Positions 1-64,000 of a stretch of DNA of 64,000 bases are shown piece after piece. This DNA is from Lujinxingiaceae bacterium. Its GTDB lineage: Bacteria; Myxococcota_A; Bradymonadia; Bradymonadales; Bradymonadaceae. Position 1 is the stretch's first letter; every line of letters starts with the position of its first letter. The position numbers were made by a program, and so were the translations under genes. Below the pieces are notes generated by a model. That model ran no database searches. It saw only the letters and a program-made list of their open reading frames with translations, and had not been told where the DNA came from. The stretch covers positions 1 through 64,000 of the forward strand of contig JACCWM010000099.1 of the NCBI GenBank assembly GCA_013697635.1. Reading direction: 5' to 3'.

Positions 1-2
1 AA

Positions 3-302
3 AAGCGAGGCAAAAAGGGCGTTCTCGGCGCGCGCCGCCTGCAGCGCCTCGACCCCAAGAGCCGCCCCAAAGCCCCCAAATTCACGCCCTGCCCCACCTG
101 TCTGAGCACGCAGCAAGCCAAGAAAGATGCACACAAAGCCCACCGCCAGGCAGTGACCGCGAGCTACTACCGCGCACGCAGCCATGACCGCAACCCGCAG
201 CGCCAGGGCCCGGCCCACTATCCGGTGGGCACGACGCCCCCGGGCCACCAAAAGTGCGTGGCTGTCGCGGGGTCAGGGACCCCGACGTCAGCGGCCGGCT
301 GA
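3..302 (+). CDS. C-terminal fragment of a possible REP-associated (Y1-type) transposase
   Basis: An open frame enters from the left edge and stops at 300-302 after 99 visible residues. It is very basic and begins with residues like GVLGARRLQRLDPKSRP, followed by a single CPTC pair. The arrangement of 'hydrophobic-Gly-x-Arg-Arg' then 'RPxxPK' resembles from memory the C-terminal tail of REP-associated tyrosine transposases common in delta-proteobacteria. The catalytic HUH histidines and tyrosine would lie outside the window, so the assignment rests only on the tail. The frame has the basic, proline-rich make-up that GC-rich noncoding frames can also show, so it may not be a gene at all. Confidence 0.28.
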   Translation, partial: KRGKKGVLGARRLQRLDPKSRPKAPKFTPCPTCLSTQQAKKDAHKAHRQAVTASYYRARSHDRNPQRQGPAHYPVGTTPPGHQKCVAVAGSGTPTSAAG

Positions 303-328
303 TGACTTTTCCGTGTCACGGCTGCGTG

Positions 329-781
329 TCACGGCTGAACGCACTCGACGTCATACTCCTCGGCCTCGGTCGACTGGCCGGAGGCATCGGTCAGGACCAC
401 CGAGAAGCGGGTTACGCCGCTCTCACATTGCACCTCGCCACAGGTGCACCAGTGAAAAATGACCAGCGGATTGACCTCGTCAATGTAGACGATGTCGTTG
501 GTCGTGCACTCTTCGACGCCGCAATCGATGACGCTCAGCGCGGCGTTGATCGGAAAGCGGGCGTCGCCGCTCCAGTGGATCTGGGCGATGTCTTCGGCGT
601 TGAAGTCGATCGGTTCGGGTGCGTCGAGGCGCTCGATCTGAAAGTCCAGGATGCCTCCGACGTCCTGGGGATCGTCTTGCTCGTCGTTGTCGGAGCCGCA
701 AGCGCCGGCGAACATGGCGAGTGATAGCAGCAAAAGGCCGAATCCTTTGAAGGCAGACTCAAACCATGTGTGAATCTTCAT
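329..781 (-). CDS. Small secreted lipoprotein, unknown function
   Basis: 150 residues. The N-terminus is a lipoprotein signal peptide with hydrophobic core GLLLLSLAMF and lipobox FAGAC, so mature protein would start at the cysteine near residue 28, followed by an acidic SDNDEQDD linker typical of outer-membrane retention. The rest is a compact acidic domain with six cysteines (including a CTCGEVQC cluster), consistent with disulfide-stabilised extracytoplasmic folding. The start is supported by a strong GGGAGG ribosome site about 6 bases upstream of the ATG. No family was recognised. It stands alone on the minus strand downstream of the terminator of the acyl-CoA synthetase gene. A 13-base direct repeat (GTGTCACGGCTG-type) lies across its 3' end at about 316-342. 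Confidence 0.75.
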   Translation of the reverse strand: MKIHTWFESAFKGFGLLLLSLAMFAGACGSDNDEQDDPQDVGGILDFQIERLDAPEPIDFNAEDIAQIHWSGDARFPINAALSVIDCGVEECTTNDIVYIDEVNPLVIFHWCTCGEVQCESGVTRFSVVLTDASGQSTEAEEYDVECVQP

Positions 782-930
782 CTAAGACCTCCCATGTTAA
801 CCAAGACGGTGCACCAGGAAGCTGCATAAGCGCTGTTCAGAGGAGCCCCCTGAGTGCTCGTCCGATACGCCTAAAGCTCAACACGGGGTCATTCAGGGCG
901 ATGCCGGCCGGTTGATTCCACACATCGGCC

Positions 931-978
931 AACAAAAAACGCGTTGTCCAGGGACCATCTGGCCCTGAACAACGCGTT
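931..978 (-). terminator. Rho-independent terminator of the acyl-CoA synthetase gene
   Basis: On the minus strand a near-perfect stem (arms 963-977 and 939-953, ACGCGTTGTTCAGGG pairing with CCCTGGACAACGCGT with one G-T pair) is followed by TTTTTTG. It lies about 40 bases past the stop codon of the gene that ends at 1017. Confidence 0.85.
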
Positions 979-1016
979 GAGTCTCACTTTGGATCGCTAC
1001 TTGACCTGAGGCGCGC

Positions 1017-2819
<1,803 letters not shown>

Positions 2820-3051
2820 GCTCTTTCTCTCCATAACGTGGGGTAAGGCTTTAGCGCTGCCCGACCGGCCTTTGGAAGACTTCGTAAACATCAACAAATA
2901 ATCGTGAATTCTTGATTCGGTATTCCTCAATGGCGTACAACCTATATTGGCTTTTGCCCCAGCGCAAGGCCAACACGCCAGTATCGACGGGCTTTTCGAC
3001 TTGTTTTCATCGGTCCTTGAGCCCGTCTCCCACTCCAGCCACGCCATCATC

Positions 3052-4341
<1,290 letters not shown>

Positions 4342-4690
4342 ATTCCCCTCCCCACGCGTGGGGAGGTGGCGCTTTAGCGCCGGTGGGGCTCTTGCTGGAA
4401 CCCGCACGCCTCCGCAAGTTGCCTGACCCAACCCGCAGCCGCCCTCGAGCGCGGTTGCACGTTGCCTGACCCAACCTGCGACGACACTCGAGCGCGGCGG
4501 CGGGTTGGGTCATACAGAATGAATTTTCAGCTCATGGGGTCTCGCGACCCCACTTACCCAACCTGCAGCGACGATCGATCGCCACCGCAGGTTGGGTCAG
4601 GTAACCTGCAAGCGCGCAATTGGGGTCTTGCGACCCCACCCAACCAACATGCAGGGGGGTTGAGACGACTCTCTAGCTTCCCAGGCTGAT
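4342..4690 (+). repeat. Cluster of REP-like inverted repeats in a convergent intergenic space
   Basis: No gene is seen between epmA and the EI24 gene. The core unit is TGACCCAACCYGC. Copy 1 covers about 4418-4460 and copy 2 about 4461-4512, both beginning GTTGCCTGACCCAACC. Copy 2 ends in the complementary GCGGGTTGGGTCA, so it folds as a long hairpin. Copy 3 (about 4557-4605) is another hairpin, ACCCAACCTGC paired with GCAGGTTGGGT. Two small stems GGGGTCTCGCGACCCC (4536-4551) and GGGGTCTTGCGACCCC (4622-4637) punctuate the array, and another palindrome with TCCCCACGCGTGGGGA lies right after epmA. Transcription stop signals for both convergent genes could be provided by these hairpins, although no T-run follows. 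Confidence 0.75.
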
Positions 4691-4737
4691 TCACCGACGC
4701 CGCGAGGGCGCCGGGGTCTTGCAGGGAGGCGCGTGGA

Positions 4738-5607
4738 TCAGGCTTGGGTCGGCTCGGCGGGTGCCGAGCTCGGGTTGGCCGGCCACTCCTTGATCGCCAG
4801 CCCGGCGATCGTACCCGCGACGACGGCGATCGGCATGGCCAACAGGTTGAGCACCGGCACGAACAACAACAAGCTCGTGCCGGCGCCGAAGCCGCCGGCA
4901 AAGTCGATGTGGGCGCGGATCGCGCGCAGCTTGTCGGCGTAGTGAAAGCCGTGGCGATCGAGCACGTTGTCGCTGTATTCGACGGCCAGAAAGTAGATGC
5001 TCACAGCCGTGGCGAGCACCGTGTAGACGACGCTGCCGATGCCCGGGATCAGGTTGAGCGCGAAAAGCGGCACGATCAGTGCCAGATAGAGCACTAAAGA
5101 GAGCAGGCTCGCGCCCACCGAGCGCGCGATGCTCACCGCCTGCGACATCCCCTCGGTGGCGTTGCCGACGCGGCCCGTGAGCGCAAGCTCGGTGCGCTGC
5201 GACAACAGGTCGTTGAAAGGGCTGGCGACGACGCCGCCGACGATCAAGACCACGAAATAGGACAAAACCACGCCCACGGCAGCGAGCAGCGCAAACACAA
5301 GGTACCAGCCGCCGACGAGCAGATAATCGTACCAGGCGACGATCTCGGGGCGAGACCACATCGCGCCGAGCACGCGGCCGACGTTGAAGACGAACAAGGC
5401 CGCCACGATCACGAAGAGCGCGAGGTTGATCAGCGCCGGAATGATCGCCCACACCCACATTTTGGGGCGGCCCACCAGAAACTTCGTGGCCTGCAATGGC
5501 AGGCTCAGCCCGGCGAAAAAGCGCGCGCGCTTGCCGGCCTCCTGCAGCCCGACCATGCGCACGAGCAGCGGATGATCGCTGTGGTCCGGGGGTGTCAGCT
5601 CGCTCAT
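4738..5607 (-). CDS. EI24/CysZ-family integral membrane protein
   Basis: 289 residues with several long hydrophobic segments (for example WVWAIIPALINLALFVIVAA, LVFALLAAVGVVLSYFVVL, LLSLVLYLALIVPLFALNLI, LLLFVPVLNLLAMPIAVVAG). The pattern of GLSLPLQATKFLVGRPKMW before the first helix, the ASPFNDLLSQRTE loop, the LIPGIGSV turn and the final FVPVLNLLAMP helix fits the EI24 domain family (Pfam EI24), which includes the sulfate permease CysZ. CysZ imports sulfate for cysteine synthesis in enterobacteria, but no sulfur genes lie nearby, so transport of sulfate is not claimed. The C-terminus is a short proline/alanine tail. It is monocistronic and convergent with epmA. Confidence 0.8.
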   Translation of the reverse strand: MSELTPPDHSDHPLLVRMVGLQEAGKRARFFAGLSLPLQATKFLVGRPKMWVWAIIPALINLALFVIVAALFVFNVGRVLGAMWSRPEIVAWYDYLLVGGWYLVFALLAAVGVVLSYFVVLIVGGVVASPFNDLLSQRTELALTGRVGNATEGMSQAVSIARSVGASLLSLVLYLALIVPLFALNLIPGIGSVVYTVLATAVSIYFLAVEYSDNVLDRHGFHYADKLRAIRAHIDFAGGFGAGTSLLLFVPVLNLLAMPIAVVAGTIAGLAIKEWPANPSSAPAEPTQA

Positions 5608-5783
5608 CAGACGTCCTCGAGAAGGTGGCGTGGCGTACGGGCCACGAGGTCAAAGTTCAGGCACAATGACCGCTTTGTGCACGCTTGAAAAGAGTTCTTG
5701 CACCAGCTCGGGCATAGAAGGCACTCAAAACTGTTGTTCCACCGACCGCCCATCGGCTCAACCGCACAACCCAACGGTGCATC

Positions 5784-5963
5784 ATGCAAGACACCTTTGA
5801 AATCCAGTGCCCGTATTGCTTCGAGTTCGTCGAGATCTACCTCGAAGCCGACGTGGCCGGCGAGCTCGTGCAAGACTGCGAGGTGTGCTGTCGGCCGTGG
5901 CTTTTGCGGGTGCGTCGCAGCGCCGGCGGCGACACCGACATTAGCGTGAGCCGGGCGGGCTAA
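5784..5963 (+). CDS. CPXCG-motif cysteine-rich small protein
   Basis: A 59-residue gene. The protein starts MQDTFEIQCPYCFEFVEIY and carries a second cysteine knuckle DCEVCCRPW, matching the CPXCG family (Pfam Cys_rich_CPXG), whose members have CPYCGE, then DCxVCCRP, then a short beta-rich tail. The two CxxC pairs probably bind one zinc ion. Biological function of the family is unknown. Translation signals are modest: the ATG at 5784 follows GGTGCATC. The gene lies just upstream of lysK, with a candidate lysK promoter beginning 4 bases after its stop codon. Confidence comes from the motif and its spacing rather than from length. Confidence 0.82.
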   Translation: MQDTFEIQCPYCFEFVEIYLEADVAGELVQDCEVCCRPWLLRVRRSAGGDTDISVSRAG

Positions 5964-5967
5964 AGGC

Positions 5968-5996
5968 TTGCATTCGCTCGTGTGCGCGCCTAATGT
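5968..5996 (+). promoter_or_regulatory. Candidate sigma-70 promoter of lysK
   Basis: TTGCAT (5968-5973), a 17-base spacer, then TAATGT (5991-5996), ending about 60 bases before the lysK start codon. Both hexamers match the vegetative consensus at four positions. Confidence 0.4.
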
Positions 5997-6057
5997 GCCC
6001 GGCGCCCTATTTGCCTTACGCCAACGCTAAGAAACGAAAGCCTGGAAAGGAGCTGTA

Positions 6058-7656
6058 ATGTCCGAAGAATTGAAGGCATGGCCATTCAAAGAAGCCCAGA
6101 AGATCGCGCACAAGCTCGACGTGACGCAAAAGGCCGGCAAAGCCCTCAAACACGACGACGTGCTCTTCGAGACGGGCTTTGGTCCCAGCGGGCTGCCCCA
6201 CATCGGCACCTTTGCCGAGGTCGCGCGCACGACCTGGGTGCGCTACGCATTCGAGCATTTGGGCGAGCGTGAAACGCGCCTGTACGCCTTCTCCGATGAC
6301 ATGGACGGCTTGCGCAAGGTGCCCGAGAACATGCCCAACAAGGAGCTGATCGCCGCACACCTTGGAAAGCCCCTTTGCGACATCCCCGACCCCTTTGGCG
6401 AGGAGGACAGCTTTTCGGGCTACATGAACGCCAAGCTGCGCCGCTTCCTCGACTCCTTTGGCTTTGCTTACGCGTTCAAGTCGTCCAAGGACCAGTACCG
6501 AAACGGGGTCTTCAACGAGGGCCTGCTTCGCATCCTGGAGTGCTACGACGCCGTGCGCGACGTGATCATCCCCACCTTGAGCAAGGAGAATCGCGAGGCC
6601 TGGAGCCCGTTTTTTCCCGTCTGCGAGCAGTGCGCCAAGGTCTACTCGACGCGCATCACGGCCACGCACCCTCAAGAGGGCACGGTCTCCTACGCCTGCG
6701 ACCAGAGCTTTCGCGGCATCGAGGCCTGCGGGCACACCGGCACGCTGCCCGTCACCGACGGCAACGTCAAGGTCGGCTGGAAGGTCGACTGGGCGCTTCG
6801 CTGGTACGTGTTCGGCGTCGACTACGAGATGTACGGCAAGGATCTGATCGACTCGGCCGAGCTCTCGGCCAAGATCGTGCGCGTCCTGGGCGGCGAGCCG
6901 CCGGTGGGCTTTTTCTACGAGATGTTCTTGGACGAGAACGGCGCCAAGATCTCCAAGAGCGTGGGCAGCGGCCTGACGATCGACGAGTGGCTGCAATACG
7001 GCCCGCTCGAGAGCCTGGCCTGGTTCATCTTCCAAAACCCGACCAAGGCCAAGAAGCTGCACTTTGACGTGATCCCCAAGAGCGTCGACGATTATCTCGA
7101 CGCCCGGCGCAAGTTCGGCCAGGCCGAGGGCGGCGACGTCAACAGTCCGATCTGGTTCATCGAGCGCGACAAGCTCGCTGCCGGCGAGTCGATAAGCTAT
7201 GAGAGCGACATCAGCTACTCGATGCTGCTCAACCTGGTCAACGTGCTCAACACCGACGACAAGAGCATCGTCTGGAACTACATCCTGCGCTACGACGAGA
7301 GCGCCCGAGCCGATCACGGCGTGATCGACGACATGATCGACCGCGCGCTGCGCTACTACCGCGACTTCGTCTTGCCGACCAAGCAATACGCCCTCCCCGG
7401 CGAGGAGGCCATGGCCGCGCTCAACCAGCTCATCGCCTTTCTGGAGAGCTATGAGGGCAGCAGCGCCGAGGATCTGCAGTCGGCGACCTACGCTGCCGGC
7501 AAGGAGAACGGCCTGGCGCTGAGCGACTGGTTTCGCACCATGTACCGCCTGCTACTCGGCCAGGAGCGCGGCCCGCGCCTGGGCACCTTCATCCATCTCT
7601 ACGGCGTCAAGGAGACCGTCGCGCTGATCAAGGAGCGCGTGGCCGCCGGCCAGTAG
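6058..7656 (+). CDS. lysK: Lysyl-tRNA synthetase, class I
   Basis: 532 residues, normal for the class I enzyme found in archaea, spirochaetes and some proteobacteria. It charges tRNA-Lys with lysine. The Rossmann catalytic domain is marked by PSGLPHIGTF (the HIGH-type signature, around residue 44-52) and by KISKSVGSG (KMSKS-type, about 297-305), with DEDD-like DDMDGLRKVP and the zinc-binding-type cysteines CEQCAKVY and CDQSFRG between them. The C-terminal helical domain reads tRNA. The start has a near-ideal AAAGGAGCTGTA leader. It is the only housekeeping LysRS in the window, and EpmA, a class II LysRS relative, lies 1.7 kb upstream. Confidence 0.95.
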   Translation: MSEELKAWPFKEAQKIAHKLDVTQKAGKALKHDDVLFETGFGPSGLPHIGTFAEVARTTWVRYAFEHLGERETRLYAFSDDMDGLRKVPENMPNKELIAAHLGKPLCDIPDPFGEEDSFSGYMNAKLRRFLDSFGFAYAFKSSKDQYRNGVFNEGLLRILECYDAVRDVIIPTLSKENREAWSPFFPVCEQCAKVYSTRITATHPQEGTVSYACDQSFRGIEACGHTGTLPVTDGNVKVGWKVDWALRWYVFGVDYEMYGKDLIDSAELSAKIVRVLGGEPPVGFFYEMFLDENGAKISKSVGSGLTIDEWLQYGPLESLAWFIFQNPTKAKKLHFDVIPKSVDDYLDARRKFGQAEGGDVNSPIWFIERDKLAAGESISYESDISYSMLLNLVNVLNTDDKSIVWNYILRYDESARADHGVIDDMIDRALRYYRDFVLPTKQYALPGEEAMAALNQLIAFLESYEGSSAEDLQSATYAAGKENGLALSDWFRTMYRLLLGQERGPRLGTFIHLYGVKETVALIKERVAAGQ

Positions 7657-7746
7657 AATGGCCGTTGGGGAACGAACCGATCTGCTCTTTTGTTTAGAAC
7701 ACAGTGAGAAACTGAGCAGCCTACCTGCACTTTGGAAGTACACGAC

Positions 7747-9480
7747 ATGACCAACAAGGTTATCGAACTCGCCACGCACCGCGCGGCGACTCGCCCCCTA
7801 TTGCAACGCTTCGAGCGAAGCCTGCCGGCTGGAAACGCCGCCGAGCAGATCAACGCCATCTTGGCGCGACCCGATTACGAGGGCTTCATTCAGTCGCTCA
7901 ATCCTCAGACCTTATTTCGTCTGATCAAGGAGGCTGGCTGGAACGAGGGCCACGATCTGGTGGCCTACGCCGCGCCCTGGCAGATCCAGGCCTTCGTCGA
8001 TCTGGACTGCTGGCAGCGCGATCAATTCAGCGTCAAGAAGATGGAGCCCTGGCTGGTCGCGCTGGCCGACAATGCCGACGACGCGCAGTTCAAGCGTGTG
8101 ATGCGCGGCCTCGAGCCTGAGGTCATCGCGCTCTACTTCAAGGCCCATCTGCACGCCGAGCCTTACGATCCCGACGAGGGCATCCCCGACCACCTCGAGG
8201 GCGACGTCGCGCTCAGTCCGGACAACGCCTACGTGCTCGTCTTCCCAGAAGACGAGGACACGACCGCCCTGCTGCGATCCCTGATCAACCGTCTCTACGA
8301 GAGCGACTATGCGCTGGCCTGGACGCTGTTCGAGGCGACGCGCTGGGAGCTCACCTCGGAGATGGAGGAGTCGGCCTACCGCTGGCGCACCAGCCGCATG
8401 GAGGAGCTGGGCTTCGTCAAATTCGAGGAGGCACTCGCCGTCTACAACTACGTCAATCCGGTGCAGTTTCGCGAGCGCCTCGAGCGCCGCGACATCACGC
8501 CCAAGGTGCATGTGCGCGCCCCGCGTGAGATCGAGGTGCCCGTGGTGATCGAGTCGCATGTCGACGAGGACTTCTATTTCTTTCAGATCTTAAAAGAGAT
8601 CGAGAGCGACACGACCGTGCACGATTTGCTCTTCGAGCTTGGCACCCTGATCAACAAGACCATGATCGGCGACGGCATCGAGCCCGGTGAGCTCGAGAGT
8701 GGCCACGAGGTGGCCCGGCGCACGTTGGGCTATTTGAGCCTGGGCCTGGAATTCTTGAGCCGACGCGACGACACGCGCTCCCACGAAGTGCTCCAGGCCG
8801 TGGCCCTGCGCGACGTCTTTCGGGTGGGCTACTCGTTGACGCGCAAGCTACAGCTCAATGTGCTCGGCCTCGAGAGCCGGCCCACGCTGAGCCTGATCAG
8901 CGGCATTCGTTTCTCACTGCTCAACACCGACGAGGAGGCGCTGTGCGATGCGATCACGCGCGCGCGGCCAAGCTACGCCGAGAACCACGCCGAATTCGAC
9001 CTGTTTCGCACCCAGGCACAGCTCGACTCGGCTGCACAGCGCGTGGCCATGATCGCCTTCAAGCAGCTCTGGCTGTTCGGCGTCTTGCGCCAATCAATGG
9101 ACAATCTGGCGGCGCTCGTCTATGGCGGCGCGCTGCTCAACGAGCCGGTCGACGTCACCTTCGACGCGCTCTTTGCCACGGCGATGGCGACCTACCTCAC
9201 CGGCGGCAGCACCCAGCTGCGCGGCCTGGCGCTCGACGAGCTGCAGGCTCTGCCCGCCATCTTGCAGGCGCGCGCCTGGCAAGACGACGTGATCGCCTAT
9301 TTCGAGGCGCTGGTCGGCCCGATCCTCGTCGAGCTGCCCCCGAGCGTGGCCAACATGGCCACGCTCTGGCTCAAGGCGACCGTCGCACGCCTCGAAGACG
9401 AGCTGGCCAATGTGGACTTTGTCTCGACGCCCGAGTTCTTTCAGAGCGTGCTGCTGCTCAACCATCCTGCGGCGCACTAA
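7747..9480 (+). CDS. DUF6178-like protein, unknown function
   Basis: 577 residues, soluble, acidic, no signal peptide or membrane segment. The segment SLNPQTLFRLIKEAGW followed by AAPWQIQAFVDLDCWQRD and then KKMEPWLVAL is, from memory, typical of DUF6178, a family found mainly in delta-proteobacteria whose members may be regulators or scaffold proteins. The rest seems all-helical and built of weak repeats around residues 60-330, with a possible repeat-like architecture. The frame opens earlier at 7732, but the ATG at 7747 starts the family-like MTNKVIELATHR. It follows lysK by 90 bases and could be transcribed with it. No catalytic motif is seen. Confidence 0.65.
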   Translation: MTNKVIELATHRAATRPLLQRFERSLPAGNAAEQINAILARPDYEGFIQSLNPQTLFRLIKEAGWNEGHDLVAYAAPWQIQAFVDLDCWQRDQFSVKKMEPWLVALADNADDAQFKRVMRGLEPEVIALYFKAHLHAEPYDPDEGIPDHLEGDVALSPDNAYVLVFPEDEDTTALLRSLINRLYESDYALAWTLFEATRWELTSEMEESAYRWRTSRMEELGFVKFEEALAVYNYVNPVQFRERLERRDITPKVHVRAPREIEVPVVIESHVDEDFYFFQILKEIESDTTVHDLLFELGTLINKTMIGDGIEPGELESGHEVARRTLGYLSLGLEFLSRRDDTRSHEVLQAVALRDVFRVGYSLTRKLQLNVLGLESRPTLSLISGIRFSLLNTDEEALCDAITRARPSYAENHAEFDLFRTQAQLDSAAQRVAMIAFKQLWLFGVLRQSMDNLAALVYGGALLNEPVDVTFDALFATAMATYLTGGSTQLRGLALDELQALPAILQARAWQDDVIAYFEALVGPILVELPPSVANMATLWLKATVARLEDELANVDFVSTPEFFQSVLLLNHPAAH

Positions 9481-9577
9481 AGGCTCGCCCTGCTTTGCCC
9501 TGCCTTATCGAAGTTGTTATGGTGTGAGCGTGTCGTACATCGTTTGACTCGCTCACCCGTCACTTCGGAATGCACTG

Positions 9578-11383
9578 ATGAACTTGCTCACGACGCTGTC
9601 CAGGCGTGCGTTGACCGCCTGCGCCTTCGCGCTGCTCTCGTTTTTGATCTTGGCCGCGCCGGCCGTGGCCGCACCGCTCGAGGGCCGTCTCACCGACGGG
9701 CTCACCGGCACGCCGCTGGCATCGGCGCGCGTTCACGTGCTCGGCACCGAGCTCGAGATGCTCACCGATGCCAACGGAGCCTGGGCCTTCGATCTGCCGG
9801 CGGGCCACTACGAGCTCGCGATCGAAATCGAGATTGACGGCGAATTGCAAAGCTCGCGCCTGGTCAACCAGTACGTGCCCCAGGTGATCGCGGCGCGCGC
9901 CCACGTCTATACCTCGGCCTTTGTCGACATGGGCTATCCTGCCCTCGAGCATCCAACCGGCGTTCCCACGACCAGCGGGCGTCTGCCCGACGACGGCCCT
10001 GAGTCGCTCGATCTCGACGAGCTGCTGCCGCGCCAGCATCCTTCGCTCAATTACTACGAGATCCCGGCCAACCAGCCGCCCACGATCCGGGTTGGGCGCC
10101 GCCAGGACCACACCGGCGCCAAGGGCTGCACCGACTCCACCAATCCGATCATCGCCATCCACCAGATGGATCTCGACGAGTACGTCAAGGGCGTGCTTCC
10201 ACCCGAGATCGGCGTCTTTCGCAACATCAGCGGCGCGCGCGAGGTCTACAAGGCCTTCGCGATCGCCGCCAAGAGCTACGGCTTGTGGTTCATCCTGCGC
10301 TACGGCGAGGGTAATCGACGCACCGTCAGCGCCAAGCCGCCCCACAATTACACCTGGTTTCATATCGACGACACGGCCTGCAATCAGCGCTATGACGACC
10401 AGCGCATGGCGATTACCAACGAGTCGGCCGACGCCGTCGCCCGGCTGATCATGGTCAAGAAGGGGGCCACAACCACGATCGACAAATACGAGTACGCCGC
10501 AAGCTGCGGCAAGCACGGCTCACGGCCGGCCTACCAGACCACGCTGGTGGCCGACAAGCCGCCGACCAGTGCCTGCGCGGGTACCTGGTGCGGCCACAAC
10601 GCCTGCGCCGCCCACGAGGTCAATCCGGCCGTACCCAACGAAGGCCGTTGCCTGGTGCGCGGTATCTGTCAGTGGGGCTCGGCATCCTGGGGCGAGAACG
10701 CCAAGACCTACACCTGGCTGCTCGCCCACTACCAGCCCAACATCGTGCTTCGCGAGCTTGGCTCGACCGCTGGGGCAGGCAAGGTCGTGCTGACCGGCTA
10801 CGTCTATACCGATGCAGCCAACATCGCCTCCTCGGGCGTCGCTGACGTCAACGTCGCTCTCAGCGACGGGCAGCGCACCGCCACCAACGCGCAAGGCGTC
10901 TACTACTTCGATCAGGTTGCACTCGACCTTGGCACCGTCTCTTTGACCGCCTCCAAGACGGGATATCTCACGGCCCGACGCGACAAACAGCTCGAATCGG
11001 GCGCGACCAACTGGGGCAGCATCAAGATCGAGCTTGCCCCGGTCGATCCGGTCGGTCCGGTCGATCCCGCCGATCCCGCCGATCCCATCGACCCGGGAAC
11101 GCCGCAGGCCGACACCGGTGTTGCGATTGGCGATGCTGGCAACCTGGCCGATGTCGCCCACGGCCTCGACGACACAGGTGACGACGGTGTTGTCCCGATC
11201 ACGCCCGGCACGCACCCTCGCGACAACAGCGACCCCAACGCGCTGGGCCGCCTCGTCAGCCCCTCACATGGCATCGATGGTGGATGCGCAACTGGCGCAG
11301 CGGCCAGCAGCCCCAGGCTCACCCTGGTGCTCCCACTGCTCGCTTTCGCACTCTTTGGCTTCTCGCGCCGCCGCCGCCGCTGA
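9578..11383 (+). CDS. Secreted SpoIID/LytB-type protein with carboxypeptidase-like repeats and MYXO-CTERM-like tail
   Basis: 601 residues. A signal peptide (cut near AVAA/APLEG, residue 31-32) is followed by a carboxypeptidase regulatory-like beta domain (about 33-105, DGLTGTPLASARVHV). A SpoIID domain (about 185-400) follows: MDLDEYVKGVLPPEIG with the catalytic-type Glu, EVYKAFAIAAKSYGLW, and ICQWGSASWGENAKTYTWLL. SpoIID is a lytic transglycosylase that cuts denuded glycan strands. A second regulatory-like domain (about 405-480) leads to a Pro-Val-Asp repeat linker. The end is GGCATG, a hydrophobic helix and RRRRR, the layout of the MYXO-CTERM sorting signal. It is probably a cell-surface murein enzyme in an organism not expected to sporulate. 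Confidence 0.85.
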   Translation: MNLLTTLSRRALTACAFALLSFLILAAPAVAAPLEGRLTDGLTGTPLASARVHVLGTELEMLTDANGAWAFDLPAGHYELAIEIEIDGELQSSRLVNQYVPQVIAARAHVYTSAFVDMGYPALEHPTGVPTTSGRLPDDGPESLDLDELLPRQHPSLNYYEIPANQPPTIRVGRRQDHTGAKGCTDSTNPIIAIHQMDLDEYVKGVLPPEIGVFRNISGAREVYKAFAIAAKSYGLWFILRYGEGNRRTVSAKPPHNYTWFHIDDTACNQRYDDQRMAITNESADAVARLIMVKKGATTTIDKYEYAASCGKHGSRPAYQTTLVADKPPTSACAGTWCGHNACAAHEVNPAVPNEGRCLVRGICQWGSASWGENAKTYTWLLAHYQPNIVLRELGSTAGAGKVVLTGYVYTDAANIASSGVADVNVALSDGQRTATNAQGVYYFDQVALDLGTVSLTASKTGYLTARRDKQLESGATNWGSIKIELAPVDPVGPVDPADPADPIDPGTPQADTGVAIGDAGNLADVAHGLDDTGDDGVVPITPGTHPRDNSDPNALGRLVSPSHGIDGGCATGAAASSPRLTLVLPLLAFALFGFSRRRRR

Positions 11384-11410
11384 ACCAACGGCGCCCGCTC
11401 AAGCCCCAAG

Positions 11411-11445
11411 AAACAAAAGAGCGCCGGACATTCGCCCGGCGCTCT
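11411..11445 (-). terminator. Rho-independent terminator of the lipoprotein gene
   Basis: Minus strand: GAGCGCCGGGCGAATGTCCGGCGCTC-type hairpin (arms around 11436-11444 and 11419-11427) followed by TTTTGTTT. It sits about 35 bases beyond the stop codon of the gene ending at 11480, and shortly after the convergent SpoIID gene. Confidence 0.8.
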
Positions 11446-11479
11446 CGAAACATTCAATCACGATTTAACCAACTTCAAA

Positions 11480-12256
11480 TCAACCGCCGCTTTCCAGACA
11501 GGTCGGCGTGGAACCCATCGCACAGCTCAGGCAGATGTCGATCGGGTAGCGAAAGATATTCGACTCGACCTCGGTGCCTGCGCCAGACTTGCCTTTGATC
11601 TGAATCTCGGCGACGAAGGTCACCGGCTCGGCCGGGCTTCCAAGCTTATCCTTCAAGAAGGCTTCGAAGTATGCCACGTCGGCGGCACCTTGCAGGATCG
11701 GAATGCCGGTAATCGCGCCGCCGCCGTCGCTCAGCAACAAGATTGTAAAGCTACGATCTTGGGTGAACTCGAAGGTCTCGGTGGTATTGTTGGGCAGATT
11801 AAAGACATTGAGCTCGCTGGGAAAGCTCACCGTCGCGCCCGTGGTGTAGATGTAGTTTGCGTCGAGCTGCATGTTCGAGTCCGAGCTCGAGCCGACGCTG
11901 CCGCTGTCTGGCAGACGATTGGTAAAGCCGGCGATGAACTTGAACTGATTGCGCGAACCGGCCGCGCCGCTCACCAACAGGCCGGGGCCGCTCGCGTCCT
12001 GGCCGCCGCTTTCTTTGATCTCTCGAAGGTTGATTTGACCGCGCGAGAAGAAACCGTCACCGCCCTGGGTGTCCGAAGGAACGGTACACTTGAGAGTTTT
12101 GGGGCCACCCTCCTCGCCGTCCTCGAGGGCTCCTTTGTACAACAGACTACCATTGAGCAAGATCGAGGGTTCCTGCTCAACACAGCCCGGTGCTGTTGAG
12201 AGGCCAATCAAGCCAGCAGCACATAATAGTAGGGTTGAATTCTTGTTGATCATCAT
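11480..12256 (-). CDS. Secreted lipoprotein, unknown function
   Basis: 258 residues. Signal peptide TLLLCAAGLIGLSTAPGC ends in a lipobox-like APGC, giving a lipidated Cys near residue 25. The mature part is rich in Ser, Gly, Thr and beta-strand patterns with four late cysteines (DICLSCAMGSTPTC), and it resembles the single-domain beta-sandwich lipoproteins frequent in Myxococcota. No named family was recognised. AGGAG lies close to the tandem ATGATG at 12256-12251; the second ATG (12253) is better spaced. The gene is 126 bases downstream of pilQ in the same direction, so read-through from the pil operon is possible, and its own terminator closes the unit. Confidence 0.75.
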   Translation of the reverse strand: MMINKNSTLLLCAAGLIGLSTAPGCVEQEPSILLNGSLLYKGALEDGEEGGPKTLKCTVPSDTQGGDGFFSRGQINLREIKESGGQDASGPGLLVSGAAGSRNQFKFIAGFTNRLPDSGSVGSSSDSNMQLDANYIYTTGATVSFPSELNVFNLPNNTTETFEFTQDRSFTILLLSDGGGAITGIPILQGAADVAYFEAFLKDKLGSPAEPVTFVAEIQIKGKSGAGTEVESNIFRYPIDICLSCAMGSTPTCLESGG

Positions 12257-12382
12257 TATCTCCTCAAGCCGCTTCAATCATCGCGGGGCGCAGGTGCGTT
12301 GCAGTTCAAATTGTTGGCTGGCAGCTCAGTTGAGAACCAGTATGTCACTTTCCAAGCAAAACTTCCAATTTCAGGCTCGCGA

Positions 12383-15300
12383 TTACTCTTCACCGCCAAA
12401 GTCGCTGGAGATCGAGCCGGCCGATTGCATGCCCAGCGCCTCGGCGCGATTGACGATGCGCGGCGTGATGAAGATCAGCAGCTCCGAGCGACGCTCACTC
12501 TGCGAGCTGGTGCGAAAGAAGAAGCCCAGAATCGGAATACGGTGGAAAAAGGGTACCGCCGCGATGCTCTGTCCAGCGTTTCGTGTGTAGATACCACCGA
12601 TGACGGTCGTGTCTCCATCGCGAATGAGCAACTCGGTGTTGGCCTGGCGACGGATGATCGTGGGGTCGCCACGCGCACCGGTGTTCTGGAAGTCAGGCTC
12701 GTTTTTGGTGGCCTGGATGGTCAGCTGCACGTTGCCATCGGGCGTGACGTGCGGGGTGACCGTCAACTCGAGCGTGGCATCGACGAAGACCGTCTGCACG
12801 CCGGCGGCGCTGACGACGCTGATCGGGATGCTCGTTCCTTGTGAGATCGTCGCCTGCTTGTTGTCCATGGTCAGAATGCGCGGTGAGCTCACGATCTTGG
12901 CGTGGCCGGCCTCCTCCATCGCCGAGAGGCGAAGGTTGAGGTTGACGCCGCCGCCAACGCTTCCCATAGTCAGACCGATGGCACCACCGGCGCCGGTACC
13001 GGCCGGGGCGGGCAGGTTGACCGCGAAGTTCGGGTTGGACGAGGTTCCGGCCGTCGGCGTCTGGCCGTCGGTGGCACCGCCGCCGATTCCGAGCACGTTG
13101 GGAAAGATCAGGCCCGTGGGGTTGCCGTTTCCTTGCGAAAAGGAGATGTCACCGCCCCACTGGATACCGATCTGGCGTGCGAAGGTGTCGTTGGTCTCGA
13201 CGATTCGCGCCTCGATCAGCACCTGAGGCACCTGGGAGTCGAGGCTCTCGACGAGCATGCGAATCGCATCGAGGTTCTCGCGCAAGTCTTTGATGATCAA
13301 GGTGTTGGTGCGCTTGTCCACCGTGACGCTGCCACGGCTGCTGAGCAAACCGTTGACCTGGCCGACCATCTCGTCAGCCGAGGCATAGTTGATCGGCAGC
13401 AAGAAGACCTCGAGCGGCTGCACACGCTGAGCGGCGGCGCGAGCGGCGGCGCGAGCGCCCTCCTCCTGGTTGAGCACGCCCTGGGGCGCCACGCGGATCA
13501 CGTTGCCACGAACTTCAAAGCCCAGTTGAAGCGACTGCAAGATGGTCAAAAACACCTGGTCAAGCGGCACGCTGCGAAGACGCATCGTCACCGAACCCTT
13601 GACGCCGTCACTGGCGATGATGTTGACGCCGCCCTCTTTGGCCATCAGGCGCAGCACGTTTTGAATGTCGGCGTTACGCAAATCGATGGTCAAGCGCTTG
13701 CGGCTCATGCCCGGAACACTGCTCACTCGCGTCGGGTCAGCGACAACCAGCGGATAGCCGGGAGGCGCCGAGGTGAAGCTCTGACCATCGACGGGCGCCT
13801 TCGGTGCAACCTCCTGAGCGTGGCGCGTGCTGGCGCCACCGGCCACGGCCGAGGCGAACTCCCAGACAAGCTGGTTGCCTTCCTGGCGGATGACCTCGGA
13901 GGCGTCCGCACGAAGCTCAGCCTCCACGCGCACCTGGCCCGGCTTGTCGGCAAAGCTTGAGACAAAGCGCACGGCGCCGCCTTGAGCGCTCGACGAGAGG
14001 GTCTTCTCGAGATGCTTGGGAAGCTGCACGTCGTTGAGAATCATCACGGCGCGGCTGTCCTTCCAAGGAAGCGTCTCAAACTTGCCCGGGTGATCGAGCT
14101 CGACGACGATGCGCGAGCGACCCTGGGCGGTGGTCTCCAAACGAATGGCACGCACCGTATTACTGTTGGTGGCGTCGACGGCGACGGCGCGTGCAGGCAC
14201 AAGGCTTGCGCGCCCGGCGTTGCTGTTGGCAAGTTGGCGCTGGCTGGCTTCGAGCTGAGCACGAGCCTCGCCCAGTTCGCGCTCGATGACGGCACGCTCG
14301 CCTTGAATCTTGGCCAGACGGCCTTCTTCGTCGCTTCGTGCTTGCTTGACGTTGGTCAGACGGGCTTCCTCAGAGCGACGCGTGCCTTCGAGAGCCTCGA
14401 CACGCTGACGCTCCCGATCGATCGCCTCGTTGATCGCCTGGAGGCGCTCGGTGTTGGCATTGACGGCGGCCAGCTGCTCACGACCCTGCTGCTCACGCGT
14501 GGTGGTCATGGCCTCGCGAAGCTGGGCAATCTCGGTGTCACGCTGCTCGATGAGCTTTTGCATCTCACCGAGGCGAGTTTGCGCGCCTTGCGACTGCTTT
14601 TGAGCCTCGTCGAGCTGCGCCGTGTACTGGCGTGAGCGGTCCTGCCATTGATTGCGCTCCTTCTCGAGTTCCTTGAGCGATGCTTGTGCACTCTGATCAC
14701 CGCCGGCGGCGCGAAGCGCGCTGACCTGACGCTCGAGCTCGGCCTCACGCTTGCGGGCCTCGTCGAGCTGGCGGCGCTGGGTATCGACATGGGTGGAAGC
14801 CTGCTTGGCCTCCTCGGTCATGGTGCTCACCCGAGCACGAAACGCCTCTTTCTGGGTGGCCACATCGTCGAGCTCGGCGCGCGTCTGGGTCAGGTTGCTT
14901 TGCAGCTCGTCGGCGCGCTTTTTGGCGTGGGTGCCTTCTTCTTCTTTCACACGTGCCAGGGCCAGAGCGCGCTCGCGGGCGGCCTCGGCTTGCTGAGCCT
15001 TCTCGATAGCGAGCTTGCGCTGCTCGTCGAGACGCTCGGCGCGGGCGGTGGCCTGATCACGCTCGCTGGTGAGCGCGTCGAGCTGCTTGCGCAGCCCGCT
15101 GACGGTCTTCTCGCTCTTGGCGACTTCGCGCTGTGCGATCTCAAGTGCGTCGTTCTTCTTGGCAATGGCCGACTCGACCTCGCGACGCTCCGCGCCACTT
15201 GTCGAGGACAGACGCTGCTCGAGGGCCTTGATCTCGGCCTGGTTCGACTCCAAACGTGCGCGGGTGCTCTCAAGCTCACCGACCGCCTGATCGAAGCGCG

Positions 15301-15850
15301 TCTGGTTGGCCTTGAGCTCACCTTGGTAGCGCTCTTCAGTCTGGCGCAGTTGGCTCTCGGCCGCAGCAAGCTGCTTTTGCTTGGTCTGCAGCTCGCGCTC
15401 GACGTTGGCCATGTCCTTGTTGGCGCCGTTGCGCTGCGCGCCGTCCACGAAGACAACGACCTTGTTGCCCTCGGTGCGCACGTCATAGTGCGCTCCGCGG
15501 TCAAAGCCGATGATCAGACGTGTCACGGTCTGGAAGCTGTCCTCGAACTCGATCAGCGCGACCTTGGAGATGACCCCGTTGCCGACGTCACGCGTCAGGC
15601 TGTCGCCTTTGATTTTGCTGTTGGAGATATCGACAAACAGGCGCAACGGATCGTTGAGCTTGAAGACCGAAAACGTCGGCACCTCAGAGCCTTCGAGGGC
15701 GATGTAGGTTCCGTCGTCGCGCTCGTCGATCTTAAGCGTTGCCACCGTGTTCAGCTGCGTTGCGCCCGCCGAGCGATCGGCTTGAGCAAACGCGGGTGTG
15801 CTCAAACCGACCATCACGCACAACAACAAGATTGATAGCTTCCATCTCAT
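12383..15850 (-). CDS. pilQ: Type IV pilus secretin PilQ with a long central coiled coil
   Basis: 1155 residues. PilQ forms the outer-membrane channel for the type IV pilus. Order of parts: signal peptide (1-22, cut after AFA), AMIN domain (about 33-140, peptidoglycan binding), a charged Lys/Glu/Gln/Ala coiled coil from about 148 to 545, a second AMIN domain (about 560-675), an STN/N0 domain (about 715-788, LTIDLRNADIQNVLRLMA), a secretin N1 domain (about 815-880, LPINYASADEMVGQV), and the secretin core (about 880-1135, VPQVLIEARIVETND to LLIFITPRIV). Myxococcus PilQ has about 900 residues and, as far as known, no such coil. The start at 15850 has AGGAGT upstream; an extension to 15982 would overlap pilP. 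It is the last pil gene of the pilMNOPQ unit. Confidence 0.95.
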   Translation of the reverse strand: MRWKLSILLLCVMVGLSTPAFAQADRSAGATQLNTVATLKIDERDDGTYIALEGSEVPTFSVFKLNDPLRLFVDISNSKIKGDSLTRDVGNGVISKVALIEFEDSFQTVTRLIIGFDRGAHYDVRTEGNKVVVFVDGAQRNGANKDMANVERELQTKQKQLAAAESQLRQTEERYQGELKANQTRFDQAVGELESTRARLESNQAEIKALEQRLSSTSGAERREVESAIAKKNDALEIAQREVAKSEKTVSGLRKQLDALTSERDQATARAERLDEQRKLAIEKAQQAEAARERALALARVKEEEGTHAKKRADELQSNLTQTRAELDDVATQKEAFRARVSTMTEEAKQASTHVDTQRRQLDEARKREAELERQVSALRAAGGDQSAQASLKELEKERNQWQDRSRQYTAQLDEAQKQSQGAQTRLGEMQKLIEQRDTEIAQLREAMTTTREQQGREQLAAVNANTERLQAINEAIDRERQRVEALEGTRRSEEARLTNVKQARSDEEGRLAKIQGERAVIERELGEARAQLEASQRQLANSNAGRASLVPARAVAVDATNSNTVRAIRLETTAQGRSRIVVELDHPGKFETLPWKDSRAVMILNDVQLPKHLEKTLSSSAQGGAVRFVSSFADKPGQVRVEAELRADASEVIRQEGNQLVWEFASAVAGGASTRHAQEVAPKAPVDGQSFTSAPPGYPLVVADPTRVSSVPGMSRKRLTIDLRNADIQNVLRLMAKEGGVNIIASDGVKGSVTMRLRSVPLDQVFLTILQSLQLGFEVRGNVIRVAPQGVLNQEEGARAAARAAAQRVQPLEVFLLPINYASADEMVGQVNGLLSSRGSVTVDKRTNTLIIKDLRENLDAIRMLVESLDSQVPQVLIEARIVETNDTFARQIGIQWGGDISFSQGNGNPTGLIFPNVLGIGGGATDGQTPTAGTSSNPNFAVNLPAPAGTGAGGAIGLTMGSVGGGVNLNLRLSAMEEAGHAKIVSSPRILTMDNKQATISQGTSIPISVVSAAGVQTVFVDATLELTVTPHVTPDGNVQLTIQATKNEPDFQNTGARGDPTIIRRQANTELLIRDGDTTVIGGIYTRNAGQSIAAVPFFHRIPILGFFFRTSSQSERRSELLIFITPRIVNRAEALGMQSAGSISSDFGGEE

Positions 15851-15978
15851 AGCACTGACTCCTACGTTTCGCCGCGCCCCGATCAAAAGGCCTTTCTGTC
15901 GCCTACGAAGGCGAAGGATTGGGAACACATCATGGGTCTTCAATTGGTCATCCGCCGCTAAGATCGTTTTTGTGACTT

Positions 15979-16713
15979 TCATTGACGTGGTGGCGCCGTA
16001 CCCTGGAAGCGGGGATCGGCGGTCGCACGCGATGGCTCTGGTGCATTTTCTTCTGCTCTGGGGCTATCACGGTATTGCTCGAGAGCCTGACGGCCCTGCT
16101 CGGTCTGCAACAAGCGCTCGAGCGCCTCACGATCTTGAGAGCTGAGGCCCTCCTCTTCGCCCGAGATATCCAGGTCGCGCAACTTCAAGGTGATCACCGT
16201 ACCGCCGTAAGGGCTATCGTCTTCGGCGCCCTCGCGGATCTCGACTTCGTTGTCACGGATGTTCGTGATTATGCCGCCGTTGCGCCCGACGCGGTCGCCC
16301 TCTTTGACCACATGGCCAAGGCCGTCGCCATCGACGAACATCACCATCGGCACGGCCGTCTCGCTAATCAGCGCGACCAAGGTGAGTTGGCTGATCGCAA
16401 ACTCCTCGAGCGGCTCGAGCGGGCGCACCTCGCCGACCACGGTGGTGCTGGCAGGCTGAAATACGTCGGCCTCGGGCTGGAAAGGATTGCGCCGGCGGCC
16501 AGAATACTCCGGTCGCTGGTACTCGGCCACGCCCTTGGGCTGAGTGACGACCGGCACCGGCGGCGCAGCCTGCACCAACGGCGGAGGCGGTGCCTGACTC
16601 GGTTCGTCGTCAAACAGGCCGCAACCTGCCAGCGTCATGAGCAACGCGGCACCGACGACGCTGCCTAAAGCCGAAAGGCTCTTTGTTTGTCTTATCTCGA
16701 CTACGCTTACCAT
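15979..16713 (-). CDS. pilP: Type IV pilus assembly lipoprotein PilP
   Basis: 244 residues. The lipoprotein signal ends LLMTLAGCGLF, placing the lipidated Cys near residue 31. A proline-rich linker (PPPPLVQAAPPVPVV) reaches across the periplasm to a compact HR-type beta domain (about 110-185: FAISQLTLVALISETAVPMVMF, then VKEGDRVGRNGGIITNI and VEIREG), which in PilP binds the periplasmic N0/N1 region of PilQ. The C-terminal 60 residues are charged and probably disordered. PilP links the inner-membrane PilMNO ring to the secretin. It starts 69 bases after pilO and ends 128 bases before pilQ. Confidence 0.92.
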   Translation of the reverse strand: MVSVVEIRQTKSLSALGSVVGAALLMTLAGCGLFDDEPSQAPPPPLVQAAPPVPVVTQPKGVAEYQRPEYSGRRRNPFQPEADVFQPASTTVVGEVRPLEPLEEFAISQLTLVALISETAVPMVMFVDGDGLGHVVKEGDRVGRNGGIITNIRDNEVEIREGAEDDSPYGGTVITLKLRDLDISGEEEGLSSQDREALERLLQTEQGRQALEQYRDSPRAEENAPEPSRATADPRFQGTAPPRQ

Positions 16714-16782
16714 ATTCTTACCTGTTGCTCGCGAATGACCTGGTCATTGCTTTCTGGCATCGGAAGGCAAAAGAGCGGGCAC

Positions 16783-17355
16783 TTACTGGGACTTCAAGCG
16801 AAACGTTCGGGCGCTGGCCGTAACCACGAGTATACCCTCCGGGCTCAAACCTTTTGCCCGGCGCGTCAAGGTGACGTCACTGACGTCGACGATGCGCGTC
16901 ATGCGCCCGATATAGAAGAAGAAGTTCGCCAACTCGTCGTAGGTGCCGACGAGTTCCATCTCCACCGGGATCTCGATGAAATGCTCTCGGACGATGTCGG
17001 AGTTACGCTTGAACTTGTTGATCTCCAGTCCGGCCGTCTTGCCCTGATTGTGGATACGCTGCAAGAGACTGGGAATCTCGGCATTGGCCGGCAGCTTCTC
17101 ACGTGCGACGAGCAATTGGCGTTGCAAGTCCTCAAGGCGCTGCACGACCTGCTCGCGATTGCGACGCAATTGTTCGAGGCGAGCCTTCTCTTGCTGCAAT
17201 CGCACGATCTCCTGATCGGCCTGCTGAATTTCTTCTTCCATCGGCTTGTGGATACCCATCCAAAATCCGATGAAAATGCCCACCATGATCAGGACCAGAA
17301 AGAGCACCTTCTGACCCAGCGGGAAGGAATTAAATTTATCGATAAAATCATTCAT
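16783..17355 (-). CDS. pilO: Type IV pilus inner-membrane protein PilO
   Basis: 190 residues, standard length. A short cytoplasmic N-terminus (MNDFIDKFNSFPLGQK) is followed by one membrane helix (VLFLVLIMVGIFIGFWMGI), a heptad-rich coiled coil (about 40-85) and the periplasmic ferredoxin-like domain (about 90-190, with IPVEMELVGTYDELANFFFYIGRM). PilO dimerises with PilN to form the alignment complex that couples PilM and the motor to PilP and PilQ. It follows pilN after 51 bases. No anomaly is seen. Confidence 0.93.
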   Translation of the reverse strand: MNDFIDKFNSFPLGQKVLFLVLIMVGIFIGFWMGIHKPMEEEIQQADQEIVRLQQEKARLEQLRRNREQVVQRLEDLQRQLLVAREKLPANAEIPSLLQRIHNQGKTAGLEINKFKRNSDIVREHFIEIPVEMELVGTYDELANFFFYIGRMTRIVDVSDVTLTRRAKGLSPEGILVVTASARTFRLKSQ

Positions 17356-17406
17356 AGAAATACGCCCTGAGCCTGTGTCTCGTTCTCGACTCTTGCCACT
17401 TGCCTG

Positions 17407-18069
17407 TCAGGTTCCCTGGCCGGCGACGGCCTTATCGTCGGCCGCCTGGTACGAAATCTTGCCGGTGATGCGAAACTGAACCGTACGCGCCGCTGCTTGG
17501 CCCTGGCCACCGGTGGCTGTCGCGGTTTGCACGAAGTCGAGCTGCATGTCGTTGAAGTGGCGCGCCGTGGTCAGACGCTGCAGAAATTCGGCCACGTCGT
17601 CGGCATTTCCGGCAAACCCCTCGAGCTCGATCGACTTGTCCTTGTCGCTGAACTTCTCCAGCCATAGACGACGCGTATCCCACTCCACGTTCCAGTTCTT
17701 CTGCAACTGGGAGAAGCGATCCTCCTCGTTTCGCGGCGGACTCAAGATCCCTTGCAGCTCGTCGAAGACGCGCACGGGTCCTGTGCGATTTCGCTCGAGG
17801 TCGTCGAGCACGCCGAGTTGCTGGCGCAGTGTCGACTCCTCAGCCTCGAGGCGAGCGTGATCGCTGACCTCCTTGTTGGCTACATTGACCTCCACGTTGT
17901 GCTGGGCAACTTGCTTCTGTTTGTTGCCGAGCTCCTCGGAATGGATCATGTAGATTACTCCGATTGCGCCGAATTCGGCCAACAGAAGGAGTACAAAGAG
18001 GATGAGCTGGGTGCGCCCCGCGGAGCGCCTGCGAGCTTGCTTGATGGGCAGTAAGTTAACGCGAATCAT
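17407..18069 (-). CDS. pilN: Type IV pilus inner-membrane protein PilN
   Basis: 220 residues. The conserved cytoplasmic motif MIRVNLLPIKQARR at the very N-terminus is the segment that inserts in the groove of PilM. It is followed by one membrane helix (TQLILFVLLLLAEFGAIGVIY), a coiled coil, and a periplasmic ferredoxin-like domain (WDTRRLWLEKF, IELEGFAGNADDVAEFLQRL). The start ATG at 18069 overlaps the pilM stop codon (ATGA), and it gives the motif at residue 1, so longer upstream starts are rejected. The C-terminus after RITGKISYQA is short and charged. Confidence 0.93.
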   Translation of the reverse strand: MIRVNLLPIKQARRRSAGRTQLILFVLLLLAEFGAIGVIYMIHSEELGNKQKQVAQHNVEVNVANKEVSDHARLEAEESTLRQQLGVLDDLERNRTGPVRVFDELQGILSPPRNEEDRFSQLQKNWNVEWDTRRLWLEKFSDKDKSIELEGFAGNADDVAEFLQRLTTARHFNDMQLDFVQTATATGGQGQAAARTVQFRITGKISYQAADDKAVAGQGT

Positions 18070-19127
18070 CGTTCGTTCGTCCTCCGCAGCGCCAGCCCCA
18101 CGGCGATAGCTGCAATGGGTGCCCATCGCTGAATGCGATCAGGCGAAAATTGGCGTTCGTCGTACGAGACATTGCGAAACGGATTGGCCACCTCGGCCGG
18201 CACGCCGCTGATCCGAGCGATCGTGCGCACCAGTGAGGGGATCGCCGCCGTGCCGCCGGAGACGATGATTTTGTCGATCTTGCTGTTGGCCGCCGTCGCC
18301 GCATAAAAATCCAGCGAACGCTGTATCTCGTGGGCCATGTCTTCGGCCTTGTCCTGGATGATCCGCTCGACCTCCTGGGGCAAGACCTCATCGCTCTTGG
18401 CACCGGGTGAGCCGCCCATCTTATACATCTCGGCTTCCTGGTAGGTGATGTTGAGCTGCTTTTGGATCTCTTCGGTGATGTCACTGCCACCGATCGAAAG
18501 ATCGCGGGTGAACATGGTGATGCCGTCGCTGACGACGTTCATGCTCACCACGCTCGAGCCGATGTCGAGCAGCACGATCGTCTCATCACGATGAAAGCCG
18601 TAATTGACCTCGTACATGTTTTGAAGGCTGAAGGCGTCGACGTCGACCACCGTCGGCTCGAGGCCGGCGTCGTGGCAGACGGCCACGTAGTCGTTGATCA
18701 TCTCCTTTTTGGCGGCGACGAGAACCACGTCCATCTGCCCCTGCTCGGTGCGAGGCGCGAGCACCTCAAAGCCGATGTAGACATCCTTGATGTCAAAGGG
18801 GATGTACTGCTCGGCTTCCCATTGAATCGACTCTTCGAGTTCTTCTTGAGTCATCAGCGGCAGGGTAATCTTCTTGATGATCACCGTGTTGCCCGAAACA
18901 CTGATCGCCGTCTCTTTGGTGCGAATCTTATTTCGGGCGAGCAACTCGGTGATCGCGTCGACGACCACCGCCGAGTTCATCAGAGCGCCGTCAACGATGG
19001 TCTCCGGAGGCAGCTGCGTGTAATCGAACGCCTGAAGCTGAAGCCCCTTCTTTCCGCTTTTGAACACACAAAGCTTGACTGCGCTCGAGCCTATATCGAG
19101 ACCTATGCAGTTTTGTCCCTTCGCCAT
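18066..19127 (-). CDS. pilM: Type IV pilus assembly ATPase-fold protein PilM
   Basis: 353 residues, the typical length. It has an actin/FtsA-like fold: the phosphate-1 motif GLDIGSSAVKLCVF near residue 9, the phosphate-2 motif VLLDIGSSVVSMNVV (about 205-220), and the adenosine motif IIVSGGTAAIPSLV (about 300). PilM is cytoplasmic and nucleates the PilMNOP platform by binding the PilN N-terminus. The start at 19127 has AAGGAG 8 bases upstream and gives MAKGQNCIGLDIG. It is the first gene of the five-gene operon, coupled to pilN by a 4-base overlap. Confidence 0.94.
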   Translation of the reverse strand: MAKGQNCIGLDIGSSAVKLCVFKSGKKGLQLQAFDYTQLPPETIVDGALMNSAVVVDAITELLARNKIRTKETAISVSGNTVIIKKITLPLMTQEELEESIQWEAEQYIPFDIKDVYIGFEVLAPRTEQGQMDVVLVAAKKEMINDYVAVCHDAGLEPTVVDVDAFSLQNMYEVNYGFHRDETIVLLDIGSSVVSMNVVSDGITMFTRDLSIGGSDITEEIQKQLNITYQEAEMYKMGGSPGAKSDEVLPQEVERIIQDKAEDMAHEIQRSLDFYAATAANSKIDKIIVSGGTAAIPSLVRTIARISGVPAEVANPFRNVSYDERQFSPDRIQRWAPIAAIAVGLALRRTNER

Positions 19128-19170
19128 GTGTTCACTCCTTCTTCCGTGTGTTCGTAGTAATCTTGAGCGC

Positions 19171-19200
19171 ATGTTGCCACGCGTTTCACAGGGGTGTCAA
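19171..19200 (-). promoter_or_regulatory. Candidate promoter of the pilMNOPQ operon
   Basis: On the minus strand a perfect TTGACA (19200-19195) is followed, after 18 bases, by CAACAT (19176-19171), about 45 bases before pilM. The -10 hexamer is poor, so an activator may be needed, or the true start is elsewhere. Confidence 0.3.
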
Positions 19201-19797
19201 GAAATCTCATTTTGTCGCAAGCAGCCCGTGTCCATGGAATTTGGCGATGGACTGCCTTGTTACTGGTGACGTCTAAGAGATGCCGGCTACTCAAATCCAC
19301 ACAGGTGATTGCACGTCAGCAACGACCCGCCGGTTGCGGTCGATGATCGAGACGTCTTGTTGGACATGACAGCCTCCAGCAGTGTATCCCAGAACTTTGG
19401 TGGCGAAAGTTTTTTGTCACCAATTTCGAGGTTGCGATGAGAGTCATCTCACTTATGCACCACAATGGGGGGGTTGGCAATCGGCTTTTTTAGCTAACCT
19501 GTTTACTCAAAACACTTAACTGGCTGGAATTAAAAGCCTTTGCTTCACTTGCGGGCACGCCGATGGCCGTGTCAGGGCGCGATGCTCGAAGACGCTTGCA
19601 GTCACCACGTCTTGCGATAAACTGAGCGTCTGACTGCCGCGATGTCACCGCAACCATGCTTTGTGTTGGCTTTTTTGCGGCCAGACGTGGAATTTCACGG
19701 AACTTGGCTGGATTTTACGTGACGCGGTGGCTACCTTGACGCTTGCCCCACGCCCTAGGTTTTTTCGACAACCCTCATAAAGAATGCGGGATCTACG
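19201..19797. other. Long divergent intergenic region between pilM and dksA, no gene seen
   Basis: About 600 bases without a convincing reading frame. It is less GC-rich than the coding flanks and holds several A/T runs (GTTTTTTGTCACC near 19409-19421, GCTTTTTTAGC near 19482-19492) and a G7 run near 19468-19474. No tRNA, riboswitch or long inverted repeat was recognised. It presumably holds the control regions of the pilus operon and dksA. Confidence 0.5.
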
Positions 19798-20163
19798 ATG
19801 AACTCTGCACATCTGGAAGAATTTCGTCTGCTGCTGACCGAGGAGAAGAAGCGTCTCCTCAAAAAGGCCGCCCACACGATCAAAAATGAGATCGAGCTGT
19901 CCAAGGACGACATGGCCGATGAAGCCGATATGGCCAGCGCCTTGACCGATCAGAACTTGAGCCTTCGCCTTCGCGGTCGTGAGCGCTCGCTGATCGACAA
20001 GATCGATCTGGCGATCGGACGCATTGAACAAGGCGAATTTGGCGCCTGCGCGGCGTGTGGCGACGACATCGATGTCGACAGGCTGCGTGCGCGACCGGTA
20101 ACCACGATGTGTATCGCCTGCAAAGAGGAGCAGGAGCGCCGCGAGCGCCTCTACTCCGATTGA
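19798..20163 (+). CDS. dksA: DksA/TraR-type RNA polymerase-binding transcription factor
   Basis: 121 residues. An N-terminal coiled coil carries the tip motif DEADMA (D41, D44, A46), matching the DxxDxA tip of true DksA that acts in the polymerase secondary channel. A C4 zinc finger follows (C84, C87, C105, C108 in CAACGDDIDVDRL and MCIACKEEQE), then a basic C-terminal helix. DksA works with ppGpp to adjust rRNA and stress promoters. It is shorter than E. coli DksA (151), as is usual outside gamma-proteobacteria. It is divergent from the pil operon with a long control region between. Confidence 0.92.
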   Translation: MNSAHLEEFRLLLTEEKKRLLKKAAHTIKNEIELSKDDMADEADMASALTDQNLSLRLRGRERSLIDKIDLAIGRIEQGEFGACAACGDDIDVDRLRARPVTTMCIACKEEQERRERLYSD

Positions 20164-20296
20164 GACGGACGACGCGCGCGACATCGCGTTACCCGTTCGC
20201 CCACTTTAGGGCGGGCCCTGGTGTGCGCTCTCTTTTTGGGGCAAGCGCGTGGGCTCGGCCGTGCAGCTTCTTGGTCCCAAAAGACACAGGTATACC

Positions 20297-20551
20297 ATGT
20301 CCCGCGAGCAGCTCTATCTCTACGAGACAACCTCTTGCACCCAACGCGCAAAGGCTCAGGCCACCGGTTTGGATGTGTATTTCCCGCCCGAGATCGCCGG
20401 CTGGACCGACGTGCTCGACTGCCGTGAGGCGCCCTACACCGAGCGCAGCCTGGAGGAGAATTGCGCATACGCCTTGCACGTGCGCAAGCGCTTCATTCTG
20501 GTGAGCCACTCCCAGATCGCCCAAGAGACCCCGCCAACCCAGGCCTCTTGA
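20297..20551 (+). CDS. Small hypothetical protein
   Basis: 84 residues, soluble, starting MSREQLYLYETTSCTQRAKA. It has three cysteines (C14, C42, C56), a mixed alpha/beta look and no signal sequence or membrane helix. The ATG at 20297 has ACAGG about 7 bases upstream; the frame is open slightly earlier but without a start context. It lies 134 bases after dksA in the same direction and may be transcribed with it. No family is recognised. Confidence 0.5.
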   Translation: MSREQLYLYETTSCTQRAKAQATGLDVYFPPEIAGWTDVLDCREAPYTERSLEENCAYALHVRKRFILVSHSQIAQETPPTQAS

Positions 20552-20574
20552 GCCGGGCCAGCGCCAAGCGGCGA

Positions 20575-20603
20575 TTGTCTATCGATGAGTCCCTCGCTAT
20601 ACT
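20575..20603 (+). promoter_or_regulatory. Strong sigma-70 type promoter candidate
   Basis: TTGTCT (20575-20580), exactly 17 bases of spacer, then TATACT (20598-20603). It ends 57 bases before the start codon at 20661. Confidence 0.5.
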
Positions 20604-20660
20604 CGTTAGTCGAGCAGCACCCAAGCGCACCTGAGACCGACCCAAACTCCCCCGGCGGCC

Positions 20661-21032
20661 ATGGAAGTCAAGTGGAACGATCATACCCTCAAGGTCACCG
20701 GTAGCTGGGCCGGGCGCTGGCTCTACCTTGCTCCTGATTATGAGCTGTGGCTCGATGACCAACGCCTCGATCGCAGCGGTGGACCACGGGTGCGCCCTCG
20801 TCTCGAGGCTGTGTACGAAGACGCAAGTGGCGAATTGCACCACATTGAGGCCGATCTGGTCTCGATCGTGGGGATCAGACCGCTTTGCGAGATCAGCGTC
20901 GAAGGTAACCTGCTGGCCGCCGAGAATGTGCGCGTGCAAAACCTGCTCAACCCCTTGTTGATCATGGTCATCGCATTTTCCACGGTCGTGATGCTCTACG
21001 TCGGCCCTGAGGTCTTGCGCGGCTTCTTGTAA
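20661..21032 (+). CDS. Small protein with one C-terminal membrane helix
   Basis: 123 residues. The first 90 residues are a beta-rich soluble domain (VKWNDHTLKVTGSWAGRWLY, YELWLDDQRLDRSGG, HHIEADLVSIVGIRP) and residues about 94-115 form a single hydrophobic helix (LLNPLLIMVIAFSTVVMLYV). It is therefore probably tail-anchored with the beta domain in the cytoplasm. No family was recognised; domain and helix order suggests a small accessory membrane protein. It stops 10 bases from the end of the convergent proB gene, and has its own promoter candidate. Confidence 0.62.
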   Translation: MEVKWNDHTLKVTGSWAGRWLYLAPDYELWLDDQRLDRSGGPRVRPRLEAVYEDASGELHHIEADLVSIVGIRPLCEISVEGNLLAAENVRVQNLLNPLLIMVIAFSTVVMLYVGPEVLRGFL

Positions 21033-21042
21033 GAGACGCTGC

Positions 21043-22185
21043 TCAAAGCACGACCAGATTGTCACGGTGAACAACTGCGTCGAGGATTTTGAAGCCCAGG
21101 ATCTGGGCGATGGCATCGCTGTGTTGCCCGGCTATTTTGCGAATGTCGTGGGCATTGTAGACCGTGACCCCGCGCGCAAACGCGGCGCCGCTGGGACCAA
21201 TCAGCTCCACGACGCTGCCTTCGGCGAAGTCTCCCTCGACCTGGCGTATGCCCGACGCCAACAAGCTCGCGCCGGCTTTTTGCACGGCGAGCACGGCTCC
21301 GGCGTCACAGATGAGCTTTCCAAGCGGGCGCGCGCCCGTGCCAAGCCAGGCCTTCGTGCCACCGGTGCTCGTGCGCGTCTGCGCGTACACGAGCGTTCCC
21401 AGATCCTGGCCGTCGGCCAGATCGCCGAGAACGTGGCGGCGTTTTCCGGGCGCGATGACCGTCGAGATGCCAAAGCGCCCGGCGATCCGCGCGGATAAGA
21501 CCTTGGTGACCATGCCGCCTCGCCCTACTCCGGAGACGGTCGGCCCGGCGATGTGATCGAGGCGCTCATCCTCGAGCGCGATATGGCTGAGGCGTTGGGT
21601 GAAGCGGCGCTGACCGCTGTCGGCGTCGACCTCAACCTCGAAGATTCCGTCGACATCGGAGAGGATCACGAGCAGGTCCGCACGCACCAATCCGCAGGTC
21701 ATCGCCGCGAGCTGGTCGTTGTCACCAAATCGCAATTCCTCGGTCGCCACGCTGTCGTTCTCGTTGATGATCGGGATCGCGCCGAGCTCGTGAACCATCT
21801 CAAGCGCCATGCGCGCGTTGAGGAAGCGGCGGCGATCATCGAGATCGCCGCGGGTAAACAGAATCTGGGCCACCTTGCGTTGGTAATGGGCGAACTCGGT
21901 CTCGTACATCTGAACGAGTCGCGACTGGCCGAGCGCGGCAAACGCCTGCAGGCGAGGAATGTTGGCCGAAGGCTCCGGGCCCAGACCCAGACTCTGGCGG
22001 CCAAGTGCCACCGCTCCCGAGGAGACGAGCGTAACGCGGATGCCGCGGCGCAACAAACCGTCGATGTCCTCGATCAGCGAAGCAAAAGTGGTGCGATCGA
22101 CGGCGTTGGCGTCGCGAAGAAACACGGCGCTCCCAAGTTTGACCACCCAGTGGCGCGTCGGTTCGATGATCTGTGATCGATTCAT
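21043..22185 (-). CDS. proB: Glutamate 5-kinase with PUA domain
   Basis: 380 residues. It phosphorylates glutamate, the first step of proline synthesis. The amino-acid kinase domain (about 1-260) shows WVVKLGSAVFL, LVSSGAVALGRQSL, IPIINENDSVAT (substrate loop), GDNDQLAA and LLVILSDVDGIF. The PUA domain is about 285-370, with residues such as ASGIRQVEGDFAEGSVVEL. It overlaps the upstream lipoprotein gene by 4 bases (ATGA), so translation is probably coupled. proA and proC are not in the window. Confidence 0.95.
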   Translation of the reverse strand: MNRSQIIEPTRHWVVKLGSAVFLRDANAVDRTTFASLIEDIDGLLRRGIRVTLVSSGAVALGRQSLGLGPEPSANIPRLQAFAALGQSRLVQMYETEFAHYQRKVAQILFTRGDLDDRRRFLNARMALEMVHELGAIPIINENDSVATEELRFGDNDQLAAMTCGLVRADLLVILSDVDGIFEVEVDADSGQRRFTQRLSHIALEDERLDHIAGPTVSGVGRGGMVTKVLSARIAGRFGISTVIAPGKRRHVLGDLADGQDLGTLVYAQTRTSTGGTKAWLGTGARPLGKLICDAGAVLAVQKAGASLLASGIRQVEGDFAEGSVVELIGPSGAAFARGVTVYNAHDIRKIAGQHSDAIAQILGFKILDAVVHRDNLVVL

Positions 22186-23177
22186 GGATTTGCCTCTTCG
22201 CCGCTATCGCTGTTGAGCGCGACAAGTTTGTTGTCCACCAACGCCTCCAGCAACGCGCGCACCGCGCGCAGCTCGCGGGTTGGCGGCGTGTCGACGACAT
22301 GCTCGTGCTCGCCCATGGCGATCAGCGCTCGATCGTCGGCGCCTGAGTCCAGGCGATCGTGGGCGCGAACGCTCAAGACGCCCGTATCACCCGTGCGCCA
22401 GCTCGCCACAAAACGGCGCACGCGCTCGTCATCGGCCTGCTGGCCAACCGTGAACCGACCTTCCAACAACGTTGCCTGGCCTTGAAAGCGTTTCAAGAAG
22501 CCCTCGTGCGTCGTTGATGCTGTCGATTCACAGCGCAGTCGCTCACCGCCTGCATTCCAAAGCCCGTCGCCTCCTTCGCTTTGCCACCCGGAAGCGACGC
22601 TGTCGAGCAAGACCTGCACGACACCGAGGCCTTCGGACCACAACATGGCGCGGGCCTGCGCGTCGGCAACGCGCCGCTCGAAGGGTCCCGGCAACTCCGC
22701 CACGAAGAGTACGTCATCGATGATACGCCACAACGTCTGGCGCCTCGAAGACAGACCATTCTCGGTTTGAAAATCGGCGGTCACGATCAACTCCAGATTA
22801 CCCTCTGCGTCGCGGCGCAGCCGGCGCGTCTCATCCCAATGGGCCGGCTCGCCCTGCACAACACTGCGCTGCACACGCATCTGAAGGCTATAGACAAAGG
22901 GTAGATGCGCGTCGATGACCAACTCACAGCGCGACTGGGGCCGGTTTGCCAGACCACGGGCCAGGGCATTCGCGCTGTGGACCGTCTCGAGTGCGCGCAG
23001 CACCCCGACCTTTCCCGGGCGTGTCGGCGCCTCACGAAGACGCTCCTCGACGCTCTCGAGGTCAAGGCCTGCGCGCAGGCTGTCGCAGCCGCAAAGGCTT
23101 GCGCTCAGCAGCGTCAGAGCCGCGATGCGCTTCGCCCCTCGAAGCAAGATCATGTGGAAAAAAACGCCCGGTTTCAT
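22182..23177 (-). CDS. Lipoprotein of unknown function coupled to proB
   Basis: 331 residues from the ATG at 23177; an ATG at 23153 would give a more standard signal peptide of 22 residues. The signal is IAALTLLSASLCGC with lipobox SLCGC. The mature part is mainly alpha/beta with few cysteines (CDSLRAG, SRCELVIDAHLPF, RLRCEST). Central segments look like a beta-barrel-like scaffold (LRRDAEGNLELIVTADFQTEN, WRIIDDVLFVAELPGPFERR). No family was recognised. The stop codon overlaps the proB start by 4 bases, which is an odd partnership for a proline enzyme and an envelope protein. A hairpin closes the neighbouring nrdJ gene upstream. Confidence 0.72.
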   Translation of the reverse strand: MKPGVFFHMILLRGAKRIAALTLLSASLCGCDSLRAGLDLESVEERLREAPTRPGKVGVLRALETVHSANALARGLANRPQSRCELVIDAHLPFVYSLQMRVQRSVVQGEPAHWDETRRLRRDAEGNLELIVTADFQTENGLSSRRQTLWRIIDDVLFVAELPGPFERRVADAQARAMLWSEGLGVVQVLLDSVASGWQSEGGDGLWNAGGERLRCESTASTTHEGFLKRFQGQATLLEGRFTVGQQADDERVRRFVASWRTGDTGVLSVRAHDRLDSGADDRALIAMGEHEHVVDTPPTRELRAVRALLEALVDNKLVALNSDSGEEANP

Positions 23178-23216
23178 CGACGCCAGTCTAACACCGCGCT
23201 TGCAACAAACAAGCAT

Positions 23217-23248
23217 AAGGCGGCTCCCTGACTATCGGGAGCCGCCTT
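23217..23248 (-). terminator. Hairpin terminator after nrdJ
   Basis: Perfect 12-base arms AAGGCGGCTCCC and GGGAGCCGCCTT with an 8-base loop. It is located 35 bases past the nrdJ stop codon. The minus-strand 3' side reads TTATGCTTGTTTG, a broken T-tract. Confidence 0.65.
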
Positions 23249-23283
23249 GAGTGGCGTTCACTTAATGATGGTTTGCCAGGTAT

Positions 23284-26166
23284 TTAACTGCAGCCGCTCG
23301 TGCCACCACAATTGGTGCACTTGTAGCAGGCGCCGGCGCGGATCATGATGCTCCCGCAATCGCTACAAGGCGGCGCATCGGCTTGAAGCGTGAAGACGCT
23401 GTTACCGGTCTTGGTCGCGTCAAAGAGCACCTGGCCCTCGCGTGCCTTGGCAAAGCCGTTGCCCTTGGCTTCGCCATTGCCCGTCGAAGAAATCTCAAAG
23501 TTGACCTTGGGACCGGCCTTGGGCGTCTCGACGAGGCCTTCGTCCTTGGGCCCCGGCTGCCAGGGCTCGGGTGCGGGCGCAAGGTAGGCGTTTCGCTCCT
23601 CTTCGGCCAAGAACTTGTCGGCCAGCCAACGGAAGATGTAGTCAATGACCGACTTCGCGATGCGGATGCGCGGGTTGTTCGTCATGCCGCTCGGCTCGAA
23701 GCGCGTGTGGCTGAACTTGTCGACCATGACCTGAAGGGGCACGCCGTACTGCAGTCCCAACGAAATCGAGGTCGCAAAGGAGTCCATCAGGCCACTGACC
23801 ACCGAGCCTTCTTTGCTCATCACGATGAAGACCTCGCCAGGTTGTCCGCCGTCATACATGCCCACGGTGATGTAGCCCTCGTGTCCGGCGATCGAGAACT
23901 TGTGCGTGATCGAGGGCCGCTCATCGGGCAGACGGCGGCGCCGGCCGGTGTAGTCCACGGCAGGCGCAGAAGCTGCGAGAACCGAGGAACCAACCTCCTC
24001 ATTCTTGGTTGACAAGGGTTGGGTGCGCTTGCAGCCGTCACGGTAGATGGCGATAGCCTTGAGGCCCAACTTCCAGGCATCGACGTAGATTCGCGCGATC
24101 TCCTCGACGGTGGCCTCGGGCGGCATGTTGACCGTCTTGGAGATTGCCCCGGACAAAAACGGCTGTGCCGCCGACATCATGCGCACGTGGCCCATGGGCG
24201 CGATCGAGCGGCTACCATTGGACGGCTCGAAGGCACAGTCGAAGACCGCAAGATGCTCGTTGCGAAGTGCCGGCGCGCCCTCGATGGTGTCGTTCTCCAT
24301 CAGAAACTCGAGGATCGCCTTTCGCTCCTTGTCCGAATAGCCCAGACAATGCAGGGCCTCGGGCACCGTCTGATTGACGATCTTGAAGTAGCCGCCACCG
24401 ACGAGCTTTTTGTACTTGATCAGGGCGATGTCGGGCTCGATGCCGGTCGTATCACAGTCCATCATGAAGCCGATCGTGCCCGTCGGCGCAAGCACGGTGA
24501 CCTGGCTGTTGCGATAGCCCACGCGGGCGCCAAGCTCGAGCGCCTGGTCCCAGCAATTGCGCGCGGCAATGACCAGAGGATGATTGGTCAGCGCGGTCCA
24601 CTCATCGGCGATCTTGTCGACCTGCTCGCGGTGCTTGGCGATCACACGCAGCATCGGCTCTTCGTTGATCGGATAGCCGGTGAACGGGCCGGTCGTCTCG
24701 GCGATCGCCGCCGACTGGCGGTAGGCCTCACCGCACATCAGGGCGGTGATCGCGCCGGCGAAGGCACGGCCCTCGTCGGAGTCGTAGGGCAAACCGCGCG
24801 CCATGAGCAGCGCACCGAGATTGGCGTAGCCCAGGCCCAGCGGCCGGAACACGTGAGAGTTCTTCTCGATTGCGGCCGTCGGATAACTCGCATTTGAGAC
24901 CATGATCTCCTGGGCGGTGATCGTCAGCTCCACGGCGCGCTTGAAGCTCTCGACGTCAAATTCACCCTCGGCATCGCGAAAGGTCATCAGATTGAGGCTG
25001 GCCAGATTGCAAGCCGAGTCATCGAGGAACATGTACTCCGAGCAGGGGTTGGAGGCGTTGATGCGATCCGTGTTGCTGCAGGTGTGCCAGGCGTTGATCG
25101 TCGTGTCGTACTGCATGCCAGGATCGCCGCATATCCAGGCCGCCTCGGCGATGCCGTTCATCATCTCGCGCGCCTTGTGGGTCTCGACCACGCGTCCGTC
25201 CGAGACGGCGCGCGTCGACCACGGGCCATCTTGCTCGACCGCGCGCATGAAGTCGTCGGTTGCGCGAACGGAATGATTGGCGTTTTGAAAGAACACCGAG
25301 TCGTAGGCGCCGCCGGGCACGTTGAAGCCGCCGTCGTAGCCGGCATCGATCAGAGCCCAGGCCTTCTTCTCCTCGTCGCTCTTGCTCTTGATGAAGTCCG
25401 TGATGTCCGGATGGTCGGTGTTGAGGATCACCATCTTGGCGGCGCGGCGCGTCTTGCCGCCAGACTTGATCACGCCGGCAAAGGCATCGTAGCCCTTCAT
25501 GAAGCTCACCGGGCCGCTGGCCTCGCCACCTCCGCTGAGTTGCTCGCGGCTCGAGCGAATCGGCGAGAGGTTGGAGCCGGTGCCGCTGCCCCACTTGAAC
25601 AACATGCCCTCGGTTTTGGCCAAACTCAAGATCGAGTCCATGGTGTCGCTGACCGAGTTGATGAAGCACGCCGATGCCTGGGGCTTGGTCTCCACACCGA
25701 CGTTGAACCACACCGGGCTGTTGAAGGCCATCTTCTGGTGCAAGAGCAAAAAGAGCAGCTCATGGCGGTAGATTTCGGCGTCGACGCCGCTGGCGAAATA
25801 GCCGCTGGCAATGCCCCATTCGGTGATCGCGTTGGTGACGCGGTCAAGCAGCTGGCGCACGCTGGTCTCGCGCTGTGCGGTGTTGAGCTGGCCGCGAAAA
25901 TACTTGGAAACGACGACATTGGTGGCCATTTGCGACCAGTGCGCCGGCACTTCGACATCTTTTTGTTCAAAAACCAGCTTGCCCGTCTCGCTGCCAATCG
26001 ACGCCGTGCGCCGCTCCCATTCGACGCCATCGTAAGGATGCGCCCCGTCAACGGTAAAGAAGCGCTCAAAGCGCAGGCCTTGCTCGCTTCCCTTGAACTT
26101 GCGCACTTTCGGCTTGGCGGTGCTTGTGGATGATTCAGGCAGGGTCGGTTCAATCGACGTGGTCAT
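23284..26166 (-). CDS. nrdJ: Vitamin B12-dependent (class II) ribonucleotide reductase
   Basis: 960 residues. It converts ribonucleotides to deoxyribonucleotides using adenosylcobalamin to make the thiyl radical, so it works with or without oxygen. Seen: the substrate-binding segment PQASACFINSVSDTMDSI, the radical/active-site region NPCSEYMFLDDSACNLASLNL, the C-terminal extension after about residue 700 (RRRLPDERPSITHKFSIAGHEGYITVG) that marks the long NrdJ group, and a terminal zinc ribbon CSDCGSIMIRAGACYKCTNCG. The start at 26166 has GGAGAAGGA upstream; the ATG at 26199 is rejected. A promoter with possible NrdR sites and an attenuator-like hairpin precede it. Confidence 0.95.
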   Translation of the reverse strand: MTTSIEPTLPESSTSTAKPKVRKFKGSEQGLRFERFFTVDGAHPYDGVEWERRTASIGSETGKLVFEQKDVEVPAHWSQMATNVVVSKYFRGQLNTAQRETSVRQLLDRVTNAITEWGIASGYFASGVDAEIYRHELLFLLLHQKMAFNSPVWFNVGVETKPQASACFINSVSDTMDSILSLAKTEGMLFKWGSGTGSNLSPIRSSREQLSGGGEASGPVSFMKGYDAFAGVIKSGGKTRRAAKMVILNTDHPDITDFIKSKSDEEKKAWALIDAGYDGGFNVPGGAYDSVFFQNANHSVRATDDFMRAVEQDGPWSTRAVSDGRVVETHKAREMMNGIAEAAWICGDPGMQYDTTINAWHTCSNTDRINASNPCSEYMFLDDSACNLASLNLMTFRDAEGEFDVESFKRAVELTITAQEIMVSNASYPTAAIEKNSHVFRPLGLGYANLGALLMARGLPYDSDEGRAFAGAITALMCGEAYRQSAAIAETTGPFTGYPINEEPMLRVIAKHREQVDKIADEWTALTNHPLVIAARNCWDQALELGARVGYRNSQVTVLAPTGTIGFMMDCDTTGIEPDIALIKYKKLVGGGYFKIVNQTVPEALHCLGYSDKERKAILEFLMENDTIEGAPALRNEHLAVFDCAFEPSNGSRSIAPMGHVRMMSAAQPFLSGAISKTVNMPPEATVEEIARIYVDAWKLGLKAIAIYRDGCKRTQPLSTKNEEVGSSVLAASAPAVDYTGRRRRLPDERPSITHKFSIAGHEGYITVGMYDGGQPGEVFIVMSKEGSVVSGLMDSFATSISLGLQYGVPLQVMVDKFSHTRFEPSGMTNNPRIRIAKSVIDYIFRWLADKFLAEEERNAYLAPAPEPWQPGPKDEGLVETPKAGPKVNFEISSTGNGEAKGNGFAKAREGQVLFDATKTGNSVFTLQADAPPCSDCGSIMIRAGACYKCTNCGGTSGCS

Positions 26167-26243
26167 ACGTCCTTCTCCATGGATTTTTTTGATTATCAAT
26201 TACGTACTTTCTTTACGGCTTGAGCGAGCCCAATGAAGGGCCC

Positions 26244-26270
26244 AAAAACACAGCCAAGGGGATTGGCTGG
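26244..26270 (-). terminator. Attenuator-like hairpin in the nrdJ 5' leader
   Basis: Minus strand: CAGCCAA, loop TCCCC, TTGGCTG (26269-26251), followed by TGTTTTTGGG. A second, adjacent hairpin (GGGCCC, TTCATT, GGGCTC) lies just after. The arrangement looks like a leader terminator between the promoter and the start codon. The sequence does not show cobalamin riboswitch consensus blocks that I can recognise. Confidence 0.3.
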
Positions 26271-26311
26271 CCATCAGTTTCAGAGACGCATCGGCTGCTC
26301 TAACGAAGGCC

Positions 26312-26381
26312 AGCATAAATTAACGCCCGATCCTGTCAACCACATATTGTGTCCAAAAACGATCAACACCACTAGATGTTG
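26312..26381 (-). promoter_or_regulatory. nrdJ promoter with candidate NrdR boxes
   Basis: Minus strand: a perfect TTGACA (26339-26334), 16-base spacer, TATGCT (26317-26312). Overlapping the -35 is a palindrome-like site at 26337-26352 (CAACCACATATTGTGT) that matches the NrdR consensus ACACWATATATWGTGT at 12 of 16 positions by my count. A weaker partner at 26366-26381 (ACACCACTAGATGTTG) matches at 8. The centre distance of about 29 bases is a little short of three helix turns. NrdR, an ATP/dATP-sensing repressor, commonly controls nrdJ in this way. Confidence 0.42.
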
Positions 26382-26696
26382 GACACGAACCCAAAAATAT
26401 CAACTCCTTAGGCACCCAGAGCTAAAGTCCTTTCTTGAAGTTTGCCTCGGTGATCCTAGCCGCTGCGTGCGCCCGCCGGGCGAGCTCTTTTGTGCGCGTC
26501 GATGACCCCAAATGCGCCCTTGCCAAGGCTTCATCGCGTCACTCGCGAATCCGATCGTCAGCGATCAAAACCTGGTGTATCGTCCCACCATTCGGTGTCG
26601 GACGATGTGGCAGCGATCGCACTTCATCACAAGAGACCCTCGACGCTTCAACGCCCGGTTGGAGTCGCGCAGCGGTCAGGTCATTTTGGAACAGTC
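26382..26696. other. Intergenic region between nrdJ promoter and the NADH dehydrogenase gene
   Basis: About 315 bases without a recognisable gene. It contains no clear long inverted repeat. The open frame running through it into the NADH dehydrogenase has no homology pattern and is treated as untranslated. Confidence 0.4.
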
Positions 26697-27965
26697 ATGC
26701 GCAAGATCGTGGTGTTGGGATGTGGTTTCGCTGGCTACAACACGGCACTGCAGCTCGAAGAGGGGCTGGGCGGTCGTCGGCGCGTTCAGTTGACGATCGT
26801 CACAGACAAGGCTCACTTTTTGTTTACGCCGCTCTTGTATGGCGTGGCCACCGGTGAGCTGGACATGACCCATGTCGCCGTGGGGCTCACCGACCAGTTC
26901 GCCTCGACGACCCAACTCGTGATCGATCCGGTGCGTTCCATCGATTTGGCCCGCCGCGTGATCATCTGCGAGCAAGAGGAGGTCGCATTCGACTACCTGG
27001 TCGTCGCGCCGGGCTCGGTCGTCGATTGGGGCGGCCACGAGAACTGGAAGAATTTCGCGCACACATTCAAGGATGCCCGCGACGGGGTGCTCGTGCGCGA
27101 GCGCCTCACCCAGGCTTTTGCCCAGGCCGCTCGGCTCTCCGATCCCGGCGCGATCCGCGCAAAGGTGAGCTTCGTCATCGTGGGCGCCGGCGCGACCGGC
27201 GTGGAGCTGGCCGCCGAGTTGTATTCGAGCATACGCGCCGATCTCCTTCCACAGGCGTCGGCGCAGGTGCGCGAGCTGTTTCGCTTCGTGCTCGTCGAGG
27301 CCGCCGACAAGCTCTTGCCCCAGATGCCCGACGAGCTGCGTGCCGTGGCCCAGCCGTATCTGGAGAGCATTGGTGTGGAGTTGCGCCTGGCAGAACGCGT
27401 CGTCGAGATCGCCCCATCGCGCGTCATGCTCGAGAGTGGCGAGGCGATCGAGGCCGACAACATCTTTTGGTGCGGCGGCGTTCGCGCTCCGGCGTTTTTG
27501 GCCGAGGCCGGCTTTGAGACCGACGCCAACGGCCGCGTGTTGGTCGAGAAGACGCTGCGCGCGCGCGGTCACCAGGGCATCTACGTCACCGGCGATGCGG
27601 CGGCCGGTGACCCCCTGCTTGCTCAAGACGCCCATGTTGCGGCGCAACAGGCTCAGCTCGCTGCTCAAAATTTGCTCGCAGATCTCGCAGGTCGATCCAA
27701 GAGGCCGATCGAATTCGAGTATCGGGGCAATCTCGTGACGCTGGGCCGTGGCAACGCCGTGGTCACGATGCGCAACAAGGCCATTGAAGGCAAAGCAGCC
27801 TGGCTGATGTACCGGCTCTTTTATACGGCCATGATGCCGCATAATTTGAAGAAGGCTCGCCTGCTCAAGGACTGGGTGGCCTCGCGATCCCACAGAAGCG
27901 AAGGGCTGCCGGCTTCACGCCTGCTCGAGGACAGTGGGCCTGCGAAGCTTGCCGACGACTTGTAA
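26697..27965 (+). CDS. ndh: Type II NADH dehydrogenase / NAD(P)-FAD oxidoreductase
   Basis: 422 residues. It starts with the FAD-binding Rossmann fold KIVVLGCGFAGYNTALQL, contains the DKAHFLFTPLLYGVATGEL segment typical of NDH-2 enzymes, and has the second nucleotide-binding fold VSFVIVGAGATGVELAAEL (about residue 160). GVRAPAFLAEAG and IYVTGDAAA follow, then a C-terminal amphipathic membrane-binding region with YRLFYTAMMPHNLKKA. NDH-2 passes electrons from NADH to quinone without pumping protons. The ATG at 26697 starts right at the Rossmann fold; the longer upstream frame is rejected. The gene is single and ends in a shared terminator. Confidence 0.85.
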   Translation: MRKIVVLGCGFAGYNTALQLEEGLGGRRRVQLTIVTDKAHFLFTPLLYGVATGELDMTHVAVGLTDQFASTTQLVIDPVRSIDLARRVIICEQEEVAFDYLVVAPGSVVDWGGHENWKNFAHTFKDARDGVLVRERLTQAFAQAARLSDPGAIRAKVSFVIVGAGATGVELAAELYSSIRADLLPQASAQVRELFRFVLVEAADKLLPQMPDELRAVAQPYLESIGVELRLAERVVEIAPSRVMLESGEAIEADNIFWCGGVRAPAFLAEAGFETDANGRVLVEKTLRARGHQGIYVTGDAAAGDPLLAQDAHVAAQQAQLAAQNLLADLAGRSKRPIEFEYRGNLVTLGRGNAVVTMRNKAIEGKAAWLMYRLFYTAMMPHNLKKARLLKDWVASRSHRSEGLPASRLLEDSGPAKLADDL

Positions 27966-27998
27966 AAAAGAAACGGCGGGTTGTTTCCAACCCGCCGT
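27964..27998 (-). terminator. Terminator of the zinc-ribbon protein gene
   Basis: Perfect 11-base stem ACGGCGGGTTG / CAACCCGCCGT with a 4-base loop, followed on the minus strand by TTTCTTTTTT. It also lies at the end of the convergent ndh gene, overlapping its stop codon. Confidence 0.85.
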
Positions 27999-28028
27999 CA
28001 AGACGTCCGTTGCGCTGGCTGCGAGGCG

Positions 28029-29141
28029 CTATTGTTTCATGCGTTGCAGCTCGCGCTTGAGCAAATCCTCGGCCGAAGGCTCGGCTGCGGTGCTGGCCGA
28101 CTTGGTCTCGACAGGCCGCTTGGCTGCTGCTTCAGCAGCCTCAGCAGCTCGGCGCTGACGTCGTTCGGCGCGTGCGCGCTCCTCTTCGGCCGAAACCACA
28201 ACCGCCTGAGTTGGCTCTGGAGTCTCGGCCGCAACCGCCGCCTTTTCTTCGCTCGGCTCGGCAACCTGTGCTGCTTCCTCGCCCGCGCCAGGCTCTTCGA
28301 CGGCTGTCGGCTCCTCAGGCGAAGCCTCGTCGACAAGCTTGGCTTCATCAACCGCGGCCTCGTCTGTGGGCTCCGACGCCGTGAGTTTGGGCGTGGGGCG
28401 CTCCGGTGCAACGACTCCCTGGCTACCTGGTCCGGCGATGAACCAGTAGGCTCCAAGCGCCAAGGAAACGCCCAAGATGACCAGGACAAAGACCGGCATC
28501 TTGCCTTTTTGCTTGCGCGCAGCGGTCGACGAGCTGCTCGACGCTGCTGGCATGTCTGCATCATCGTCTTCGTCGCCCAAGTTGAACGATGCAAGCATGG
28601 CAGGCCGATCGGTGGTCTCGGGAAACTCGTCGAGCACGCCCTCGATTCCTGCTGCGATCTGGTCAGCTCCTGGCCCGTCCGCGAGATCTTCCTCGTCGTC
28701 CTGGTCATCGGCCAGGGCCGGCGCATCGGGGATCTCGTCGTCTGCAGCAGGCTCCTCCTCTTCGGCTACGGGGGCAGCCTCTTCCTGCTGCTCCTCCTCC
28801 TTGGCGGCAGACTCAGGCTCCTCCTCCTCCTTGGTGGCGGGCTCAGGCTCGTCGGCTACAGGCTCCTCCTCTTCCTTCTCGGCGGCCACCGGCAGGGGCG
28901 CATCCTCGGATTCGACGGCAGCGGGCTGATCTTCGGGCGCCGCATCCATTTCGGATATGGGCGCTTCGAGAACAACCGCAGACGGCTCACCGGCCAGCAC
29001 GCTGGCAACCTCGGCCGCCATATCCTGCTCGGATGCCGCGTCCTCCTCGTCACCAGCCATGCCAAATAATGGCGTGCCGTCGTGCGGGCACACGTCGATG
29101 GAGCTCTCGAAATTTCTTCCGCAGGTCGTGCAAAAACGCAT
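28029..29141 (-). CDS. Zinc-ribbon, acidic, single-span membrane protein
   Basis: 370 residues. The N-terminus is a small treble-clef/zinc ribbon, MRFCTTCGRNFESSIDVCPHDGTPLFG, with four ligands (three Cys pairs spaced CxxC...CxxDG). A very acidic, repetitive region follows (about 30-180, many EEE, EEP, and PAAEE stretches), then one membrane helix (about 222-240, VFVLVILGVSLALGAYWFIA). A second acidic segment and a basic coiled coil (EEERARAERRQRR) end the protein. The start at 29141 is chosen because it begins at the zinc ribbon and has GAGGAGGG upstream. The ribbon would be cytoplasmic. No enzyme family is evident; it may be a scaffold or cell-envelope organiser. Confidence 0.6.
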   Translation of the reverse strand: MRFCTTCGRNFESSIDVCPHDGTPLFGMAGDEEDAASEQDMAAEVASVLAGEPSAVVLEAPISEMDAAPEDQPAAVESEDAPLPVAAEKEEEEPVADEPEPATKEEEEPESAAKEEEQQEEAAPVAEEEEPAADDEIPDAPALADDQDDEEDLADGPGADQIAAGIEGVLDEFPETTDRPAMLASFNLGDEDDDADMPAASSSSSTAARKQKGKMPVFVLVILGVSLALGAYWFIAGPGSQGVVAPERPTPKLTASEPTDEAAVDEAKLVDEASPEEPTAVEEPGAGEEAAQVAEPSEEKAAVAAETPEPTQAVVVSAEEERARAERRQRRAAEAAEAAAKRPVETKSASTAAEPSAEDLLKRELQRMKQ

Positions 29142-29221
29142 GTTCGGTGGCCCTCCTCGTGGTGAGCGCGACGCCAGTGGAAATGGGGATGGGCGCGCGC
29201 TCAGACGCTGTGTTGTCGCGT

Positions 29222-29250
29222 ACCATATACCAACTCCTACGGTAGGACAA
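29222..29250 (-). promoter_or_regulatory. Candidate promoter of the zinc-ribbon protein gene
   Basis: Minus strand: TTGTCC (29250-29245), 17-base spacer, TATGGT (29227-29222), about 80 bases before the start codon. Confidence 0.35.
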
Positions 29251-29286
29251 CTTACACGATACACTCTTTACGACGGGTCGTGCGGC

Positions 29287-29332
29287 CAAACAAAAACAGG
29301 CCGCAGCGTTGGCTGCGGCCTGTTTTTGTTTG
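29287..29332 (-). terminator. Strong bidirectional terminator
   Basis: CAAACAAAAACAGGCCGCAG on one side mirrors the other arm around a GTTG loop, with T-runs in both directions. It ends the lipoprotein gene that stops at 29379 on the minus strand. It could also stop transcription on the plus strand. Confidence 0.9.
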
Positions 29333-29378
29333 GCGCAAACACTGAGTGGGCGCTGATCTCAGCACCCCCTTGAGGGGC

Positions 29379-30197
29379 TTAGTTGGCGCTGAAGGTCACG
29401 TTGTAGTTGACCTTGTGAACCGAGCCGCTGAGCGAGCCGGAGGCGCCGGCAGCGTTGAGCTTGCCGTTGACCTGCACGGTGTTTCCACCGCGCTCGCCGG
29501 TTGCGCGCAGATCGCCCTTATCAGAGACCGTACCGCTGACCGGGACGATGAAGGCCGAGCCTTCACGCTTGCCACGGAACTCACCAGAGACCTTGAAGTC
29601 CGGGCGAACGTTGAGGCGAAGCTCGGCGCCCTGGAAGCCGCCACCAGAGATGGCGCGATCGTTGAGCGTACCGGTCTTGGCAGGAACAGCCTTCTTGACG
29701 ACGGGCTTCTTGGTTTCACCGGCTTCGGCAACAGCCTCGACAACAGCGGCCTCTTCGCCCTCGGGTGCGACCTGAGCCTCGCCAAGCTTCTCGGCGAAGT
29801 CCTTGTTGCAGCGCTCCATACGGGTTTCGACGGCCATCTTGACCGTTTCACGACTGGTGAGCGTCTCTTGGGCCTTGGCAAAGCTCGCTTCGTCGAAGCC
29901 GTAGCGCGGGTAGATCTCGTTCTTGATCTCGCGAGCACGAGCCGGGTCGTCGATGTGGGCATTGACGCAGGTCACCTCGAAGGCGGCCTTGATGTAGTTG
30001 TCCTCGTTGACAGCAGCTTCTTCCGCAGCAGGCTCCTCTTCGACAGCAACAGGCTCCTCCTCGGCCGGTTGCTCCTCGGGGGCGACCTCTTCGGCGGTGG
30101 TCGTGGGCTCTTGGGCTGCCTCTTCCTTCTTACACGCAGGAAACACCAAGCCAGCTGCGATCAGGGCGATGCACAATGTTTTTAAGGTACGCTTCAT
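29379..30197 (-). CDS. Glutamate-rich lipoprotein
   Basis: 272 residues. A lipoprotein signal (LCIALIAAGLVFPAC, Cys near residue 22) is followed by KKEE, then a low-complexity stretch with repeated EEP units (about 25-60) that probably spans the periplasm or the cell wall. The folded parts are a short helical Cys-containing domain (about 64-125, CVNAHIDD, MERCNKDF) and a C-terminal beta domain (about 180-272, GGFQGAELRLNVRPDFKVSG, TGERGGNTVQVNGKL). It has a good GGAGGAG ribosome site and a strong terminator. It shares the acidic-repeat style of the neighbouring zinc-ribbon protein, which hints at related envelope roles. No family is known to me. Confidence 0.7.
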   Translation of the reverse strand: MKRTLKTLCIALIAAGLVFPACKKEEAAQEPTTTAEEVAPEEQPAEEEPVAVEEEPAAEEAAVNEDNYIKAAFEVTCVNAHIDDPARAREIKNEIYPRYGFDEASFAKAQETLTSRETVKMAVETRMERCNKDFAEKLGEAQVAPEGEEAAVVEAVAEAGETKKPVVKKAVPAKTGTLNDRAISGGGFQGAELRLNVRPDFKVSGEFRGKREGSAFIVPVSGTVSDKGDLRATGERGGNTVQVNGKLNAAGASGSLSGSVHKVNYNVTFSAN

Positions 30198-30553
30198 GGA
30201 TTTCTCCTCCAACTTAATTGGCAAATACTACGGGTGTCGTCGCTACAAGCCGCTGCCTGGCGACACGATTTGGATTGGAACCTCTTATCAAGACCACTAT
30301 CTGCTTCAAAGAAGCGGACATGCTTTACCATGGTGACAATCAATAGCAATGATGTCATTGGGCCGGATAGTACGTCCGTACGATTTCGTCTGTCAATGCA
30401 ACGATAGCAACTCGGCCCAAAGCGGCCAAAACCTCCCAGATGAGCATTGCACAGAACGACGAGGAATTGTCAACCTCAGCCACGACTTAGAGCATCAGCG
30501 CGACTCCAAAGAACGGTCAACACGGTTGCGCCGGATTATTTGATCGGCTAAGT
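30198..30553. other. Divergent intergenic region, no gene seen
   Basis: About 355 bases, lower in G+C than the coding regions. One small palindromic element, GTACGTCCGTAC near 30370-30382, may be an operator. No coding frame with convincing start or composition was found. Confidence 0.4.
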
Positions 30554-30578
30554 GTATTGCAGTCCTTAGACTGCATAC
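30554..30578 (+). promoter_or_regulatory. Near-perfect dyad operator upstream of the oxidoreductase-polyferredoxin pair
   Basis: GTATTGCAGTC, loop CTTA, GACTGCATAC. The arms are complementary over GTAT-GCAGTC except for one extra T. It lies 53 bases before the start codon, a normal position for a repressor site. No T-run follows, so a terminator is unlikely. Confidence 0.4.
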
Positions 30579-30630
30579 ACGAGGCTTCGGGCTCGTCGCA
30601 CGACCAAATTTTGACGTGAGAAAGTTGCTC

Positions 30631-31911
30631 ATGCACTACGTTATCGTGGGAAATGGCGTCGCGGGCACGACGGCGGCGCTAGCGATTCGCAAACGCCATA
30701 AACCAAAGCACGCCAAGATAACTCTGATCGGCGACGAGTCCGATTATTTCTTCTCGCGCACGGCCTTGATGTACGCCTACATGGATCGTCTCACGCGCCA
30801 GGATCTCGAACCCTTCGAGCGAAAGGTCTATGCGCGCCAGGCGATCGATTTGGTGCGCGAGCGCGTCGTCGACATCGATGCGGCCTCGCAGACTCTGGCC
30901 CTGGGCTCGGGCAAGAGTTTGAGCTACGACAAGTTGCTGCTCGCCACGGGGGCCAAACCGCGCATGATGCCTTTCCAGGGTGTCGAGAAGGTCAAAGAGG
31001 GCATCGTGCACTTTGTGAGCATCCAGGATCTCGACGAATGCGAGCGCCTGACCTGGTCGACCAATCAGGCGACCGTGATCGGTGGAGGACTGATCGGCGT
31101 GGAGTTGGCCGAGTGTTTCCACCACCACAAGCTCGACGTCACGTTTTTGGTACGCGAGCCCTATTTCTGGCCGATGGCACTTGGCGAGGAGGAAGGCTCG
31201 CTCGTAAGCGAACATATTCGCGCTCGGGGTGTCGATCTTCGCCACGATGAACAACTCGAATTCATGGAGGCGGACGCCCAGGGGCGTATCGCCTCGATTA
31301 GCACCAATCAAGGCAACAAGCTGGCCTGCCAGATGCTCGCCGTTTGCATCGGCGTTGGCGCCGATACGGCCTGGCTCAAACAGGCGACGAGCGCGCCGCG
31401 CATCGAGCGCGGCATTTGTGTCAACCGGGCCTTCGAGACCAGCCTGGCCAACGTCTATGCGGCCGGCGACTGCGCCGAGATCGACATGGGCTCGGCCGGC
31501 CATCGCATCGAAACCATCTGGTACTCCGCCAAACTTCACGGCGAGCTGGCGGCCAAGAGTATGATGGGCGATACGATCACCTACGAGCCGCCGATCTTCT
31601 ACAACAGCTCAAAGTTCTTTGAGATTGAGTTCACGACGGTTGGAGAGGTGATCAATGTGCCCGAAGGCACGCACGCGCTCTACCGCAAGGCACCTGGAAA
31701 GTTCATCACCCAGCGTATTGCTTTCGATGCGCAGCGCGTATTGGGCTTCAACATGCTCGGCTCGCGCTGGGATCATACGGTCTTGATGCGCTGGATTGCC
31801 GAGCGTCGCGACATTGACTACGTGCGAGAACATCTTCACGAGGCTCAGTTCGACGTTGAATTCGGTCGCGCGAAGCTTCACCAAATGGAAGAAAAGGAGG
31901 TGGTGTCATGA
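30631..31911 (+). CDS. FAD-dependent pyridine nucleotide-disulfide oxidoreductase
   Basis: 426 residues. It begins with the FAD-binding fold MHYVIVGNGVAGTTAALAI, has LLLATGAKPRM, a second nucleotide-binding fold (ATVIGGGLIGVELAECF, about 150) and the FAD-closing motif VYAAGDCAEIDMG (about 285). It thus fits the NirB-N / ferredoxin-reductase type of two-dinucleotide-binding flavoproteins. The start at 30631 places the fold at residue 3; a GTG 15 bases upstream is possible. The stop codon overlaps the start of the following NapH-like gene, so both proteins are made together. It is likely to pass electrons between NAD(P)H and the membrane iron-sulfur protein. Confidence 0.83.
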   Translation: MHYVIVGNGVAGTTAALAIRKRHKPKHAKITLIGDESDYFFSRTALMYAYMDRLTRQDLEPFERKVYARQAIDLVRERVVDIDAASQTLALGSGKSLSYDKLLLATGAKPRMMPFQGVEKVKEGIVHFVSIQDLDECERLTWSTNQATVIGGGLIGVELAECFHHHKLDVTFLVREPYFWPMALGEEEGSLVSEHIRARGVDLRHDEQLEFMEADAQGRIASISTNQGNKLACQMLAVCIGVGADTAWLKQATSAPRIERGICVNRAFETSLANVYAAGDCAEIDMGSAGHRIETIWYSAKLHGELAAKSMMGDTITYEPPIFYNSSKFFEIEFTTVGEVINVPEGTHALYRKAPGKFITQRIAFDAQRVLGFNMLGSRWDHTVLMRWIAERRDIDYVREHLHEAQFDVEFGRAKLHQMEEKEVVS

Positions 31912-33020
31912 GGCAAAAGGGCACAGTCGGCTGGCTCAAGCACGACGTAACCAACCGCGGTGTTACGGCCTGGCTGCTCTTTGGCGCGCTTTTAGGATTC
32001 TATTTGATCCTCTACTATGGCGGCCGCGAGATTGCCGGCTGGCATGTGCCCGACGTGCTCGAGTCTGCGGCGCGCCTGGTGCACCTGCCGAGCAAGTGGA
32101 CGCTCTACGGCTTGATCTACACGCTCGCCGTGACGGGCGGCGGTATCTACGTCATTCAAAAATACCGCCACAACCGCTATCAGATCATCCGAACGCTGGT
32201 GGTCATCTTCGTGCAGGCGACCTTTGCCTTCTCGCTGCCCTGGATCCTGGCGATTTTCGAGCAGCCCGAATACTACTTCAGCTATCTGTGGCCCCTGAAG
32301 ATCGACTATTTCTACCCTTCGAACATCCTGGCGATGCCGCTGCCCTTCGTCCTCTACAGCCTGCTCGGCTCGCTGTTGATGGTGCCACTGCTCGGCATCT
32401 TTTACGGCAAGCGCTGGTATTGCTCATGGGTTTGCGGCTGCGGCGGCCTGGCCAACACCGCCGGGGAGCCCTTTCGGCATCTGACGAGCAAGACGAGCGC
32501 CTCGTGGCGCTTCGAGAAGTGGAGCATCCACATCACGCTCGGGCTGTGCCTGTTTACCACCGCGCTGGTCGTGGCCTCGTTTGGCGTGGGCGATCGCTAT
32601 CCGCAGTTCACCCAGGCGGCGGTGAGCGTGCAGTCGGTCTACGGATTTGTCGTGATGAGCATCCTCTCGGGCATCATCGGTGTGGCGCTCTACCCGATCG
32701 GCGGAACCCGTGTCTGGTGTCGAAACTTTTGTCCGATGGCGGCCATGCTCGGCCTGATCCAGAAGTTCGGTCGCTACCGAATCCGGGTCAAAGACGACAT
32801 GTGCATCTCGTGTGGCATGTGCACCAAGTACTGTGAGATGGGCATCGACGTTCGCGCCTACGCCCAGAAAAACCAGGACTTTGTGCGCGCAAGCTGCGTC
32901 GGCTGCGGTCTGTGCGCGGAGGTTTGCCCGCGTGGCGTGCTGCGCCTCGAGAACCGCTGGCACAAGGATCCACAAGAGCTGACGATGGCCACGCTGTTGA
33001 ACGAAGCCTACAAAGGCTGA
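31908..33020 (+). CDS. NapH/CcoG-like polyferredoxin membrane protein
   Basis: 370 residues. About five to six membrane helices (VTAWLLFGALLGFYLILYY, TLYGLIYTLAVTGGGIYVI, VLYSLLGSLLMVPLLGIF, ITLGLCLFTTALVVASF, VVMSILSGIIGVAL). Cytoplasmic loops carry cysteine motifs KRWYCSWVCGCGG and TRVWCRNFCPMAAM, as in NapH and related quinol dehydrogenases, followed by two ferredoxin motifs CISCGMCTKYCEM and CVGCGLCAEVCPRG. These should bind two 4Fe-4S clusters. The ATG overlaps the preceding oxidoreductase stop (ATGA), so the proteins probably form a membrane electron-transfer unit. A nitrate reductase, cytochrome oxidase or nos operon is not next to it. Confidence 0.85.
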   Translation: MRQKGTVGWLKHDVTNRGVTAWLLFGALLGFYLILYYGGREIAGWHVPDVLESAARLVHLPSKWTLYGLIYTLAVTGGGIYVIQKYRHNRYQIIRTLVVIFVQATFAFSLPWILAIFEQPEYYFSYLWPLKIDYFYPSNILAMPLPFVLYSLLGSLLMVPLLGIFYGKRWYCSWVCGCGGLANTAGEPFRHLTSKTSASWRFEKWSIHITLGLCLFTTALVVASFGVGDRYPQFTQAAVSVQSVYGFVVMSILSGIIGVALYPIGGTRVWCRNFCPMAAMLGLIQKFGRYRIRVKDDMCISCGMCTKYCEMGIDVRAYAQKNQDFVRASCVGCGLCAEVCPRGVLRLENRWHKDPQELTMATLLNEAYKG

Positions 33021-33028
33021 TTCCTCCC

Positions 33029-33069
33029 AAAAATCACCCCGGCCAAGGCTCTGCCTTGGCCGGGGTGAT
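33029..33069 (-). terminator. Rho-independent terminator with a 17-base perfect stem
   Basis: ATCACCCCGGCCAAGGC, loop TCT, and its exact complement (33033-33049, 33053-33069), followed on the minus strand by TTTTGGGAGG. It would end transcripts coming from the thioesterase side. On the plus strand it lies just past the NapH-like gene and may stop it too, but without a T-run. Confidence 0.85.
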
Positions 33070-33094
33070 CAGTGGCTGGCCGAGCGAGGCGCAC

Positions 33095-33309
33095 TTACTC
33101 AGCAGCGGCGGCAGCGGCGGCCACCCAGCCAATCGAGGAAGGCTCTCTGGCGATGGGCAGCTGCGTCAGCGCGGTGGCCGATGCGGCCACTGTTGTCGAT
33201 GCTACGACGGCCTCGATGTTTTTTTAAATGCATCGATCGCATACGTCGTCTTCGTGCCATAAATCTTGGGCTGCGGGAAGAGTTTATCCTTCAGCTGGCT
33301 TGTTTCCAC
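33095..33309 (-). pseudogene. Possible small protein gene broken at a homopolymer
   Basis: On the minus strand a GTG at 33309 opens a frame reading METSQLKDKLFPQPKIYGTK..., which runs TTYAIDAFKK and is then broken at an A7 run (33225-33219). A shift by one base continues as NIEAVVASTTVAASATA to a stop at 33095-33097. The end lies 26 bases before a perfect terminator on the same strand. If one A was lost in sequencing, a 72-residue protein results; if real, it is a pseudogene or uses -1 slippage on A-AAA-AAA. The start overlaps the end of the thioesterase gene. An alternative open frame (MARRRRMRSM...) with very basic content is less convincing. No family is recognised. Confidence 0.35.
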
Positions 33310-33686
33310 TGCTGAGGCAGGGGATGAGGGCGCCCATTGGCTCCGATGCAAACGGCGACGATTTCTGCCAGAGCGAGCACTTGTTGATCGTTCTTTCGCA
33401 CCAGATCTTGGCCAAAAGTCAGACTGGTGGTGCCTGCGCGCTCGATCCAAAGGCGAACATACAGCTCGTCAAACAGGCGAGCGGGCTCAAAATAGTCCAC
33501 GGCAGCTCGGCGCACGACGAAGGCCAGCCCGGCCTCACTCAAGGCATCAAGGCCGAGTTCTTTGAAGGCCATCCAGCGCGCGTGCTCGAAGTACTGCAAG
33601 TAAACGGCGTGGTTGACGTGGTTGAAGGCGTCGAGCTCGTAGCCGCGCACGGTGATTTCGATTTGAAACGGTGAGTTCTTGTTCAC
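33291..33686 (-). CDS. Acyl-CoA thioesterase, 4HBT hot-dog fold
   Basis: 131 residues from a GTG at 33686, giving VNKNSPFQIEITVRGYEL. The active-site signature ELDAFNHVNHAVYLQYFEHAR (Asp near residue 20 and the HVNHAVYL helix) matches the YbgC/FadM-type 4-hydroxybenzoyl-CoA thioesterase family. The length is standard for a single hot-dog domain. The frame is open further upstream with unlike composition, so the GTG start is preferred; there is no strong ribosome site. It hydrolyses acyl-CoA, possibly connecting with fatty-acid metabolism. It is divergent from yacG and overlaps the possible broken gene downstream. Confidence 0.85.
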   Translation of the reverse strand: MNKNSPFQIEITVRGYELDAFNHVNHAVYLQYFEHARWMAFKELGLDALSEAGLAFVVRRAAVDYFEPARLFDELYVRLWIERAGTTSLTFGQDLVRKNDQQVLALAEIVAVCIGANGRPHPLPQQWKQAS

Positions 33687-33796
33687 GCTGGAAACCCTGG
33701 GGATATGGCTGATAAGAAGGATGCAGTCGGGCAATGCGCTGCATAGGGCGGGATGATGTCCTGCCTTTCGATTACCATCAAATGGACGGCAAAACG

Positions 33797-34012
33797 ATGG
33801 CAACTTCAGCCAAAAAAACCAAGTGCCCCATGTGCAAGAATAGCGCCCTGGGGCGAGCGCAGAATCGCGCGTATCCGTTTTGTTCGCCGCGCTGCCAGAT
33901 GCTCGATCTGGGTGCCTGGTTCGATGAATCCTACCGGGTTCCCGAGCGTGGGGGCGGCAACGGCAGGTCTTCGTCGAGTGAGGGACAAGAGCCCGGAGAG
34001 GGCGAGCATTGA
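33797..34012 (+). CDS. yacG: DNA gyrase inhibitor YacG-type zinc protein
   Basis: 71 residues. It has KCPMCKNSALGR and FCSPRCQMLDLGAWFDESYR, the four-cysteine zinc finger (CxxC, CxxxC) and the W-containing tail of the YacG family. In E. coli YacG binds GyrB and inhibits gyrase. The tail after residue 55 is a low-complexity Gly/Ser/Glu stretch of unknown use. GGACGG lies about 7 bases upstream of the ATG at 33797; an in-frame ATG at 33782 is possible. It is divergent from the thioesterase gene. Confidence 0.88.
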   Translation: MATSAKKTKCPMCKNSALGRAQNRAYPFCSPRCQMLDLGAWFDESYRVPERGGGNGRSSSSEGQEPGEGEH

Positions 34013-34017
34013 CGCGC

Positions 34018-34875
34018 CTAACGGATCTCGGCGGGCAGCTCGCGCTGCAGGCTGGCGCTGATTTCGAGCTTGGAGTCGCGTGAGATCTGAATGTTGCGAA
34101 TCCAACGCTGGTGATTGGGGTGGGTGATCTCGATAAAATATTTCCCGGTCACGAGGCTGAGCGGCTCTGCTATGGGAGCGATCATGCTGATCGGATCGGT
34201 GGGCCCGTGCGGTGCGTCGAGCTCGCGCACCACGATGCGGATGGTTGCTTGCTGTGGCTCGACGCGAAGCTGCAAGCTGCCATAAAAGGTCTCCATGCTC
34301 AGCGACGCCTCGATCTCCAATGGCTCACCGGCAACAAGTGTGATCGTCTGTGAGTGTGACCGATAATCGGGCGAGGAGACTTCCAGCAGGTACTGACCCG
34401 GAGCAAATTCGACCTTTTCCAGGTCCTTGGCGCGCGAAACGATGTAGCCATCGATACGAATGATCGCGCCATCTGCGGGCAAGGCACGCACGGAGAGCGT
34501 GGGCCAGACGGCCTGGGCCTTGCACTCGCGGATACCCAGGTGGGCCTCGTTGATCACGTCCTGCTCGTTACCCTGGGCGATGTAGGCCCGGTACAAAACG
34601 GTGGCCCGAGCGCACTCGCGCTTTTGTTTGAACACCTCGGCCAGGTTGAAATGGGCCAGCGGATAGCGTTCCCCAGCAATGCGGATCACGTTTTCGTAGT
34701 GGGGAATGGCCCGGGTCAGCGCTCCGGCCGAGGCCAGACGGTTTCCCTGGACGAACTCCCGATAGGGGTCAAGCGCTTCGGGCGTCTGGTCCTGCGCCCA
34801 GGCCAGCGATGTGGGAAGGGAGAAGCAAACCAGAAAAAGAAGTGTGCACCACACCCCTTGCAACAACTTACGCAT
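34018..34875 (-). CDS. Secreted TPR/PEGA-domain protein
   Basis: 285 residues. A signal peptide (LLQGVWCTLLFLVCFSLP, cut near AWA/QDQ) precedes two or three tetratricopeptide-like helices (about 40-115: EFVQGNRLASAGALTRAIPHY, PLAHFNLAEVFKQKRECARA) with a Cys pair. Two beta repeats of the PEGA type follow (about 128-190, LPADGAIIRIDGYIVSR and APGQYLLEVSSPDYR, and about 200-280 with GSLQLRVEPQQATI and GKYFIEITHPNHQ). PEGA domains are common in Myxococcota surface proteins. The stop lies only 5 bases from the convergent yacG end, and no terminator is visible. The start codon is the ATG at 34875. Confidence 0.8.
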   Translation of the reverse strand: MRKLLQGVWCTLLFLVCFSLPTSLAWAQDQTPEALDPYREFVQGNRLASAGALTRAIPHYENVIRIAGERYPLAHFNLAEVFKQKRECARATVLYRAYIAQGNEQDVINEAHLGIRECKAQAVWPTLSVRALPADGAIIRIDGYIVSRAKDLEKVEFAPGQYLLEVSSPDYRSHSQTITLVAGEPLEIEASLSMETFYGSLQLRVEPQQATIRIVVRELDAPHGPTDPISMIAPIAEPLSLVTGKYFIEITHPNHQRWIRNIQISRDSKLEISASLQRELPAEIR

Positions 34876-35029
34876 CAAAAACCACCATTAAAAGCATTTC
34901 CAAGAGGCCTTTTAATCGCAGCAACTATAGCGCAGCGGGTGAGCACAATCCAGTACCTATGCGGCCGACCCTTTTTAGGGGGCCGGACGCATGGTTTGGA
35001 AACCGTCTTTGATCGCGCATGTTGCAAAC

Positions 35030-35182
35030 TCAGACAGCGGTTCGTCGTCCCTGAATCAGATTGACGACCACGGCGATGATCGCGAGCACGAGCAGCAAGT
35101 GAATGAAGCCACCGACGGTGAAACTGGTGACGAGGCCAAGTACCCAGAGTACCAATAGAATAACTGCGATTGTCCAGAGCAT
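35030..35182 (-). CDS. Lmo0937-family mini membrane protein
   Basis: A 50-residue gene starting MLWTIAVILLVLWVLGL. It has two membrane helices (about 3-20 and 26-45) separated by TSFTVGGFIH and ends NLIQGRRTAV. This layout (LWxIAVILxxLWxLG, then VGGxIHxLLVxAxI) matches the Lmo0937 family of tiny two-helix proteins. Function is unknown; many are induced by envelope or osmotic stress. The start has a perfect GGAGG ribosome site. It is on its own between the PEGA gene and the VKOR-DsbA gene. Confidence 0.85.
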   Translation of the reverse strand: MLWTIAVILLVLWVLGLVTSFTVGGFIHLLLVLAIIAVVVNLIQGRRTAV

Positions 35183-35382
35183 AACTTTACCTCCTCTCTG
35201 GTTATTGAGTCTGTCTCATCGGCCGATGCCGACGCTGCACAATGCGCGTCTCATCTATGGAGCCGGCAAGGGAACTACGTTTGTGGTGTCATCATGAATC
35301 TGTTTGCTCTTCCCCCACAACGATTCATCCACAAAATTAAGCACATAGCCCCTTTGAGCAACGCTTCACCGTGTTGTTGGGT

Positions 35383-36567
35383 TCAGCGCGCGGCCAGCTC
35401 GGCGCGAATTCTACTTTCGAGCTCGCCGTAGGCCATGGCGCCGGCCACGCGCCGGCCGTTGAGAAAGAAGGTGGGCGTGCCACGAATCTCGAGCGTGGAG
35501 CCGGCGAGCACGTCGGCGCGCACAATGCGCGCGGCCAAATCGTCGTCGATGCACTGGGCCAGGGCATCGGCGTCCAGCCCGACCTCGCTGGCGTAGCGCA
35601 AGATATCGGCCTGGGCCAAAGCGGGCGCGCCGGCGAACATGCGATCGTGCAGCTCCCAGAATTTGCCCTGCTGATTGGCGCAGACGCCGGCGCGCGCAGC
35701 GCGCTGGCCGTCCTCCTGGCCAGGCAGCGGGAAGTGGCGAAACTCGATGCGCACCTGATCACCAAACGCCTCGGCGACCTGTTTCAACGTGTTGGCAAGC
35801 TCGCCGCAGTGAGGACAGGGAAAGTTCGAAAACTCCACGAGCACCACCGGCGCCGTGGCCGGGCCCTTGCCCGGCGCGTGAGCCGCCCGGTACGTAGACT
35901 CCGCAAAGACTTGTTCATGGGCCGCTTGTTTCTTGGCTTGCCTGGCCAGCTCGGCGCTCTCGATGCCCAGATCGGCCTTGACCAGATTGACCGCCAGCAG
36001 CAGAGCCGCGCAAAAGACCACGACGAAGGCCAGCGCCGAGCCCGATTTGAAAAGGCCTTTGAATTGGCGAAGCTGCTCGGCGACGACCTTGTGGGGCAAC
36101 TTGCCGTACCACATCGCGCCTGCAGCAAGGCCGATGGCGTTGAGCCCGTACATCACCGTGCAAAACGGGCACAGCGTCTTCAACACGCTCAGGCTAATGA
36201 CGAGCAAGAAGGCCGAATACAGACAGCTCACAAAAAACAGGGTCGTCGTGATGCCGGCCGGGCTCCACGGGACTTCGGGCGCTGCTTGTTTGTCCGAGAC
36301 GGCTTTGGTCGGGATCAGGGTCAAGCAGATGGCACCGGCGTAAAAGGCGATGCCCAACGAGGCGATCGGCACACCAAAAATCGCCGCATACGAGGAATGT
36401 GCAGCCGAACCACAGTTGACGAAACCATCGAGATTGCAAAGGCCGCCGCCGACCTGGTTGCCGACCTGGGCCTGGACATGGAGCACGCTCAGGTACCAGC
36501 CCGTCATGATCCCGCCTAGCGAGGCCAGTGCGACCGCAAATCGAGCCATTACCTTCGTTGTCTGCAT
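35383..36567 (-). CDS. VKOR-DsbA disulfide bond-forming fusion protein
   Basis: 394 residues. The N-terminal vitamin K epoxide reductase domain has membrane helices and the loop cysteines GLCNLDGFVNC (C44, C52) and the quinone-side pair CPFC (133-136). A further membrane helix (about 178-195) leads to a periplasmic thioredoxin-fold DsbA-like domain with CPHC (251-254) and the cis-proline GTPTFFLN (about 363). Such fusions both introduce disulfides and re-oxidise themselves with quinone, replacing DsbA and DsbB. The start at 36567 has AGGAAG upstream. It is divergent from a large cluster of cysteine-rich lipoproteins, which are likely substrates. Confidence 0.92.
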   Translation of the reverse strand: MQTTKVMARFAVALASLGGIMTGWYLSVLHVQAQVGNQVGGGLCNLDGFVNCGSAAHSSYAAIFGVPIASLGIAFYAGAICLTLIPTKAVSDKQAAPEVPWSPAGITTTLFFVSCLYSAFLLVISLSVLKTLCPFCTVMYGLNAIGLAAGAMWYGKLPHKVVAEQLRQFKGLFKSGSALAFVVVFCAALLLAVNLVKADLGIESAELARQAKKQAAHEQVFAESTYRAAHAPGKGPATAPVVLVEFSNFPCPHCGELANTLKQVAEAFGDQVRIEFRHFPLPGQEDGQRAARAGVCANQQGKFWELHDRMFAGAPALAQADILRYASEVGLDADALAQCIDDDLAARIVRADVLAGSTLEIRGTPTFFLNGRRVAGAMAYGELESRIRAELAAR

Positions 36568-36833
36568 GCTTTCTTCCTGAAATAAATCGATGGGGACGCT
36601 TTCCAATCCCTACTAACCCACCACCGGCTCAAAGCATTTCGCCGCGGCATCGACAAGTACGGCAGCCATAGCATGACGTGTTTGCCAGCGTCCATCGCCC
36701 GGGGCCCCGCCGCCTATTTCCGCGCTGCCCCCTGGTGGCGCGTCGAATTGCGTGCAACGTTGCAGTCGCGCCGCGTGCATGGGATTAATAGTGGAAGCAC
36801 TTTGTGTGACTTGCCGCTTTTTAGGATGAAGAG

Positions 36834-39800
36834 ATGCGCTCGATTTGCTTGAAGAACACCGTTTTGATTTTGGGGTTTGCGCTGCTTGCGGCCTGCTCCT
36901 CGGATGGCTGTGGCTGTGATGGATTCGAGCAGCGTCCGTTTCCGGCAAGCTCCTATGATCAGACCATTGCAAGCGGTGGCCAGGCGCGCGTGACCAAGGC
37001 CGGCTTGAGCTTTATCGAGGCACAGGTTCCCTACTTGCTTGATCAGTTTTTGCCCGGCGGATTGAGCTTTTGCATTCCGCGGGACACGTCGGGCAATCCG
37101 TCGATCTGTGTGGCCGATACGTGCACGGGCGGCCAGGAGGGTTGTCAGGTGGATTTGACCTTCGACGGGGCGACGCTGACGCCGGTGCCCTCGCGCCAGC
37201 TTCGCGCGAACATCACGATCGGCGGCGTCGACGAGAGTTTGAGCTTCGACTATCGGGTGCTCGGGGTGACGATTCGCTGCGAGGTCAAGCTGCATAAGGC
37301 CGGCCAGGCCGATACGGTCGCCGCCCGGGTTTCGGCACAGATTCCGGTCGATCTGTCGGTCGACGCGACCAGCCCGCTGCGCGAGCTCCAGATGTCGATC
37401 GGTGACATCGTGCTCGATCTCGATGACGTCGACTTCAAGATCCGGGGCCGCCAGAACCTGGGCGATACGGTGGCCTGTGGTGGGGCGAGCCTTGTGCGCG
37501 GCTTGTTTCGCGGCTACATCGAGACCGAGATCGACAAAGTACTCAACGAGACGGCTCAGGGCTTTGCCGACGCCTATTTGTGCCGTGCTTGTGGCAGCGG
37601 TCAGCCGCCCTGCTCGAGCGGCTCAACTTGTCGCGACGGCTACTGCATGGTCGGCTCGAGCGATGCCTGCGTGCCAGCGCCGCTTGGCATCGAGGGCAAT
37701 CTCAACCTGGGCTCGCTGCTTGGAGATTTCTCGCTCTCACCCAATGCGAGCGTGGCGATGCTGGCCAAGGCCGGCGACCATGCCACGGTCGACACGGGCG
37801 TCAGCGTTGGTCTGCGCTCGGGTTTTGCGCCTTTGCAGCAGCCTCGCTGCGTGCCGCTCGAGGCCCACCCGCGCCCGCGCGCGGTGGCCGTGCCGCGCTC
37901 AGCGACGATCAACGCCGACACCAAGCCCAACTCGACGAACACCTTCATGTTGGGCATCGGGCTGCACAAGTCGATCATCGAGCACATGCTGTGGTCGACC
38001 TGGGCCAGTGGCGCCGTTTGTCTGGAGATCTCTTCGGCCGACGTTGAGCTGTTGTCGACGGCCACCTTCGGGGCGATCTTGCCAAGCATCCGAGAGCTGG
38101 CCGGCGGCACGCCGCGCGACGCGTTCATTCACATGGTGCCCCAAAAACCGCCGACGGTAACCCTTGGCGCCAACACGATCGCAGCCTCGGGCAACACCTA
38201 CACGATCGTCGAGCCGTTGCTGACCATCGATTGGAGCGATCTGGACATCCACGTCTTTGGCTTCGTCCAAGACCGCTTCACGCGCTTGTTCACGCTGCGC
38301 GTTGACATTTTGCTGCCGATCGCCGTGGCCCCAGACGGCATGGGCGGCATCAGCCCGGTGATGGACGATCTGGACAAGGCGATACGCAACGTGCGCCCGC
38401 TTCGAAGCGAGTTGATCGTCGAAGATCCCCAGCGCTTGATTCAACTCTTGCCCGTCGTGCTCGGCGTGGCCCTGCCGAGCATCGCAGCTTTGGTGACCCA
38501 GAGCGTGCAGCTTCCCGAGTTTTTGGGCTTTCGCCTGGTGCTCGAGCAGTCCGACATCACCAGCGTCGACAACGCGAGTTTTATTGCGCTCTTTGCCAAC
38601 TTTGCGCGTGGCACCTCCCCGCTGCAGGCCGCGTTGCAGCCGATCGTTTTGGCCACACGCGTCGATGCCGCGCGCGTGCTCGAGTCGGGCATGCCGCGCC
38701 CGATGGTCGAGCTCGACGTGCTCGCGCTCGAGCGCGGATGGCAAAGCGCGCCCGAGCTCAGCGTCGAGTACAGCTTTCGTGTCGACGAGGGACTATGGAG
38801 CCTCTACCAGCGCACCTCGACGCTTGCCATTGAGCATCCCGTGCTCGCCCTACAAGGTGAACACCGCATCGAGGTGCGCGCACGCTATGTCGGCGATCTC
38901 CACTCGACGAGCGCAATCGTCTCCGAGACGCCCATTGTCATCGACTATCAAGCGCCCTCACTGTCACTGGAGCGAGACGGCGCGCTGGTGCGCTTTGTCG
39001 GAGAGGACGTCGTCGATCATGCGCTCGAATACCGCTATCGACTCGTCGGCACCGCGCAGGCCGAGGCGGCCTGGTCGAGCTGGACTCGCCAGGATTTCGT
39101 GGAAGCACGCGCGCTCGAGCAAAGCGCCACGCTCGAGGTCGAGGTGCGCGATCGGGCAGGCTATATCAGCGCGGCAAGCCTTCGCATCGTGCCGGCAAAA
39201 TCGACACGGCCTGGCGCCACCGACGAGCCTCGCGCTGCAGCGGGGTGCCAAAACGTCGGCGCCACTCCCTCGGGCAACGCCTTGATGTTCGGTGTTCTGC
39301 TCGCTGGCCTTTGGGCCCTGCGCCGGCGCCGCCTGGCTGCAAGCGCTTTGCTGATCGCGCTCGCTGCCGGCGGCTGCGATTGTGGCGGCGAGCTGGCCGT
39401 CACCAGCCCGCCTCATCTGCAGTGCATCTACGACCTGGAGTGCGCCGAGCTTTGCGCCTTTGGCCAGACCGGCTACTGCGAACACGGGCGCTGCCAGTGC
39501 GCAAGCCACTGCCCGCAGGGTTGCGGCGAGGGCGAATTTTGCTGTTTTTCAACCAACGCGTGTGAGGCCATTGGCGATCTGTGTGGCAATGAGCCCTGCC
39601 CGCCAGGCTTTGAGTTTCGCGCGGCCACGGTCACGCCCAACCGCGAGACGTGCGCCATCGAGAGCTTTTCGTGCGAGTGCGGGCCGCTGCCTCCGATCCC
39701 TATCGGTATCCATGGCCCCTTTGCCGACATCGCCTCCAACGGCACCACGCTTGCCGTCAGCGTCTACAACCGCACCTACCGCGACCTGATGGTCGCCACG

Positions 39801-40853
39801 GTCGAGGACAGCGGCCAGCTTCAATGGTATTTCGTCGACGGCGCGCCCGACGATGGCGAGGTCGTCGCTGATCCGGGCGGGCTGCGCGGCGGAGTCATTG
39901 AGCGTGGGCCCAATGTCGGCACGCACACCGCGATCGCGGTCGATGCTCTGGGCGGCCTGCACGTGCTCTATCGCGATGAGGACGCCAAGGCGCTCAAATA
40001 CGCCCGTGGAGTGCTGCAAGGCGGCGGCGTGTACGCCTTTGAGACGACCACGCTCGACGCGAGCACCAACGCCGGCTTTTGGAGCGATCTGGCCGTGATC
40101 GACCAGACCGTGCACGGCGTCTACGGGGTGCGCGAGGGTAGCGCGACCGAGTGGTCCTCTCAGCTTCGCCACATCAGCTTCTCGACCACCGCGCCGCTCG
40201 CCCAAATCGTGGTGGTGCCGGTCGTGATCGCAAGCTCCGAGAGCTGCGCGCCGGCTTGCACCGACCGCGGTTATCCGGGCGCGACGGGTTTGTACAACAC
40301 CCTTCAAAAGACAAGCGACGGCCTGCTGGTCGTGTTCTACGATCACAGCAAGGGCCGAATCGGGCGCGCCCGCTTTGCCAGCGGTCAGTGGGAGCAGCCG
40401 ACGATGCTAGCCGTCGGCACCGGGCCTTATGCTGCGGGTGCGATCGATGCCAGCGGCTTGTTGCACCTTGCCTTTATGAACCGCACTGGCCTTCGCCACT
40501 TGCAGACCGGAGTCGGCAGCCCACGCGCGGCGGCCATCCACGAAGGCGTTCGCCAAGCCGCCCATGGTTACTATGCCGGTTTGATCGGCGAGAACGTCAG
40601 CCTTCAGATCGCGGCGGACGGGCGCGTCGTGGTCTCATTTCACGACGCCTTCGATCACGCGCTCTATGTAGGCGTCTTGGAGGACGAGGCTTGGAGCGTA
40701 CAAAAGCTCGCGCCCCAGGCCAAGCAGCCCGGCTCACACGGTTTTTACAGCGGGCTGACCGTGCATGGCTCAGGCCTTGCGATCGTCGAGTTTGTGATCG
40801 ACAACCAGGCCAGCCCACCACAGGCGCGCGCCGTAGTCCATCGGCTGCCCTAG
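36834..40853 (+). CDS. Giant secreted lipoprotein: two surface proteins fused with an internal MYXO-CTERM-like signal
   Basis: 1339 residues. Part 1: a lipoprotein signal (VLILGFALLAAC, C21), then a long beta-rich domain with lipid-binding-like segments, one Cys-rich insert (CRACGSGQPPC... about 255-290), and beta-sandwich modules (about 640-790). Residues 803-833 read GCQNVGATPSGNALMFG, a hydrophobic helix, then RRRR: the MYXO-CTERM layout (C805). Part 2 follows at once: LAASALLIALAAGGC (C848), a lipoprotein-signal-like sequence, then a Cys-rich EGF/antistasin-like region (about 848-950) and repeated beta blades resembling a propeller (about 970-1339). No stop codon separates them. An internal ATG (39285) could restart translation. 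Function is unknown; it is probably displayed on the cell surface. Confidence 0.8.
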   Translation: MRSICLKNTVLILGFALLAACSSDGCGCDGFEQRPFPASSYDQTIASGGQARVTKAGLSFIEAQVPYLLDQFLPGGLSFCIPRDTSGNPSICVADTCTGGQEGCQVDLTFDGATLTPVPSRQLRANITIGGVDESLSFDYRVLGVTIRCEVKLHKAGQADTVAARVSAQIPVDLSVDATSPLRELQMSIGDIVLDLDDVDFKIRGRQNLGDTVACGGASLVRGLFRGYIETEIDKVLNETAQGFADAYLCRACGSGQPPCSSGSTCRDGYCMVGSSDACVPAPLGIEGNLNLGSLLGDFSLSPNASVAMLAKAGDHATVDTGVSVGLRSGFAPLQQPRCVPLEAHPRPRAVAVPRSATINADTKPNSTNTFMLGIGLHKSIIEHMLWSTWASGAVCLEISSADVELLSTATFGAILPSIRELAGGTPRDAFIHMVPQKPPTVTLGANTIAASGNTYTIVEPLLTIDWSDLDIHVFGFVQDRFTRLFTLRVDILLPIAVAPDGMGGISPVMDDLDKAIRNVRPLRSELIVEDPQRLIQLLPVVLGVALPSIAALVTQSVQLPEFLGFRLVLEQSDITSVDNASFIALFANFARGTSPLQAALQPIVLATRVDAARVLESGMPRPMVELDVLALERGWQSAPELSVEYSFRVDEGLWSLYQRTSTLAIEHPVLALQGEHRIEVRARYVGDLHSTSAIVSETPIVIDYQAPSLSLERDGALVRFVGEDVVDHALEYRYRLVGTAQAEAAWSSWTRQDFVEARALEQSATLEVEVRDRAGYISAASLRIVPAKSTRPGATDEPRAAAGCQNVGATPSGNALMFGVLLAGLWALRRRRLAASALLIALAAGGCDCGGELAVTSPPHLQCIYDLECAELCAFGQTGYCEHGRCQCASHCPQGCGEGEFCCFSTNACEAIGDLCGNEPCPPGFEFRAATVTPNRETCAIESFSCECGPLPPIPIGIHGPFADIASNGTTLAVSVYNRTYRDLMVATVEDSGQLQWYFVDGAPDDGEVVADPGGLRGGVIERGPNVGTHTAIAVDALGGLHVLYRDEDAKALKYARGVLQGGGVYAFETTTLDASTNAGFWSDLAVIDQTVHGVYGVREGSATEWSSQLRHISFSTTAPLAQIVVVPVVIASSESCAPACTDRGYPGATGLYNTLQKTSDGLLVVFYDHSKGRIGRARFASGQWEQPTMLAVGTGPYAAGAIDASGLLHLAFMNRTGLRHLQTGVGSPRAAAIHEGVRQAAHGYYAGLIGENVSLQIAADGRVVVSFHDAFDHALYVGVLEDEAWSVQKLAPQAKQPGSHGFYSGLTVHGSGLAIVEFVIDNQASPPQARAVVHRLP

Positions 40854-40870
40854 CCAATGCGCGCCAATAC

Positions 40871-40900
40871 TTGTTATTCGACGCGCCCTTTGGGTATAGT
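40871..40900 (+). promoter_or_regulatory. Candidate sigma-70 promoter
   Basis: TTGTTA (40871-40876), 18-base spacer, TATAGT (40895-40900), about 50 bases before the VWA lipoprotein start. Confidence 0.4.
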
Positions 40901-40951
40901 GGTCAGCGTGCCATCACTGCAGATTTTTTAATGATGAATAAGGATTGTTGC

Positions 40952-43135
40952 ATGTTTGAGCAAGCGAGGTCGCCGCGTCGACCACTGTGGATCGCACTGA
41001 TGGCCATGAGCGTTGTGATGCTGGCAGCGTGTAGTGACGACGCCTCATCGACCAAGGGCTGCCCGGCCGGTCAGATAACCAACCCGATCTCGGGAGGCTG
41101 TGAGCCCGTCGATTGTCCCGCTGGCCACATTTTCAATCCGATCAAGGGCGCCTGCGTGATCGGCAGTGGCCCCGATGCCGGTCATCTCGACACCGATCCC
41201 TCGGGCAGCGACGCGGTGACGCAAAACAACGGCCTTGGCGACAGTGGGCAACAGCCGGGCGATACCAACACCTCCAACAATACCAACCCCAACAACGCCA
41301 ATAATCACTGCACGGGCCTGGGTTGCGATGACGACGTCATCGTGGTACCCGATACCGGCCCCGGCACCCCCTATCGGCCTCAAGATCCGGCGCAGGCGCA
41401 GTACCATAGCTGTACCAGCGCCGATACGCGCAACCTGGTGGCACCGAAGTTTCTCTCGCACACGGCGGGCAATTACCTGCTGACCACCGAGCGCAGCGTC
41501 AACGCCTCGCTCGTCACGCCGACGGCGGGCCTGCTCAACGCTCACGTCTTCGAGGATACCCAAAACAAGTTCACCGGCTTTGTCGTCTCGCTTGCGCCCC
41601 AGGCCAACCAGACGACACCGGCGATGCTCTCGCAGGCGCTCTTGACGAGCATTCAGAGCATCACGGGCATGAATACGGCCAGCCTGCGCCACGCCGGGCG
41701 CCAGACGCTCACCCATGATCAGATGTCGGCCGTCACGCGCGCCTCGATCCTCTTGCCCAACGGCACCGCTCCCCACGTGGCGCGCGACGCTATCCTGGCT
41801 CGCCAGATCGGCTTGACCGCACAGAATCTGGGCCACACGCTGACGGCAACCTTCTCGGCCAACGCCAACGCTCCCAGCGTGCTCGTCTACCAGATTGTGC
41901 GCCGCTCCAACCAGCAGTACGTGCTGATCGCAGCGCTTGCCACGCTGGCCGACTACGAAAACGACGCGCTCACCACGGGCACGCGCATCGACGATCTGGT
42001 CAGTGGTACGGCCCTGGCCTACGCCGACGAGTCGATGACCGATCAGTGCGTCTCCTATACGATTCGCGACACCAACGAGGTCGACATCATCATCTCTCTC
42101 GATGCCTCCGGCTCGATGAGTGGCGTGCAAAACGCTCTGGCCAACTTCGCCCAGGAGTTCACCCAACTGCTCGATGCAACGGGCGCTGACTGGCGCGTGG
42201 GCATCACCGGCGTCGACTGCGACAACATCCAAAACGACGCCGGTCTGAGCCAGGAGTACCGAAACCTCTGGTCGACCGCGAGCAGCGGTGCGGGTGGCAT
42301 CTTTGGCATCGAGATCTGCAAGACGCCTTTTGGCATCGGCGGCAGCGGCAACAACGGCAAGCTTATCGGTGGCGGATTCACCCGCGATTTCCAGCAGATC
42401 GACAGCCGCATGCGCCAGGTCAGCACGACCGGCTCGGAGTACACGTTGACCATGGGTGTTGCCGCCATCGATCGCAGCTTGCCTCGCGCGGAGAACTCCG
42501 CGAGCAAGATCCGCCCCAACGCCGCAGTCATTCTCGTGGTCGTCACCGACGAAAATGAGGAGCTCTTCAAGCAGAAGTTCACCTTCATCGGCGGAACGAA
42601 TCAAACCCTGACCGGCGCCCAGCGCACCGAGATGGAGGCCTTCGCCCGGCCCTGGATCGAGTATCTTCGCCGTCCCGATGTCGACGCCCCGGTCTTCGGC
42701 CTGTACTGGCTGCCCGGCCAGCCCTGCGCTGGCGCCACAGACGTCGCCCACGACATCGACCACTTCGTCACCCAGACCGGTGGCGCGGGCGGCTCGGTCT
42801 GCCAGGGCGACGTCACGACGACCTTTCGCGACATCGCCGACGCCACGCGCGATTTGACCTCGGGCCTTCGCCTGATCGGCGCTCCGGTGGCCACGACCAT
42901 CCGCGTGGCCAAAGAAGGCCCCAACAATGTGGACTCCGTGCTCAACCGCAGCCGCATCGACGGCTTCGACTTCGATGCGACCAACAACAGCGTGCTCTTC
43001 GAGGGCCCGAGCGCTCCCCAGGTCGACGAGCGCGTGGTCGTGCCTTATATGCGCTGGAATCGCTCGGTGCAGCCGTGTGAGACGACCTCGCAGTGCACGG
43101 GCACACGCAAGTGCATGAACGGCGTCTGCCGCTGA
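40952..43135 (+). CDS. VWA-domain lipoprotein with Cys-rich ends
   Basis: 727 residues. The lipoprotein signal is SVVMLAAC after WIALMAM, giving a lipidated Cys at about residue 27. Two short Cys-rich units with the repeated phrase CPAGxIxNPI (about 36-65) are followed by an Asn-rich linker (about 100-118). A von Willebrand factor A domain comes at about 376-650 with the metal site DASGSMSG (D384). A C-terminal Cys-rich module CETTSQCTGTRKCMNGVC ends the protein. The start ATG at 40952 has AAGGA upstream and a complete signal peptide; an earlier ATG at 40931 is possible. It is likely a surface adhesion protein. It has its own promoter candidate and precedes panB by about 100 bases. Confidence 0.85.
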   Translation: MFEQARSPRRPLWIALMAMSVVMLAACSDDASSTKGCPAGQITNPISGGCEPVDCPAGHIFNPIKGACVIGSGPDAGHLDTDPSGSDAVTQNNGLGDSGQQPGDTNTSNNTNPNNANNHCTGLGCDDDVIVVPDTGPGTPYRPQDPAQAQYHSCTSADTRNLVAPKFLSHTAGNYLLTTERSVNASLVTPTAGLLNAHVFEDTQNKFTGFVVSLAPQANQTTPAMLSQALLTSIQSITGMNTASLRHAGRQTLTHDQMSAVTRASILLPNGTAPHVARDAILARQIGLTAQNLGHTLTATFSANANAPSVLVYQIVRRSNQQYVLIAALATLADYENDALTTGTRIDDLVSGTALAYADESMTDQCVSYTIRDTNEVDIIISLDASGSMSGVQNALANFAQEFTQLLDATGADWRVGITGVDCDNIQNDAGLSQEYRNLWSTASSGAGGIFGIEICKTPFGIGGSGNNGKLIGGGFTRDFQQIDSRMRQVSTTGSEYTLTMGVAAIDRSLPRAENSASKIRPNAAVILVVVTDENEELFKQKFTFIGGTNQTLTGAQRTEMEAFARPWIEYLRRPDVDAPVFGLYWLPGQPCAGATDVAHDIDHFVTQTGGAGGSVCQGDVTTTFRDIADATRDLTSGLRLIGAPVATTIRVAKEGPNNVDSVLNRSRIDGFDFDATNNSVLFEGPSAPQVDERVVVPYMRWNRSVQPCETTSQCTGTRKCMNGVCR

Positions 43136-43232
43136 GCCCTCCGATTGCTCATTGCTAATTGCCCAGCGCTCAGAATACGATAGCGCGCGAAAATGGGCCG
43201 AAACGCCCTAAGCGTTTCACGGAGAGCAGTTC

Positions 43233-44036
43233 ATGGCAGTAAAGCGCAAGACGATCCGCGATGTGCTCGATTTGTATCGCGCGCAGACGCCGATCTCGAT
43301 GGTCACCGCCTACGATTACACCTGTGCTCGCCTCGTCGAGCGTGCCGGCATCGACACGATTTTGGTCGGAGACAGCCTGGGTAACGTCATTCAGGGCCAC
43401 GATACGACCCTGCCGGTGACGATCGAGGACATCATCTACCACACGCGCGCAGTCATGCGCGGCAACCAGAGCGCGCACGTCATCGCCGACATGCCGTTTA
43501 TGAGCTACCAGGCAAGCGACGACGACGGCGTCAAAAACGCCGGGCGTCTGCTCAAAGAGGGGGGCGCGCAGTCGGTCAAGGTCGAAGGCGGCGCTGCCCT
43601 GGGGCCGATGATCGAGCGCATGACGGGCGCCGGAATTCCGGTGGTCGGCCACCTTGGCTTGACGCCGCAGTCGATCCACGCCTTTGGCGGCTACCGCGTC
43701 CAGGGCCGTGGCGAGGCTGCCGCCACCCGACTGATCGAGGATGCGCGCGCGCTCCAGGATGCCGGCATCTTCATGCTCGTGCTCGAAATGGTTCCGGCCG
43801 CGCTCGCCCAGACCGTGACCGAGGCGCTGCAAATCCCGACCATCGGCATTGGCGCGGGCAACGCGACCAGCGGCCAAGTGCTCGTGCTCTACGATCTGCT
43901 CGGTATGAACAATGATTTCCGACCCAAATTCGTCAAACAGTACGCGAACTTGGAGAGCGACATCGTCGCCGCGCTCGAGCGTTATCGAGACGAGGTGCGC
44001 GCGCGTGTCTTCCCCGGTGAGGAGCATGCGTTTTAG
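43233..44036 (+). CDS. panB: 3-methyl-2-oxobutanoate hydroxymethyltransferase
   Basis: 267 residues, standard for PanB, which makes ketopantoate for coenzyme A synthesis. Seen: [37 protein letters not shown] (Mg and substrate site), [15 protein letters not shown] and [12 protein letters not shown] with the catalytic Glu. A GGAGAGCAG ribosome site precedes the ATG. It overlaps or nearly touches panC, forming a two-gene pantothenate unit. Confidence 0.96.
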
Positions 44037-44037
44037 G

Positions 44038-44946
44038 ATGCACGCCTTCGCACCCACCATGCATGTACTCGACTCGATCGAAGCACTGCGCGCCGCACGC
44101 CGCGCGCTCGTCGGAACGGTGGCCTTTGTGCCCACGATGGGCTATCTGCACGAGGGCCACCTCTCCTTGATGCGCGCCGGCTTGCAACGCTGCGACCACC
44201 TGATCGTGAGCATCTACGTCAACCCCACGCAGTTCGGGCCCAACGAAGACTTGAGCCGCTATCCGCGCGACCCCCAGGGCGATCGACTGCGCTGCGAGCG
44301 CGAAGGCTGTGCGCTGCTGTTCATGCCGTCCAACGCCGAGATGTACCCCACGGGCCACGCAACGCATGTGAGCGTCTCGGGGCTGACCGAGGGTTTGTGC
44401 GCGACGAGCCGTCCTGGCCACTTCGAGGGCGTGGCCACGATCGTCACCAAGCTGTTCAACATTGTGCAACCGGACGTGGCTCTCTTCGGAGAGAAGGACT
44501 ATCAACAGTTGGCTGTGATTCGCCGGCTGGTGCGCGATCTCGATCTGACGACCGAGATCGTTGGCTGCCCGATCGTGCGCGAGGATGACGGTTTGGCCAT
44601 GTCCAGTCGTAATCGTTTTCTTCAACCCGAGGATCGTCTGCCGGCGCGCAGCCTGCACGCCGCGCTCTCGCTGGCGGCCGATGCCTGGGCCGGCGGCGAG
44701 CGCGACGCCGGCCAGCTCGTCGAGCTTGCCCGCACCCACATCGAGCGCCACGACGGCGCGCGCGTCGACTACATCGAGTGCGTTCACCCCGAGAATTTGC
44801 GGGCCCATGAGCGCGGCCGGCTCATCGCCACCGACGAGGGCGCGATCATGGCGCTCGCGGTATTTGTAGGATCGACGCGTTTGATCGATAATATGCGCCT
44901 TGATGGCCCCACCCACGATCGACCAGCCGACAGAGCCCAGCCATGA
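44038..44946 (+). CDS. panC: Pantothenate synthetase
   Basis: 302 residues from the ATG at 44038 (the ATG at 44026 would overlap panB; the ATG at 44059 is nearest to the usual start). It joins pantoate and beta-alanine. Seen: FVPTMGYLHEGHLSLM (HIGH-type site), IYVNPTQFGPNEDLSRYPR, GLTEGLCATSRPGHFEGVATIV, FGEKDYQQL and MSSRNRFLQP (KMSKS-like). The C-terminus has a domain with DYIECVHPENL. The stop codon overlaps the next gene by 4 bases (ATGA), so a lipoprotein is translated together with it. Confidence 0.95.
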   Translation: MHAFAPTMHVLDSIEALRAARRALVGTVAFVPTMGYLHEGHLSLMRAGLQRCDHLIVSIYVNPTQFGPNEDLSRYPRDPQGDRLRCEREGCALLFMPSNAEMYPTGHATHVSVSGLTEGLCATSRPGHFEGVATIVTKLFNIVQPDVALFGEKDYQQLAVIRRLVRDLDLTTEIVGCPIVREDDGLAMSSRNRFLQPEDRLPARSLHAALSLAADAWAGGERDAGQLVELARTHIERHDGARVDYIECVHPENLRAHERGRLIATDEGAIMALAVFVGSTRLIDNMRLDGPTHDRPADRAQP

Positions 44947-45632
44947 TCACCTCGAAGACCGCCCTCTTGCTCGCCGCAGGCCTGCTCACGACGACCACCA
45001 TGGCATGTGGTGAGGCGCCGGCCGCGGCCGCCGTCCAAGATCGATGCGAGGCCGACCTCGTCGCCGCCATTGGCGTAGGCAAGGCGGGCAACTACAACCT
45101 GGCTCTGGAGCGCTCGCAGATCGACGGATCGTCGATGACGACCCACGAGATCACGCTCAAGCTTGCCGATGTTGCGCGCGCGGACAAGGGCGACGTCGTC
45201 CCGCTGCTCATGCGCATCTACGACAAGCACAACTCGGGCGACCTGCTCAACGCGCTTGCACGCCTGACCGACGACGCCCCGCTGGTGTTGGATGTGATCG
45301 ATGCCACCGAGATCGGCGCCGGTTCACAAAACCGCACCGACTTGACCCGATTCGATTGCGGCATCTCCAAGGGAACGATCTGCGTGCAGGTTGGCCTCGA
45401 CACCAACGGCGACGGCCTGATCCTCAACAACGACGATGCCGCCTACAATGCCTCCTCGGGTCAGGTCACAATCCGATCGATTCAAAACGTCGGTCAGCGC
45501 ATCAACCTCTCCTGGGACGTCCGACTCGGCGCGAACATCCTGGCCTTTGGCGACACCAGCACCGGCAACTTTACCGGCTGCGTGCGCGCCAAGTACGAGC
45601 CCGGCGGCAACAACTACTGGCTGCTGCGCTAG
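44943..45632 (+). CDS. Lipoprotein coupled to panC, EF-hand-like loop
   Basis: 229 residues. The signal peptide LLLAAGLLTTTTMAC ends in a lipobox-like TMAC, giving a lipidated Cys near residue 22. Mature protein: an acidic helical/beta domain (about 30-110), and a second half (about 115-229) with three cysteines and a calcium-binding-like loop DTNGDGLILNND. Both halves are unlike any family I recognise. It overlaps panC by 4 bases and so is probably expressed with pantothenate synthesis, although functional logic is not clear. A short tandem repeat lies just downstream. Confidence 0.72.
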   Translation: MITSKTALLLAAGLLTTTTMACGEAPAAAAVQDRCEADLVAAIGVGKAGNYNLALERSQIDGSSMTTHEITLKLADVARADKGDVVPLLMRIYDKHNSGDLLNALARLTDDAPLVLDVIDATEIGAGSQNRTDLTRFDCGISKGTICVQVGLDTNGDGLILNNDDAAYNASSGQVTIRSIQNVGQRINLSWDVRLGANILAFGDTSTGNFTGCVRAKYEPGGNNYWLLR

Positions 45633-45652
45633 GCCGAGGTGAACTTGGCGAG

Positions 45653-45696
45653 CCTGCTCGCCTGCTCGCCGGAGCGCCTGCTCGCCGGAGCGCCTC
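45653..45696 (+). repeat. Tandem 16-base repeat
   Basis: CCTGCTCGCCGGAGCG occurs twice in tandem (45661-45676 and 45677-45692), flanked by partial copies on both sides, within a gene-poor gap. It may form hairpins but has no T-run. Confidence 0.75.
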
Positions 45697-45885
45697 GGGG
45701 CATCGATCTTGGGCCCCGCCCTTTCCATTCTCGCCGTCGAGATTATCTCTTAAGTAACAAAAGTTACTGAGCGAAATCGAGGACTTGGCCGCGAAGCTGC
45801 CTGCATAAGCAGGTACACTCGCGGCTCGCCTTTGCGCGGCCTGCGTTTGCAGTCGTCAGGCCGTTCATCAATATCAGGGCGTAGC

Positions 45886-46980
45886 ATGCGACGAGCGAAA
45901 CCTGCAGTCAGCATTCGGTACGTCAGATGGCCGCTGCTTGTGTGCCTGTTCTGGCTTGGTTGTGGGGATACGGCGGACAACTTTACACCGTGGCCGGTGT
46001 CGACCCATCCCGATGTGGGGGCGATCGATGTGAGCGAGGCCGATTGCTGCGCCTCCCAAGACTGCATCGATGCTCCGGCGAAGCTGAGTTTGGCCTGTGA
46101 TCAGCCCAACGCGCTTGGCCTGCTGGTCGCAGGCCAAGCGATGCGCGTGAGCGCAAACCTGCTCGATCAGCCGGGCGGGCCGTCAAGCTCGTGTGCGATC
46201 GAGGGCGGACGCTCGCAGGTGGCGTTTCGCTTTCAAGTCGATGCGCCCAGCCGCCTCGACTTCGAGATCGTGCATGCGGCCGAGCTCGATCTGGTCATGG
46301 AGCTGCGCGAGCATCGCTGCGACGAGGCCGCGGGAGCGCTCTTTTGCACCGATGCTGAGGACCAGGTCTACTTCGCCGAGGCCGGCAAGGATTACTTTCT
46401 CATCGTCGAATCGCGCGACGGCCAATCCCCGGGGCCCTTCGAGCTGCGCGTGAGCGCGCGCGGCGCGCTTTGTGCACCGGCCGGCCAGTGGAGCTGCGAG
46501 GCAACGAGCCGCGTGCAGTGCTTTGGCGGCCAAGAGCAGCGCAGCTTCCAGTGTGCCACGTCGTGCACGGGCGACTCCTGCGCAGGCGACTCCTGCGAGA
46601 ATGCGATCGAGGTCACGAGCTCAACGAGCTTCTCGGGCCAGAGCGCGGCCTATACCAGCGCCTTCGACTTCTCGGACAAACCCGGTTGCACGAGCTCGGG
46701 CATCAGTGGGTTGACGACGCTGGGCCAAGATCTCGTCTTCTTTTTGCCCGGGCTCTTGGCCGGCCAGAAGCTCTTTGTCGACGCTTTGACCAACGACACC
46801 AACGACAATCTGATCGCCGTGCTCGACACGTGCAGCGCGCAGGCCGGCTGTGTGGCGGCAGCGAGCATCGGCAACCAGCTTCGTTGGCAGGTCGAGCGCG
46901 GCGGCGACTACTATGTGATCATCGACAAGACCACCTCCACGGCGCGCGACTTCCACTATCGAATCGAGATCGACCCTTGA
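45886..46980 (+). CDS. Cys-rich lipoprotein with pre-peptidase-like beta domains
   Basis: 364 residues. The N-terminus RYVRWPLLVCLFWLGCGD is a lipoprotein signal (Cys near residue 27). It has two beta-sandwich domains (about 68-195 and about 240-364) that read like PPC-type pre-peptidase domains: hydrophobic strands, Asp-Tyr-Tyr near the end (DYFLIVESRDGQ, DYYVIIDKTTS), and conserved 'QVAFRFQVDAPSRLDFEI'. A Cys-rich linker lies between (CAPAGQWSCEATSRVQC, CATSCTGDSCAGDSC). Its stop codon touches the possible TTG start of the next VWA gene. It is probably surface exposed; function unknown. Confidence 0.72.
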   Translation: MRRAKPAVSIRYVRWPLLVCLFWLGCGDTADNFTPWPVSTHPDVGAIDVSEADCCASQDCIDAPAKLSLACDQPNALGLLVAGQAMRVSANLLDQPGGPSSSCAIEGGRSQVAFRFQVDAPSRLDFEIVHAAELDLVMELREHRCDEAAGALFCTDAEDQVYFAEAGKDYFLIVESRDGQSPGPFELRVSARGALCAPAGQWSCEATSRVQCFGGQEQRSFQCATSCTGDSCAGDSCENAIEVTSSTSFSGQSAAYTSAFDFSDKPGCTSSGISGLTTLGQDLVFFLPGLLAGQKLFVDALTNDTNDNLIAVLDTCSAQAGCVAAASIGNQLRWQVERGGDYYVIIDKTTSTARDFHYRIEIDP

Positions 46981-48596
46981 GATATCCTTGCAGACAACTT
47001 GGCCGCGCGCTCGCCATCGCCATGTGCCTGGCGATCCTTGTGTGGGCGTCATCGGCCTATGGCTGGAGCTTTCAGCGCGAGCAAGTCGCCTGCTTCGAGG
47101 CGCAAACGACCGCGATCGTCAACGCCACGCCGGCGACCATGCTGATGCTCGATCGCTCCGGCTCGATGCGCGAGCTCTCGCAGTATTGTTGCGTCAGCGA
47201 GGCGCGCTGTGGCTATCTTTGCGGGCCCAGCTTGTGGACATTGGCTACGGTGGCGATCGAGGCCGTTGTGCGTGCTCTGACCCAAGACAACGGGCCTGAC
47301 GAGGTGCTCTTCGCGCTGGGCTTTTTCCCTTACGTGAGCATCGACATCGAGGCCGACGCCGAGCGGGCGGACACCTATGCACGAGTCGTCGCGCGCCTCG
47401 ACGCCTCGAGCCCTGGCGGCCACACGCCAACTGGAGCGGCCATCGACGCGATGCGCGAGAGTGCAACCATGAACATGGTCGAGCGCCCCGTGGCTGGCGT
47501 GCTGATCACCGACGGCGTGCCCACCGGCGGCATCGATCCGCTGGGCGATGCGCTCCTGGCTGCCTGCGCGCTACGCGCCCAAGCCAAGAGCATCTACGTG
47601 ATTGGCTTGAGCGGCATGACCGACGAGGCCTTCAACAACAAGATCGCCGCCGCCTCCGGCACGGGCTGCTGCGGGCCGACAGCCACGCCGGGCTGCCCTG
47701 ACGGCGTCGGCCTCGATCCCTGCTCGACGCCACAGGTCGATAAAACCACCTGCCACGGCAGCTTCCAGGCCTATTCCAGCGACGGTTTCAAAGACGCGAT
47801 GTTGCACATCACCCAGGAGATCGTTTGCAGCGTGGCCCTCGAGACCAGCCCCGATGATCCGTCGGCGCTACGCGTCACGGCCGACGGCGCGATCGTCGGC
47901 GAGTCGGTCCCTTATCGCTCCTCAGACAATGCCCAGGGTTGGTACTACCCCAACGCGATGCGCGATCGCATCGCCCTGAGCCCCTTTTACTGCCAGCGCC
48001 TGCAATCCGGCGAGATCACGGCCATCACCACCCAGCTCGCTTGCCAGTGTGCGCAGACGAGCGGCGAAGCCTGCGAGGTCGTCCATGCCGCGCGCGACGT
48101 CTGCCCGCAAGGCCAATGGAGTTGCGCCGAGGGCCTCGACCGCTGCCTGCCAGAACCGCTCGATCGCTGCCCTTTCCCCTGCGTCGGCTACCAACTCGGT
48201 GCACGTTGCCACGTCGACAACGGCGCGCCGGGCTTCGATGGCGACGACGATTGGCTCGAGGAGACCAACCGCTGCAAGATCGGCGCGATCACCTGCACCG
48301 AGGCAGGCCCTGTCTGCCAGCAACTCTTCCAGGCCATCCCCGAGCTGTGCAACGGGCTCGACGACGACTGCGACGGGCGCGTGGACAACATCGTCGAGAG
48401 CTGGGCCAAGCCCCAGTTTCAGTCGATCAACCTCGATCCGGCGATCACGGCGACCTGTCACGAGCGAAACGCCTGCCTTTGCCCCGACGGATCCGCGGAA
48501 CACCTCGGCATCGGCAACAGCGCCAGCGCCGAGTTCCACGCCCATCTGCGAGACTGGACGCCGGTCTGCCAGTGCGCCGCCGCGCTCAACGACTGA
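46977..48596 (+). CDS. Secreted VWA protein with MopE-like metal-binding repeat
   Basis: 539 residues if a TTG at 46977 is used, which gives a good basic n-region (RYPCRQLGR) and hydrophobic core (ALAIAMCLAILVWA) cut near AYG/WS; an ATG at 47022 is the alternative. The VWA domain (about 50-300) has the metal site MLMLDRSGSM (D59) and GVLITDGVP. Cys-rich motifs follow, and near residue 458 the motif CNGLDDDCDGRVDN, the Put_metal_binding (MopE) repeat. It lacks a lipobox. It follows the Cys-rich lipoprotein with overlap, so the two are probably expressed together. Confidence 0.8.
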   Translation: MRYPCRQLGRALAIAMCLAILVWASSAYGWSFQREQVACFEAQTTAIVNATPATMLMLDRSGSMRELSQYCCVSEARCGYLCGPSLWTLATVAIEAVVRALTQDNGPDEVLFALGFFPYVSIDIEADAERADTYARVVARLDASSPGGHTPTGAAIDAMRESATMNMVERPVAGVLITDGVPTGGIDPLGDALLAACALRAQAKSIYVIGLSGMTDEAFNNKIAAASGTGCCGPTATPGCPDGVGLDPCSTPQVDKTTCHGSFQAYSSDGFKDAMLHITQEIVCSVALETSPDDPSALRVTADGAIVGESVPYRSSDNAQGWYYPNAMRDRIALSPFYCQRLQSGEITAITTQLACQCAQTSGEACEVVHAARDVCPQGQWSCAEGLDRCLPEPLDRCPFPCVGYQLGARCHVDNGAPGFDGDDDWLEETNRCKIGAITCTEAGPVCQQLFQAIPELCNGLDDDCDGRVDNIVESWAKPQFQSINLDPAITATCHERNACLCPDGSAEHLGIGNSASAEFHAHLRDWTPVCQCAAALND

Positions 48597-48734
48597 GCTG
48601 GCCCTGCTGGCAACAAGACTAGCCGCCAGTTGAGACCATCTGGCGCAGACCCATCACCCAACAATCAGGGCCAAACTCCATCACAGCCTCAGGGCGCGTG
48701 CGTCCGCGCCCCTTTGGCCATTGCGCAAAACTTG

Positions 48735-48750
48735 TGGCATACTTCCTGCT
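48735..48750 (+). promoter_or_regulatory. Candidate sigma-54 promoter
   Basis: TGGCAT, 5 bases, CTGCT: the GG and GC dinucleotides are exactly 10 bases apart, as in the -24/-12 consensus TGGCAC-N5-TTGCW. It ends 71 bases before the start at 48822. Sigma-54 promoters are very common in Myxococcota. An activator gene is not adjacent. Confidence 0.4.
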
Positions 48751-48821
48751 GTTAGAGCACACCCAAGACGTGTATGGATATGTTTTGCCAATGACTATTT
48801 GCTCAAGCTGGAGTTTCAACG

Positions 48822-50342
48822 ATGCGCTTTAAATACCTCGCCTGTGCCCTCGCGCTTGGTTTTGTTGGATGTGGAGAATCGAATGCACCGGCGCCCGCGC
48901 CCGAAGGGCCGCACAGCCTCTCCGGGCTCGAAGGCAAGGGTGACAACTACATCAGCAGCAACGCGCGCGAGTTCGAGATGCACGGCCTGGCCCACGTCGC
49001 CCTCTCAGCAGGCTTTGCCGAGCTCGACGAGGAGGCCCAGAGCGTCGAGCTCGACAAGCTCGTGCAGCGTCGTCTCAGCGTGGTGACCAAGGCGATCCAG
49101 AGCCACGTCGAGAAGGTCGTTCGCGAGTCCAACCAGGGTGTCGAAGACGATCGGGACAAATACTTCACCTTCTTCAAGCGCAATTCGGCAAACACCGAAG
49201 ACGGCGTGCTCGTCGACGACGAGCGGGCGCTCTTCGAGTTCAAGGTCGAGTTCGTCGGCACGCCGACGCTGCTCGCACAGGTCGCGCCCGATGACACGGC
49301 ACGCCGCGTCTTCGAGGTCGAGGTCAAGGATTGGAACGAGACCACCGGCGAGCGCGTCGAGGTCGAGATTCGCGAGAGCCCGAGCACCGACGCCTTTCCC
49401 AAGTACGACGAGCTCTTCGCCGATGGCGTGCTCGACATCGGCATGCACTTTGGCGGCGATTACAACGCCGGACGCTACGATCTCGAGACGGCGCGCTGGA
49501 CCGTGGAGACCTTGCTTGGACCGGGCTGGAGCAACGCCGAGGTCACGAGCTTCGAGGAGCTCGGCTTTGATTCCCCACCGTTTACGCGCAGCGTGCTCGT
49601 CGAGGGCAAAGAGGTCGAGATTCGCGTCTTTATCTCGCATGCCGCCATGGACGGCCCCGGCGAGCAGCATCTGCTGGCCGAGGCGGTCAAGAAGAGTCTG
49701 GCCGAGCGCGACATCGTGCTCTATTCGGGACATGCCGGCAGCGGCGCGGGCTTCATCCTCGACTACTCTCCCAAATACGAGATCAAGGCCTCGGACTTTG
49801 CCACGATCGAGCTCTCCGAAAAATACCAGATCTATGTGCTCGACGGCTGCATGACCTATCGCACCTATGTTGACGATCTGCTCAAGAATCCGGCCAAGAA
49901 TTTTGACAACCTCAACATCATCACCACGGTCAACACGACGCCGTTCTCGGTCGGCTACCAGGTCATCCACCAGTTGCTCAACTGGTTTACGATGACCGAC
50001 GACTACGGCAACCACTTCCCGGTGAGCTGGCAGCGCATGTTGCAGGGGCTCAACACCGAGGAGCACCACAACATCTACTACGGCGTGCACGGCGTCGACA
50101 CCAACCCCAAGCTCAACCCGCACGCCAGCGAGGGCATCGCCTGCAGCCCGTGCGAATCGGACAACGACTGCGGCGCCGGCGGCAATCTGTGCCTTGGCTA
50201 CTCGCTGGGCTCGGCCTGCGGCGTTGCCTGTACGACCGACGAGGCCTGCGGTGAGGGTTACCGCTGTCAGGACGTGATCGAAGATCCGGCGCAGTTTCAT
50301 ATCCCCAAGCAATGCGTGCGCAAGAGCTTCGACTGCCGTTGA
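48822..50342 (+). CDS. Lipoprotein with caspase/gingipain-like (clan CD) catalytic dyad
   Basis: 506 residues. Lipoprotein signal ACALALGFVGC (Cys at 17). After an N-terminal region (about 30-260), residues 295-350 read IVLYSGHAGSGAGFILD, then YQIYVLDGCMTYRTYVDDL. This is the hydrophobic strand-His and strand-Cys pattern of clan CD cysteine peptidases (H304 and C343), such as gingipains (C25) or caspase-like proteins. The C-terminal part (about 435-506) is an EGF-like Cys-rich module (CESDNDCGAGGNLC). Peptidase function is inferred from the dyad only, because overall similarity was not checked. It has its own sigma-54-like promoter and sits in the lipoprotein island. Confidence 0.75.
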   Translation: MRFKYLACALALGFVGCGESNAPAPAPEGPHSLSGLEGKGDNYISSNAREFEMHGLAHVALSAGFAELDEEAQSVELDKLVQRRLSVVTKAIQSHVEKVVRESNQGVEDDRDKYFTFFKRNSANTEDGVLVDDERALFEFKVEFVGTPTLLAQVAPDDTARRVFEVEVKDWNETTGERVEVEIRESPSTDAFPKYDELFADGVLDIGMHFGGDYNAGRYDLETARWTVETLLGPGWSNAEVTSFEELGFDSPPFTRSVLVEGKEVEIRVFISHAAMDGPGEQHLLAEAVKKSLAERDIVLYSGHAGSGAGFILDYSPKYEIKASDFATIELSEKYQIYVLDGCMTYRTYVDDLLKNPAKNFDNLNIITTVNTTPFSVGYQVIHQLLNWFTMTDDYGNHFPVSWQRMLQGLNTEEHHNIYYGVHGVDTNPKLNPHASEGIACSPCESDNDCGAGGNLCLGYSLGSACGVACTTDEACGEGYRCQDVIEDPAQFHIPKQCVRKSFDCR

Positions 50343-50367
50343 GCGATTCGAACGACCAAGGATGCCG

Positions 50368-51672
50368 ATGTCGACCGAACCATGGCTATTGAAGAGCAAA
50401 GCGGCGATCGCGGCCATCCTTTTGGGCTTGATCTCCTGCCAGGGTGGCCTCGATCTGAAGTCGCCTGCCGGTGATGCCGACCTCGCCAACACGACCGACA
50501 CCTCACAAGACGCTAGCCAACAAGGGGCTCGTGACGGCCACCTGCCAAACACCTCAGAGGTCGGCAACGACGCTCACAGCGGCCCGGATACGACCTGGTC
50601 TCCCGACGTTGGCGATGAGGTCGGCGTCGATCCCTGCGCCGGCGTAGTATGCGGCCAACAGGCCGCGTGTCTGCAAGGCCAATGTGTATGCAACCCCGGC
50701 TTCGAGGGCAACGCCAACACCCAGTGCACGCCAACGGGGCCTTGCGCCAGCGTGGAGTGCGCCTTCGGCTCATTTTGTCTCGAGGGCCTGTGCCAGTGTG
50801 ACGCCGGCTTTCGCGACAATGGCGCCGGCGGTTGCGTGGCCGACTCTCCGGGCGACACGGCGCTGCGCACACGCGATGAGGTCTGCCAGAGATGGAACGC
50901 CGATTGGCCGACGATCTCGACGACGATGTGGGCGCGCGAGCCGGCCGATCAATGCGATTGGGGCGAGCTGCACCCGCAGGTGATCGCCGACGCCATTCGC
51001 CGCACGACCTTGTTTCGCTGGGTCGTCGGCCTGGGCCCGGTGACCTCAGGTGCCCACTATCTGAGCGTCACCCAGGCCTGCGCGACGACCTTGGCTGCGC
51101 GCAATCAGGGATTGACCCACAGCATTCCCACCGACTCGCCCTGCTATACGCCGGAGGCAGCCACCGGCGCCGGATCGAGCAACATCGCGATGGGCGTGCA
51201 TCACCCGGCCCAGAGCGTCGATTTGTACATCGGTGACGTGGGTGTGCCCAGCCTGGGGCACCGGCGCTGGATCTTCAATCCGCCGATGGCGGCCACCGGC
51301 TTTGGCCAGCGCAACGCCTACTCCTGCATGGCCGCCTTTGACGGCGGCGCCCAGCACAACCCAGACTATGTGGCTTATCCCGCGCCGGGCATCTTTCCCC
51401 AGCAGGCCTTGATCGGCGTGTGGTCGTTCAGCTCCAATCGCTATGGACTAAACGGCACGCCCCAGGTTGAGATCACGCAGGTCGCCAGCGGCACCGTGGT
51501 GCCGGTCACCAACGTCTACAATCCCGGCGGCGGCTACGGCCAGCAGACGATCGGCTGGCAGGTGCGCAGCCAGGACTACCCACTCGACACCGAGCTCGAG
51601 GTTCGCATCACTGGCCTCACCGGAAACAACGGCGATACGGTGGTCTACCGCCTGACGATCACAGCCTGCTGA
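50368..51672 (+). CDS. EGF-like and CAP-domain lipoprotein
   Basis: 434 residues. Signal AAIAAILLGLISC (lipidated Cys near residue 24), a Thr/Asp/Ser-rich linker (about 30-88), two EGF-like units (CAGVVCGQQAACLQGQCVC, and CASVECAFGSFCLEGLC) at about 90-155, and a CAP (SCP/PR1) domain at about 165-320, with SLGHRRWIFNPPMAATGFG as the signature near the end. A C-terminal Ig-like beta domain (about 340-434) ends TITAC. CAP proteins bind sterols or other ligands or act as secreted effectors. The second ATG (50368) has AAGGA at proper distance. Confidence 0.85.
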   Translation: MSTEPWLLKSKAAIAAILLGLISCQGGLDLKSPAGDADLANTTDTSQDASQQGARDGHLPNTSEVGNDAHSGPDTTWSPDVGDEVGVDPCAGVVCGQQAACLQGQCVCNPGFEGNANTQCTPTGPCASVECAFGSFCLEGLCQCDAGFRDNGAGGCVADSPGDTALRTRDEVCQRWNADWPTISTTMWAREPADQCDWGELHPQVIADAIRRTTLFRWVVGLGPVTSGAHYLSVTQACATTLAARNQGLTHSIPTDSPCYTPEAATGAGSSNIAMGVHHPAQSVDLYIGDVGVPSLGHRRWIFNPPMAATGFGQRNAYSCMAAFDGGAQHNPDYVAYPAPGIFPQQALIGVWSFSSNRYGLNGTPQVEITQVASGTVVPVTNVYNPGGGYGQQTIGWQVRSQDYPLDTELEVRITGLTGNNGDTVVYRLTITAC

Positions 51673-51846
51673 GAAGCGCGACCTGGTCGCCGGCAGATCC
51701 GCGCCTGTATAGCCGGGGGTTCGACATGCCCTCAGACTCCGGCAAGCGCTGCTCCAACCACGTGGAGCAACTTATGCCCAAAACCTGAACACACCGCCTG
51801 CATACGCCAGTGCCTCATTGAGCAGCCCCCGGGCCGGCCTGCTCTC

Positions 51847-53571
51847 TCAGACCAGACTGGCCAGCGCTGGGAGCGCGCGGCGCTGGCGCCCGGCGCGGCG
51901 TCGTTGCCCGGCGCGAAGCGGCTTGTCACGATCGCCATGGTAGCAGGCCTGAGCATAGCGCAGCTTGTGCTCGAGCACGCCCAGGGCGCTGACCGGCACG
52001 GGCACCTTGAGATCGTCGAGCACCTCGGCGGCAGCGAGCAGCCCCGTTTCGCAGGCGCCCTCCATAAAGCCTTGAAAGTCCTGCGAGCAATGCTCACCGG
52101 CAAAGTGCAGGTTGCCCACGCGGCGGCCTTCCTGACCATAGTAGGCCCACTGGCCGGGCGAATAACAGGTGTAGCTGCCAAGCGCGTAGGGCACGCTGGG
52201 CCAGTGCATCCGAATCGCGCTGCCTTCGACGTAGGCGGCCGCCGCGCCGGGGAAAATCTGCTCGACGCGTGGCAACAATTCGACCAGTCGCTCCTCGGGC
52301 GTTCCCTGACCCATGCGCATACCGCTCGTGCCGCCCACGAAGTTCGTGAGCAGGCCGCCCGCTCCACCCTGGCCGCGCGAGGTGTCCCAGATGCAGTGAA
52401 AGCCCCCGTCGGTTATCGCTGTGCCGGCCGCGTTGTGCTCCTCGCGCCAGACGCGCGAACTGAATCCGCTCATCAGCTTGGCGTTGGTGCCGTAGTCGAC
52501 CTGCTCGATCACCTCGCGCTTCAAGGCGTCCATCTCGACCTCGAGGCGCACCTTGCGAAGGGTGGTAAAGGGGATCGCGAGCACGACGTGCTCGTAGCGC
52601 TCGAGAATAGGCTCACCGGCGCGCTCGAGCGAGAGCGTGTAGGATTGGTTGGACTCTTGCTTGATGCCGACGAGTACGGTCTCGAGCGAGATCTGCGCGC
52701 CGAGCTCCATGGCCAACCGCGTGGTGAGCGTGTCGTTACCGCTGTGCACGTGGAAGCGCTCGTCGCTCTCGCCGAGCAGCAAGAAGGAGTCGGTCGTCTC
52801 GAAGTCGATCAGATAGAGCAGATTGAAGACCGATTGCTCCTCGGCATCACGGCCATACTCGGCGGTGTAGGCCTCGATCAGAATGCGCTTGAGGATCGGC
52901 TCGACACCCTGGGCATCGAGCCACTGCACGATGTTCATCGCGTCGACGCGCTTGAACTCGTCGTCCTGGGCCTCGGCCAGCTTCACGGTCGCGGCCATGG
53001 TCTGCGCCAGCGGCTTGAAGGCTTCGATGATCTCGCTCTCTAAAATCTCTCTGCCCTCGAAATAGAAGATCTCGTGGTGGTAGCCTTCGGGCGCGTTGGC
53101 CAGCAAGTCGTCGACCTGAACATCGAGCTCGCGCGCCAGGGCGTGCATGGCGACATGGTTGGTGTTGATCAGCTCGCCGCCGAGCTCGGCGACCTGCTCA
53201 TCGGCGTATTTGCCTCGCGCCGTAAACATCCGGCCGCCGACGCGCTTGGAGGCCTCATAGACATCGGCGATCACGCCGGCCTGCTTGAGCCGATAGGCGC
53301 AGTGCAAACCGGCCATGCCCGCCCCGATCACCGCGACCCGGATCGCCCCCTGACCCTCGGCGCGCGGCTGGGCGCGACAGGCGCTCGCACCGAAAGGCAA
53401 CACCGCGGCCGCCGCCACCCCCAGAGACACCTGCAAGAAATCGCGGCGCGACGCGCTGCCAAGCCCCTCGAGATGCTCGGAGAGCTCGTCGACGGGTACG
53501 CCGCTTTGGTCGGACACCCAGGCAGTTTGCAGCATACGGCGCACGGTCGAGAAAAAAGGCGAACGAGACAT
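51847..53571 (-). CDS. Tat-exported flavin-containing amine oxidase
   Basis: 574 residues. An N-terminal Tat motif ASRRDFLQVSLG lies within an extended leader (about 40-62), followed by a hydrophobic helix and a lipobox-like GASAC, so it may be a Tat lipoprotein. The FAD fold (RVAVIGAGMAGLHCAYRL, about 77) and the amine oxidase motif RVGGRMFTAR follow. Substrate-domain and C-terminal FAD motif NLHFAGEHCSQDFQGFMEGA are conserved in the family of monoamine/tryptophan oxidases. The C-terminal tail (RAGQRRRAGRQRR) is unusually basic. The substrate is unknown. Two smaller envelope genes precede it in the same direction. Confidence 0.85.
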   Translation of the reverse strand: MSRSPFFSTVRRMLQTAWVSDQSGVPVDELSEHLEGLGSASRRDFLQVSLGVAAAAVLPFGASACRAQPRAEGQGAIRVAVIGAGMAGLHCAYRLKQAGVIADVYEASKRVGGRMFTARGKYADEQVAELGGELINTNHVAMHALARELDVQVDDLLANAPEGYHHEIFYFEGREILESEIIEAFKPLAQTMAATVKLAEAQDDEFKRVDAMNIVQWLDAQGVEPILKRILIEAYTAEYGRDAEEQSVFNLLYLIDFETTDSFLLLGESDERFHVHSGNDTLTTRLAMELGAQISLETVLVGIKQESNQSYTLSLERAGEPILERYEHVVLAIPFTTLRKVRLEVEMDALKREVIEQVDYGTNAKLMSGFSSRVWREEHNAAGTAITDGGFHCIWDTSRGQGGAGGLLTNFVGGTSGMRMGQGTPEERLVELLPRVEQIFPGAAAAYVEGSAIRMHWPSVPYALGSYTCYSPGQWAYYGQEGRRVGNLHFAGEHCSQDFQGFMEGACETGLLAAAEVLDDLKVPVPVSALGVLEHKLRYAQACYHGDRDKPLRAGQRRRAGRQRRALPALASLV

Positions 53572-53694
53572 TAAGACTCCTTACAAAATTGGGGTTCATC
53601 ATCATTATGAGCCCCATTTTTCTATCAGAATCTTCGCAGATGAAAAGCCTGCGTGCCCCTCGATGTGCAAATACTTGGCAGGTGTTCGTTCTAA

Positions 53695-54252
53695 TCAGCG
53701 CGCGAAGCTCAACGTATAGCGCACCGGATCGTCCAACCACTTGCTGGTGATCGTCGTGTGCACGCGCATGGTCGTGCCGGGCGCATCGAGCTCGTAGACA
53801 TCGCGGCGCATGCCGTTTTTGGAGCGCATGGTCTGCGTGATGCGACGCCGCTCGATCGCCTGGCTGAGGTCGTGGAGCTCGCCGCCGCTGCCCAGGCGCT
53901 GCACGGCACGCCCATCGAGCGGCGCGGTGTTCGCCGGGCGCTGCTCGCACTGAATCGTGCTGTTGTGCGCATCGAAGCCAAACGTGAAGCTCGCACAGGG
54001 CCGGGTCAAATCGCGCAGCTTGCTGCGCGCCGTCGGGCGCACGAAGATGCTGGCCGACGCCGTCGCCGCGACGATCGCCTGCTCGATGTGGCGCTCCATC
54101 GCCGCCTGCTCCTGCTTTGCGCCAAAGGTGCCCGTAAAGCGCTCGCGCGCGGCCTTCAAGACGTCCTCGGGCTCGGACGCCATGGCGGGCGCGAAGAGGG
54201 CACCGAGCATGAGCGACACGGTGGTGGTGGCTGCGCGAAGAGTCATTCGCAT
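53695..54252 (-). CDS. Small secreted protein, unknown function
   Basis: 185 residues. A signal peptide (TTVSLMLGALFAPAMA, cut near ASA/AMA-S) is followed by a mixed domain with two cysteines (RPCASFTFGFD, TIQCEQRP). The segment RKRSKNGMRRDVYEL and VHTTITSKWLDDPVRYTL suggests a beta-rich C-terminal half of an NTF2- or lipocalin-like protein, but no family was recognised. It lies between the amine oxidase and the integral membrane gene, all on the minus strand with gaps of about 120 and 80 bases, so an operon is plausible. Confidence 0.6.
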   Translation of the reverse strand: MRMTLRAATTTVSLMLGALFAPAMASEPEDVLKAARERFTGTFGAKQEQAAMERHIEQAIVAATASASIFVRPTARSKLRDLTRPCASFTFGFDAHNSTIQCEQRPANTAPLDGRAVQRLGSGGELHDLSQAIERRRITQTMRSKNGMRRDVYELDAPGTTMRVHTTITSKWLDDPVRYTLSFAR

Positions 54253-54331
54253 GGGATGCCTGAGCGAGCGTGAACGATACGATCCGGATACACATACCGC
54301 TCATAAAACCATGAAAACATTAAAGATATTG

Positions 54332-55609
54332 CTAGACGCGCGTAACGCGGCGAAGCTCGCGGTACAGGGCCCTGGCCACCAGAACCGAGGCGAGCACGAC
54401 GATCAGGGTGATGATCGCCGGGCCAACGGGCGCGGGGGCTTTTTCGCCAGCCCTGGAGCTCGGCGTCGGCTGCGCAAACCACAGCCTGGCGGTCGTCCCG
54501 TTGAACAGCATCGCCTCGCCGACCAGCGGCGCAAGCCGGTAGCGCCGGCCACCAAACAGCCCGCGGCTTGGCGCGCCAAAGACCGTCGCCGAGCGCATGA
54601 TCGCCGCGTAGCTCGCGCCGTCGCCAAACATGCGCGCCGGGCCCAGGCCAAGGCCCGTGGCCGCCATGCCGATGCCAAAGATGATCGGCCCGCTGTCGAC
54701 GTCAAAGCCGTGCTTGGCACCGGGCGGCCACTCGCGAAATCCACCAAAACCCAAGACATCGCTGCCATAGGCGCTTCGGTAGCGCTCGTAGAGCTCGCCG
54801 GCCTCGCCAGGGGCAAACTGGGCCATGTAGAGGATCGTCCAACTCAGCCCGCAGCCGCGCGGGATCTCGGCGTACCACAGCGTTTTGAACAACGCCGAGT
54901 GATGCAGGCCGTGTGCAGCATCGGTACGCTTGGCCATCTCGCCAAGCCAGCCGCGAATCGGCGCCTTCGACAGGCTCGTGCGGTGAATGCGGTCGTACAG
55001 ATGCAGGCTGGCAAGGGTCACCGCCTGGTCGGCCGGCCACTTGCCGCTGGCGAAGGACGCATACGAGCGGGCGTGAAAGTCGCCATCGGCCAGGCTCATC
55101 GCGCTCAAGTGTCGGCTGAGCCGGCGGTGCAACGTGTCGTGCTCCTTGGAGGAGCTGACATGGCGGTGGATGCCCAGTATCAGGTTGAGGTGGCTGTGGT
55201 AGAGGTTGTGCTGGCCGAGATCTTTGACGTCCCTGGGATCGCTCTTGTAAGGCGCAAGCATGAGCGCGCGCCGGGCGATCTCGGCCGTGAGCGGGCCGAG
55301 CTCCTCGCCGCGGTCGGGATCGGCCGTGGCCAGGTTCATCATGCCCGAGGCCATATGCGAGAGCACGATCACGTCAAACTGCGAAGCGAGCTTTTGGTGA
55401 ATCTTGTAGCCGTCAAATGAGCCCTGCAAGTGCTCGCGCATGTAGCGAAGCTGGGACTCGCTATGATCGGGGATGGCCTGCCCGAGCTCGGCCTCGCGAT
55501 CGGTCAATAGTGCCTCGAGCGCGCCGGGCAAAATGCCAAAGACCAGCACGATCAGCACACTGAGGTTGAACAGAACCCAGATTTTTCGGATACGGCGCGT
55601 CTTGTTCAT
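54332..55609 (-). CDS. Membrane protein with large helical domain, unknown function
   Basis: 425 residues. One N-terminal membrane helix (WVLFNLSVLIVLVFGILPGAL) and one C-terminal helix (VGPAIITLIVVLASVLVARAL) flank a soluble domain that would be outside the cytoplasm. The domain (about 45-385) is helix-rich with many His and Trp residues (HSHLNLILGIHRH, RGCGLSWTILYMAQF), a plan reminiscent of alpha/alpha-barrel enzymes, but no catalytic motif was recognised. The ATG at 55609 has a GTGAGGATTG leader. It is the first gene of the probable three-gene unit that ends with the amine oxidase. Confidence 0.6.
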   Translation of the reverse strand: MNKTRRIRKIWVLFNLSVLIVLVFGILPGALEALLTDREAELGQAIPDHSESQLRYMREHLQGSFDGYKIHQKLASQFDVIVLSHMASGMMNLATADPDRGEELGPLTAEIARRALMLAPYKSDPRDVKDLGQHNLYHSHLNLILGIHRHVSSSKEHDTLHRRLSRHLSAMSLADGDFHARSYASFASGKWPADQAVTLASLHLYDRIHRTSLSKAPIRGWLGEMAKRTDAAHGLHHSALFKTLWYAEIPRGCGLSWTILYMAQFAPGEAGELYERYRSAYGSDVLGFGGFREWPPGAKHGFDVDSGPIIFGIGMAATGLGLGPARMFGDGASYAAIMRSATVFGAPSRGLFGGRRYRLAPLVGEAMLFNGTTARLWFAQPTPSSRAGEKAPAPVGPAIITLIVVLASVLVARALYRELRRVTRV

Positions 55610-55822
55610 CAATCCTCACGAACGGTGTAACGGCCCAGATTTCCTAGCGTTATTCGCGACCACTGTCCAGCGATGGACGCTCTTGAAAATAAAACCACCG
55701 ACTCGTGACCCTGTGCTTTTTGGCCCCGGGGCCGTCCCCTGTCCTTGGTACGTGCGCCCACGCGACTTGGCATATATAGTGGCCCACGGACGCTCGAGTC
55801 CCCATTATTGCGTGGAGCCGTC

Positions 55823-57040
55823 ATGCGCAACGTTGTCTTTGTCGCCCCCCATATCACCGCCAATACCCTGCGCTATGTCGACGCCCTATGCGCGCTGCCC
55901 GAGGTGCGCGCGGCGCTGATCTCCTCGGACCCTCTGGGCCACCTGCCCCAGCCACTTCGCCAGCGCCTCGCGGCCTTTGAGACGGCCACAAGCAGCCTCG
56001 ATGGCGCGGCGCTCGCTGCGGCCGCCAGCCGGCTCGTCGCACGCATCGGCCCGATCGATCGACTCTTCGGCGCGCTCGAACAGCTCCAACTCCCCATAGC
56101 TCACGCCCGAGACGTGGTGGGTATCCCCGGCATGGGCGTGGCGATTGTCACGCGCTTTCGCGACAAGTCGGCGATGAAGGCCGCGCTTCGCCAGGCCGAG
56201 GTGCCCTGCGCGCGCTATGCGCGTGTTACAAGCACGGCCGACGCCACCCGCTTCGCCGACGAGGTCGGCTACCCGATGATCATCAAGCCTATCGACGGCC
56301 TCGGCACCCGCTCGACCTGGCGCCTGGAGAACGACGACGAGCTCGCCCAGGCCCTTCGCTCGCTCGCCCCCTCCCCCGCCCAGCCCGTGCAATGCGAAGA
56401 GTTTTTACTCGGCAGCGAACACAGCTTCGAGACCGTCACCATCGACGGCCGCCACATCTGGTCGAGTTCGACCAACTATTTGCCCGGCCCGCTCGAGGCC
56501 ATGAACACCCCCTGGATCCAGTACTGCGTCGTGCTACCCCGCGAGACCGACACCATGGAGCGCTTTCGCCCCGTCAACCACGCCGCCCTCGACGCGCTCG
56601 GCATGATCACCGGCCTCTCCCACATGGAGCTGTTCAACCGCAACGACACCACCGTCGCCGTCAACGAGGTGGGCGCCCGCCCCCCCGGCGTCAACATCAT
56701 GCCCCTGATGAGCCACGCCCACGGCACCGATTTCGTACGCGCCTGGATTCGCCTCATGGCCCTCGACCAGTTCGACCCACCCCAGCGCCACCACGCCGCC
56801 GGCACAGCTTTTCTACGCGGCCACGGCCCCGGCACACGCGTCATTGCCATCCACGGCCTCGACGCCGTGCTCGAAGAGCTCGGCGGTCACGTCGTCGAGC
56901 TCTCCCGCCCCCAGCTCGGCCAACAGCGCGCCACAGGCTACGAGGGCGAGGGCTTTGCCGTCGTCTGCGCACCCAGCACGGCCGAGGTCATGCACGCGCT
57001 GGCACGGCTGATTCGCAATGTGCGGATTGTCTACGGTTGA
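55823..57040 (+). CDS. ATP-grasp carboxylate-amine ligase family protein
   Basis: 405 residues. The N-terminal Rossmann-like part (VVFVAPHITANTLRY) is followed by the ATP-grasp domain: YPMIIKPIDGLGTRSTWRL, QCEEFLLGSEHSFET and VAVNEVGARPPGVNIM (metal-binding Glu and Asn). It resembles biotin carboxylase-like or carnosine-synthase-like ligases that join a carboxyl group to an amine or thiol using ATP. The true substrate is not evident. GGAGCCGTC precedes the ATG at 55823. It stands alone, convergent with the SEC-C protein 24 bases downstream. Confidence 0.82.
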   Translation: MRNVVFVAPHITANTLRYVDALCALPEVRAALISSDPLGHLPQPLRQRLAAFETATSSLDGAALAAAASRLVARIGPIDRLFGALEQLQLPIAHARDVVGIPGMGVAIVTRFRDKSAMKAALRQAEVPCARYARVTSTADATRFADEVGYPMIIKPIDGLGTRSTWRLENDDELAQALRSLAPSPAQPVQCEEFLLGSEHSFETVTIDGRHIWSSSTNYLPGPLEAMNTPWIQYCVVLPRETDTMERFRPVNHAALDALGMITGLSHMELFNRNDTTVAVNEVGARPPGVNIMPLMSHAHGTDFVRAWIRLMALDQFDPPQRHHAAGTAFLRGHGPGTRVIAIHGLDAVLEELGGHVVELSRPQLGQQRATGYEGEGFAVVCAPSTAEVMHALARLIRNVRIVYG

Positions 57041-57063
57041 ATAGCCGGCGGCGATCGTGGAGC

Positions 57064-58455
57064 CTACGGCGACGCCCGCATACAGCACTGTTTGAACTTT
57101 TTGCCAGAGCCGCAGTTGCAGGCATCGTTTCGCCCGGGCGAGCGCTCGACGCGGGTGGGCTGGGGCGTCTGGTCGACCTGGTGGTGGCGAACGAGCAGTT
57201 TGACGGCTTCTGCGGCCTGATCGTGGTGGCAGGCGAAGGCGGCGGGTAAAAAGAGGTCTTGGGCCTCGGTGCGCGCGATCCAGGGCAGGCAGGCGAAGAA
57301 GAAGCGCAGAAAGCACCACTCCATGCGAAAGTCGTTTCCCAGGCTCGCTCCCAAAGCCATGATCAGCTCATCGGGCGCGTCCTCGACGTCGGTACATTTG
57401 TAGGGCTCGGGCAGCTTGTTATCGGCGTAGACGACCTTGCCGACGCTGCGCTGCAGGTCGCTGTATCGCTCCGGGTTGGCGATTACGTCCAGGGCCAGGC
57501 TGCAGATCGCGTGGGTGAGCGAGGGTGGTTCGAGCGCGTCCGGGTCGACCGGGTAGCGACGAAGTATGTGCTCGACTTCCTCGCGATGCGCGTTGTGGCG
57601 AAGGGCGATGACCGCCAGGGTGGCGACGGCGTGCACGCAACCGCTGCGCACGTCGCTCTCGGCGAGCAGCCTCTCAAAGCTGCGGATCAAAAAGGGCCCG
57701 CGCACGGCCGCGCCCCAGAGCGCGCGAAGTCCCAGCGCGATCTGGCCGTCGAGCAGCGCGTGGGCGTGTTTCACCGAGAGGGGATCGCCATCTTTGGGAT
57801 CCATGTCGAGCAAGAGGTCGCTTGGGCCACCGGCGTTGAGCAGGACGTAGCAGTTGGCCATCTCCCACAAGTCTCGCCAGTAGGTCTGCATCAGATGCCG
57901 GTGCTTGACCGCGGCGTTTTTGGGGTGCTTGCGCACGAGGTTCATCAGGTAGATGCGCCGCTTGACGACGCCGGCTGCCGCAGCCTCGAAGCATTCGACG
58001 AACTCGGGCTGCAGCAGCGGCTGCAAGGGCAAGATGTCGGCGATGTCCTCAAAACTGAGGTCGTCAGCCTTTCGCCGGATCGTGCCGAGCATTCCGTCGC
58101 GGCCCCAGCGCTTGCGCGAGAGCAGGTCGAGGCTCTCGTAGCTCCTTTGCAGGCGTCGGTGAAAGTGCAGATGCCCGTCGAGCATCTCGCGACTCATCAC
58201 CGGCTTGTTGCCCACGCCCATTCCGGCGCCAAGGCATGTGATGAAGGTTCCCTCGCGATTGACGATCACGTGGGGCGCGCCGGCACCGACATCGAGCGCG
58301 ATCGCCAGGCGGCCATCTGGCCCGGCGCCCCCAAAGCGCCGCATGATCGCGCGCACAAGCCGCGGGTTGTAATAGAGCTGCTTGGCCAACTCCAGGTGAG
58401 TCTTGGAGACGCGCTCCAGACGACTGAGGAAATGTCCATCATGACCATGACGCAT
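57064..58455 (-). CDS. SEC-C motif protein of unknown function
   Basis: 463 residues, soluble. The first 430 residues are mostly helical with no recognised family; blocks such as LGLRALWGAAVRGPFLIRSF and CVHAVATLAVIALRHNAH look like HEAT/ARM-like helical hairpins. The C-terminus GRNDACNCGSGKKFKQCC is the SEC-C zinc module, as at the end of SecA, where it binds SecB or ribosomes. SEC-C fusions often handle nascent chains or proteolysis. There is no strong hint which. It is convergent with the ATP-grasp gene. Confidence 0.72.
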   Translation of the reverse strand: MRHGHDGHFLSRLERVSKTHLELAKQLYYNPRLVRAIMRRFGGAGPDGRLAIALDVGAGAPHVIVNREGTFITCLGAGMGVGNKPVMSREMLDGHLHFHRRLQRSYESLDLLSRKRWGRDGMLGTIRRKADDLSFEDIADILPLQPLLQPEFVECFEAAAAGVVKRRIYLMNLVRKHPKNAAVKHRHLMQTYWRDLWEMANCYVLLNAGGPSDLLLDMDPKDGDPLSVKHAHALLDGQIALGLRALWGAAVRGPFLIRSFERLLAESDVRSGCVHAVATLAVIALRHNAHREEVEHILRRYPVDPDALEPPSLTHAICSLALDVIANPERYSDLQRSVGKVVYADNKLPEPYKCTDVEDAPDELIMALGASLGNDFRMEWCFLRFFFACLPWIARTEAQDLFLPAAFACHHDQAAEAVKLLVRHHQVDQTPQPTRVERSPGRNDACNCGSGKKFKQCCMRASP

Positions 58456-58702
58456 GGCTACCTCGACATATGATGAAACGATTCATCTGATTAACGGGTA
58501 TCCCAATCCAACGGCTCGTCGGGAGTATGTGCGCCAAGTGTAGCACCGCGATCGAGAGCGCGCCACAGGCTGTGCAGGCTGTGCGAACTGAATTGGTGCC
58601 GACTTGCAACGCCGCCTCCTCGGACCCGACCGATGCGGGCGATTGTGCTCGATGGCGAGGGCATGCTCGGCGTGATGGGGTAACGGGGGGAGCAAGAAAG
58701 CC
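58456..58702. other. Intergenic region, no gene seen
   Basis: About 245 bases between the SEC-C gene and a terminator hairpin, without a convincing reading frame or repeat. Confidence 0.4.
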
Positions 58703-58754
58703 CTAACGCCAGCGCCTTCTTGAGCTCGGGTGAGCTTCGAGGCGCTGGCGTTAG
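58703..58754 (-). terminator. Large hairpin terminator
   Basis: Perfect 15-base arms CTAACGCCAGCGCCT and AGGCGCTGGCGTTAG around an inner hairpin (GAGCTC, GGGT, GAGCTT). It is located about 33 bases downstream of the lipoprotein gene end on the minus strand. The following minus-strand bases GGGCTTTCTTG give only a weak T-run. Confidence 0.6.
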
Positions 58755-58786
58755 TAAAGCGAGACGATCGTGACGACGGCGACGGA

Positions 58787-59449
58787 TCAGGTGTCGACTG
58801 ACGGCACCGGGTAGAGCTCGCCGGTCAAGACGACCACGTCGGCGTGGTTTTCGGCCGAGAAGGTAACCTCAATCTTGCCCGGGTGGCTGTAAAAGCGGCT
58901 GTCGACGTCGGCGTCCGACGAGCTGAGCAGGTCGTGGGGGGATTCGGGGCCGAGAAAGTCCACGCGCAGGGTGCGCGGTGTGCCGACCTCGACTGCGCCG
59001 TCGAAGGTCGCGTTGGTCGCGGTGTCGGTGACCTCGATCAGGGGCAAGACGGCCTTGGAGTTGCCGTCGGCGTCGAAGAGCTCGATCTTGATGACCTGCA
59101 TGCCCAGGGCGGTGGCCTGGCCGCTGTTGGTCAGGCGCAAGGTGACCTGGGCGTCGTCGCAATTCATCGGGTAGTAGGTGCACTCGGTGCCCTCCTCGCA
59201 GGGCGCGAAGTCGCCCGCGGGGCGGCCTTCGGAGGAAATACCAGCGCCGCCGTAGCCGTCGCCGGGACAGTCGCCGTAGTTGCCCAGGTGGCCGGAGACA
59301 TAAGCGCCCTTGACGCCGGGCTTGTCGACGTTCTGGTTGTTCTCGCAGGTCGTGCAGGAGGCTTCCGGCTCGTCTTTGTCCTCGGGGCAGCCGAACATGG
59401 TCAGGGCGAGGGTGCAGACGGCGACGTAGATCCAGGTTTGGCGTTTCAT
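58787..59449 (-). CDS. Cys-rich lipoprotein, downstream partner of the cytochrome
   Basis: 220 residues. The signal is VAVCTLALTMFGC (lipidated Cys near residue 21), followed by DKDEPEA, and a CxxC pair (SCTTCENN). The mature part is an acidic beta-rich domain with several cysteines (GDCPGDGYGG, APCEEGTECTYYPMNC) and a likely beta-sandwich C-terminus (TLRVDFLGPES, KIEVTFSAEN). The ATG at 59449 is chosen because it begins the signal peptide and has GAGAGGATC upstream. It starts 47 bases after the dihaem cytochrome gene in the same direction, so they are likely coexpressed. Confidence 0.7.
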   Translation of the reverse strand: MKRQTWIYVAVCTLALTMFGCPEDKDEPEASCTTCENNQNVDKPGVKGAYVSGHLGNYGDCPGDGYGGAGISSEGRPAGDFAPCEEGTECTYYPMNCDDAQVTLRLTNSGQATALGMQVIKIELFDADGNSKAVLPLIEVTDTATNATFDGAVEVGTPRTLRVDFLGPESPHDLLSSSDADVDSRFYSHPGKIEVTFSAENHADVVVLTGELYPVPSVDT

Positions 59450-59496
59450 GATGATCCTCTCTGGGTGGCGTGCAAAATCAACGGAAATCAACAACA

Positions 59497-60717
59497 TCAA
59501 AGGGTGTTTAGAAAAGCTTCGAGCGCGTCTTGATCGGCGCCGCTCAGTGGGGCTCCAAAAGGGTGATTGTCCTGCAGAAGCGATTGCAGCGTGGCGTGTC
59601 GCCCGTCGTGAAAGTACGGGCCGCCGGCGCCCACGCCGATCAGCGAGGGCACCTTCAACATGCCGGTGCCGCGAAGCGGGCTGTAGGCCGCCGGTGATTG
59701 GCCCACGAGCAGGCCGGCATCGATCAAATCGCCGCTGTAGCCGGCGTTGGGGTAGTGGCAGGTTGCGCAGGCAGCGTCGAAGATGGCCGCGCCTACTGCG
59801 GCTTGGGCGGCAGGCGAGCTTGTTGGGGCAGGCGGCTCGAGCGAGAGCACGTACATCGCAAGCGCCCAGACGAGCACGCGGTTGGGCCGCGCCTCGAGGC
59901 CATGGCCAACGATGTACTGCGTCTCAAAGCGCACCGCAAGCGAGGCCGGCGAGGCGACGCGCACGGCGGCCGAGGCGTTGAGATAACTCTGGTATTTGGC
60001 GCCCCAGAGATTGGGGATGGCCAGCGGATCGGCCTCGGTGTCGTCGGTGACATCGACGCGGCCCGCGCCCCAGGCAGCGTAGACGTCGCCGGGGCGGCCG
60101 TGGGTCTCGTTGTAGAGCGCGCGGCCCAGGCCAAGGTCGAGCGAGCTGCTCGCCAGGCCGGCCACGCCGTCTTGGCCGTGGCACATGCCGCAGGTCGCGC
60201 CCACGCGCTGCTCACCGCGCGCGTCCTTGAAGCTGACCACGCCGCGAAGCGACCCGTCGTCGTTTCGGGCGATGCCCACGGCATCGACGAGCTCGGGGCG
60301 CTCAACGAGCCACTCCAGATAATTGTCGCGGCGCATCGGCATGCGCCAGAAAACGGCCTCGCCAAGCTCGAGCCAGCCCTGGCGCGTGGTCGGAACCGTG
60401 GTCGAAAACTCGACCAGCGGCCCCAGCTGCGCCGAGGCGCCCTCGGAGAATACCAGCCCGCTCAACGATTGCAGCTCGGGCAACAGATCCCAACCGCCGT
60501 CGGCCAGCGCGTAGCCCGCCAGACGCTTTCGCGCGTAGGGAAGCTCGGCGCGCCACAGCGAGGCTTCGAGCTCGGCGCGCCGCCAGGCGGTGTTCTCCAG
60601 GTAGTGCGTGGTGTGCGCCTGCATCCAGGCAATGTCGTCTTGCACGGGAGCATCGAGCTCGCCGCATCCGACACTTACCATGGCCCACACGCTGATTATG
60701 GAGAGAAGACTTTTCAT
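59497..60717 (-). CDS. Dihaem c-type cytochrome, MauG/cytochrome c peroxidase-like
   Basis: 406 residues. The N-terminus is a short lipoprotein-like signal (SIISVWAMVSVGC). Two CxxCH haem sites are present, GATCGMCHGQDG (about 180) and ACATCHYPNAG (about 320). The late region with LKVPSLIGVGAGGPYFHDGRH and LQSLL resembles the C-terminal domain of MauG/CcpA-type dihaem proteins, with the pattern NVPSLxxxxxxxPYFHDG. Such proteins oxidise protein or small substrates using peroxide. The length is normal for the family. The start at 60717 lacks a strong ribosome site. It pairs with the downstream lipoprotein. Confidence 0.8.
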   Translation of the reverse strand: MKSLLSIISVWAMVSVGCGELDAPVQDDIAWMQAHTTHYLENTAWRRAELEASLWRAELPYARKRLAGYALADGGWDLLPELQSLSGLVFSEGASAQLGPLVEFSTTVPTTRQGWLELGEAVFWRMPMRRDNYLEWLVERPELVDAVGIARNDDGSLRGVVSFKDARGEQRVGATCGMCHGQDGVAGLASSSLDLGLGRALYNETHGRPGDVYAAWGAGRVDVTDDTEADPLAIPNLWGAKYQSYLNASAAVRVASPASLAVRFETQYIVGHGLEARPNRVLVWALAMYVLSLEPPAPTSSPAAQAAVGAAIFDAACATCHYPNAGYSGDLIDAGLLVGQSPAAYSPLRGTGMLKVPSLIGVGAGGPYFHDGRHATLQSLLQDNHPFGAPLSGADQDALEAFLNTL

Positions 60718-60887
60718 ATTCCGCTTTATTGCACTATGCGTGCCAGCGACGCGTGTGGATGCAAAGCCTGTGCAGGGGCGCATGAAACCTTAGGTAGGCC
60801 GACTGCGCAGGCGTCATGCAAGTTCAGTTTTTTGGAGGATGGGGACAGCGCGGCGCCGGTTTTCTGAGGGATTGGGGCCCGTCACCT

Positions 60888-62465
60888 TCACGCCTCGTTG
60901 TTGCGCGCGAGCACCTCGATCGCCTTGACTCGCCTCGAGGCGATCTTGGCGAGCTTGAACGCGGCTCCCAGATTGCCCAGCGAAAAGGCGATCAGCGTCT
61001 TTCCCAGCTCGTGGAGATCGGCGTTTGCGGGAAACCACCACGGGTCGGCCTTGGTGTTGCGGTCGACAAAAATCGTGCGCGGGCGCACATAGGTCGGGTA
61101 GGAAAAACGGCTGGCGGCGATGCCCGTGCCGGTGTCCTTGACCCCCGTCCAGGGCACGTTGGCCAGCGCGCCGGTGATCGCATGATTGTTCACCAGGGCG
61201 ATGCCGACCTCGAGCCGTCTTGCCAGCTGCTCGCCGCGGCGCAAGTTACGCGTCCACACCGAACCGTTGAGGCCGTACTTGGCATCGTTGGCCAGGCGCA
61301 CGGCCTCGTCGGCGTCCTTGACGCGCACCACGGCGATCACCGGCCCAAAGGTCTCCTCGGTGACGACCTCCATGGCGTGGGTGCAGTGATCGAGCACGGT
61401 GGGCCGATAGCCAAGCCCGGATTGCGCGCGCTCACCGCCGGCCACGAGCGTTGCGCCTTTGGCGAGCGCGTCCTTGACGTGGGCTTCGACAATATCGCGC
61501 TGCAGATGGTTTTGCAGCGGGCCCAGCTCGCAGAACTCGGCCTCGGGGGCCACGCGCAGCTTGTCGGCGAGGCGGCCAAGCCGGGCGACGAACTCGTCGG
61601 CGATGGCGTCTTCGACGTAGACGCGCTCGATCGCCGCGCAGTTCTGGCCGCAGTTGTGAAACGCCCACTGCCCGATACCGACGACGGTTCGCTCCATGTT
61701 GCAGTCTTGCAAAACGATCGCCGCGTCTTTTCCGCCCAGCTCGATCGAGCAGGCGATCAGCAGCTCGCCGGCGCGCGCGGCGATCTTCTTTCCCGTGGCA
61801 ACCGAGCCCGTAAAGACCACCGCGTCGATGCCCGACTCCAACAGCGCCGCTCCAACCTCGCCAGCGCCCTGCACGACCTGCACAAGGCCCGCGGGCAAGG
61901 TGGCCGCGCACTGCTCGGCCAGCCAGGCGCCCGTGCGCGGCGTGTACTCGGAGGGTTTGAGCACAACAGCATTTCCCGACAAGAGCGCAGGAAACAGCGG
62001 CTTGAAGAAGATCGACAGCGGATAGTTCCAGGGCGCGATGATCCCGACCACCCCGCGCGGCACCATCTCAACGACGGCGCGCTTGCCCGGATAGGCGACC
62101 ATCGACATCGCCACCCGCGTCGGCTTGAGCGCCTCGGCGGCCTCCTTGGCCGCGATTGCCGCATACTCGTTGATACCCGAGACCTCGTTGACGAGCACCT
62201 CGGTAGCCGACTTGCCCGTCTCGCTCGAGATGATCGCGACGATCTCCTCATGACGCTCGAGCACCCGCCTGGCAAAGGCCTTGACCGCCGCCACACGCTC
62301 CTTGAGCGGCAGCGCCGCCCACGCGCCTTGAGCCTGCCGAGCATTGAGCACGACCTGGGCCACCTCGTCGACCGGCGTCGCGGCCACGGGCTCGAGCGCG
62401 CTGCCATAGGCCGGCGAATACGTGCCGGCGGCGGGGATGGGATGTTCTTGCTGCGTCTGGGGCAT
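60888..62465 (-). CDS. Aldehyde dehydrogenase family protein
   Basis: 525 residues. It has the NAD-binding and catalytic motifs IIAPWNYPLSIFFKPLF, VFTGSVATGKKIA, IELGGKDAAIVL (general base Glu) and NCGQNCAAIERVYV with the catalytic Cys (about residue 275), then VTEETFGPVIAVV. It oxidises an aldehyde to an acid with NAD(P). The C-terminal extension after TYVRPRTIFVDRN adds about 50 residues. The ATG at 62465 is preferred because of the GAGGAG upstream. The gene is single; the left neighbour is the cytochrome unit and the right side is the composition change near 62.5 kb. Confidence 0.92.
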   Translation of the reverse strand: MPQTQQEHPIPAAGTYSPAYGSALEPVAATPVDEVAQVVLNARQAQGAWAALPLKERVAAVKAFARRVLERHEEIVAIISSETGKSATEVLVNEVSGINEYAAIAAKEAAEALKPTRVAMSMVAYPGKRAVVEMVPRGVVGIIAPWNYPLSIFFKPLFPALLSGNAVVLKPSEYTPRTGAWLAEQCAATLPAGLVQVVQGAGEVGAALLESGIDAVVFTGSVATGKKIAARAGELLIACSIELGGKDAAIVLQDCNMERTVVGIGQWAFHNCGQNCAAIERVYVEDAIADEFVARLGRLADKLRVAPEAEFCELGPLQNHLQRDIVEAHVKDALAKGATLVAGGERAQSGLGYRPTVLDHCTHAMEVVTEETFGPVIAVVRVKDADEAVRLANDAKYGLNGSVWTRNLRRGEQLARRLEVGIALVNNHAITGALANVPWTGVKDTGTGIAASRFSYPTYVRPRTIFVDRNTKADPWWFPANADLHELGKTLIAFSLGNLGAAFKLAKIASRRVKAIEVLARNNEA

Positions 62466-62547
62466 CGGGCCGGCTCCTCGCGGTTCAAATCGGTGGTTGC
62501 AGCGCAAACTACCACGATAATAGCAGAGTAGCGCGGAGAGAGACCCG

Positions 62548-62781
62548 TTGGATCAGCTTCAAGTCTACCTTGCTCGACCTGAAATCTCCCGCGATATAAG
62601 GTTGTTCGAAATGTACGTGGGCAGGCGGTTGCTCAAGAGGCGTGTTCCGAGCGAATTGATAGTCTATGAATTGAAGAACACAATTTCCGGAGTCTTACAA
62701 TATGAGCATCACATTGGATACAAACCTCGGACGCGTCGCCGTCGTGGTTACGAAGGGAGACCTCCCCGAAGCTGCGCTTGA
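62548..62781 (+). CDS. Small hypothetical ORF at the island edge
   Basis: 77 residues from a TTG start with GGAGAG about 9 bases upstream. The first 55 residues (DQLQVYLARPEISRDIRLFEMY) have a normal protein-like make-up with helix and strand content, but the last 22 are arginine-rich and overlap the next gene by 80 bases. The DNA is unusually AT-rich (24 of 60 bases are G or C in 62641-62700). It could be a real small protein, a truncated gene, or only leader DNA. No family was recognised. Confidence 0.3.
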   Translation: MDQLQVYLARPEISRDIRLFEMYVGRRLLKRRVPSELIVYELKNTISGVLQYEHHIGYKPRTRRRRGYEGRPPRSCA

Positions 62782-63355
62782 TAAAGCGGCCATCGGCGGT
62801 CTAGTTGGGATTGATACAGAGACTTCGGGGCTGGACTGGGCCAATGATCGATTAGGCTTGGTGCAAGTTTTTGTTCCGGCCTTGCATACGGTGTACCTCA
62901 TACATCCGACGGCGGAGACTCCTGCGCGCCTCGTGACTCTCCTCAAATCCGAGAGCTGGGTGAAGGTCTTCCACTTCGCTCTGTTCGACCTCCGGTTTCT
63001 CGCTGCCCGCTGGGGGATCACCCCCCTCAATATCCGATGCACAAAGGTCGCCTCCAAGTTGCTCGCACCGGCTCAGAAGAAGCACAGCCTGGCTGACTTG
63101 GTGAAGGCCCGCCTCGGCGTCGAACTTGACAAGACTCCGTCCATTCGGACGTCCGATTGGACCAATGATGAGCTGTCGGAAACTCAACTCCAATACGCCG
63201 CGCTCGACGCAGTCTACTTGCCTGCGTTGTTCGAGCTCCTGGAAGTAGAGCTCCAAGAGGCGGACCTCGCTGAACTAGCTTCTCAATCTTTCTCATTCCT
63301 TCCGACGCAACTGAGGGCTGACTTACTCGGCGTCGAAGGTCTCTTCTCCTATTGA
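62702..63355 (+). CDS. RNase D-like 3'-5' exonuclease (DEDDy)
   Basis: 217 residues. It is one exonuclease domain of the DnaQ/RNase D superfamily: GIDTETSG (D38, E40), HFALFDLRFL (D96), and LQYAALDAVYL (Y165, D169) supply the DEDDy metal ligands. The C-terminal HRDC domains of RNase D are absent. It probably degrades RNA or single-stranded DNA from the 3' end. The ATG at 62702 follows CCGGAG at 10 bases. Base composition differs from the neighbours, and the next gene starts 33 bases downstream, so the two may form an operon. It is probably part of an acquired segment. Confidence 0.82.
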   Translation: MSITLDTNLGRVAVVVTKGDLPEAALDKAAIGGLVGIDTETSGLDWANDRLGLVQVFVPALHTVYLIHPTAETPARLVTLLKSESWVKVFHFALFDLRFLAARWGITPLNIRCTKVASKLLAPAQKKHSLADLVKARLGVELDKTPSIRTSDWTNDELSETQLQYAALDAVYLPALFELLEVELQEADLAELASQSFSFLPTQLRADLLGVEGLFSY

Positions 63356-63388
63356 TTCCCACGATCGCTGCACCGGACCTTGACTGCT

Positions 63389-64000
63389 ATGTGCACCTTC
63401 CCCGTTTACCAAATAGAAACCTTTGAGTGGATCGAAGAGGAGAAAATCGGAAGTAAGGACAGCGACTGGTATTGCGTCAGAACACCGGCTCCAGGTCTCG
63501 AACTCAATGAGCGGTGGATCTTCAAGACGCCGAAGATTTTTCGTGGCGAGATTTGGGCGGAGAAAATAGCCGCGGAGATTGGTCAGCGTATGGGCCTCCC
63601 CACGGCCCGTATCGAACTGGCTCGTGGCGAATCGGAAGGAGACGCCATCAGCGGGACGATTTCTCTCAACTTCGCCGATCCCCGCAACGGGCTGACCTTG
63701 GAGCCTGGCAACGAGTTGATGGACGCACAGGCTCGTGTCCGGACCTACAAGAAGCATGACAAAGACGGTGTCCTCGCGCTCGACGCCGTCTTCGACTACC
63801 TCAACGAGAACAAGGTCCGTGCGCCGCTTGACGCGACCTTGCCCGACGAGGACGCGGCCTTCTACTTCACCGGCTACCTCGTCTTTGACGCTCTGATCGG
63901 CAATGTCGACCGTCATCATCAGAACTGGGGCGCTATCCGCACGCGCGATGGCACGCTCCACCTCGCACCTACATTCGATCACGGTGCCAGTCTTAGTCGC
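63389..64000 (+). CDS. HipA-like kinase, truncated by window end
   Basis: 204 residues are visible without a stop; the rest lies outside. The N-terminal part contains WIFKTPKIFRGEIWAEKIAA and GLPTARIELARG, the strand and ATP-binding-type region of HipA and related phosphatidylinositol kinase-like proteins. Near the end, DALIGNVDRHHQNWGAI holds the catalytic Asp and the GNxDRHxxNWG loop, followed by LAPTFDHGASL (the metal-binding aspartate). HipA-type kinases act as toxins by phosphorylating proteins. No HipB-like antitoxin is seen upstream. It lies 33 bases after the exonuclease gene in the same direction. Confidence 0.75.
   Translation, partial: MCTFPVYQIETFEWIEEEKIGSKDSDWYCVRTPAPGLELNERWIFKTPKIFRGEIWAEKIAAEIGQRMGLPTARIELARGESEGDAISGTISLNFADPRNGLTLEPGNELMDAQARVRTYKKHDKDGVLALDAVFDYLNENKVRAPLDATLPDEDAAFYFTGYLVFDALIGNVDRHHQNWGAIRTRDGTLHLAPTFDHGASLSR

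Follow-up and report, generated by a model that had tools for sequence, protein, structure and literature searches.

A predicted double surface lipoprotein of Myxococcota with an internal MYXO-CTERM and lipoprotein signal

Introduction

MYXO-CTERM signals are named for their position at the end of the protein. In a Myxococcota genome of family Bradymonadaceae (Lujinxingiaceae bacterium, GCA_013697635.1), such a signal lies in the middle of a long open reading frame and is followed, without a stop, by what resembles a lipoprotein signal. The locus is found in a window of 64,000 nucleotides (contig JACCWM010000099.1, positions 1 to 64,000), which is the whole stretch of DNA analyzed. It raises the question of whether one gene makes two separately anchored surface proteins as a single chain, as suggested in an earlier note based on the sequence alone, or whether the junction has another origin, such as sequence error, or another function.

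Cellular polyproteins are rare in bacteria. MYXO-CTERM (TIGR03901) proteins of Myxococcus xanthus are cleaved by the myxosortase MrtX, which requires the Cys of the signal and is also active in E. coli (Guo, Haft and Wall, 2025, PMC11980579). The same paper mentions internal MYXO-CTERM signals as rare and names one, MXAN_5598, for which processing of the N-terminal part was proposed.

Layout of the open reading frame

The 1339-aa ORF is intact and carries the following features:

36834..40853 (+), whole predicted polyprotein ORF, 1339 aa
36834..36893 (+), N-terminal lipoprotein signal peptide (MRSICLKNTVLILGFALLAA), predicted to be cleaved before C21
36894..39248 (+), first predicted mature protein, C21-C805, with predicted BPI-like double TULIP fold plus FN3/Ig-like domains
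39243..39332 (+), internal MYXO-CTERM signal: GC (C805 at 39246-39248), transmembrane helix and RRRR (39321-39332)
39285..39287 (+), in-frame ATG proposed as a separate start, judged not functional
39333..39374 (+), hydrophobic region and lipobox of the internal lipoprotein signal (LAASALLIALAAGG)
39375..39377 (+), C848, predicted lipidated first residue of the second mature protein
39375..40850 (+), second predicted mature protein, C848 to end, with a Cys-rich segment plus predicted beta-propeller

The layout described in the earlier note, an internal MYXO-CTERM segment followed by a lipoprotein signal with no stop, is thus confirmed. The note did not mention that the N-terminus is also a lipoprotein signal (FALLAAC21), so that the ORF carries three processing signals: lipobox, MYXO-CTERM, and lipobox. 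An N-terminal lipobox is found in nearly all homologs, and PROSITE pattern PS00013 was matched in 41 of 48 scored.

The excised 32-aa peptide passes the curated cutoffs of TIGR03901 (23.2 bits against 20, E 6.6e-5) and TIGR03382 (17.9 against 15.85). Within the whole 1339-aa protein neither model is reported, and in the six-frame genome search the site scores 17.0 bits, below the TIGR03901 cutoff. It is therefore a somewhat weak instance, as other sites in this genome are. The internal lipobox, preceded by RRRR and a hydrophobic peak, satisfies PS00013.

Of 34 MYXO-CTERM sites scoring at least 17 bits in this genome, 30 end within 37 aa of a stop (29 within 17). The other four have 301 or more residues to follow (506 in the window gene), and all four are immediately followed by a signal peptide, three of these being lipoboxes and one resembling a signal peptidase I site. 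The four are the window gene, its 47% identical paralog on contig 40, a gene on contig 153, and a gene on contig 20. A profile built from the segments made up of the two signals, each hereafter called a hairpin, gives only three full-length hits in the genome; the other top hits match only its MYXO-CTERM half or only its lipobox half. The hairpin is thus two common signals placed back to back. An ordinary terminal MYXO-CTERM protein is also encoded in the window (11279-11380, +; 25.4 bits, frame of 611 aa).

Conservation of the junction

Relatives of the protein were found in 57 of 96 searched genomes. The fused layout is open in 52 homologous frames from 45 Myxococcota genomes, including this one. 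Across 45 aligned hairpins the only invariant columns are the two cysteines. The spacing between them ranges from 36 to 87 residues, and the loop between the helices has net charge +3 or more in all 52, as expected of two independent signals rather than a packed helix pair. The residue before the second Cys is always G, A or S, and PS00013 is matched at 46 of 52 junctions, against 31 of 2087 other Cys in the same proteins; the six exceptions miss the strict pattern mostly through a proline. Asp is strongly favored after the lipobox Cys (16 of 52 at +2, 29 of 52 at +3). In close pairs the hairpin has dN/dS of 0.14-0.37, so it is translated and under constraint.

Split and stand-alone relatives

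In two genomes the halves are separate adjacent genes. In the first (G051), the first gene ends GLRRRRRGEDQ followed by TGA, and the second half is a separate ORF in another frame, starting with MSKTRLALLAALAALAFGC and continuing DDN; its sister of the same genus (G029) is fused. In the second (G063), the junction is TGA/ATG, and the second protein starts with MNARTCLVGALALTLAGVANPGC and continues SCG. The tree requires two separate changes of state for these. A third genome (G047) looked split, but its contig ends inside the junction. Further out, about nine Myxococcota MAG loci (L193, L196, L197, L198, L200, L203, L204, L205, L206) encode only the first half, ending at MYXO-CTERM with a stop, and no second half was found in the flanks retrieved. 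Each signal therefore sits at a true protein end in this same family.

The genome encodes a myxosortase of the MrtP type (NF040674, 426 bits against 250) and two LspA (signal peptidase II; two Peptidase_A8 matches over the cutoff). Next to the window gene, at 35383-36606 (-), lies a gene that looks from sequence like a VKOR domain fused to a DsbA-like thioredoxin domain, a plausible disulfide supplier for Cys-rich surface proteins. The next gene downstream (about 40930-43135, +) is a lipoprotein (SVVMLAAC) with a DxSxS von Willebrand A-like motif (DIIISLDASGSMSG). The contig 40 paralog, in contrast to the window copy, sits directly after a tRNA nucleotidyltransferase/poly(A) polymerase-like gene and before further lipoproteins, in an operon-like cluster (L186) that is conserved (L189, genome G007). 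A pcnB-linked neighboring lipoprotein of this cluster (L186:2835-4367) gave only a weak profile match to the first half (19% probability).

Predicted folds of the two halves

No Pfam or NCBIfam model names either half. AlphaFold2 on family alignments gave confident models for both. The first half (pLDDT 88.5) matches BPI best (human BPI, 1ewf; Foldseek E 6e-17, TMt 0.63) and has extra FN3/Ig-like domains; a sequence profile also points to BPI, weakly (E 0.024). BPI and other TULIP lipid-binding proteins, and bacterial DUF4403 (Levine, 2019, PMC6791001), are the closest known proteins for this half, but no Pfam TULIP or DUF4403 model matches reliably: the window protein has no match, and among 44 members only weak LBP_BPI_CETP matches were obtained, the best with E 0.007 and 0.015. 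The second half (pLDDT 91.2) is a Cys-rich segment plus a predicted beta-propeller closest to Photorhabdus PHL/PLL lectins (E 1.5e-10, TMt 0.55-0.66, 11-16% identity) and sialidases. A paired lipid-binding and possibly glycan-binding surface module is a reasonable but untested function.

Proposed processing

The best-supported reading, held with high confidence although no proteomic or biochemical evidence of cleavage exists for this family, is that of a polyprotein giving two separately anchored proteins, as the earlier note proposed. In this scheme, Sec exports the first half behind its own lipoprotein signal, and the MYXO-CTERM helix stops transfer and leaves RRRR in the cytoplasm. The same arginines would serve as the positive n-region of the second signal, whose hydrophobic segment restarts export, so both halves end up in the periplasm. 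Myxosortase (MrtP here) would then cut just after C805, which is probably lipidated first, while Lgt would lipidate C848 and LspA cut just before it, the roughly 42-residue hairpin between the cysteines being discarded. The inferred products are two lipid-anchored envelope proteins made 1:1 from one translation: a BPI-like lipid-binding protein with lipid at both ends and a Cys-rich beta-propeller lipoprotein. The two cuts are inferred from relatives and from established enzymology; lipidation, export to the outer surface, and function are also inferred, and the published cleavage assays considered here were on TraA and MXAN_4924, with MrtX rather than MrtP (PMC11980579).

ALTERNATIVES

Sequencing or assembly error can be excluded. 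The window comes from a genome in 213 contigs, but the same fusion is present in the 47% identical paralog and in 45 genomes in all, including single-contig assemblies (G005, G007, G010). The earlier note had stated that a stop between the halves in relatives would point to sequence error here; the comparison came out the other way, since most relatives are fused and the few split ones put the stop exactly where MYXO-CTERM ends. The separate start at ATG 39285, also suggested in the note, is not supported, and internal initiation or re-initiation is very unlikely. This copy does have an in-frame ATG 30 codons before C848, and the halves are separate ORFs with a TGA/ATG junction in G063. However, the ATG has no Shine-Dalgarno sequence, is not conserved and is lacking in the paralog, seven fused homologs have no in-frame ATG/GTG/TTG anywhere in the hairpin, and no promoter or terminator was found at the junction on the coding strand.

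It is also unlikely, although topologically allowed by two hydrophobic peaks with a positive loop and although no cleavage data exist, that the hairpin remains uncut as a permanent two-pass inner-membrane anchor holding both domains in the periplasm as one protein. Such an anchor needs neither Cys, yet both are the only invariant positions; relatives end or begin exactly at these signals, the hairpin is otherwise poorly conserved and variable in length, and a dedicated myxosortase is present. That only one of the two cuts happens, with LspA releasing the second lipoprotein while the first half keeps its helices, or the reverse, is likewise improbable. Nothing shows that both enzymes act on internal sites, and mrtX mutants still surface-display some uncut TraA (PMC11980579), but both Cys are equally invariant and both signals are seen at true ends in relatives.

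Comparison with known systems

The window protein shares with other MYXO-CTERM proteins the Cys signature, the transmembrane helix, the Arg cluster, an N-terminal signal and a myxosortase in the genome, and differs in that the signal is internal and followed by a second export signal and a second protein. MXAN_5598 also has MYXO-CTERM in mid-ORF, but it joins an adhesin to an OM barrel/OmpA part and was presented as one atypical case (PMC11980579). Here the second half is a predicted lipoprotein, the family is a different one and widespread, and split and stand-alone relatives exist. An internal archaeosortase signal is processed by ArtA in Haloferax volcanii (Abdul Halim, 2017, PMC5350275, cited in PMC11980579), a case of a tripartite sorting signal acting away from the C-terminus, in a different enzyme class and domain of life. 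No precedent for a bacterial polyprotein cut by SPII was found in a literature search that left out most subscription journals.

The arrangement is old and conserved across a class and beyond. Annotation pipelines give such genes one name and one localization when they probably make two or three surface proteins, so surface-protein counts in these bacteria are affected.

Occurrence in other protein families

It is probable, though less certain than the reading of the window gene, that Myxococcota use the joined MYXO-CTERM and signal-peptide hairpin as a general, portable polyprotein module, a two-enzyme, membrane-embedded counterpart of polyprotein processing in which the arginine tail of one sorting signal doubles as the start of the next export signal. 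This would let unrelated gene pairs, and in one case three proteins in a row, be made and anchored in fixed proportion from one start codon.

The contig 153 gene (within C153:24500-32500, hairpin at C153:28120-28275) is an M23 peptidase/FG-GAP protein with MYXO-CTERM, then a lipobox and a 284-aa second protein. Neither half is detectably related to the window protein, and both halves share one frame in at least eight other genomes. In the contig 20 gene (within C20:56500-62500), MYXO-CTERM at C20:59525-59629 is followed by a signal peptidase I-like signal (WSSTAFT, then QNEV) and about 300 residues that look like an outer-membrane barrel, which recalls MXAN_5598; a second MYXO-CTERM gene lies right after it.

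Scanning 92 genomes with the hairpin profile found further fusions in other families. In four loci (L185 in genome G031, L174 in G029, L182 in G051, and L180 in G010) the internal MYXO-CTERM is followed by signal peptidase I-type sites rather than lipoboxes, joining for example an amidase_3 to a PD40 propeller (L185) and MopE repeats to an OmpA protein (L174). A 3056-aa ORF (L166, G010:C1:4102000-4120000) has two MYXO-CTERM and lipobox hairpins (aa 673 and 1321), hence three predicted products (FG-GAP/cadherin, FG-GAP/cadherin, and 1688 aa). In genome G027, two loci (L168 and L184) contain ORFs with one internal hairpin and a second, terminal MYXO-CTERM, so the downstream product is predicted to be anchored at both ends.

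Follow-up and report, generated by a model that had tools for sequence, protein, structure and literature searches.

A dinuclease gene of the NrnC/diDNase family beside a probable hipIN (PDC-M03) kinase toxin-antitoxin pair in a Lujinxingiaceae bacterium

Gene content and base composition of the locus

The window analyzed here is the stretch of bases 1-64000 of a 66,335-bp contig from a Lujinxingiaceae bacterium, and our reading was extended 2.3 kb beyond its end. At the end of the window, a gene for a DEDDy 3'-5' exonuclease is followed by a gene for a HipA-like kinase (HipI, or PDC-M03A) and by the gene for its partner HipN (PDC-M03B) (Table 1). A first-pass annotation of the window had described the exonuclease and, 33 bases past its stop, the kinase, which was taken to lack an adjacent antitoxin. 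The open reading frames and their Pfam matches confirmed this order of genes, but the kinase proved not to be solitary: reading past the window for an antitoxin, as had been proposed, revealed the HipN gene, the start of which overlaps the 3' coding end of the kinase (stop at 64338) as ATGA.

Table 1. Coordinates of the features at the end of the window and in the adjoining part of the contig
Feature	Position	Strand	Remarks
DEDDy 3'-5' exonuclease, 217 aa	62702..63355	+	NrnC/diDNase dinuclease family; EXOII HFALFDLRF, C-terminal Tyr217
HipA-like kinase (HipI / PDC-M03A), in-window part	63389..64000	+	ATG start at 63389; HipA_C and PDC-M03A matches
Low-G+C cassette (56%), in-window part	62508..64000	.	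Far border at ~65336, past window end
HipN / PDC-M03B gene, 257 aa	contig 64335-65108		Past window end; PADLOC PDC-M03B match
277-aa protein gene	contig 65337-66170		Past window end; lineage-specific multi-copy family

The three genes and the gap upstream of them have a G+C content of 56% (56-57% for each gene individually), compared with 67% in both flanking genes, and the GC3 of the three genes is 0.66-0.70 versus 0.85 in the flanks (an aldehyde dehydrogenase gene before the cassette and the 277-aa protein gene after it). The lowest G+C content over 60 bp is 33%, at 62654. The fall in G+C near 62.5 kb that had been noticed earlier was therefore reproduced. It does not mark the edge of an island, as had been thought, because the composition returns to 67% at approximately 65.3 kb, which leaves a low-G+C stretch of approximately 2.8 kb with two visible borders. 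Composition alone is little proof, however, because other stretches of the window are equally A+T-rich (for example, a piece with 54% G+C near 18.5 kb). No tRNA was found in the low-G+C stretch, and scans for promoters and terminators gave results at chance level. No defence gene was seen among the annotated neighbours, which covered part of the upstream genes. A small ORF at 62548-62781 is probably not a gene: none of 57 related genomes contained a homologue, and it matched no family convincingly.

The 277-aa protein encoded after the cassette is present in six copies in the source genome and in up to 11 copies in related genomes, and had no significant match in Pfam, PHROG or PADLOC. A nested hairpin repeat of approximately 155 bp is located at 4449-4661 of the window and again at the contig end (66180-66335), with 92% identity between the two copies. 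A third full copy lies on another contig, and the source contig breaks at the repeat.

A degraded kinase and its HipS-HIRAN partner

The kinase matched HipA_C of Pfam (E = 7e-9) and PDC-M03A of PADLOC (2.5e-51), while in NCBIfam only YjjJ was matched, below threshold. Residues K46, D174, N179 and D197, which cover the ATP lysine, the catalytic Asp/Asn and the metal-binding Asp, are intact and are invariant across 11 sequences. An 8-bp tandem duplication of TATGTGGC at contig positions 64055-64070 shifts the frame, which stops at 64123 after 244 aa, and the C-terminal coding sequence resumes in another frame up to 64338. The kinases of relatives are single frames of approximately 300 aa, and the intact full-length kinase (279-321 aa) that characterizes hipIN / PDC-M03 is lacking here. 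The local kinase is a degraded member of hipIN / PDC-M03 and not a member of another family. Neither a DUF3037 match (Pfam) nor a PDC-M66 match (PADLOC), as would be expected of HipAD / PDC-M66, was found. Given the frameshift, the local hipIN copy is probably a defused module.

The product of the downstream gene matched PDC-M03B of PADLOC (9.7e-57) and is 33-34% identical to copies of the same family, although its own match to the HIRAN domain of Pfam reached only E = 0.17. In a set of 12 M03B proteins, Pfam recognized HIRAN in nine and Couple_hipA, the HipS-like N-terminal domain of HipA, in four. For an M03B homologue encoded on a viral contig, the AlphaFold2 model (pLDDT 93) resembled HipS over residues 2-118 (7vkb, Z 11.5; 8ezr, 11.2; 7ab3, 10.9) and HIRAN over residues 121-239 (3k2y, Z 12.9; further matches at 10.0-10.3, among them HLTF 4s0n at 10.3). 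The two-domain assignment of the contig's own HipN rests on the family alignment and the PADLOC match, with the fold taken from this homologue. On this modelled basis, HipN is predicted to be the two-domain antitoxin (HipS-like plus HIRAN) that has been known since 2021 from hipIN modules (PMC8262856). Of the two domain types, HipS neutralizes HipT kinases and HIRAN binds the ends of DNA (cited in PMC8262856). In the HLTF crystal, a DNA dinucleotide is bound to the HIRAN domain, the cavity of which "can accommodate only one dinucleotide" (PMC4666394). Where the HLTF pocket has its stacking Tyr (Y93), the contig's HipN has Ser and all six nuclease-linked copies have a non-aromatic residue, though Asn91 is kept in 70 of 70.

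Identity of the nuclease

The exonuclease matched DNA_pol_A_exo1 of Pfam (E = 4.8e-31) and has all of the DEDDy residues (D38, E40, D96, Y165 and D169) in a small, single-domain protein, in agreement with the size and catalytic residues of diDNases. Its best matches in the PDB were a reconstructed 'ancestor of diDNase' (4.8e-52) and diDNases, and NrnC was matched as well. Of the residues by which diDNases have been distinguished (Y206, F88 and H81; PMC11706625), two have counterparts here, namely the C-terminal Tyr (Y206) and the Phe of EXOII (F88), whereas the alphaproteobacterial and cyanobacterial NrnC sequences compared have a C-terminal His. The second His of EXOII (H81) is Phe in the window nuclease, as it also is in the nucleases of Nocardiopsis flavescens and Dietzia that adjoin hipIN; a diDNase H81F/Y206H double mutant is still DNA-specific (PMC11706625). 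In the phylogenetic tree, the diDNases and the window nuclease were split from the NrnCs (100/98), although a grouping of the window nuclease with NrnC was not rejected (AU p = 0.17). Enzymes of the diDNase type break down DNA dinucleotides (PMC11706625), and the window nuclease is probably a DNA-specific dinuclease of the NrnC/diDNase family. We use this name rather than that of a proven diDNase because Phe replaces H81.

A housekeeping RNase D was also considered and rejected. The other matches in the phylum are nearly all approximately 340 aa or longer, whereas the window protein has 217 aa and matches NrnC/diDNase. In addition, a same-phylum genome without M03B carries another NrnC/diDNase-like gene with a C-terminal Tyr (169-849 of its locus), at a contig end.

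Mobility of hipIN and one-way decay of the kinase

Modules of the hipIN/PDC-M03 type are carried by plasmids, by integrase-bearing tectivirus-like elements of Vibrio and by approximately 68 viral contigs. On these viral contigs, the kinase and M03B were found together in 108 of 109 overlapping loci. The viral scans gave these matches with alignments as queries, and none with a single M03B or nuclease protein. In the Vibrio elements (Vinavirales), such as PQ189286.1 (locus 3015-4729), the hipIN pair adjoins the integrase gene, and on the Rhodococcus plasmid NZ_CP088976.1 (locus 3088-4687) it separates hsdS from hsdM in a type I restriction system. Among cellular genomes, the distribution is patchy: 13 of 356 genomes in the window's phylum, 14 of 394 actinomycetes and 26 of 291 cyanobacteria.

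The same 291 cyanobacterial genomes were searched from both sides, with M03B and with the kinase, which removes the bias of starting with M03B. M03B was found in 26 genomes and the kinase in 20, and the kinase never occurred without M03B. At 10 cyanobacterial loci, a full M03B stood beside a kinase that was disrupted or lacking, and the reverse was seen at none, kinship between the loci being disregarded. Overall, broken or missing kinases were found at 10 of 24 cyanobacterial, three of 10 same-phylum, one of 12 actinomycete and none of 19 non-redundant viral loci; in one of the three same-phylum cases, M03B is shortened too. The lesions vary from locus to locus. The 10-to-0 asymmetry fits the prediction for a toxin-antitoxin pair, and this comparison of sequences suggests that HipI acts as the toxin, with HipN as an antitoxin that is predicted to neutralize it.

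Six cyanobacterial loci have a full HipN gene with a fragmentary or absent kinase and may represent solitary antitoxins. One Chamaesiphon genome encodes five further HipA-like kinases, several of them accompanied by a HipS/HIRAN-like gene in other arrangements.

Recurrence of the nuclease beside hipIN

The nuclease adjoins four of the 14 M03B matches among the 394 actinomycete genomes, including a Dietzia genome that was originally found through its nuclease. Together with a Nocardiopsis plasmid, these make up five further loci with a nuclease beside M03, all of them in Actinomycetes. The nuclease gene is downstream and co-directional in Dietzia, and downstream and convergent in the four others, including the plasmid; an upstream, co-directional nuclease is peculiar to the window locus among the six nuclease-linked loci. 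No nuclease was found beside hipIN in 12 other loci of the window's phylum, in 26 cyanobacterial loci (examined with short flanks) or in any of the viral loci. Because most hipIN loci are without it, the nuclease is not needed for the core function of hipIN. The first-pass annotation had named the absence of a conserved neighbourhood in other genomes as refuting its proposal, and this applies by half: the kinase and HipN stay together in nearly all loci, but the nuclease recurs only as an occasional extra.

In the M03B tree, the window copy groups with nuclease-free loci of its own taxonomic family (99/89), far from the actinomycete trios, and the well-supported branches cannot be reconciled with fewer than two changes in the nuclease link. 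In the nuclease tree, the window nuclease adjoins the nucleases of the actinomycete trios. The pairing thus either formed repeatedly, or formed a single time and was then frequently lost. Given the differing gene orders, we favour the view that it arose more than once.

Clusters of diDNase, HipA and HIRAN genes are already known from Actinomycetes and Clostridia (Mortensen 2025, PMC11706625). In that survey, one third of 93 diDNase genes adjoin HipA and HIRAN genes, a link that was left unexplained, and two thirds are paired instead with an HTH gene. Compared with the published clusters, the present locus is new in that the trio lies outside Actinomycetes and Clostridia, the nuclease is upstream and the kinase is broken; in addition, the trees indicate more than one origin for the link to hipIN.

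Discussion

Our preferred reading is that horizontal transfer brought in a hipIN (PDC-M03) cassette, in which a kinase toxin and its antitoxin are accompanied by an accessory dinuclease of the NrnC/diDNase family. We give a probability of about 0.78 to the identification and to the toxin-antitoxin interpretation, and this figure excludes the role of the dinuclease. The earlier suggestion of a defence or toxin module that had not been described before was half right: the module is listed in a database as a phage-defence candidate, but hipIN, PDC-M03 and the diDNase, HipA and HIRAN clusters were already described (PMC8262856, PMC11706625). As in hipIN (Gerdes et al. 2021, PMC8262856), a known prophage-borne module that corresponds to the PADLOC candidate PDC-M03, the gene for a short HipA-family kinase overlaps a downstream gene whose product combines HipS-like and HIRAN domains; the upstream dinuclease gene and the frameshift in the kinase set the local copy apart. 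Like the clusters of Mortensen 2025 (PMC11706625), the locus has the same three protein families as neighbours within a foreign segment, and its nuclease shares the C-terminal Tyr and the equivalent of Phe88 in EXOII. It differs from them in the bacterial group, in the upstream and co-directional rather than downstream position of the nuclease, in the Phe in place of His81, and in a HipN that falls within the hipIN lineage of the host family itself. A HipS-like fold as the likely kinase-neutralizing domain is shared with HipBST, but there HipS is a separate small protein that is accompanied by the HTH protein HipB, whereas the present locus has no HipB and joins the HipS-like domain to HIRAN in one protein. 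HipAD / DS-6 / PDC-M66 (PMC13092281, PMC12548924) is likewise a two-gene module of a HipA-like kinase and a partner other than HipB. However, its partner is DUF3037 rather than HipS-HIRAN. Phage defence has been shown for HipAD.

How might such a cassette work? HipN would restrain the HipI kinase, and its HIRAN domain may bind 3' ends of DNA, or very short single strands, that become accessible through the degradation of phage or host DNA or through replication. Loading of HIRAN would then free the kinase, which would phosphorylate an essential target and stop growth. The dinuclease would hydrolyze deoxydinucleotides to mononucleotides; by clearing small DNA able to fill the HIRAN pocket, it could set the threshold of the switch or reset it, which is the weakest step of the scheme. 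The dinucleotide-ligand step is weakened because the residue equivalent to Y93 is non-aromatic in the nuclease-linked HipN proteins. In its full form, the idea is that HipN is an antitoxin gated by deoxydinucleotides or DNA ends and that the diDNase-family enzyme is a dedicated signal eraser, comparable in its proposed role to the ring nuclease of type III CRISPR but acting on linear DNA dinucleotides. Two distant bacterial groups would have reached the pairing separately because the breakdown of DNA during infection makes the ligand. We regard this extended model as a speculation with rather poor odds.

A rival account makes the nuclease a passenger: hipIN and the diDNase-like genes would each travel as mobile cargo and have become neighbours by chance or by clustering in islands, with no link in function. 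Most hipIN loci are without the nuclease, its position and orientation vary among the six that have it, and two thirds of the published diDNases keep company with an HTH gene (PMC11706625), all of which would be expected of a passenger. However, six loci have the genes directly adjacent, the tree shows that the link changed more than once, and HipA and HIRAN genes adjoin a third of the published diDNase genes (PMC11706625). We hold this account to be plausible but less likely than not. We also considered the possibility that HipIN is a plain addiction or stability module that stabilizes mobile elements and has no defence role, the nuclease clearing the dinucleotides produced by element replication. 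Its presence on plasmids, prophage-like contigs and tectivirus-like elements is consistent with this. Nevertheless, the insertion between hsdS and hsdM on the Rhodococcus plasmid and the phage defence conferred by the related HipA-DUF3037 kinase pair (PMC12548924, PMC13092281) make it unlikely.

For the local copy alone, the chances appear evenly balanced that it is a decaying remnant, in which the kinase has become a pseudogene while the orphaned antitoxin and the nuclease are kept neutrally or as protection against incoming copies of the toxin. The tandem duplication that breaks the kinase and the frequency of orphan M03B genes elsewhere argue for a remnant. On the other hand, the frames of the nuclease and HipN are intact, with their catalytic and conserved residues kept, and the lesion in the kinase may have arisen recently, represent a minority allele or stem from faulty assembly. 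By contrast, a canonical HipA with a nearby HipB (HTH) antitoxin, the outcome that the first-pass annotation had named as fatal to its proposal, seems very improbable. Although the kinase core is HipA-like, no HipB was seen nearby, the downstream gene is of the HipS-HIRAN type and not HTH, and the match to YjjJ is sub-threshold.

The locus is thus mostly known, as a broken-kinase variant of the published diDNase-HipA-HIRAN cluster. The 2025 paper on diDNases left open why these nucleases lie beside HipA-HIRAN genes (PMC11706625). A second trio, which was apparently assembled separately, arranges its genes differently and occurs in bacteria other than the Gram-positives, is evidence that selection rather than inheritance accounts for the pairing. 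Considered together with the dinucleotide bound by the HIRAN domain of HLTF (PMC4666394), the trio introduces the question of whether a deoxydinucleotide opens the HipI-HipN complex. The main value of the locus lies in the independent evidence that it provides for a selected pairing, and in its pointing to a direct test.
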